From Candidatus Parabeggiatoa sp. nov. 3 (GTDB lineage Bacteria > Pseudomonadota > Gammaproteobacteria > Beggiatoales > Beggiatoaceae), in contig QNEL01000012.1 of NCBI GenBank assembly GCA_003645185.1, forward strand, positions 1 to 36,892: DNA of 36,892 nt. The letters are read 5' to 3'. Both the position numbers and the translations under genes were made by a program. Below the pieces are notes generated by a model. That model was not told where the DNA came from. It saw only the letters and a list, made by a program, of their open reading frames with translations, and ran no database searches. Every line of letters begins with the position of its first letter. The first letter of the stretch is position 1. Below are positions 1 through 36,892 of this stretch, piece by piece.

Positions 1-52
1 AAACAGGTATTTTACAGCAAAGGGCAATCCAGGGCGAAAGCCCAGAACCACC

Positions 53-96
53 TTTTCAAGCAAAAGTTTTTGTTTGCCTCAACTTTTGCTTGAAAA
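53..96. repeat. Inverted repeat, 16-bp perfect arms (TTTTCAAGCAAAAGTT / AACTTTTGCTTGAAAA), 12-nt loop
   Basis: Direct reading; same AAAAGTT...AACTTTT core as other palindromes in the window. Confidence 0.85.
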
Positions 97-117
97 TCAG
101 TTTTATCTAACTCATTG

Positions 118-712
118 TCGGCGCCGCGAAGCGTCTCCTGTTTTTTGTAGAGACGTGATGCTTCGCGTCTCGGGTTTTTTGTAGAGACGCGATGCTTCGC
201 GTCTCGGGTTTTTTGTAGAGGGTTTTTTTGTAGAGACGCGATGCTTCGCGTCTCGGTTTTTTTGTAGAGACGCGATGCTTCGCGTCTCGGGTTTTTTGTA
301 GAGACGTGATGCTTCGCGTTTCGGGTTTTTTGTCGGCTCTGCTTCGCGTCTCGGGTTTTTTGTCGGCTCTGCTTCGCGTCTCGGGTTTTTTGTCGGCTCT
401 GCTTCGCGTCTCGGGTTTTTTGTAGAGGGTTTTTTTGTAGATTTGCTCTGCTTCGCGTCTCGGGTTTTTTGTAGAGACGCGATGCTTCACGTCTCGGGTT
501 TTTTGTCGGCTCTGCTTCGCGTCTCGGGTTTTTTGTAGAGGGTTTTTTTGTAGATTTGCTCTGCTTCGCGTCTCGGTTTTTTTGTAGAGACGTGATGCTT
601 CACGTCTCTCGTTTTTTGTAGAGACGCGATGCTTCGCGTCTCTCGTTTTTTGTAGGCTCTGCGAAGCGTCTCTCGTTTTTTGCAGAGACGCGAAGCATCG
701 CGTCTCTACAGG
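118..712. repeat. Tandem array of ~20 units of the type GTAGAGACGCGATGCTTCGCGTCTCGGGTTTTTT, some truncated
   Basis: Hairpin AGACGCGA-tgct-TCGCGTCT followed by a T6-T7 run, repeated; some units lack the 5' stem arm (tcggctctgcttcgcgtctcgggtttttt) or keep only tagagggttttttt. Confidence 0.95.
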
Positions 713-791
713 CAGCTTCTATTAAAATACCTGAAAATTTATGGTTCAGTACTTAACGATGGCAAACTAAAGTTGGAAGGCTGGCTTTGAG

Positions 792-3700
792 TTATTTTTT
801 ATTTGATTTCGCGCCTAATTTCTTCATCAGTTTGTCGAGACTGTTTTGGCTTAATTTTGAACTGAGGAAGTCGGAAGGGGTGTAGTCCCCCGTTTTTTGT
901 GATTTACAGTGGGTAATCAGGGTTTGTAAGGCCGCTATGAAATCGTGTGCTAATTGTTCAATGGTGGCACGATGATGGCGGTTTTGGCTGTAAGTCCATT
1001 CGAGTTGTAATTGATTTTCGGTTATTAAGCCATTGATTTCTATTAAATAACGACGTTGTTCTGATGGGCTATGTGTTTTACCACTGTTTTCTTGAGCCAT
1101 TTTAAAGAGTATGTCATCTGATAATTGATTATCAAATTGACCCAGATAGTTAAAAGAGATTTCTGGTTGAGGGAGCATTTTTAGCTGCCAAGCGGTTTTT
1201 GGGTTTAAGTAACGTAATAGCCCATAACCGATACCGCGGTTAGGTATGTGACGCAATTGTTCTTTGATGGATTTTAGGGTGTCGCTGGGTGAGTTTGCGT
1301 TATCCAGTGTTAACAGTACGGGGTAAATACTGGTAAACCAACCGACTGTGCGTGATAAATCACTGTTTTCAAATAAGTCTTCGCGCCCATGCCCTTCTAA
1401 ATCAATGACTAGCTCGTGGTTTGTCGTCCAGCGGCTCAAACTCTGTACTAAAGCGGTTAGCAGTATATCGTTGATTTGTGTATTGTAGACGGAGGGAACT
1501 TCGTTCAATAAGGCGTGGGTTTCTTCAACCGTTAAAGAAACGGTGATTTGTGCGCTGGAGGCGACGGTATTGCTCGTTGAATACTCGGTGGATGATGTTA
1601 ACTCTGGGGAGAAGTCAACTGGCAAAGGGGTGATCTCGCTAAATGAAAGCCAGTGGTTTAATTCGGCTGTGACTGTCACCGATTGGGCATATTCGCTGAG
1701 CCGTTCTGACCAAGCTTTAAAAGAGGTGGTTTTGGCTGGCCATTGAATGGCTTCATCTTGGCTGAGTTGTTGGTAGGCGGTTTGCAACTCTTCTAACAAA
1801 ATGCGCCAAGATACGCCGTCAATTGCCATATGATGGATGACGATGAGCAAACGGCTGGGGGTTGTGGGGCCGAGTTCAAATAAAATGACGCGCAATAAGG
1901 GGCCTTTGGAGAGATTGAGACTGGCTTGTTGTTGATTGGCGGCCGTTTCTAGGGCCTGGAACTGTTGATGGGTTGCCAATTCGGATAAATTGATGACTTG
2001 AAAGGGCAAGCTGTCTTCTGAGTTTAAGTCTATCTGTGTGGCTTGCCAATCTGATTCATTGCGCGTCAATCGTAGACGAAAGATATCGTGATGGCTAAGC
2101 CACTGTTGCACGATTTCCGCTAACCAGGCCCGATTGGGTTCGGTTGGGCCGGCAAGCAGTACGGCTTGATTGAAGTGGTGAGCGGCTTGCCCGTTTTGTT
2201 CTAAAAACCAATGGTGTATGGGTGTGAAGAGTACTGGGCCCGTGACTATGCCTTGTTCTGCTTGAATCAAGGCTGTGCTGGCGACTTCAGCCAATTCTGC
2301 AATCGTTTGATGTTGAAAGAGTAATCGGGGTGTGAGTTGCAATCCGGCTTGATTGGCTCTGGCAACGATTTGAATACTGAGGATCGAGTCGCCACCGCTT
2401 TCAAAGAAATTGTCGTGAATACCGACTTGTTCTAAACCCAGTACCTCGGCCCAAATCGTGGCTAATAGGTTTTCAGTTGAGGTGCGCGGTGCTACTTGTT
2501 CTTTATCGGCTTTGTTGGTGGAGATATCTAAGGTTTGAAGCGCACGGTAGTCAATTTTGCCATTGGCGGTTAAGGGGATGACTTCTAACATCACAAAGGC
2601 GGCCGGTACCATGTAATCAGGTAGCTGATCTTGTAGATATTGCCGTAGTTGAGGCACTAATTTGCGATTCAGTTTCTGTTGTAATGGGTTATTGGCGTAC
2701 TGATGCCAAGGTTTTTTAAAGGGTTCAGGGCTAATGGGATAAGGGGTGATGGCTAATGGATCGTGATGATGTCTGAATAAGACATCATAGCAGCCAATGG
2801 TATCGCTCCAAGTGATAATGACTTCATAAGGTGAGTTGTCTGTGAGTTGCCATAAGTCTTCAGGATCGATGCCGATGGGCTGATGTGTGGAAAGGGTTTC
2901 CTGTAGTTCACCTACCGTTTCAGTGGGCGCGGCGTTGGCAAGCCATTCTAAGGTTTTGATTTCTGTTTCCAGACGCGCATTGGGTACCCCTCGCACGCCA
3001 AAACTTTGGCCCTGAGGGGACTGCGTTTCCGCTTGAAGCGTTTCTCTTGAAGCTTCGGGCGTTTCACTATTTCCTTGATTTCCTTGTAATCGTTGCAGAA
3101 TACTGTCTAATGTAAAGGGTTGGTTTTGCCAATCTTGCCAGGCGATTTCTACAGTCGGCGCGGTGTCACCCACTTGCAAAATCACTTCATAACGAAATCG
3201 GCTCAGTTCATTATGATAACAACCTCGTTTCAATTGAATTTGTACAGTGCTCAACTGAGGATAATGTTGTTTTAAGGCTATGAAAAAAGCGGGATCAATG
3301 ACTAATTCAACTTCTTGGGCTATATGTTGTTGCACTTGTTGCCGTAAGGCGGATTGATTGAGCGAATCGGGTGCTTGATAGCCTTGAACAGAAGCATGAT
3401 AAGCTTTGAGCAGCGGTAAACTACGAATGTCACCGAGGAAAATAGCGCCACCGGGTTGCACTACTTGGATGGCCTGATCTAATACCTTGATCAGGTAGTC
3501 AATGCTGGGAAAATACTGAATGACTGAATTGAGAATAATGGTGTCAAAAGTGCCGGGTGCGATATCGTTAAAATCATCGGCCGGGCGTTGAAACAGCTTG
3601 ACATGTTCTAGCGGTTTGATTTGATGCTTGAGTTGCTCAACTTGTTGCAAGACGACGGGGGAAAAATCGGTTCCCCAATATTGTTGGCTATGCGGTGCAA

Positions 3701-6700
3701 TACGGGATAACAATAAGCCTGTGCCGCAACCGATTTCCAAAACACGCTTGGGTTTTAAAGACAGAATGGCATTGACGGCGGCGTCAACCCATTCGCGCAT
3801 TTCTGCTGGCGGGATGGGTAAACCGGTATAGCTACTATTCCAGCCGGCAATATTAAAGCTGGGATCGGCTACGGTATCGGGTTGGCCATAGTTTTCATCG
3901 AAAACGTCTTCCCATTGGTTAATGAGTTCACTTTGATCAGCGACATCATCAGCCATTTGGCTGGGATCATCAAAATCAGGCACCACATAAGCCATTAACC
4001 GCTTATTTTCTTCTTCGTTTGAAACTGTGGAGCTGGTGATTACTGCTTCTCGTACTGCGGTGTGTTGCAACAATACGGTTTCAATTTCTCCTAATTCAAT
4101 ACGAAAACCCCGTATTTTGACTTGTAGATCGATGCGGCCTAAATATTCAAGACTGCCATCGGCTAAATAACGCGCCAAGTCTCCCGTTTTATAGAGACGT
4201 GCATTGGGTTCATCACTAAACGGGTTTTTGATAAATCGCTCTGTTGTGAGTTGAGGCCGGTTGAGGTAGCCGCGAGCCACGCCGGCACCGCCGACGTATA
4301 ATTCTCCTGGAATCCCGATAGGGGTTGGTTGGCGATGACGATCCAGTATGTAAATGTGTAAATCGGGAATCGGTATGCCAATCAGACTGCCTGGAGAATT
4401 GAGATCGGCTTGCGTGAGTGGACGATAAGTGACATGTACGGTGGTTTCGGTGATACCGTACATATTCACTAATTGGGGCGTTTGATCACCATGTCGTTCA
4501 AACCAAGGTTTTAAGGTTTGAAAGTCTAGGGCTTCTCCACCAAAGATGATTTGTCGTAACGTTAAATTGTCATTGGGTTTTCCAACACGTTCTTCGGCCT
4601 GAATCAGTTGACGAAAGGCTGATGGGGTTTGGTTGAGAATCGTCACCTGTTGGCTGACAAGCAATTCGTAGAAGCTGTCAGGTGAGCGGCTTATCCAGTA
4701 GGGAACGATGACTAAGCGACCGCCATAGAGCAGGGAGCCCCACAGTTCCCAAACGGAAAAATCAAAGGCATAAGAATGAAATAGGGTCCAAATATCTTGT
4801 TCATTAAAGTGAAACCAAGCTTGAGTGGCTGTCAATAAACGCGCCACATTCGCATGACACACTTCAACGCCCTTGGGTTTGCCGGTTGAACCTGAGGTAT
4901 AAATCACGTAGGCGACATTGTCAGGTTTGACAGCACTCAAGGGATTCTCTGAAGCGCCCTGAGCAATCATGTCCCACTGGCTATCGAGACAAATCAGCGC
5001 AATGGGTGTTGTTGGCAGTTCTGTGACTAACGCTTCTTGCGTGAGCAATAGCGTGATTTTCGCATCTTCTAATATAAAAAGCAGCCGTTCAGGAGGAGAA
5101 CTGGGATCTAAAGGCAGATAGGCTCCGCCCGCTTTGAGAATACCCAGTAGCCCGATCACCATTTCCAAAGAACGTTCGACACATAAGCCAACCAGCCTAT
5201 CGGGTTGAATCCCTTGTGTTTGCAAATAGTGGGCAAGTTGATTGGCTCTGGTGTTCAATGCCTGATAAGTCACAGACTGTTCTTCAAACACTAGGGCAAT
5301 GTGATTGGGTGTACGGGCGGCTTGGTTTTCAAACCCTTGATGAATGCAGGGTTCGGCTGGGTAGCTTGTGCTGTGATGCCAATCTAGCAATAGTTGATGT
5401 CGTTCTGCTTGGCTGAGCAATGATAATTCTGAAATAGGCTTGTCAGGCTGTGCAACAATCTCTGTCAATAAGGTGTGAAAATGTTTTAATAACCGCGCAA
5501 TGGTGGCGGCCTCAAACATGTCTTGATAATAGAAAAAACGCCCGACAAGTTGATCAGCGGTTTCCCACAAGTGAAATTCTAAATCAAATCTGACTGTGCC
5601 GGCTTCAAATTCCACAGGGGTTATAGTGAAATCGATCAGTTTGATAGGCGGTTGAGGGACATTTTGAAAAGCTAAGGCGACTTGTACTAAGGCATTGCGA
5701 CTCATATCCCGTTCAGGCTGCAAAGCTTCTACCAGTTTTTCAAAAGGCAAATCTTGGTGAGCATAAGCGCCTAGTGTCACCTCTCGTACCTGAGTCAGTA
5801 AGTCAATAAAAGTGGGTTCCCCTGATAAATCAAGGCGTAAAACGAGTATATTCACAAACAAACCTATCAGGGGTTCAATTTCTTGTCGCGTCCGGTTGGC
5901 GATAGGCGAACCAATGAGAATATCTTCCTGGCCGCTATAGCGTTCCAGTAAAATAGCGAAAGCGGCCAGTGAGATCATAAACAGTGTCACGCCAGATTGC
6001 TGACTCAAGGTTTTGAGTTGCTGGGTTAATTCGGGGGGAATTTCAAAATATTGGCTGCGCCCCCGGAAAGTATGGACTGGCGGACGTGGATGATCACTGG
6101 GTATTTCCAACACCGGTGGCGCGTCTGCTAACTGTTGTTGCCAATAATTCAGGTGTGTAGCCAGCACTTCTCCTGTCAACCATTGACGTTGCCACTGTGC
6201 AAAATCGACATACTGAATCGGTAATTCGGGTAGAGGAGAAGGGCTGCCAGTTGAAAATGCCTCCGACAGGGCAGATAATTCTTGGACTAAAATGCCCATT
6301 GACCACCCATCAGTAATAATATGATGAATCGTCATCAAAAAAACATGTTGTTCAGCGTTCAGTTGTATCAGGGTGGTACGGAATAATGGCCCTTGCTGGA
6401 TATCAAAGGGACGTTGCGCCTCAATATCAGTCAAGTGTTGTACTTGTTCAGATTGTTTCTCTTCTGGTAGCTTTTGTAAATTGATAATTGAAAATTGATA
6501 ATGATTGACAGATAGCGGATGAATCACTAGCACCGGTTTACCGTTAATCGTTTTAAAGCAGGTTCGCAAGGTTTCATGACGTTGGGCGATTGCCCTGATG
6601 CTCTGTTCAAGGGCGGTTATATCTAAATGCCCATCTAAACGCACGGCCGCTGGTGTATTATAGAAGGGGTTATCAGGTGTCAATTGATCGAGAAACCATA

Positions 6701-9700
6701 AGCGTTCTTGAGGAAAAGACAGCGGTAATGGGCCCTGTCGTTCAATCGGTTGAATTGGGGGGCATAATGATTTTGTGTTGTCGCGTTGTGCCAATTGAAT
6801 CTGTTCGCTTAACCCAATCACGTTAGGATATTCAAATAGATAGTGTAGGGGTAATTCTACCGAAAAGATATCACGTATTCGTGACATCACTTGAACCCCC
6901 AATAAGGAATGGCCGCCTAATTGGAAGAAATTATCATGAATACCCACCTGCTCAATATTGAGGAGGGTTTTAAAAATACCGACTAACATGTCTTCAACAG
7001 GGTTACGCGGCGCGACATAAGCGGTCACCAATTTAGGCCTCTGATGAGTTTTCTGAGACTCAATGGTTTTTAAAATCTGTTCAGCGTCAAAGCACTCTGT
7101 TGCAATTTTGTAAAATAGGGATATCCCACGATCCAATCCTTTATTATAACCAATCCTTGTAGTTTGACTGGCCTTTTCATTGGCAGTCGGTATCAAAAGG
7201 GATTTTGGTGAAGACGGTTTTTCTATACTGGCAGGCCGATAAGTTAATTTGGCCACGTATTCGGCTGGCAATGCGTGCCAGCCTGGCTTAACCGATTGTT
7301 GCAAGGGGCTAGTGACACTTTCCAAGAAATCGCGTACCGGTTGATTTTTGGAAGTCGGGTTATAGCGTATCTTAATCTGGCTGATCTGTCGTTCTGTGGC
7401 GATTTTGCCTAACTGAGCGAGCATGTTATGCTCAACGCCTCTACCCAAGGCGCGGCAACTGAGTAGAAAGGTATCGACGATAAGGGCATCCGCGTCATAT
7501 TCAAATAACATGAGGCCGACTAAACCATAATCCCCAAAACGATCTTTCACGTTCACAACCAGAGATTGATGTAGGGGCGAACCTACGTGTTCGCCCTCAA
7601 CGTGTTTGCCCCCGACGTGTTCGCCCTCTTTGTTATCGCCCTCTTTGTTATCGCCCTCTTTGTTATCGCCCTCAACGTGTTCGCCCCCAACGTGTTTGCC
7701 CCCAACGTGTTCGCCCTCAACGTGTTTGCCCCCAACGTATTCGCCTATTTCAGCTTCTGTTCGTCTGATGGTGGTGAAATTAAATTGATTGGTTCGTTGT
7801 GTTAATTGTGAGACGCGATTCACTTGAGACGATGTCATGGGCGAAATCTGAATATCCAATTCGAGGCCCGCTAAGAAATCGGTGAAAGTCAGTGTTTGAT
7901 CACGCCAAGATTCACGCTGTTGATTTTGCTGATAAAGCTGTGTGCGTTGTTGATCTTCCCAAGTGGTTTTTAAGATATCAAAGGCCCAAATATGTTCAAT
8001 AAATCGGGGAAGCTGATTTAAGTCACTCGGTAATTGTATTGTGGTGACTGCGGGGCAATGGGCTTGCACTTCGGCACATTCGACTGGGTTATCATCAACA
8101 AAAATGAAGCTATCCAATCCCAAGTTCAGTTCTGCCGCTAAAGATTTGAGATTGTCTGATTTCGGTTGCCAGTTAATGCGCCAAGCAACCAGATGCTCGC
8201 GTTTGAGGCGCATATCGGTGCGCTGTTTAAATACGGCAAACACATCTTCTTCTTGATTTTTGCTGCATAAACACAAAAGTCGCCCGGCTGATTGCTGTTC
8301 CAGCATGAACTGTTGCAGGGCTTGGTGAGATGATTCAATGTGAATGCCAAGTGGCCCTTCCTCAGCACAAACGCCTTGCCAGAGTGTACCATCACAATCT
8401 AGTACGATTACTTTGTAGGGCGTGCGCTTGAGCGCATGAAGTTTTCTGGTAATCAGGGTGCCAAGCGCGGTAAAAAAAGTCGGGGTATAGGGGATATGGC
8501 CGAGTTGCTCTGCGTGCGGATCATGAAGCTGAGAAACAGGATACGTTTGGGTTAGCTCTGACGGGGTAATGAGAGAGAGGTTATTGATATCCGCTAATTG
8601 TTCGGCTAACTGGGTTTCGAGTTGTTGAGAAAGGGCCTGATCAGCAAATAACGGCGATGCTGGACAAACACAGACGATATAAGGTTTAACCGATTGTTTG
8701 GCAGCCGATTTCAAAATCGGCACAAAATCTTGCAGATTTTGCGCTATTTCATTTTTGATATCAGCCTCGTTTTCAGACTGGGCCCAATCTTCAAAGCGCA
8801 GCAATAGCACATTAATCCCTTTATCTCCTTGATCCGCTTTTAAAAGCAGGCTGTTGGGATCAAGTAATTGCTGGAAAACCTGATTGTAGGGGGAAAACTT
8901 GATCTGAAACGGTAGGGCTAGGGTTGATATCCAAAAGTCCAGACTGTCTTTAAGCGGTTCGGCTGTGAAGGTTGCGGCAATAGCGAGGGTTGGCTGTTCT
9001 TCGCCTGTGATGGTTTTGATACCCTGAATATTGAAATCTGAAATGTGTTGCTGTGGATTGATGACAATGTCTTCCAGCAAAGTCTGGAAATCTTCTGTCA
9101 TACGGATAATCGTGTCAGTCTCAAACAAATCGGTGTTATACTTTAAAACACCAAAAAGTGAGGTTTTAATTTCCATCATTTCTAACGTCAAATCAAACTG
9201 GCCTTCTTGCTGTGCCATTTCATAAGGCACCAGCTCTAGCCCTGCAAAATTCACTTTAAATTCGCTTTCATCTGGGGGGGGAAACATCAATTTGATGATA
9301 TCTTCTTCAACTTGTTGTGGTTTTTGGAAGAGAAACATCACTTGGAAAATAGGTGAATAGCTTGGATCGCGATTGGGTCGCAATTGTTCTACGAGTAACG
9401 AAAAAGGATAATCCTGATGTGCAAGCGCGTTTAATACGGTATCACGCACTTGGGTTAAAAACGCATTGAACGACAGATTGTCAGAAAGCTTTGCGCGTAA
9501 AACGATGGGGTTGACAAAATAACCCACCGTTTTAGCAAATTCATGCTGATTTCTGCCTGAGCTTGGAGAGCCCACTAGGATATCGTCTTGGCCGCTGTAG
9601 CGATAAAGCAGCATTTGAAAGGTGGCTAAGAGAATCATGTAAAGCGTTGCTTCTTTTTCCTGTGCCAATGCTGTGAGGCGTTGGAACAATGATTGATTCA

Positions 9701-10559
9701 ACTTAAAAGGGTATGAATCACCCCGATAGGCTTGCACTGGTGGTCGAGGTTTATCTGTTGGCAAATGCAGTACGGGCAAGTCACCAGCCAGTTGTTTTTG
9801 CCAATAGGCCCATAACCGTTTTCCAATAGGGCCCTCCAGCATTTTGGTTTGCCATACCACATAGTCTGTGTATTGCCATTTCAGAGGTGGCAGAATGGCT
9901 GAATGATCTGATGTTTCAGCTTGGTAAAAAGAGAGGCAATCTGCTATTAAAATCATCCAAGCTGACCAGCCATCTAACACAATGTGGTGCCCTGTTAACA
10001 ACAAAATATAATCCTGCATTGAACGGGTAAACAGCGTCACACGCAACACGGGGCCGGTTTCCAGATTCAAGGGACGCTGGTATGTCTCAACCACTTGCTT
10101 TTTTAATTCATCCCAAGAGCATCCGTAAGCCTCCTTTTCCTCAAAACACAGTTGACGTTCAGCATGAATCTTTTGAACAGGTTCACCATTTTGTGTCGTA
10201 AAAGTGGTGCGTAACATGGGATGGCGATCTATTAGCGCGTGGAAAGCGCGTCGCAATGCGAGAACATCGACATCAGAACGTATGCGTACAGTATTCGCGA
10301 CATTATAGGCAGCACTTTTTGGGGCGAGTTGGTATAAGAACCACAGGGCACGCTGATTATGAGAGAGGGGATACGTTTTAGAAAAGAGTTCAGTGTCTTG
10401 CTGCAACAACTGTACTATTTCTGGTTTACGTTGCTTAATCTCAGTGAGTCGTGCGACTGTCAATACCTCCTTGGGACCACGATAGCGCAGTTTTTCACCT
10501 TCAGCCCACAATTCGACTCCCTGCGCTGACAGTTCTTTTAGAAATGTAACTAAATTCAT
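792..10559 (-). CDS. Nonribosomal peptide synthetase: TubC-type docking - C - FkbH (HAD-like) - PCP - C - A(with embedded methyltransferase) - PCP - E
   Basis: [27 protein letters not shown] (docking); HHIVLDGWS and HHIITDGWS (C); VIVLDCDGTLW and VKDRFGDYGLVG (FkbH); GGHSLLG and GGDSILS (PCP); YTSGSTGKPKG (A); RVLEIGCGTGLLL (MT); HHMAIDGVSW plus SFNYLGQF (E). RBS-like GGAGGGTG precedes ATG. Confidence 0.95.
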   Translation of the reverse strand: MNLVTFLKELSAQGVELWAEGEKLRYRGPKEVLTVARLTEIKQRKPEIVQLLQQDTELFSKTYPLSHNQRALWFLYQLAPKSAAYNVANTVRIRSDVDVLALRRAFHALIDRHPMLRTTFTTQNGEPVQKIHAERQLCFEEKEAYGCSWDELKKQVVETYQRPLNLETGPVLRVTLFTRSMQDYILLLTGHHIVLDGWSAWMILIADCLSFYQAETSDHSAILPPLKWQYTDYVVWQTKMLEGPIGKRLWAYWQKQLAGDLPVLHLPTDKPRPPVQAYRGDSYPFKLNQSLFQRLTALAQEKEATLYMILLATFQMLLYRYSGQDDILVGSPSSGRNQHEFAKTVGYFVNPIVLRAKLSDNLSFNAFLTQVRDTVLNALAHQDYPFSLLVEQLRPNRDPSYSPIFQVMFLFQKPQQVEEDIIKLMFPPPDESEFKVNFAGLELVPYEMAQQEGQFDLTLEMMEIKTSLFGVLKYNTDLFETDTIIRMTEDFQTLLEDIVINPQQHISDFNIQGIKTITGEEQPTLAIAATFTAEPLKDSLDFWISTLALPFQIKFSPYNQVFQQLLDPNSLLLKADQGDKGINVLLLRFEDWAQSENEADIKNEIAQNLQDFVPILKSAAKQSVKPYIVCVCPASPLFADQALSQQLETQLAEQLADINNLSLITPSELTQTYPVSQLHDPHAEQLGHIPYTPTFFTALGTLITRKLHALKRTPYKVIVLDCDGTLWQGVCAEEGPLGIHIESSHQALQQFMLEQQSAGRLLCLCSKNQEEDVFAVFKQRTDMRLKREHLVAWRINWQPKSDNLKSLAAELNLGLDSFIFVDDNPVECAEVQAHCPAVTTIQLPSDLNQLPRFIEHIWAFDILKTTWEDQQRTQLYQQNQQRESWRDQTLTFTDFLAGLELDIQISPMTSSQVNRVSQLTQRTNQFNFTTIRRTEAEIGEYVGGKHVEGEHVGGKHVGGEHVEGDNKEGDNKEGDNKEGEHVGGKHVEGEHVGSPLHQSLVVNVKDRFGDYGLVGLMLFEYDADALIVDTFLLSCRALGRGVEHNMLAQLGKIATERQISQIKIRYNPTSKNQPVRDFLESVTSPLQQSVKPGWHALPAEYVAKLTYRPASIEKPSSPKSLLIPTANEKASQTTRIGYNKGLDRGISLFYKIATECFDAEQILKTIESQKTHQRPKLVTAYVAPRNPVEDMLVGIFKTLLNIEQVGIHDNFFQLGGHSLLGVQVMSRIRDIFSVELPLHYLFEYPNVIGLSEQIQLAQRDNTKSLCPPIQPIERQGPLPLSFPQERLWFLDQLTPDNPFYNTPAAVRLDGHLDITALEQSIRAIAQRHETLRTCFKTINGKPVLVIHPLSVNHYQFSIINLQKLPEEKQSEQVQHLTDIEAQRPFDIQQGPLFRTTLIQLNAEQHVFLMTIHHIITDGWSMGILVQELSALSEAFSTGSPSPLPELPIQYVDFAQWQRQWLTGEVLATHLNYWQQQLADAPPVLEIPSDHPRPPVHTFRGRSQYFEIPPELTQQLKTLSQQSGVTLFMISLAAFAILLERYSGQEDILIGSPIANRTRQEIEPLIGLFVNILVLRLDLSGEPTFIDLLTQVREVTLGAYAHQDLPFEKLVEALQPERDMSRNALVQVALAFQNVPQPPIKLIDFTITPVEFEAGTVRFDLEFHLWETADQLVGRFFYYQDMFEAATIARLLKHFHTLLTEIVAQPDKPISELSLLSQAERHQLLLDWHHSTSYPAEPCIHQGFENQAARTPNHIALVFEEQSVTYQALNTRANQLAHYLQTQGIQPDRLVGLCVERSLEMVIGLLGILKAGGAYLPLDPSSPPERLLFILEDAKITLLLTQEALVTELPTTPIALICLDSQWDMIAQGASENPLSAVKPDNVAYVIYTSGSTGKPKGVEVCHANVARLLTATQAWFHFNEQDIWTLFHSYAFDFSVWELWGSLLYGGRLVIVPYWISRSPDSFYELLVSQQVTILNQTPSAFRQLIQAEERVGKPNDNLTLRQIIFGGEALDFQTLKPWFERHGDQTPQLVNMYGITETTVHVTYRPLTQADLNSPGSLIGIPIPDLHIYILDRHRQPTPIGIPGELYVGGAGVARGYLNRPQLTTERFIKNPFSDEPNARLYKTGDLARYLADGSLEYLGRIDLQVKIRGFRIELGEIETVLLQHTAVREAVITSSTVSNEEENKRLMAYVVPDFDDPSQMADDVADQSELINQWEDVFDENYGQPDTVADPSFNIAGWNSSYTGLPIPPAEMREWVDAAVNAILSLKPKRVLEIGCGTGLLLSRIAPHSQQYWGTDFSPVVLQQVEQLKHQIKPLEHVKLFQRPADDFNDIAPGTFDTIILNSVIQYFPSIDYLIKVLDQAIQVVQPGGAIFLGDIRSLPLLKAYHASVQGYQAPDSLNQSALRQQVQQHIAQEVELVIDPAFFIALKQHYPQLSTVQIQLKRGCYHNELSRFRYEVILQVGDTAPTVEIAWQDWQNQPFTLDSILQRLQGNQGNSETPEASRETLQAETQSPQGQSFGVRGVPNARLETEIKTLEWLANAAPTETVGELQETLSTHQPIGIDPEDLWQLTDNSPYEVIITWSDTIGCYDVLFRHHHDPLAITPYPISPEPFKKPWHQYANNPLQQKLNRKLVPQLRQYLQDQLPDYMVPAAFVMLEVIPLTANGKIDYRALQTLDISTNKADKEQVAPRTSTENLLATIWAEVLGLEQVGIHDNFFESGGDSILSIQIVARANQAGLQLTPRLLFQHQTIAELAEVASTALIQAEQGIVTGPVLFTPIHHWFLEQNGQAAHHFNQAVLLAGPTEPNRAWLAEIVQQWLSHHDIFRLRLTRNESDWQATQIDLNSEDSLPFQVINLSELATHQQFQALETAANQQQASLNLSKGPLLRVILFELGPTTPSRLLIVIHHMAIDGVSWRILLEELQTAYQQLSQDEAIQWPAKTTSFKAWSERLSEYAQSVTVTAELNHWLSFSEITPLPVDFSPELTSSTEYSTSNTVASSAQITVSLTVEETHALLNEVPSVYNTQINDILLTALVQSLSRWTTNHELVIDLEGHGREDLFENSDLSRTVGWFTSIYPVLLTLDNANSPSDTLKSIKEQLRHIPNRGIGYGLLRYLNPKTAWQLKMLPQPEISFNYLGQFDNQLSDDILFKMAQENSGKTHSPSEQRRYLIEINGLITENQLQLEWTYSQNRHHRATIEQLAHDFIAALQTLITHCKSQKTGDYTPSDFLSSKLSQNSLDKLMKKLGAKSNKK
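3050..3930 (-). other. SAM-dependent methyltransferase embedded in the A domain (probable N-methyltransferase; approximate bounds)
   Basis: WEDVFDENYG...FNIAGWNSSYTGLPIPPAEMREWV...RVLEIGCGTGLLLSRIAP...YWGTDFS, located between the A8 region and A10 (TANGKIDYRAL). Confidence 0.85.
7270..8990 (-). other. FkbH-like glyceryl-loading domain region within the NRPS (approximate bounds)
   Basis: VLLLRFEDWAQ, VIVLDCDGTLWQGVCAEEGPLGI, SFIFVDDNPVEC, QFNFTTIRRTEAEI, VKDRFGDYGLVG motifs. Confidence 0.85.
7572..7747. repeat. 15-nt tandem repeat (about 10 pentapeptide units, VEGEH/VGGKH/KEGDN) in frame inside the FkbH domain, ending in a TAGGGGCGAACCTACGTGTTCGCCC element
   Basis: Coding translation [58 protein letters not shown]. 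Confidence 0.95.
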
Positions 10560-13500
10560 AATTCACCCTCCACCCAATCACGCTCATTTGCGGCGTCTTG
10601 ATAGGCTTCCTTTTCTTCAGGAGCCTGTTGTTTATGTTTATCCCTATCAATAGAAGTGGAATGTTGTTGATCTTGAATGGGTTTCGTTAGCAATGCAGAT
10701 TGCCTCTCTGTCAGTTGTTCATTGACCAGTGTTGCCAGTTTGGCAATGCTCATTCCGCCGAGTAGTTTCATCGTGGGCACATCCACCCCCAGTTTCTTTT
10801 GAAAGCCGTGACTCAATTCAACAGCCATTAAAGAGTCTAATCCCATACTGATCATCGGTTTTGTGAAGTTCAGTTTAGTGGCAGAGGTGCCAAGTACCTT
10901 AGCGACGTGTTCGCTAATCCGCGATTCTAACAATGACTGACGCTCTGTCTGCGCGGTTGCTAGGAAGAGGTTGTGAAATGAGTCTTCTTGGCTTTCTTCA
11001 GCTTGCACTTGATTCAAATCAGCAGGGTTGCCCAAATGATAAAATCGGGGTGAAGCAGCTATAACAGGATATCGATTTGCTAATTGCTGCCAGTCCATTC
11101 GCGTCACGAGGATTTGAATGGCATTCAGTTGTAGCAATTCACCTAGTCGAGTCAGGGCCTGTTGTACGGGCAGGGTTTTAATGCCAATGCTATTGAAACG
11201 CTCCACTAAATCGGTATTTTGAGAAACATAACCGACATCTAGTGTGCCCCAATTAATGGTGAGTGCAGGTAAATGATTGGCCTGTCGGTAATGCGCTAAG
11301 GCATCAAGAAAGGCATTAGCGGCAACATAATTGCCCTGTCCAGGATTGCCAATAGTGGAAGACACTGAAGAAAACAGGACAAAAAAATCTAATGGGATGT
11401 TTAAGGTTTGGGTATGTAAGTGCCAAGCGCCCATGATTTTTGGGGCCATGACGTTGTTCATGCGTGCCTCATTCAGTTGTAGCAACGCCGCATCGTCTAG
11501 CACCATCGCACCGTGAATAATGCCGCGCAAGGGGGGCATGGATTGCTCAATGTTATTGAGTACTTCGGCAACGTCTTGTGACTGTGACACATCAGCCTTG
11601 GCGATGATCACTTTAGCACCGGTTTGTTCCAAGGTGTTTATCGTTTGCTGAGCAGTCGGTGATGCTGCCCCGCTGCGCCCCATAAGTACGAGATGTCGCG
11701 CACCGTTTTTGATCAACCACTGAGCTACCGCTAAGCCAAATCCACCCATTCCGCCGGTAATCAGATAGGTGCCCTCTGTGCGACAGCGTATTGTTTTTTG
11801 AGAAACGGGAGCGATTATGCGCTCTGGTGCTTCTTGCAAAGACAGAACAGCAAGACCAATTTGTTTGGCTCGGTGGCGAAATGCGTTGCCAACCTCTGCG
11901 AGAGGAAAGACACGGTATGGCAGCTTCGGCAGCGTTTTTTCAGTCAATAAGGGCATGATTTTGTACCATACTGACTGAATCACCTCAGGACGTTCTTGTA
12001 TCATGCGTTCAAAATCAAGTGTGAAAAATGACTGATTTTGAAAAGCTGGCAAACTCAACGGGGTATTTTCTATATCCGGTTGACAATCAATAAAACGGCC
12101 GTAAGGATTCAGTATAGAAAGACTTTTAGATCGGACTTTTCCGGGCAACGAATTTAAGACAATATCGACACCATGCGCCTGTGTCTTGATCTGATCTGCA
12201 AACTCGTGTGAATCCATAACCAGCTTGAGACCTAAGCTGCGAAGAAAGCTTCGTTTTTCTGGGTTATCGGCAGTGGCAAAAATGGTTGCCCCGGCTTGTT
12301 GGGCCAATTGGATAGCTGCCAAACCGACAGCATCTGTTGCGGCATGAATCAGTATCCGATCACCTGCACGAATCCGAGCTAATTCGTGCAACGCATAGTA
12401 AGCGGTTAGGTAGCCCATGCTCAGCGTTGCGGCTTCTTCAAAATTGGCCTTGGCTGGCTTAGGCATGACGAAATGGATTGAACTCGTGGTGTAACGACTC
12501 AAGCTGTGACGCGCCAAAGCGATGACTTCATCGCCGATTTTAAAATTGGCGATGCCTTCACCCACAGCGGTAATGATGCCACTACAGTCTAAACCCAGTG
12601 TTGGTTCTGAAAAGCTTGCTTCTAAAGTGGCATCGGTTATTGAACTCTTTGTTTTGGCTATCTCTTTCCAATTCAGTGCCGCTGCACAGACTTGGATTTC
12701 AACTTCGCCAGAGCCGGGTGGTTTGCGGTTGGTGACTTGCCAGCGTGCTTGCTCGTTGGGCTCTGATATTGTCAGATGGTAGGATTGAGTGGCCTCCGGA
12801 TTGATTTGGTTTTGAACTTGCTCAATCTCGGCTAAGGAAACACGCATCAGTCTATGTACATAGCGGGCTTCGCCTCGTAAAGCGATTTCTTCTTCTGGCG
12901 TGTCGGATCCTAATTCTTCAAAGAGCGACTGAATCTCTTTAGGGGTAGATTTGGGACTGATATCCAGCAGACGAGTTTTTATATTTGGCTGTTCATTGAT
13001 CAGGACTCGTCCCAAACCCCAGAGAGGCGATTGAGCAACTGAGATCGCTTTGAGATCGCCTACGGTGTGCATGCCTTGCGTCACTAGCCAAAGATGAGGC
13101 GCTTGATCCCACTGTAGTTGAGCTAAAGCCTGAATGAGATACAATGCGCTAAGCGCACCTCGTGCTGAATTTAGGGTGGTGGCTTGTTCCAAGGATTCAA
13201 TGTCAATTCCCCACAAATGAATCAGATGCCAACCGGTGGGCTGTTCTGCCCTGACGACTTCAATCAGTTGCTGCATCTGTTCTGGCTGGGCCGGATGAAT
13301 TTGGAAATGGTTGACATCCAAGCGTTGATAGGTGTCGCCTGGTGTGATGAGAATGGCGCGTTTTTCGTCTGCTGTAAAACGTGTCGCCAATTGTTGCCCA
13401 ATACCTTGTTTATCAGCAAAAATAAGCCAAGTGTGTGGTTGATAATCCGTTGTTTTCAGGGGCGGTTGAGCATCTTGTTGCTGAATGGTTGGCCCTTGGG

Positions 13501-16500
13501 CTATCAGTATAGTTTGTTCAGCCTCTTCAGCTTTATCTGTGTCAAACAGGCGATCTACTTGGGTAAAACCGACTGCCGTTAATAGATTTTGCCAGTGTTG
13601 TGAACTGAGCAGGGGATGAGCAGGGCGTAAATCGAAATCAGAAAAGAGCCACCATCCCTTGAGCAATCCGAATACGAGATCAAGCCAACGGGGGGGATGG
13701 GTTAATTCCATTAAGATGAGACAGCCTTGTGAGGCGAGCAATTGTTTAACTTGATTCAGTGTGTTATCCAAGTCATGAGTGGCATGTAAGGCGTTAGCGG
13801 CCAGAATCAGATCAAACGAATGGGGATCAAATCCTTGCTGTGTGGGGTCTTTTTCAATATCCAAGAGTTGATATTGAATGAAACGGTAATGACGAAACTT
13901 TTGCTTTGCTTGGTTGGTGAACTGTTCGGAAACATCTGTAAAAACATATTCAGTGCGATCAGTAGGCAATTTGGGCAACAGGTAAGCGGTCATTCCACCC
14001 GTACCGGCACCAATTTCTAAAATACGTATTATCCTGCCGGCTGGTAACTGTGCCAGTATCGCCGAGATCACTTTTTGAACGACTTGATTATTTAGCCGAG
14101 AAAAGGGTGCATCTTGGTACAGATGCTCAGAGGTGGTCAAAGCACCTTGTGGAAAGAGGAGTTCTAAAGGTTCAACTTGCCCTTGCAAAACTTTTGCTAA
14201 GTGTTGCCCACATCGCCCGATTAGCATGAGTTCTGCTTGATAAGCTGGAGATTGTGCTAACAGTTTTTGCCATAAAGCCTGTGAAGGGGGCATGTCAGTA
14301 GGCAGCGTGATGACTTCCCATTGTGAATCATCAATCTGATTCAGTATACCGTCTTCTCTGAGTATGTTGAGAAACCGTCCCAATAAACGCTGATGTTGTG
14401 GGACAATGTCGAATTGTTCTACCAGTCTTGCGGTTGTCACGCGCTGATGTTTGTGAGGTTGCCAACCTAGAATATGGAAGGCATCAAGAATGTAAGCGGT
14501 AGACAAAGCATCCAATTGAGGGCGAATAGTTTGGTAATAATGTGGCCTCTCCAATTGAGTGCTCAATCGAATGGTTTGTTGGAGGGTTTTGGCCAGTTGT
14601 CGTGGCGAGGGGAAATAATCCACATCACGATTCTGGAATTGATGGGGACGGGGTTGTAGGTGCCATTGATATTCGTATAGATCATCTTCTGGGAGGGTGA
14701 GTGGTTCTAAGGCGTGGCAGTGTAATCCTTGAATATCGACTAGTACATTGCCTGTGTTATCAAGCAGTTGCAGATTGCCCTTAATCCGGGTGGCAGTGTG
14801 TTCTACCAATTGTGCATGACTCCACAATGGGCCATCAGGGCGAGCGTAAAACCGAATGTGATCGATTTTGACGGGCAAATAGGTTTTTTCAATCACCGAG
14901 ACGGTGCCCATCAAAACCTGAAAGCAGGCATCCAAAATCGTGGGATGGAGCAAGTAGTTTTGGGTTTCTAAATCCTCAGCTATGCGTAATTGACTGACGG
15001 CCTCTTTGTCACCTTGCCAAAGTTGTTCAATCCCTTGAAAATAGGGCCCGTATTGTAGCCCTAATTGAGAAAATTGCTGATAGCAATCAGACTGTGTTCT
15101 TTCAGTTGAGCAACGGTGACGCAGTTCCTCTAATTCGACGGTAGGCTGCTGAATTGATTGAGCAGGGTTTAACTGACCCGTCGCGTGTTTTACCCAAGAT
15201 TCAGTGTTTTTGGCCCAGCTATAGATCGTAAAAGCATTTTGGTTTGTTGGCTCAAGTGTCAACTGAAGGGGTGGCGAGTCTTCCTGTGTCAAGAAGAGGG
15301 GGGTTTGAAATTCAAGTAGCTCAACACGATAAACCGTGTTTTCCCCAAAGGTTTCTTTAGCCGCCGCTAAGGCCATTTCCACGTAGGCTGCACCTGGATA
15401 CACGATGGTGCCTTGAACACAATGGTCAGTCAAATAAGTGAGTTGTTGCAGATCAATCTCGCTATGCCAGATCGCATGAGCTGATTTTAAAGGGCAGCCG
15501 AGCAATGGATGAACTGGTTTACCCAGCCAATCTTGTTGAATCGCGCCTTCTCCTAAGCGGTCTTGTTGAGACTGTTCAGATTCTTGCCAATACCGTTCTT
15601 TTTGCCAAGGATAGGCCGGTAGCCTTACAAAACGACCGTTTTGCGGATAAAACCGATGCCAATCCACTGGGTAGCCTACCGTGTAGAGTTTGCCAAAACT
15701 ACTGAGCAAGGTTTTCTGTTCTGGTTCTTTACGACGCAATGAGGGTAAGACTCGTCCCGTTTCACGCCCTGCGTGGTTCAAGATTTCAGACAGATAAGTG
15801 GATAAGACAGGATGTGCCCCGATTTCGAGGAAGCAATGATAATCTGCTTGAATCATGTCTTGAATGGTCGCAGCAAACCGCACAGGTTCTCGTATATTTT
15901 GTGCCCAGTAATGGGCATCTATTGCTGAACCGTCAATGATGTGCCCTGTCACGGTGGAGTATAGCGGAATCTTGGCGGGTTGTGGTGTGAGCGGTTGTAA
16001 AGCGTTAATTAATTCAGCTTGTAAGGGTGCCATCAAGGGGCTGTGATAAGGGACATCGACGCGCAAGAACCGACAGAAAATCTCTTGTTGTTCTAAAGTG
16101 TGTGCAATGTTTTCTAGGCTGGCAGCTTGACCCGATAAGGTGATCCCGCTGGGACTGTTGATAGCTCCGATGGAGACGTGATCCTCATGGCCGATTAAAA
16201 ACGGGGCGACTGCTTCTGAGGAGAGCCCGACAGCTAACATTTTACCTTGTCCGGTGGTTTGGGCTTGTAAGCGACTGCGATGGTAAACCACTTGAATGGC
16301 CTGTTCTAGGCTTAAGACACCGGCAACCTGAGCTGCGGCGACTTCACCGACACTGTGTCCGACAATGGCATCCGGTACAATGCCCCAAGAACGCCATAAG
16401 GCAGCTAAGGCGACTTGTAGCGACAAAATGGCAGGTTGTGCGATTTGGGTTTCATTAATGCGCGAGTGTGCTTCATCGGCAGTTAAGGCAGCCAATAATG

Positions 16501-18319
16501 ACCATTGGCTATGCTGATGGAATAAAGCATCACAGTGTTCAATCGTTTCACGGAAAACGGCTTCCGTTTCCAATAACTGACGGCCCATGGCCCACCATTG
16601 CTGTCCCATGCCAGAAAACACAAAAACCAGTTTAGGTGAAGACTCTTCAGTGATGATTTGATCTGAAGAGAGGCCTAAGCGTGTTTCGTCATTCAAAAAG
16701 GCGGCTAGGTTTTCTATCATTTCCGCTTTTGAGTGCGCTACCACGGCTAAGCGATGGTTGTGATGGCCTCGGCGTAGGCTGGCACTATAACCGATATCGG
16801 ATAATGGGATCGTGTCATGTACGGCATCCGTCAAAAAGGCTTGATAGGCCTGTGCAAAGGCTTGTAAGGCTTCTGGACTACGCGCTGAAATCGGTAAGAG
16901 GTGGATTTGATCGCCAGAGGGCGAATCCTCAAAAGAGGGCGAACACGCAAGTTCATCGGGCGAACACGCCGGTTCATCGGGCGAACACGTAGGTTCGCCC
17001 CTACATTCCAATAAGATATGGGCATTGGTGCCCCCAAAGCCAAACGAATTGACTCCCGCGAGGCGCGGTAGCCCATTATGGTTTTCAGGCCAAGGTGTTA
17101 AGGTGGTGGGAACGCGCACCCGTAATTCATCAAACTGAATTTTAGGATTGGGGGTTTCAAAATGCAGATTAGGTGGAATTTTTTGATGAAAGAGCGCCAG
17201 TGCGACTTTGATTAAGCCGGCAATACCCGCAGCCCCTTCCAGATGGCCAATGTTGGTTTTGACTGAACCGATGAGACAATATTCCCCAGGCGGCCGCGAA
17301 CGGCCGAGCACTCGGCCTAGCGTATTGGCTTCAATGGGATCACCGACTGGCGTACCGGTGCCGTGTGCTTCAACGTATTGTATGTGTTGTGGTGACACGT
17401 TGGCTTGTTGAAGGACTTCACGGATGGCGGCTTCCTGAGCTAAACCATTGGGTACCGTGAGACCATTGCTATGACCATCTTGATTGATAGTGGTACCCCG
17501 AATGACCGCATAAATCGGATCGCCATCGGCCAAGGCCGTGGATAACGGCTTTAAGACGACTATTCCTGCCCCTTCCCCCCGAACATAACCGTTAGCGCGT
17601 GCATCAAAACTCTTGGAACGACCATCAGGAGACAGCATGGTGGCCTTACTTTCAGCGATGGTTGTTTCTGGTCTGAGCATAAGATTTACGCCGCCAGCCA
17701 AAGCCAGTGTAGAAGCCCCCTGCCACAGACTTTGACAAGCTAAGTGGACAGCGACCAAAGACGAAGAACAGGCGGTATCCAATGCGATACAAGGCCCTTT
17801 AAAATCAAACACATAAGAGATGCGATTAGCGATAATGCTCATAGCACCACCCGTACCGGTTTGTGCATCAATTAAATCGCGACTCAGTACACCACTTTGA
17901 ATATCTTGATGGTCCATACCCATTAAACCAATAAAGACAGCAGTGTTTGAACCCGCTAAGTGTTTTGGCACTTGCCCCCCATCTTCTAAGGCTTCCCAAA
18001 CGATTTCCAGTAATAGCCGTTGTTGGGGATCCATGCGAGCCGCTTCTCGGGGAGAAATCCCAAAAAATTGGGGATCGAATTGGTCGATGTTGTCCACAAA
18101 GCCACCCCAACGCGCATAAGTTTTGCCGGGTTTGGCCGGATCAGGATGGTAAAATTTATTGATATGCCAGCGATCAGGTGGTATTTCGGTGATCGCATCT
18201 ACGCCTTCAACCAGTAATTGCCAATAACGTTCTGCGTTATTAGCACCGCCTGGAAAGCGGCAACCAATGCCGATGATGGCAATGGGTTCGGGGGCCTGTT
18301 TAGGAGAGAGTGTCGTCAT
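10556..18319 (-). CDS. Type I polyketide synthase, cis-AT, KS-AT-DH-MT-ER-KR-ACP
   Basis: [30 protein letters not shown] (KS); [10 protein letters not shown] (AT); [12 protein letters not shown] (DH HxxxGxxxxP); LEIGAGTGG (MT); [21 protein letters not shown] (ER); [15 protein letters not shown] (KR); [11 protein letters not shown] (ACP). Stop overlaps the NRPS start as ATGA. Confidence 0.95.
16915..17006. repeat. 21-nt tandem repeat ([14 protein letters not shown]) in frame in the KS-AT linker, fused to a TAGGGGCGAACCTACGTGTTCGCCC element
   Basis: gggcgaacacgcaagttcatc / gggcgaacacgccggttcatc / gggcgaacacgtaggttcgcccctaca; encodes [32 protein letters not shown]. Confidence 0.95.
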
Positions 18320-18411
18320 GGCCGGGCCTGTTTGCTGTGGGTTGTCCTATTTATATATACTCAACACGGGAATAAACTTTTGCCTGAAAAACTTTTCTAA
18401 GTTCATTTTTT

Positions 18412-18466
18412 ACCTCTGTGTACCTCTGTGTACACAGAGGGCCACAGAGTACCACAGAGTATAAGT
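18412..18466. repeat. CTCTGTGTAC/CACAGAG palindromic repeat cluster
   Basis: tacctctgtgtacctctgtgtacacagagggccacagagtaccacagagt; similar words at 32785-32826. Confidence 0.8.
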
Positions 18467-18615
18467 CTATGATTTTTAATTATATATTCTGATATTAAAT
18501 ACGCTAAAAATGTGTGTTTGGCCAGAATTTACAAACTGATAGGTGGTAAGACGCAAGTTTGCGTTACTGACCTTATCTATTCAAAAATGAGATACAATAA
18601 ACATTAGCTCAGAGT

Positions 18616-18650
18616 ATCAATTATCAGTTATCAGTGTTCAGTTATCAATG
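18616..18650. repeat. Degenerate heptanucleotide tandem repeat, consensus ATCAGTT
   Basis: atcaatt-atcagtt-atcagtg-ttcagtt-atcaatg; reverse complement of the AACTGAT heptads near 26 kb. Confidence 0.8.
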
Positions 18651-18796
18651 TTCAAAAAACAAGATTGGTGAGCAACAAAATAACACCGCCTACCCTACAA
18701 AAACGGATATGGATTGTCTAATTGGTGTAGCCAATTTTGCAACTTTATATCCTATTGTGTTATCAAAGTCAAGAAAGAAAAAATAACGCAAAAGAA

Positions 18797-18828
18797 CGCA
18801 AAAGTTTTGGCGCGCCAAAACTTTTGCG
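18797..18828. repeat. Perfect 32-nt palindrome CGCAAAAGTTTTGGCGCGCCAAAACTTTTGCG
   Basis: Direct reading. Confidence 0.9.
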
Positions 18829-18907
18829 TGAAACACTGTTCATGCGAGTTTTGAGTTTTAGTGATATTAAAATCTATAGCGGCAACCACAAGGGATTTGC
18901 CCCTACA

Positions 18908-19116
18908 AGCGGGTACGGGCGCATTCCCAAAAAAAGGGTCATTATCAATCTTGGCGATCCGCAAAATAACATTCACTAAAAGCGGGCAGCAAAATGAATT
19001 TTGCACTCCAATTTCCCGCAAAATGAATTTTGCACTCCAATTTCCCGCAAAATGAATTTTGCACTCCAAAAAGGCAGCAAAATGACCATTTTATTGGGAA
19101 TGCGCCCAGCGGGTAC
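18908..19116. mobile_element. MITE-like element (18917-19107, 191 bp) with ~27-bp imperfect inverted termini and 9-bp target duplication AGCGGGTAC
   Basis: Left end GGGCGCATTCCCAAAAAAAGGGTCATT; right end reverse complement GGGCGCATTCCCAATAAAATGGTCATT (25/27 match); AGCGGGTAC at 18908-18916 and 19108-19116; no transposase ORF inside. Confidence 0.88.
18989..19067. repeat. 29-bp unit GCAAAATGAATTTTGCACTCCAATTTCCC, 2 full copies plus a partial third, inside the MITE-like element
   Basis: Direct reading; each unit contains hairpin GCAAAAT-ga-ATTTTGC. Confidence 0.92.
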
Positions 19117-19397
19117 TCGTTAATTCGCTTATTCACGTTATTCGCTTATAATCAACGCGGGAATAAATTTAACTTTTACTTGATGATCAAGTTTTTTCTA
19201 AAGTCAAACAATAACTACTAAAACCCGTACCTACAAGGATTGTATATAAAAAAGGATTTAAACCGAGTAGCAGTATACTTTGTTTCATTGTACCATTCTA
19301 TAAAAGAACTACGGCTATAATGACAATGAATTTAACCCGCGTTCTATCCAATACATCAACTCCATTGCTGGAGGACCTATAAAAGGAAAATCAGATT

Positions 19398-22300
19398 ATG
19401 ATAACAATTCCTAATTATCAAATCATAAAACAGATTTACGAAAGTGCGAGTTCACGTATCTATCGTGGCCTTCGAGATCAGGATAATCAAGCCGTTATTT
19501 TGAAGGTATTGAAAACCGATTATCCCTCGTTACTCGAATTGATCCGTTATCGACAGGAGTATGATATCACGCGCAGTCTGAATCTACCTGGCGTGATCAA
19601 AATGTATGGTTTGGAAAAAACTGAAAATCTCCAAGTTTTGATTTTAGAAGATTTTGGGGGGGAATCCATAAAACGATGGCTAACCGATTTGGGATTTGGG
19701 ATTTGGGATTTGGGATTAACGGATCGACAAGCAGCGACAATCGAAAAGCGACCATTCCAACCCACAGATATTTTAGCATTTTTGTCCTTGGCTATCAAAA
19801 TCGCTGACATTTTAGGTGATATTCACGCAGCCCATTTGATTCATAAGGATATTAATCCTAGCAATATCGTGTGGAATCCTGATACAAATCAATTAAAGAT
19901 CGTCGATTTTGGTATATCCACACGGCTGTCACGGGAAAACCCAACGCTGAAAAATCCAGAAGTGTTGGAAGGTACACTCTCCTATCTGTCGCCGGAGCAA
20001 ACAGGACGCATGAATCGTACCTTGGATTATCGCACCGATTTTTATTCTTTGGGCGTGACTTTTTATGAACTGTTAACGGGTCGTGTGCCGTTTTACAGCG
20101 ACGATCCCTTGGAATTAGTCCATTGCCATATTGCTAAACCGCCTACGTCTCTCTATGAGCACAATCCCAATGTGCCGGTTATTATTTCTGATATCGTCAT
20201 GAAATTAATGGCCAAAAATGTCGAAGATCGTTATCAGTCGGCTTTGGGTTTGAAGACGGATTTAAAAAAATGTCTGGACAAGCTCCAAGCTTCTGAAACA
20301 CTTCATGATCGGCCATTTGAACTGGGACAAAACGATTTTTCAGGCCGTTTTCAAATACCCCAAAAGCTTTATGGTCGTGATGAGGCCATTGCAACCTTGT
20401 TGCAAGCGTTTGAGCGTGTGGCCAATCCTCAAAACTCCCCCGATTCTGAAGAGGGGAGATGTGAGATGATGTTAGTGGCGGGGTATTCTGGCGTGGGTAA
20501 ATCCGCTTTGGTGCGTGAAGTCCATAGGCCCATGACAGCAAGGCACGGTTATTTTGCGTTTGGCAAGTTCGATCAATACCAGCAAAATATCCCTTATTCG
20601 GCTTTGAGTCAAGCGTTTAATGAATTTTGCCATTATCTGTTAAGCGAAAATCGCGATCAACTCGCACAATGGCAAGAACACATTCTCACGGCTGTGGGTA
20701 ACAATGGACAAGTGCTGATCGATATTATTCCGGCTTTGGCATTAGTCATTGGCGCTCAACAGGCCGTGCCGCCAGTGGGCCCAACAGAGGCCCAAAATCG
20801 TTTTATGTTGGTGTTTCAAAACTTTGTCAAGGCGATTAGCCAAAAAGAACATCCCCTGGTGATGTTCATAGATGATTGGCAATGGGCGGATTCTGCTTCG
20901 TTGAATGTGTTGAAAATGTTGCTAACCGATCCGGATTTGCACTATTTCTTACTCATTGGGGCCTATCGGGATAATGAAGTGGATGCATCGCACCCTTTTG
21001 CGATGACTTTGGAGGCACTCCAAAAACAACAAGCCGTTATCAATACCTTGAAGCTTGATAATCTGTCTTATCAGGAGGTCAATGCGTTAATTGTCGATGC
21101 TTTGCATGGTGACAGTGCCTCGGTAGCCTCTTTGACGACGTTGGTTTATGACAAAACCTTAGGCAATGCGTTTTTTACCACAGAATTTTTAAAGGCCTTG
21201 TATGAGGAAGAGTTATTAGACTTTGATTTTGATTCACAAGCGTGGTACTGGGATTTAGACCAAATCCGTCTAAAAGGGATGAGCAACAATGTGGTTGAGT
21301 TAATGGTGGACAAGATTCAAAAATTCCCGCTCGAAACCCAAACGGTCTTAACATTAGCCGCCTGTGTGGGGAGTCAGTTTGATTTACAGATTTTATCGCT
21401 TATCCATAAGCACAGCGCCAAGTCAACCCTGGAAGCGTTGTGGCAAGGGGTTGTCGAGGGTTTAATCTTACCTTTAGATGAGCATTACAAATTAGTGGAG
21501 GCTGAGACTAATTCGCTCGCCAAACAATCCCACTTTAAATTCCAGCATGATCGTATTCAACAAGCCGCTTATGCCTTAATACCTGAGGAGGATAGAGCGG
21601 AGCTTCACTTGGAGATTGGGCGGTTGTTGTTAAACAACACGCAAGCTGAAGACTTGGCCGAACGGATTTTTGATATTGTCAACCAGTTGAATGCTGGCCG
21701 AACACTGATCACGGATGAAACCGAAAAAGTTCGCTTAGCGGATTTGAACTTGCAGGCAGGCAAAAAGGCGAAAGCCGGCACGGCTTATCAAACCGCTATC
21801 AATTACTTGGCATTAGGACTGCCGTTATTAGGCGAGTTTGCCTGGGAGCAGCATTATGCGATTGCCTTTGAATTGCATAAAGAACAAGGTGAGTGTGAAT
21901 TTCTGTCCGGCAATTTCGATGATTCGGATCAACTTCTTGCCCTGGCTTTAGAAAAAGCGCAATCCAAATTTGATCGAGCCGAGATTTATGTGATAAAAAT
22001 AGCCCAATTGGCGGGGCAAGGCAAATATTATGATGCAGCTGCGACTATGATCAAGGCCCTGAATATGTTTGATATGAAGGTGCCCACCTTAGATCAAACA
22101 GAAGCACAACAACAGGCGACTACAGCGGAAATGGCCCTTTATCAAGAAAACATGACAAATCGCCATATTTCGGATTTATGGCAGCTACCTGTTATGCAAG
22201 ATGAAGCCATGAAAGTTTGCTCACGCATTATAGCTATCGCTATAGATTCCATTGTGATCGGACTTCCAGAACTTCTCGCTTTTTATACGGCTAAAATGGT

Positions 22301-24827
22301 GAATATGTCTATTCAATACGGCCTGTCACCATTTACTCCCGTGGGATATACTTTTTTTGCAGTTATACTGAGTAGTGGCTTTAAAGACTATACCCGTGCT
22401 TACCAATTTTCGGCCTTGGCCTCACAACTGAATCAGGAAAAACTGATTAATTATGGTATTAGAGCGAAGATATCTAATACATACGCTTTTTTAAAATTGC
22501 TTAGAGAAGATATCAATGCCAGCACCGAGTCTTTTAGAGAAACCTATCGTATAGGTGTTGAGGGTGGTGATTTTGTCTACGCTGGCTATGCCATAATTGA
22601 AGTGCCAAGATATCTTCTTCCCGTGAGTATAGAGGAGGGTCTAAAAACAACACAGGATGCCATTGCCTATTGTCAGAAAGCCAACAATATGCCAATGCTA
22701 CTTGTTGGACAAATGTATGCGGGTTTCATTAAAAACTTGCAAGGTGCTACTTGGGGTAAAAATAGTTTTAATGACAGTAGTTTTACAGAAGAAGCTTTTT
22801 TAGATAGTGCTGGAAAAGCACCCGTTCTTTGTGCTGTTTATAAACGATATAAATTGCAATCACTCACCCTTTTTCAGTGCTATGAGCAGGCTTTACCCTT
22901 AGTACATGAACGTGCTACTTGGATTGCGGCTTTTGGAGGATTAGATTTTAATTTAAGAAGTGATTACTTCTTGTATGCTGGTGTCACGATTGCCGCCTTG
23001 TATCCCAGAGTGTCAGAAGCCGATAAACCCAGCTACATGGCCATTCTGGATGAGTGCATTGATGAAAATCGGTTGTTGTTTGAGCAGTGTCCCATCAACT
23101 TTGAACATGCCTATCTGATTTTACAGGCTGAAAAAGCCAGAATCGAAGATCGCCACATGTCGGCGATGCACTATTATGATCAAGCCATCGCCTCGGCCAA
23201 GGAACAGGGTTACCGCTGTAATGAAGCTCTGGCTAATGAATTAGCCGCTAAATTTTGGTTAGCCCAGCAAAAAGAAGATTTTGCCCGTCTCTATCTGCAA
23301 GGGGCCCACTATGCTTATGGTTTGTGGGGTGCGACTGCCAAAGTCAAGGATTTAGAAGAAAAGTATCCCAAATTGTTGACTACCCCTTCCCGAACGACTC
23401 AATTGCCAGACCCAAGCTCTGCAGTGATGACAACAGGGTTTTCCACGATGATGGGTACATCGTCAAATGTTTTATTAGACTTTTCCAGTGTACTCAAGGC
23501 ATCACAAGCCATTGCCGGTGAAATTGAATTGCACAAGTTATTCAAGCAATTGATGACGGTGATCATTGAAAATGCAGGCGCACAACGAGGCGTTCTGATT
23601 CTCGAACAGGCAGGACACTGGGTGATTGAGGCTGAAGGTGCGATAGATGACGATGAGGTGAGGATACTGGAATCTCTTCCTGTCAGTCAGGAAACGGTTC
23701 CAACCACCCTCATCAACTATGTTGCCAACGCTAAAGAAAGCGTGGTGTTACACGATGCTACCCATCAAGGCCAGTTTACCCAAGATGCCTATTTTGTTGA
23801 CAATCAGACTCAATCGGCTTTATGTGCGCCGCTTCTCAACCAAGGGCAACTGATGGGCCTGTTGTATTTAGAAAACAATCTGACTGTAGGGGCCTTTACG
23901 CAGAATCGTCTGAATATTTTAAAAGTCCTGTCTTCTCAAGCCGTTATTTCGCTAGAAAATGCGTTATTGTATCGGACACTGGAAGAAAAAGTTGAAGAAC
24001 GTACCGCCCAATTAGCCCAAGCCAATCAGGAAATTACAGAACTCAATGAGCAACTCAAAGAAGAAAATCTTCGCATGAGCCGCGAGTTGGAAGTTTCTCG
24101 CCAATTACAACAAATGTTGTTACCTAAAAAAGAGGAACTTCAGCAAATTGAAGGGTTAGATATTGTGGGTTTTCTGGAACCAGCAGATGAAGTCGGTGGC
24201 GACTACTATGATGTTTTAAAGTGTCATGGGCGCGTTTTGATAGGGATTGGCGATGTCACAGGACATGGACTCGAAAGCGGTGTCTTGGCGATTATGGCAC
24301 AAACCGCAGTGCGTACCCTGTTAGCTAATCATGAAACTGATTTGGTTAAATTTTTTACGGCCATCAATGAGACCATTTTTGACAATGCAGTACGGATGAA
24401 TTCCGACAAAAACTTGACCTTGATTTTATTGGAGTATGAAGCTCAACCAGGAGGTGGTGGCCTGTTGCGTTTGAGTGGGCAACATGAAGACCCGATTGTG
24501 GTGCGAAATGGTTCTGTGGAAGTGGTAGACACGACGGATTTAGGTTTTAATGTTGGCATGGTTGATGATATTACCGGGCTTGTAGCTCAAACCGAAATCA
24601 ACTTGAATCCTGGCGATGTGATAGTGTTGTACACGGATGGTATTACTGAAGCCGAAACTAAACAGAAAGAGGAATACGGCATAAAACGGCTTTGTGATGT
24701 TATTCAGCTTAACTGGCAAAAGTCTGTTTTTGACATCAGTCAAGCCATAGTCAATGATATGCGAGATTTTATTAGTCCAGAAAAGCCTGATGACGATATT
24801 ACGTTGTTGATTTTGAGGCAAAAATAA
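19398..24827 (+). CDS. HstK-like multidomain signalling protein: Ser/Thr kinase - AAA ATPase - TPR-like region - GAF - SpoIIE/PP2C phosphatase
   Basis: LIHKDINPSNIVW and IVDFGIST (kinase); VAGYSGVGKSALV and LVMFIDDWQWAD (ATPase); ASQAIAGEIEL...GLLYLENN (GAF); ELEVSRQLQQMLLPKKEE...VGGDYYDVL...GIGDVTGHGLESGVLAIMAQ...VLYTDGITEA (SpoIIE). AGGA ~10 nt upstream of ATG. Confidence 0.93.
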   Translation: MITIPNYQIIKQIYESASSRIYRGLRDQDNQAVILKVLKTDYPSLLELIRYRQEYDITRSLNLPGVIKMYGLEKTENLQVLILEDFGGESIKRWLTDLGFGIWDLGLTDRQAATIEKRPFQPTDILAFLSLAIKIADILGDIHAAHLIHKDINPSNIVWNPDTNQLKIVDFGISTRLSRENPTLKNPEVLEGTLSYLSPEQTGRMNRTLDYRTDFYSLGVTFYELLTGRVPFYSDDPLELVHCHIAKPPTSLYEHNPNVPVIISDIVMKLMAKNVEDRYQSALGLKTDLKKCLDKLQASETLHDRPFELGQNDFSGRFQIPQKLYGRDEAIATLLQAFERVANPQNSPDSEEGRCEMMLVAGYSGVGKSALVREVHRPMTARHGYFAFGKFDQYQQNIPYSALSQAFNEFCHYLLSENRDQLAQWQEHILTAVGNNGQVLIDIIPALALVIGAQQAVPPVGPTEAQNRFMLVFQNFVKAISQKEHPLVMFIDDWQWADSASLNVLKMLLTDPDLHYFLLIGAYRDNEVDASHPFAMTLEALQKQQAVINTLKLDNLSYQEVNALIVDALHGDSASVASLTTLVYDKTLGNAFFTTEFLKALYEEELLDFDFDSQAWYWDLDQIRLKGMSNNVVELMVDKIQKFPLETQTVLTLAACVGSQFDLQILSLIHKHSAKSTLEALWQGVVEGLILPLDEHYKLVEAETNSLAKQSHFKFQHDRIQQAAYALIPEEDRAELHLEIGRLLLNNTQAEDLAERIFDIVNQLNAGRTLITDETEKVRLADLNLQAGKKAKAGTAYQTAINYLALGLPLLGEFAWEQHYAIAFELHKEQGECEFLSGNFDDSDQLLALALEKAQSKFDRAEIYVIKIAQLAGQGKYYDAAATMIKALNMFDMKVPTLDQTEAQQQATTAEMALYQENMTNRHISDLWQLPVMQDEAMKVCSRIIAIAIDSIVIGLPELLAFYTAKMVNMSIQYGLSPFTPVGYTFFAVILSSGFKDYTRAYQFSALASQLNQEKLINYGIRAKISNTYAFLKLLREDINASTESFRETYRIGVEGGDFVYAGYAIIEVPRYLLPVSIEEGLKTTQDAIAYCQKANNMPMLLVGQMYAGFIKNLQGATWGKNSFNDSSFTEEAFLDSAGKAPVLCAVYKRYKLQSLTLFQCYEQALPLVHERATWIAAFGGLDFNLRSDYFLYAGVTIAALYPRVSEADKPSYMAILDECIDENRLLFEQCPINFEHAYLILQAEKARIEDRHMSAMHYYDQAIASAKEQGYRCNEALANELAAKFWLAQQKEDFARLYLQGAHYAYGLWGATAKVKDLEEKYPKLLTTPSRTTQLPDPSSAVMTTGFSTMMGTSSNVLLDFSSVLKASQAIAGEIELHKLFKQLMTVIIENAGAQRGVLILEQAGHWVIEAEGAIDDDEVRILESLPVSQETVPTTLINYVANAKESVVLHDATHQGQFTQDAYFVDNQTQSALCAPLLNQGQLMGLLYLENNLTVGAFTQNRLNILKVLSSQAVISLENALLYRTLEEKVEERTAQLAQANQEITELNEQLKEENLRMSRELEVSRQLQQMLLPKKEELQQIEGLDIVGFLEPADEVGGDYYDVLKCHGRVLIGIGDVTGHGLESGVLAIMAQTAVRTLLANHETDLVKFFTAINETIFDNAVRMNSDKNLTLILLEYEAQPGGGGLLRLSGQHEDPIVVRNGSVEVVDTTDLGFNVGMVDDITGLVAQTEINLNPGDVIVLYTDGITEAETKQKEEYGIKRLCDVIQLNWQKSVFDISQAIVNDMRDFISPEKPDDDITLLILRQK
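19687..19717. repeat. Heptanucleotide tandem repeat (ATTTGGG)x4 inside the kinase domain coding sequence
   Basis: gatttgggatttgggatttgggatttgggatt, encoding TDLGFGIWDLGL. Confidence 0.95.
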
Positions 24828-24888
24828 TCAACTCCGGAGTCTGGTGTTGCAGGAGGCAAGAATCATTCGTGATGAGCATTCCTGCCTC

Positions 24889-25034
24889 ATGGCCTGAAGG
24901 CCATTAGCTTTACCAAGGTTCGCCATTGAAAATGGCTACCTCAAATTCAGATCACACTTATTCGCAAGAACGAAAACCCTCAAGAAGACTTTAGTCTTTG
25001 AAACCACCACATCCCACCACCAAGCTTAGCTTTG
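24889..25034. other. Ladder of short hairpins with unrelated stems in intergenic DNA
   Basis: ATGGCC-tgaa-GGCCAT (24889-24904), GCCATT-gaa-AATGGC (24922-24936), TTCG-caagaa-CGAA (24961-24974), AAGACT-tt-AGTCTT (24985-24998), AAGC-tta-GCTT (25022-25032). Confidence 0.6.
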
Positions 25035-25334
25035 TGACCTCAATTGTATCCGCCGTGCTGGTCGATTTCACTCACCTCCCTTAAACTACCTTTACGAATT
25101 ATTTACGATCATCGTGCTCAATCTGATAATATCCTATTTTGGCTGGGCTTTTGATATGTCGTCAAGAATATGAGTCCTTATTAACAAATTGGCATGTTAA
25201 GTGCTTGATGATCAGTAACTATTTGATAAATAAAGTGATATCGTTTAAGCTCTAACAAGCTATTCAGAAATCATTAATCCAAATTCTCGTCAATCTCAAA
25301 ATGCTCTATTTCCAAATCACCCCACTCTGAAAAT

Positions 25335-25362
25335 ATGAACAATGAACAATGAACAATGAACA
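25335..25362. repeat. Heptanucleotide tandem repeat (ATGAACA)x4
   Basis: Direct reading. Confidence 0.95.
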
Positions 25363-25530
25363 ATGACAAACAAATTATTTTTAATCATAATGGTTTTATA
25401 AAGCTTCAGTTATCAGTTTCAGGCAAAAGTTTTTTGCGCGCAAAAGTTTTTTGCGTGGAAATCAGTTATCAATGCCTTGCTATCCATTATCAATAGCTCG
25501 ACAACAAATAAAAGCTTTCATAAATTTTTC

Positions 25531-25594
25531 ACTAAAAGCGGGCATAAAAATAACAGGCATTCCAAACGGGCCACAAAATAACAGGCATTCCAAG
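25531..25594. repeat. ~28-bp direct repeat (AAAATAACAGGCATTCCAA x2) after CACTAAAAGCGGGC
   Basis: CACTAAAAGCGGGCA also occurs inside the MITE-like element (from 18974). Confidence 0.8.
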
Positions 25595-25684
25595 CATACC
25601 TATAAATTTGCCCTTTTGAATTACTGATTATTGGAAAGGCCAACGTTATGTATCTGACAAACTATACTCGGCGCGGGAATAAAC

Positions 25685-25723
25685 TTTCAGGCAAAAGTTC
25701 GCGCAGCGAACTTTTGCCTGAAA
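25685..25723. repeat. Palindrome TTTCAGGCAAAAGTTCGC-GCA-GCGAACTTTTGCCTGAAA
   Basis: 18-bp perfect arms. Confidence 0.9.
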
Positions 25724-25796
25724 AACTTTTGGCAACCCCAGGTTGCCACCTGGGGCTATTCACATTTTCAGGATTTAGCTTCGCTGGCCTTCGGCT

Positions 25797-25857
25797 CACG
25801 CAAAAGTTTTGCGCGCAAAACTTTTGCGTGAAATAAAATTTCGCGGAGCGAAATTTT
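25797..25857. repeat. Palindrome CACGCAAAAGTTTTGCG/CGCAAAACTTTTGCGTG followed by AAAATTTCGC-GGA-GCGAAATTTT
   Basis: Direct reading. Confidence 0.9.
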
Positions 25858-25967
25858 AGCCTGAAAACCCCTTGGGGGTTGTGCATTTTAAGCTTTTACT
25901 GTTGGAGCGAAAAAGCGCAATTTATGACGGCGCTAAGTATAGACAACTGATAACTGATTTTCACGAT

Positions 25968-26006
25968 TTCACGCAAAAGTTTCGCTCCGCGAAACTTTTG
26001 CGTGAA
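25968..26006. repeat. Palindrome TTCACGCAAAAGTTTCGC-TCC-GCGAAACTTTTGCGTGAA
   Basis: 18-bp perfect arms. Confidence 0.92.
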
Positions 26007-26063
26007 GTTTTTGCGCGCAAAAACTTTTGCGTGAAACTGATAACTGATAACTAATAACTGATT

Positions 26064-26110
26064 TTCACGCAAAAGTTGCGCGCAACTTTTGCGTGAAACT
26101 GATAACTGAC
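26064..26110. repeat. Palindrome TTCACGCAAAAGTTGCG/CGCAACTTTTGCGTGAA (26064-26097) followed by AACTGAT heptads up to the start codon
   Basis: 17-bp arms with no loop; heptads also at 25945-25958 and 26035-26062. Confidence 0.92.
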
Positions 26111-26113
26111 ATG

Positions 26114-29100
26114 ATGACTATTTCTAATTACCAAATTATTAATCAAATTAATGAAAGTGCTGATTCGATTATCTATCGTGCTGTTGGAAAAGAAGATAAT
26201 CGTTCGGTTATCCTCAAAATGCTCAAAGAAGAGTATCCATCCCCCGCTAAATTGGCTCACTATCAACAAGAATATGACATGCTTCGTCATTTAGACATTG
26301 CAGGGGTTGTTAAGGTTTATGGGCTTGAAAAACATCAAAATACTTTGGTGATTATTTTTGAGGATGTGGGCGGTGAGTCTTTAAAGCAATTGATGACAAA
26401 ACGACAGTTTACTGTCAAGGAATTTCTGTCTTTAGCGATTCAAGTGGCTGACATTTTAGCTGAGATTCATGCGGCCCATATTATTCATAAGGATATCAAT
26501 CCAGGCAATATTGTTTGGAACGAAACCACGGGGCAATTAAAATTTATAGATTTTGGGATTTCTACTGTTTTACCCCGTGAAAATCCGACGCTCAAAAATC
26601 CTAATCAATTGGAAGGCACGCTGAGTTATATTTCTCCTGAGCAAACTGGGCGCATGAATCGTGCGATGGACTATCGCACGGATTTTTATGCGCTAGGGGC
26701 GACTTTTTATGAATTGCTGACCCATCATTTACCCTTTGAAACTGAGGATATGATGGAATTAGTGCATTGTCACCTTGCCAAACAACCCGTTAAGCCTCAC
26801 GAGTTAAATCGAGAAATTCCGCTGGCCGTTTCAAATATTATTATGAAACTGTTAGCTAAAACGGCTGAGGAGCGGTATCAAAGTGCATACGGCCTGAAAG
26901 CGGATTTACAGGCCTGTCAGGTTGGCTTGAGCCAAGGGCAACTTGAGCCCTTGATATTGGGTACACAAGACTTTTGCGATAAATTTAAATTGCCTCAAAA
27001 ACTCTATGGTAGAGAAAAAGAGATAGACATTTTATTGGCGGCCTTTGACAGAGCGAGTCAACAGCGAAGTGAACTCATGCTTGTCGCGGGTTATTCAGGC
27101 ATTGGCAAGTCAGTTTTGGTGCAAGAAATTTATAAACCCATTACTGAAAAAAGGGGTTATTTTATTGCGGGCAAATTTGATCTATTGCAACGTAATATCC
27201 CTTATTCTGCTGTGGTCAATGCGTTTCGGGATTTGATGCATCAATTGATGGCGGAAAGCCAAACACAATTGACGCAATGGCGAGAAAAAATCTTAAAGGC
27301 GGTGGGGCCTAATGGACAAATCATGATTGATGTCATTCCTGAAGTCGAATTGATTATCAACAAGCAAGAGCCGGTGCCCCAATTGGGGCCCACGGAAACG
27401 TTTAATCGCTTTAATTTGGTTTTTCAAAACTTTACCCGTGTTTTTTGTCGGCCTGAACACCCCTTAGTGATTTTTGTGGATGATTTGCAATGGGCCGATT
27501 CGGCCAGTTTAAAATTAATGACTTTGATGATGGCGCACAGTCAATATTTGTTTTTAATTGGCGCGTATCGAGATAACGAAGTGGATGGGGCTCATCCATT
27601 GAGACTCACATTAGAAGAACTCGAAAAATTGGCAGTGCCTATTGAAACGCTTACCCTCGCGCCTTTAGGCTTGTCAGAGGTGAATCAATTTATTGCGGAC
27701 ACGCTCAATCAGACAGCCACCCAACCATTAGCTGAGTTAGTGCTGAGGAAAACGGGGGGAAATCCCTTTTTTATGGGTGAGTTTTTAAAACAAATGTATA
27801 GCGAAAGACTTTTAGATTTTAAATGGCCCACCGATCAATCGCAACCGGGTTGGCAATGGGATTTAGCACAAATCAAGGCCAGAAGAATCACTGATAACGT
27901 GATTGACTTAATGATTGGCAAGGTGCAAAAACTGAGTCAAAACACACAAGATGTGTTAAAACTGGCAGCTTGTATTGGTAATCAGTTTGATCTCGCCCCA
28001 TTAGCGATTGTGTCTGAAAAAAACGCCCAAGAAACGAAGGCGGATTTATGGGAAGCCATTACTGAAGAGATGGTTTTTCAAGTTGATCATACCTATAAAT
28101 TTGTACATGATCGGGTTCAACAAGCGGTTTATTCGCTGATTCCAGCAGAACAAAAACAGGCGGTGCATTGGCAAGTCGGGCAACTCCTATTACAAAACAC
28201 ATCAAAAGAGCAACGAGAACAGCATATTTTTTCGATTGTTGATCATTTGAATATCGGGCGTGTTTGGATCACGCAAGCATTAGAGCGCAATGAACTGGCC
28301 TCATTAAATCTGATTGCGGGTAGAAAAGCCAAGGCTTCGGCGGCCTATCAACCGGCGTTTGATTACTTGAAAACGGGCCTAGCCTTATTAGATGAGACGC
28401 ACTGGCAAACGGAGTATGATTTGGTTTTAGCCCTGTATACCGAAGCGGCCGAAGCGGCTTATTTGTGCAACCACTTTGAGGAAATGGCACAATGGGTTGC
28501 CGTGGTGCTAGAACATGCTAAAACACTGCTTGATAAAATCAAGGTATACGAAATTAAAATCAATGCCTATCGGGCCCAAAACAGGATGCTGGAGGCTATC
28601 GATATTGCTTTGCCAATCTTAGAACAGTTGGGTATTTCTCTGCCTCGACAACCCAAAAAGTGGCATATTGTCCTTGGCTTATTGCAAACCAAACTGACTA
28701 TAGGTAGAAAACGCATTGAGAGTTTACAGGAACTGCCTGAAATGACCGATCCTGAGAAGCTGGCAGCGATGCGTATTTTGGCGAGTGTGAATTCGGCTGC
28801 CTATTTCGCGGCACCGGAATTGTTTATATTGGTGGCCCTTAAACAGGTCAATTTGTCTGTCAAATATGGCAATACAGCTATCTCAAGTTATGCCTATGCT
28901 GTTTACGGGCTAATTTTATGTGGCGTGTTAGGCGATATTGAGGATGGTTATCAATTTGGTAACTTGGCTTTAACACTGCTAGAACTGTTTCAGGTTAAAG
29001 AACTGAGAGGTAGGACAATCTTTGTTGTGAATCTTTTTATAAGACATTGGAAGCAACCTCTCAAAGAGATATTAAAACCTTTGCGGGAAGCCTATCAAAA

Positions 29101-31429
29101 CTGCTTAGACACGGGCGATTTAGAATATGCTGCCTATGCCGTATTAAATATCCCTATCAATTTATATACTATTGGTAGGGAACTCACAGCGGTTGAACGA
29201 GAAATAGCAGACGTTGGTGAGGTGATTAATCGGCTTCAACAAAAATCAAGTGTGCATATGCAGGAAATCTATGGACAAGTCATCTTGAATTTGAGGGAAC
29301 CGACTGAAAATCCGTGTCTTTTAAGTGGTGAAGGTTATGACGAGAAGAAAATGCTACCCCTTTATCTTGAAGCGAATAATAGAAATGCCATTTTTTATAT
29401 CTATTTCAACAAACTGATTCTCTGTTATCTATTTCGGAGCTATTCTCAAGCACTGGAAAATGCTGTCATGGCAGAAAGCTATTTAGATGGGGTGATTGGA
29501 TTACCACAAGTGCCGGTTTTCTCTTTTTATGATTCTTTGCTACGGTTGGCCCTCTATCCTCAGGCGACTAAACGAGAACAGCGGCAATATCGACTGAAAG
29601 TATGTGCGAACCAGAAAAAGCTGAAAAAATGGGCCAAGCATGCGCCCATGAATTACGGGCACAAATTCTATTTAGTGGAAGCCGAACGGGCCCGCGTTTT
29701 CGGACAAAAGCAGGTGGCGAAAGAATACTACGATCAAGCGATTGCCTTAGCGTCTGAGCATGAATACTTGAATGATGAAGCCTTAGCCAATGAATTAGCG
29801 GGACAATTTTATATCACTCAAGGGCAAAATCATTTTGCTTACCATTACCTACAGGAGGCCCACTATGCCTATTCGCAGTGGGGAGCGATAGCGAAAGTGA
29901 ATGATTTAGAAACGCGCTATCCGCGATTGAAAGTGAGCCATGAGACGGGTTCGCCTATGACCGTTAATGCGACTGCCAACCTCAGCCGTACCCGGCAAAC
30001 GCCCTTAAGCGCCTTAGATTTTGCCAGTGCCCTTAAAGCCTCACAGGCCATATCGGGTGAAATTGATTTGAAGGGCTTACTGATTAAGTTGATGGCCGTC
30101 GTCATCGAAAATGCTGGCGCACAACGCGGGTGTTTGATTTTGCCTCAACAGGGGCAATGGTTTATTGAAGCGGAAGGCGCAATCGATCAAAAGGGCGTGA
30201 GGGTGTTGCAATCTATTCCTATCACGCCCCCTCAACCCTCGACTGGGGAGGCATCGCCTGTGATGACGGTGCCTACGACGCTGATCAACTATATCATCCA
30301 TGCTAAAGAAAGTGTGGTTTTAGATCGGGCAACACAGGGGGGCCAATGGACGCGTGATCCCTATATTATTGAAAACCAAGTGAAGTCTATTTTAGCGATG
30401 CCGCTACTCAATAAGGGGCAGTTGAGCGGCCTGTTGTATTTAGAAAACAACCTGACAACTGATGCGTTTACACCCGATAGATTTGAAACGCTCCAATTGT
30501 TATCGTCACAAATTGCGATTTCTATCGAAAATGCGCGGTTTTATCAGGAAATCACCGATTTAAACAAGGCCTATGAACGGTTTGTCCCCCATGAGTTTTT
30601 AAGGCTGTTGAACAAGCGCAGCGTGGTCGATGTGGCATTAGGCGATCAAGTTGAAAAAGAAATGAGTATCCTGTTTTCTGATATTCGGGGATTTACTGAG
30701 TTATCTGAAAAAATGAGCCCGCAAGAAAATTTCAATTTTATCAACACCTATTTGAGCCAAATGGAACCCATTATTACGCAACATCATGGTTTTATTGATA
30801 AATATATTGGTGATGCGATTATGGGTCTGTTTCCCGGTCAGGCCGATGATGCTGTACGGGGTTCCATTGCCATGTTAAAACAGTTAGTTGAATATAACCA
30901 ACAGCGGCAAACGGCAGGTTTAGATCCTATTGCCATTGGCATTGGCCTGAATACAGGCGCCTTGATGCTGGGTACAGTGGGCGGGAAAAACCGTATGGAT
31001 GGTACTGTCATTTCTGATGCGGTCAATCTCGCTTCTCGCATTGAAGGCCTGACGAAAAGGTATGGTGTCGCATTATTGATTTCAGAAACGACTTATGCCT
31101 GTCTCAGCGCGCCCGCTCAATATGCCATTCGCACCATTGATCGGGTCAAAGTCAAAGGGAAATCCGCGCCTGTGACGGTTTATGAAGTGTTTGACGGCGA
31201 TGCACCTGATATCATTGCCTTGAAACTGAAAACCCGTGACGATTTTGAACAAGGGTTACGACACTATCGCCAGAAAGAATTTGCAGAATCGGCCGAGTAT
31301 TTTAAACAGATGTTGGCTGTTTATCCTGATGACACCGCAGCCCAAATTTATCTGAAACGATGTGAGCATTTTCAACAATACGGCGTTGCTGAGAATTGGG
31401 AAGGGGTTGAAGCCTTGGAAAGTAAATGA
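26114..31429 (+). CDS. HstK-like multidomain signalling protein: Ser/Thr kinase - AAA ATPase - TPR-like region - GAF - class III adenylate/guanylate cyclase
   Basis: IIHKDINPGNIVW and FIDFGIST; VAGYSGIGKSVLV and LVIFVDDLQWAD; GAF; MSILFSDIRGFTELSEKM...FIDKYIGDAIMGLF...GTVISDAVNLASRIEG. Start set at ATG 26114 by alignment with the paralog (MTISNYQII / MITIPNYQII); the ORF track's GTG at 26093 lies in a palindrome. Confidence 0.93.
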   Translation: MTISNYQIINQINESADSIIYRAVGKEDNRSVILKMLKEEYPSPAKLAHYQQEYDMLRHLDIAGVVKVYGLEKHQNTLVIIFEDVGGESLKQLMTKRQFTVKEFLSLAIQVADILAEIHAAHIIHKDINPGNIVWNETTGQLKFIDFGISTVLPRENPTLKNPNQLEGTLSYISPEQTGRMNRAMDYRTDFYALGATFYELLTHHLPFETEDMMELVHCHLAKQPVKPHELNREIPLAVSNIIMKLLAKTAEERYQSAYGLKADLQACQVGLSQGQLEPLILGTQDFCDKFKLPQKLYGREKEIDILLAAFDRASQQRSELMLVAGYSGIGKSVLVQEIYKPITEKRGYFIAGKFDLLQRNIPYSAVVNAFRDLMHQLMAESQTQLTQWREKILKAVGPNGQIMIDVIPEVELIINKQEPVPQLGPTETFNRFNLVFQNFTRVFCRPEHPLVIFVDDLQWADSASLKLMTLMMAHSQYLFLIGAYRDNEVDGAHPLRLTLEELEKLAVPIETLTLAPLGLSEVNQFIADTLNQTATQPLAELVLRKTGGNPFFMGEFLKQMYSERLLDFKWPTDQSQPGWQWDLAQIKARRITDNVIDLMIGKVQKLSQNTQDVLKLAACIGNQFDLAPLAIVSEKNAQETKADLWEAITEEMVFQVDHTYKFVHDRVQQAVYSLIPAEQKQAVHWQVGQLLLQNTSKEQREQHIFSIVDHLNIGRVWITQALERNELASLNLIAGRKAKASAAYQPAFDYLKTGLALLDETHWQTEYDLVLALYTEAAEAAYLCNHFEEMAQWVAVVLEHAKTLLDKIKVYEIKINAYRAQNRMLEAIDIALPILEQLGISLPRQPKKWHIVLGLLQTKLTIGRKRIESLQELPEMTDPEKLAAMRILASVNSAAYFAAPELFILVALKQVNLSVKYGNTAISSYAYAVYGLILCGVLGDIEDGYQFGNLALTLLELFQVKELRGRTIFVVNLFIRHWKQPLKEILKPLREAYQNCLDTGDLEYAAYAVLNIPINLYTIGRELTAVEREIADVGEVINRLQQKSSVHMQEIYGQVILNLREPTENPCLLSGEGYDEKKMLPLYLEANNRNAIFYIYFNKLILCYLFRSYSQALENAVMAESYLDGVIGLPQVPVFSFYDSLLRLALYPQATKREQRQYRLKVCANQKKLKKWAKHAPMNYGHKFYLVEAERARVFGQKQVAKEYYDQAIALASEHEYLNDEALANELAGQFYITQGQNHFAYHYLQEAHYAYSQWGAIAKVNDLETRYPRLKVSHETGSPMTVNATANLSRTRQTPLSALDFASALKASQAISGEIDLKGLLIKLMAVVIENAGAQRGCLILPQQGQWFIEAEGAIDQKGVRVLQSIPITPPQPSTGEASPVMTVPTTLINYIIHAKESVVLDRATQGGQWTRDPYIIENQVKSILAMPLLNKGQLSGLLYLENNLTTDAFTPDRFETLQLLSSQIAISIENARFYQEITDLNKAYERFVPHEFLRLLNKRSVVDVALGDQVEKEMSILFSDIRGFTELSEKMSPQENFNFINTYLSQMEPIITQHHGFIDKYIGDAIMGLFPGQADDAVRGSIAMLKQLVEYNQQRQTAGLDPIAIGIGLNTGALMLGTVGGKNRMDGTVISDAVNLASRIEGLTKRYGVALLISETTYACLSAPAQYAIRTIDRVKVKGKSAPVTVYEVFDGDAPDIIALKLKTRDDFEQGLRHYRQKEFAESAEYFKQMLAVYPDDTAAQIYLKRCEHFQQYGVAENWEGVEALESK

Positions 31430-31438
31430 AAATAGTCT

Positions 31439-31470
31439 TGTAGGGGCAGACCTGCGTGTCTGCCCTTGTA
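31439..31470. repeat. Dispersed repeat TGTAGGGGCAGACCTGCGTGTCTGCCC
   Basis: Same family as the elements at 7572 and 16980, and a degenerate copy at 18884-18908. Confidence 0.85.
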
Positions 31471-31505
31471 AAATTATTGACCTGAAAATCTATAGCACAA
31501 ATTGA

Positions 31506-32000
31506 TTAAAATGAACTCGTCAGAAGGGGAGGTTTTAACACCTGTTCTAATAAAGCGAATTGTCTATGATTCAATTTTCCAACTATTTTGCGATTCCCAA
31601 GGAGTTGTTCAGCTTCTTGAAGCGTCAAGTGTTTTTGCTCCAAATCGTGATGAAACAAAGTAACTGAGCTTGCGACGTTCAATTGTGCAATCGCTTTTTC
31701 AATCACTTCCAGTTGTTCAATAATCAAAGCGCTTAGCTCATTATCATCAGTTAAAGTTGCGCTATGAGGTGTATCAATACGTTTATGGGAACTACACCAT
31801 CCTGTCAGAAAATCCATCACATCTAATACAACCTCTTCATAGTTTTCGTCTGTCGTTGTTTCACGGAAAGACTCAAATTCGGCTAGAAGACTCTCCTTCG
31901 AGTATCCTTTCAGCAGCAAATCTTTAACGATTTGTTCCAATTTTTCTATTGGGCTACTTTGTTGTAAAGCCTCTTTTAAAACAGATAGTTTATTGCTCAT
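31506..32000 (-). CDS. Hypothetical 164-aa acidic, probably helical protein; candidate antitoxin/immunity partner
   Basis: MSNKLSVLKEALQQSS...; ATG at 32000 overlaps the upstream TGA as ATGA; the longer ORF-track start (32024) is less likely. Confidence 0.7.
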   Translation of the reverse strand: MSNKLSVLKEALQQSSPIEKLEQIVKDLLLKGYSKESLLAEFESFRETTTDENYEEVVLDVMDFLTGWCSSHKRIDTPHSATLTDDNELSALIIEQLEVIEKAIAQLNVASSVTLFHHDLEQKHLTLQEAEQLLGNRKIVGKLNHRQFALLEQVLKPPLLTSSF

Positions 32001-32398
32001 TTTTGATGGCCCGTCAAACTCCACTCATGTAGAGTGGCTACTATTGCCTGTTGATAGTCTTCAAGCGGCATTTCTTTTATAGGTTCAATGAATCCATGTT
32101 TATTGGGTTGATGTGGATCAGGTCGATATTGAAGTTGAAAAGTACTTAAACACACAAGGTTGATTTCCCAAACTGGATCTTTACCCGTTCCACCAAACGC
32201 AGCCGGGCGACGGTGAGTTGGAAGATTATAAGGTGGCGGTGGACTAACAGACATACCGCCAGTATTGGGTTTGACTTGATCAGAAATAACTGAAATATCA
32301 ATGCCTTTTCGGATTCCCAAAGTTCTAGCAGTTTCGCCCACCATCGGCAAACCGTTAGCACTGATTTTCATTGAACGATATAATAAATCATTATCCAT
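31997..32398 (-). CDS. Hypothetical 133-aa protein resembling Tse2-type ADP-ribosyltransferase toxins
   Basis: LLYRSMKISANGLPMVG...VKPNTGGMSVSPPP...KHGFIEPIKEMPLEDYQQAI; compare remembered Tse2 words LYRAVF, DTGGTSVFD, HYTIMPAKPM. ATG 32398 preferred to TTG 32404. Confidence 0.6.
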   Translation of the reverse strand: MDNDLLYRSMKISANGLPMVGETARTLGIRKGIDISVISDQVKPNTGGMSVSPPPPYNLPTHRRPAAFGGTGKDPVWEINLVCLSTFQLQYRPDPHQPNKHGFIEPIKEMPLEDYQQAIVATLHEWSLTGHQK

Positions 32399-32737
32399 AA
32401 TCAAAAAAGCCTATTCTTATACTCAGCGCGGGAATAAATTGAACTTTTCTTGATTCTAAAATATCTGTGCTGATACGCCAACCCTGAAGGGGTTGAATAT
32501 GAATAGCCCCTGGTTCCACCTGGGGTTCCAAAAAAACATCATCGCATCAGGGGTTGAATATGAAAAATATTTTGCCCAACATAAAAGTTTAAATTGTGCC
32601 CGCGTGCAGTATAGCTCGATGTGGCAGGATTAAAGATTCAAAATGCCTCAATTTTTGACTTATCGTTTTAAGACGGATTTTGTTGGGGTAAAAGTAAATG
32701 AGAGTTTGTCGGCTATTTTCAAAGTCATTTTTTCAAC

Positions 32738-32781
32738 ATTCGATGTTCAAGTTTTTGCGCGCAAAAACTTGAACATCGAAT
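32738..32781. repeat. Perfect 44-nt palindrome ATTCGATGTTCAAGTTTTTGCG/CGCAAAAACTTGAACATCGAAT
   Basis: 22-bp self-complementary arms, just downstream of the PKS stop. Confidence 0.93.
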
Positions 32782-32784
32782 AGA

Positions 32785-32826
32785 GTTCACAGAGTAGCAC
32801 TCTGTGGAACTCTGTGTACTCTGTGT
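32785..32826. repeat. CACAGAGT/ACTCTGTG repeat cluster
   Basis: cacagagtagcactctgtggaactctgtgtactctgtgtt. Confidence 0.8.
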
Positions 32827-32839
32827 TAAAAAAGTTTTG

Positions 32840-35800
32840 TTATATGGATTTGGTTTGGATAAAATTAAACCATTGTTGGTTGAAATATTCTGCATTCTGG
32901 AGAGGCATGTAATGCCCTCCTTTATCCAGCTTTTCATATTTTGAACCCTTGATATTGTTATGAATCCATTCGGCATAGCGCGGTGGCGTGATGTGATCTT
33001 CGCCCCCAGCAATCACTAAGGTGGGTATCTGAATACTGGCCATTTGGCTTCTAAAATCAAATTGGAGAACTTGATGGATATAATGAAGCGAGATTTGATT
33101 ATTGTCAGTCGCCTTAATAAAATCAAGGCTGCCCTCCCTTTTAGAACGCATCTCTTTGGGTAAGTGCAGTTCAAAATCATCACGCAATAATTTGGCTAAT
33201 TTAAAGGCATTTTCGATGGAATCGTCCTCTTCAAGCTTGGCGGTGGTGTTGACTAAGGTTAATGATTTGATGTGAGGCGCATATTTCTTAGCCATGACTT
33301 GTGAAATAAAGCCGCCAAGGGACCAGCCTACCAAATGAAAGGGTTGGTTAATATTGATGAGGTTGAGCAAATCTAAGATACTGTCTCCAATCGCTTCAAA
33401 ATGACTCTGTTCGTCATGAAATTCACTGTTCCCATAACCCGGGTAATGGAAAACAAGCACTTGAAACTGTTGAGAGAGTTCTAAAATTTGGTACAGCCAT
33501 GCTGTTGCTAAGCAATCTATTGGCGGTAACAGGACAACTGGCGTTCCTTTGCCACAAGACAGTATTTCAATGTGAATACCCTGTGAAGATTTGATTTGAA
33601 AGATATTTAAGTTATCACAAGTTGAAAACACATCGTTGTCATTTTCGAGAAGCTGTTCATACCAGTGACTGGGATCATTCTTTCTGAAGAGGGGGTGATG
33701 ATTGCCAAGTGACGTGAGAGAGGACTCACTCTCTGGTTTTACTTTTTTGATATCGGTTGCCGAAGACTGAAAATTAATAATATAATGTGCAAAATCTTTG
33801 ATGGTGTTCAAACCGATCAAATCAGAAATTTTGAGTTTCAACTGATATCTCCGGCTCATTTTTTGGACAACATCCATTAAAACAAGCGAATCCACGCCAA
33901 ACTCTTCAAGCATGGAATGCTCATCTAAGTGAATAATATCAAGTTTTAAGGCTTCTGAAAACAGTTGTTTTAAATCGTCTATTTCAGCTTCCAAGCTGTG
34001 ATTTTTTATGATTGATTGCCGGGTAGATTTGGCTTCAAGATGATTTAAGGTTGGCGCATCCGGCAAAGACTGAATCCGTTGAGTGATCTGTTCATGATCA
34101 CGATTGAGAGAAGTTTCTTTTTCAGGTATCCAATATCGCTGCCTCGCAAAAGGATAGGTGGGCAAAGCAATACGTTGCGGTTTAGGCGGCTTTGGATAAA
34201 GCAATTGCCAGTCAATGTCTACCCCCAAAATCCACAATTGTGCCAGTTTAGTTAATTCCTGTTTCTCAATCAGCATGTTAAGAAACGCCTCGCCAGCTTC
34301 GCCTTCAATCAAAAGCGCAGAATGCGCTTTGCTCGTTTTGACATTCCCATGAAAAAAATGTGCTATTTCTGTTTGGCCTTGAGCATATTGCATTAATTTT
34401 TCTGTTAATGACTCAATACTGTCAACCACTATCGCCAACCGTTCTTCCAGAGGTTCGCGACCGATTTGTAAGGTGTAAGCCAAGTCTGCCAACAATAATA
34501 AGTCTGGTTGGATTGGTTCAGGTAACTCGGCTTCATTAACCGTTGTTCCTACCTCACCTGCTACGGTTGCCGAATTGAAGAAATCTATTATTTTCTTGAT
34601 ATAGGCTTGGAGCCTGTCTTCATTTTTAGCGGACAACACAATGATGTAATCTTTTTGACTGTGAGATTCTGCCTCTCGTAAGGGGGGCTCATATTCCTCC
34701 ACTATCAGGTGTGCATTGGCACCACCAGCCCCAAACGAGCTGATACCCGCTCGTCTCGGATAGCGTATTTCTTTGCCATTTTCTTTAAGAATCGGTTGTT
34801 TCCACTCGGTTAAGCCATGCTGAACATAGAAAGGTGATGTTTCAAAGTTGATATTGGGATTTAAGCGTTCTGAATGCAGCGAAGGTACCAATTGCTTATA
34901 CTTCATCTGTAACAACACTTTTGTTAAGGCAGCCATGCCTGCAGCAGATTCTAAATGTCCAATATTGGATTTTACAGAACCGATAGCACAATATTGTGTG
35001 TCAACCGTCTCTTCTTGATAAGCTTTCGTTAGCCCTCTTATCTCAATCGGATCGCCTAATGAAGTACCTGTACCATGCGCTTCGACATAACTAATCGTTC
35101 TGGGATTGATCTGCGCTTTCTTCAGTGTACTCGATATCAGACTGGCTTGAGCATTCGGATCGGGTACGGTATAACCATTCGTTTTTCCGCCATGATTGAT
35201 AGAACTGCCCTTAATCACGGCATAAATGTGATCGCCATCTATTCGGGCCTGATGAAGTGGTTTGAGCAATAGCGCTCCCACACCTTCACCTGGCACATAG
35301 CCATCTCCGCCTTCACCAAAACTGCGGCATCGTCCATCACTGGATAAAAACTGGTGTTGTCCAAGCAGAATATATTTCTTGGGATGAATGCTCACATTCA
35401 CACCGCCAGCTATTGCTATTTCACTTTCTCCTCTTTTTAGACTTTCACACGCTAGATGAATAGCAGTCAATGAAGAAGAACACATCGTATCAAGTGCTAT
35501 GCTAGGGCCCTGGAAATTAAAATAATAGGAAATTCTATTGGCAATTGAGGCATAAGAAGCCGTTGGCATAGCTTGGCCCTTATGCTTTTCCAAGGCACCA
35601 AATAATTGATACTCTCCCCACATCACGCCAACAAAAACGCCGACAGGTTTATCTTTTAAAGACGTTTTTGGGTAACCCGCATCTTCTAATGTATGCCAGA
35701 CTGTTTCTAAAAAAAGACGTTCTTGCGGATCGATAAACTCCGCTTCTGTGGGTGAGATATTAAAAAACAACGGATCAAATTGATCAACATCCTCAATGAA

Positions 35801-36892
35801 TCCTCCCCATTGACGAGAATGATTGGCATCCTCATATTGACTCGCATCCCATCGTTCCTTGGGAATTTCGGTGATGCCATCAATACCCGCTGTTAAATTT
35901 TCCCAAAATGCGCTTAAATCCCGCGCCATGGGATAACGACCACTGACACCGATGATGGCGATGTCGTCTTCTGGAATATCAGTTTCTGGAGTTAATGACA
36001 CCGATGACTCTGTTGAATTGAGAAAACGGGAACGAGTGAGACGTGCTAAGTTATTTTGTTCTCGTTCTGGAAGCACTGCTACCGTTTTAGTCTCGTTTGG
36101 TACAGCACTTGCACCATCGCTTATTTTTTCAATCAGTTGTTCTCGGTGATTTTTAATAAAATACTGGCCTAGTTCAGTGAGATTTTTGTATTCAAAAAAT
36201 AAGGTTTTTGAAAGGGTTCCAAAATGATTTTCTAGTTTTCGAGTCAAGCTGAGCATCATCACCGAATCCAGGCCGTATTTTTCTAAGGGGGCATGGGCCT
36301 GAATAGTGGAAAAAGTGAGTTTGAGTTCTTGGGATAAGAGGTTCTTTAAATAATCTTCTGTTTTGGCCTGTAATTGCGATGGATCAGGGCCACTTTGATT
36401 AAGGGGCGATTTGTCAGGTTCACTTTGATTAATCGGTTGCTTATTATGAGTAGCGGCTAATGTGGGTGCCTGAATAACGGGATTCAAAGCCTTTTTGATT
36501 TGTTCTGCTTCTCCTGCTACCACCATCATTTGCACAGAGGCTAGATTTAATCCAAGCTCAAAAGCTTTGATGCCCTGTTCGGTGCTTAATGGCAGCATAC
36601 CCATGAATTGTTTTAACCACGCTTGTTTTTTACTATCAACCTGCATCCCCCCTTCTTGCCATAACGGCCAGTTGATGGAAAGCGTTTGACCAAAACGTTG
36701 TTCTTGAGCGCGTAATCCCTCACGCCATTGTGCAAAGTGATCCATAAAGCTATTGGCATAAGCATAATCACTTTGCCCGATATTGCCCATTGCCGCGACG
36801 ATGGAGGAAAACAGCACGAAAAAATCCAGTTTATCGTTTTTTGTGGCTTCATCCAAATACACGCTGCCCAATATTTTAGGCGCTAACACCGC
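32840..36892 (-). CDS. Polyketide synthase, trans-AT type, 5' end outside window: (KR) - ACP - KS - ACP - alpha/beta hydrolase (TE-like)
   Basis: FFVLFSSIVAAMGNIGQSDYAYANSFMD (KR C-part); EKYGLDSVMM (ACP); DTMCSSSL, EAHGTGTSLGDP, NIGHLESAAG (KS); no AT between KS and ACP; EEFGVDSLVLMD (ACP); GWSLGG, GGEDHITPP, KGGHYMPL (hydrolase). Confidence 0.93.
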   Translation of the reverse strand, partial: AVLAPKILGSVYLDEATKNDKLDFFVLFSSIVAAMGNIGQSDYAYANSFMDHFAQWREGLRAQEQRFGQTLSINWPLWQEGGMQVDSKKQAWLKQFMGMLPLSTEQGIKAFELGLNLASVQMMVVAGEAEQIKKALNPVIQAPTLAATHNKQPINQSEPDKSPLNQSGPDPSQLQAKTEDYLKNLLSQELKLTFSTIQAHAPLEKYGLDSVMMLSLTRKLENHFGTLSKTLFFEYKNLTELGQYFIKNHREQLIEKISDGASAVPNETKTVAVLPEREQNNLARLTRSRFLNSTESSVSLTPETDIPEDDIAIIGVSGRYPMARDLSAFWENLTAGIDGITEIPKERWDASQYEDANHSRQWGGFIEDVDQFDPLFFNISPTEAEFIDPQERLFLETVWHTLEDAGYPKTSLKDKPVGVFVGVMWGEYQLFGALEKHKGQAMPTASYASIANRISYYFNFQGPSIALDTMCSSSLTAIHLACESLKRGESEIAIAGGVNVSIHPKKYILLGQHQFLSSDGRCRSFGEGGDGYVPGEGVGALLLKPLHQARIDGDHIYAVIKGSSINHGGKTNGYTVPDPNAQASLISSTLKKAQINPRTISYVEAHGTGTSLGDPIEIRGLTKAYQEETVDTQYCAIGSVKSNIGHLESAAGMAALTKVLLQMKYKQLVPSLHSERLNPNINFETSPFYVQHGLTEWKQPILKENGKEIRYPRRAGISSFGAGGANAHLIVEEYEPPLREAESHSQKDYIIVLSAKNEDRLQAYIKKIIDFFNSATVAGEVGTTVNEAELPEPIQPDLLLLADLAYTLQIGREPLEERLAIVVDSIESLTEKLMQYAQGQTEIAHFFHGNVKTSKAHSALLIEGEAGEAFLNMLIEKQELTKLAQLWILGVDIDWQLLYPKPPKPQRIALPTYPFARQRYWIPEKETSLNRDHEQITQRIQSLPDAPTLNHLEAKSTRQSIIKNHSLEAEIDDLKQLFSEALKLDIIHLDEHSMLEEFGVDSLVLMDVVQKMSRRYQLKLKISDLIGLNTIKDFAHYIINFQSSATDIKKVKPESESSLTSLGNHHPLFRKNDPSHWYEQLLENDNDVFSTCDNLNIFQIKSSQGIHIEILSCGKGTPVVLLPPIDCLATAWLYQILELSQQFQVLVFHYPGYGNSEFHDEQSHFEAIGDSILDLLNLININQPFHLVGWSLGGFISQVMAKKYAPHIKSLTLVNTTAKLEEDDSIENAFKLAKLLRDDFELHLPKEMRSKREGSLDFIKATDNNQISLHYIHQVLQFDFRSQMASIQIPTLVIAGGEDHITPPRYAEWIHNNIKGSKYEKLDKGGHYMPLQNAEYFNQQWFNFIQTKSI

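Follow-up and report, generated by a model that had tools for sequence, protein, structure and literature searches.

Location and structure of the element

The 36.9-kb window (the whole stretch of DNA analyzed here) corresponds to contig C12 in a draft genome of 8.37 Mb. A 1.08-kb intergenic gap, upstream of two divergent genes, contains a short non-coding miniature element (MITE), which was read from the sequence as a 191-bp unit on the + strand. The genes and the parts of the element are as follows.

10556-18319, - strand: polyketide synthase gene.
18908-18916, no strand: left copy of the target-site duplication, AGCGGGTAC; exact match to 19108-19116.
18917-19107, + strand: MITE, 191 bp, non-coding; the inverted ends and the 9-bp duplication set its limits, and BLAST gives 86 matches in its own genome.
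18917-18943, + strand: left terminal inverted repeat, GGGCGCATTCCCAAAAAAAGGGTCATT, 27 bp; 25/27 against the right arm, 240 similar ends in the genome.
18961-18988, + strand: degenerate internal unit, GCAAAATAACATTCACTAAAAGCGGGCA, from sequence reading; the unit type recurs in other copies.
18989-19017, + strand: internal 29-bp unit 1, a 16-nt palindrome (GCAAAATGAATTTTGC) plus ACTCC; a GGAGT-hairpin on the - strand.
19018-19046, + strand: internal 29-bp unit 2, identical to unit 1.
19047-19075, + strand: internal unit 3, 83% identical, differing in the last bases.
19081-19107, - strand: right terminal inverted repeat, 27 bp, reverse complement GGGCGCATTCCCAATAAAATGGTCATT; 25/27 against the left arm.
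19108-19116, no strand: right copy of the target-site duplication, AGCGGGTAC; exact match to the left copy.
19398-24827, + strand: gene for a kinase/AAA/GAF/SpoIIE protein.

The initial annotation of this DNA described a 191-bp MITE-like element with inverted ends of about 27 bp, a 9-bp duplication, internal 29-bp hairpin repeats and no transposase, and each of these points was verified. The window was scanned for inverted ends (at least 10/12) lying 60-1000 bp apart with an exact 9-bp direct repeat immediately outside them. This element was the sole match, and 20 first-order (Markov) randomized sequences gave none. No transposase gene was found within the MITE. Folded as single-stranded DNA, the MITE reaches -42.9 kcal/mol (z = -6.2), and hairpins dominate the fold.

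Other repeats make up a patchwork in the intergenic DNA around the element. The dispersed repeat GGCAACCACAAGGGATTTGCCCCTACA (18881-18907) adjoins the left duplication on its left side; it is what the initial annotation had noted as a degenerate TAGGGGC repeat. A dispersed repeat of about 120 bp occupies 18432-18550 and recurs, at 76-89% identity, in dozens of copies in the same genome and one congener. A perfect palindrome with 17-bp arms (ACGCAAAAGTTTTGGCG/CGCCAAAACTTTTGCGT) and the sequence following it (18796-18878) recur in the genome at 85-95% identity. A short dispersed repeat at 19219-19272 (ACAAGGATTGTATATAAAAAAGGATTT and neighbors) occurs many times in congeners and a related genus, sometimes in tandem.

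Copy number and host range

Further copies, which the initial annotation proposed to look for, are plentiful. Ends with no more than three mismatches from GGGCGCATTCCCAAAAAAAGG number 240 in the element's own genome (G000), where the reversed pattern gave 0 matches as a control. Three other Candidatus Parabeggiatoa genomes have 63, 33 and 1, and the other relatives searched have at most one each. A 14-mer end search allowing up to 2 mismatches gave 168 + 159 matches versus 11 + 7 for the control. In an exact-pattern scan of 84,980 species, the ends were present in Candidatus Parabeggiatoa sp. nov. 1 and sp. nov. 2, and the matches outside these were two isolated single ones. The own genome contains well over a hundred copies, among them the window element, and the MITE family is restricted almost entirely to the genus Candidatus Parabeggiatoa.

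From 164 distinct ends, 41 complete copies of 105-810 bp were recovered. Perfect duplications flank 29 of the 41 (17 of 9 bp and 12 of 8 bp), and the duplications of the other 12 are off by 1-2 bases. The 810-bp copy (L267) consists of array and unrelated sequence, without a transposase. Many copies in the own genome have no recognizable right end or partner, and the family may therefore be decaying.

Probable relationship to the ISKra4 family

The MITE ends start with GGGYGCA, and such ends together with 8/9-bp duplications characterize the ISKra4 (Mutator-like) family. Elements of the p-MULT type have inverted repeats of 18-39 bp, with a terminal residue that is conserved, and direct repeats of 8 or 9 bp (PMC3942029). 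The MITE, with 27-bp inverted repeats and 8/9-bp direct repeats, is within these ranges for ISKra4 (p-MULT 4). The ISKra4 profile NF033572 has matches in the own genome, including a complete 1687-bp element (L115, 156-1842, on G000:C146; 234 bits) with a perfect 24-bp inverted repeat (GGGTGCAGTTCCTTTTTTACGACG), a 9-bp duplication (ATATCAAAC) and a transposase split into two overlapping frames. Its ends are similar but not identical to those of the MITE, with 9/12 of the first bases matching. ISKra4 elements elsewhere in the bacterial family have duplications of 8 bp (L125) and 9 bp (L137) and ends of the form GGGTGT..., and a GGGTG start is common to ISKra4 elements of the own genome and of the bacterial family. 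When the MITE ends are aligned with the ends of four intact ISKra4 elements, G1-G3 and G5 are invariant.

In a congener, a broken ISKra4 transposase (L121) is preserved over its C-terminal 58 residues, which end about 50 bp inside an end, GGGCGCATTCCCATTTTTCGGGTCA, whose first 13 bases are identical to the MITE. This remnant, which lacks its left end, was detected by tblastn at 33-39% identity (E 1.7e-8 against the L121 locus alone) and by NF033572 (E 2.1e-7). In a tblastn comparison of ISKra4 proteins with all retrieved loci it was the only transposase match beside an exact GGGCGCATTCCC end. The search for an IS with matching ends, suggested by the initial annotation, gave only this remnant, which agrees over its first 13 bases; the intact ISKra4 element L115 has ends that are only related. 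No intact IS or transposase with the exact MITE ends (GGGCGCATTCCCA...) was found. Partner ends up to 3.5 kb away, sought in the retrieved DNA for an autonomous copy, gave only chance-level candidates, and a class-wide pattern search of 369 genomes found the second end type in the own genome only. Because the element encodes no transposase, we file it as a MITE with ISKra4-type ends and not as an ISKra4 IS.

Duplication length alone cannot separate ISKra4 from the other DDE families that make 8-9-bp duplications (IS256, IS1595, ISLre2, ISL3 and some IS4/IS5 groups), and the exact parental IS is missing, so a true MITE moved by one of these families was considered as well. We regard this as unlikely, given that a MITE-type end abuts an ISKra4 remnant and that the ISKra4 elements share the GGGTG start. 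Rival families were screened in the own genome through IS256 (PF00872), IS1595 (PF12762) and PF01609 (DDE_Tnp_1): the first two have 0 matches, and the single PF01609 gene is without MITE-type ends; all three were rejected as the parent. We infer that an ISKra4 transposase moved the window copy. Mobilization in trans, as claimed initially, follows from the results, although no active transposase was identified.

In the congener G003, at least 10 contigs (L162, L165, L168, L171) end about 127 bp inside either of two identical MITE-type end sequences, and the elements with identical 127-bp ends all break at contig edges. These contig-end sequences mark an element that was amplified recently and whose body the assembly lacks. 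Their value as markers of an autonomous IS was made uncertain by a derivative in G004 (L197:1139-1701) that has both ends and no transposase.

Insertion site and possible host role

Within the ISKra4 group, certain elements are inserted 13-17 bp upstream of promoters of the sigma-A type (PMC3942029). For the MITE copies, promoter-like matches in the 13-17 bp window numbered 8 versus 3.3 expected at one threshold (p = 0.017), and a looser threshold gave p = 0.30; the signal for promoter-targeted insertion is weak and threshold-dependent.

The position of the window copy, in the gap upstream of both genes, and its strong fold would suit an element kept for the host, as a terminator, an mRNA-stability hairpin or a spacer between the divergent polyketide-synthase and kinase genes. 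Such a role is improbable. An Rfam search of the window gave no match, and no promoter-like or terminator-like site was found inside the MITE. Relatives have no orthologous conserved position, and transposition alone explains the copy number and the duplications.

Empty sites and the variable interior

A 285-bp copy (L272:689-973, duplication ATGTTATTT) is nested inside another MITE (L272:588-1029), and both the nested and the outer element carry perfect 9-bp duplications. Joining the flanks of the nested copy with one ATGTTATTT gives a 148-bp MITE that is about 94% identical to L002, L006 and L008, gapless across the junction. The copy at L061 lies inside another dispersed repeat, of which an uninterrupted version is present in the paralogous repeats L064/L090 (55 bp, 94.5%, no gap). 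The empty site that the initial annotation proposed as a check is therefore available for L272 and L061, but none was found for the window copy; the genomes searched contain no orthologue of its intergenic region. The 8/9-bp duplications, the many copies and these empty sites support the earlier claim of insertion by a transposase.

The ends are common to the species but the interiors are not: copies in the own genome contain GCAAAAT-type units, whereas an unrelated AGTACAACGGATACGCGAAATAAACGGATA inverted pair is found in many of those from sp. nov. 1 and 2. Own-genome copies have from 0 to about 8 internal units, which are alike within a copy. The copies at L259 (548-685) and L232 (562-807) share near flanks and the same imperfect duplication and are one duplicated insertion, yet their arrays differ, with 138 bp and 2 units of one type at L259 versus 246 bp and 6 units of another at L232.

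On the - strand, a unit consists of GGAGT followed by a hairpin with a 7-bp stem. Among perfect hairpins in the DNA examined, no other 5' foot comes near GGAGT in frequency, and it is followed by at least 6 different stems; these counts are biased by the retrieval of most of this DNA through MITE matches. The stems differ by species through paired (compensatory) changes: GCAAAAT in the own genome, CCAAACT and CCAAGAT in sp. 1/2, and CCAAACCT in a fourth genome. GGAGT-tagged hairpins occur both inside and outside MITEs in the loci of G000-G003, and for most of the hairpins that are not of the GCAAAAT type, the nearest 450 bp contain no MITE end. No MPNHxH-type motif of a RAYT/TnpA-REP gene was present in the 862 kb examined, which is mostly MITE-matched DNA. 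The internal units resemble REP hairpins, but they are not filed as REPs because their tag is a different one and a RAYT gene was not encountered.

That the element is not mobile as a unit, but is a REP/BIME-like hairpin cluster with ends that are palindromic by nature, has a negligible probability and is refuted for the family: the interior is indeed made of REP-like units whose hairpins dominate the fold, but the exact 8/9-bp duplications at 29 copies, the constant ends around species-differing interiors and the clean empty sites together require transposition of the whole unit.

Proposed origin

We conclude that this is a MITE family with a variable REP-like array as its interior, most probably moved in trans by an ISKra4-type DDE transposase. 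A transposase of this type, supplied in trans, would bind the ~27-bp GGGCGCATTCCC... ends and move the element, and an 8- or 9-bp staggered cut at insertion would produce the flanking duplication, here AGCGGGTAC. In this genome the interior, a tandem array of REP-like hairpin units, grows, contracts and is exchanged, and the ends remain constant. A more speculative and rather doubtful extension is that the MITE serves as a shuttle, in which DDE-type ends carry a REP-like hairpin block, a second process rewrites the array in place, and both kinds of repeat propagate together. Candidates for that second process, equally tentative, are tandem expansion, gene conversion and the action of a Y1 enzyme on GGAGT-tagged hairpins in single-stranded form.

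The initial annotation was right in its essentials. The MITE family is genuine and new, although its kind is known, and it has an unusual, variable hairpin cargo, which is the part worth following. The constant ends and changing hairpin array provide a natural system for tandem-hairpin expansion inside a mobile element. These results identify ISKra4/Mutator-like as the probable family behind an abundant MITE class of giant sulfur bacteria, and such repeats probably help explain the fragmentation of these assemblies.

Comparison with known elements

The ISKra4 family (p-MULT 4; ISKra4, ISMich2 and ISAzba1 groups) has the same inverted ends starting with GGG, 18-39 bp long, and the same 8/9-bp duplications (PMC3942029), and the congener's ISKra4 transposase remnant abutting a MITE-type end links the two. 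In contrast to the ISKra4 elements measured here (1365-1799 bp), the MITE is without a transposase and only 105-810 bp long, and its ends are identical to those of no intact ISKra4 element found here.

Bacterial MITEs such as RUP, NEMIS, ERIC and Nezha are non-coding, 70-300 bp long, with 15-30-bp inverted repeats and many copies (PMC3733652). Small size, terminal inverted repeats, lack of coding capacity and high copy number are common to bacterial MITEs in general and to the element described here, which differs from these four in its interior, a variable tandem hairpin array. To our knowledge, the window MITE is unrelated in sequence to RUP, NEMIS, ERIC and Nezha.

In the hupL MITE of Ca. 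Thiomargarita nelsonii, a direct repeat of 10 bp overlaps an inverted repeat of 19 bp by 1 bp, and those who described the Thiomargarita genome found in ISfinder no IS that could be its parent (PMC4853749). Compared by description only, it is similar in its giant sulfur bacterium host (Beggiatoaceae) and in having about 9 bp of direct repeat outside the element, but its inverted repeats are shorter (19 bp versus 27 bp).

REP elements and their TnpA-REP (RAYT) system have in common with the internal units short hairpins, a conserved unpaired 5'-foot tag, species-specific stems and frequent tandem arrays (PMC6006769, PMC3733652). The REP tag is GT[AG]G or CGTC (PMC6006769, PMC3733652), whereas the tag here is GGAG(T), no RAYT gene was seen in the DNA examined, and the units ride inside a DDE-type MITE.
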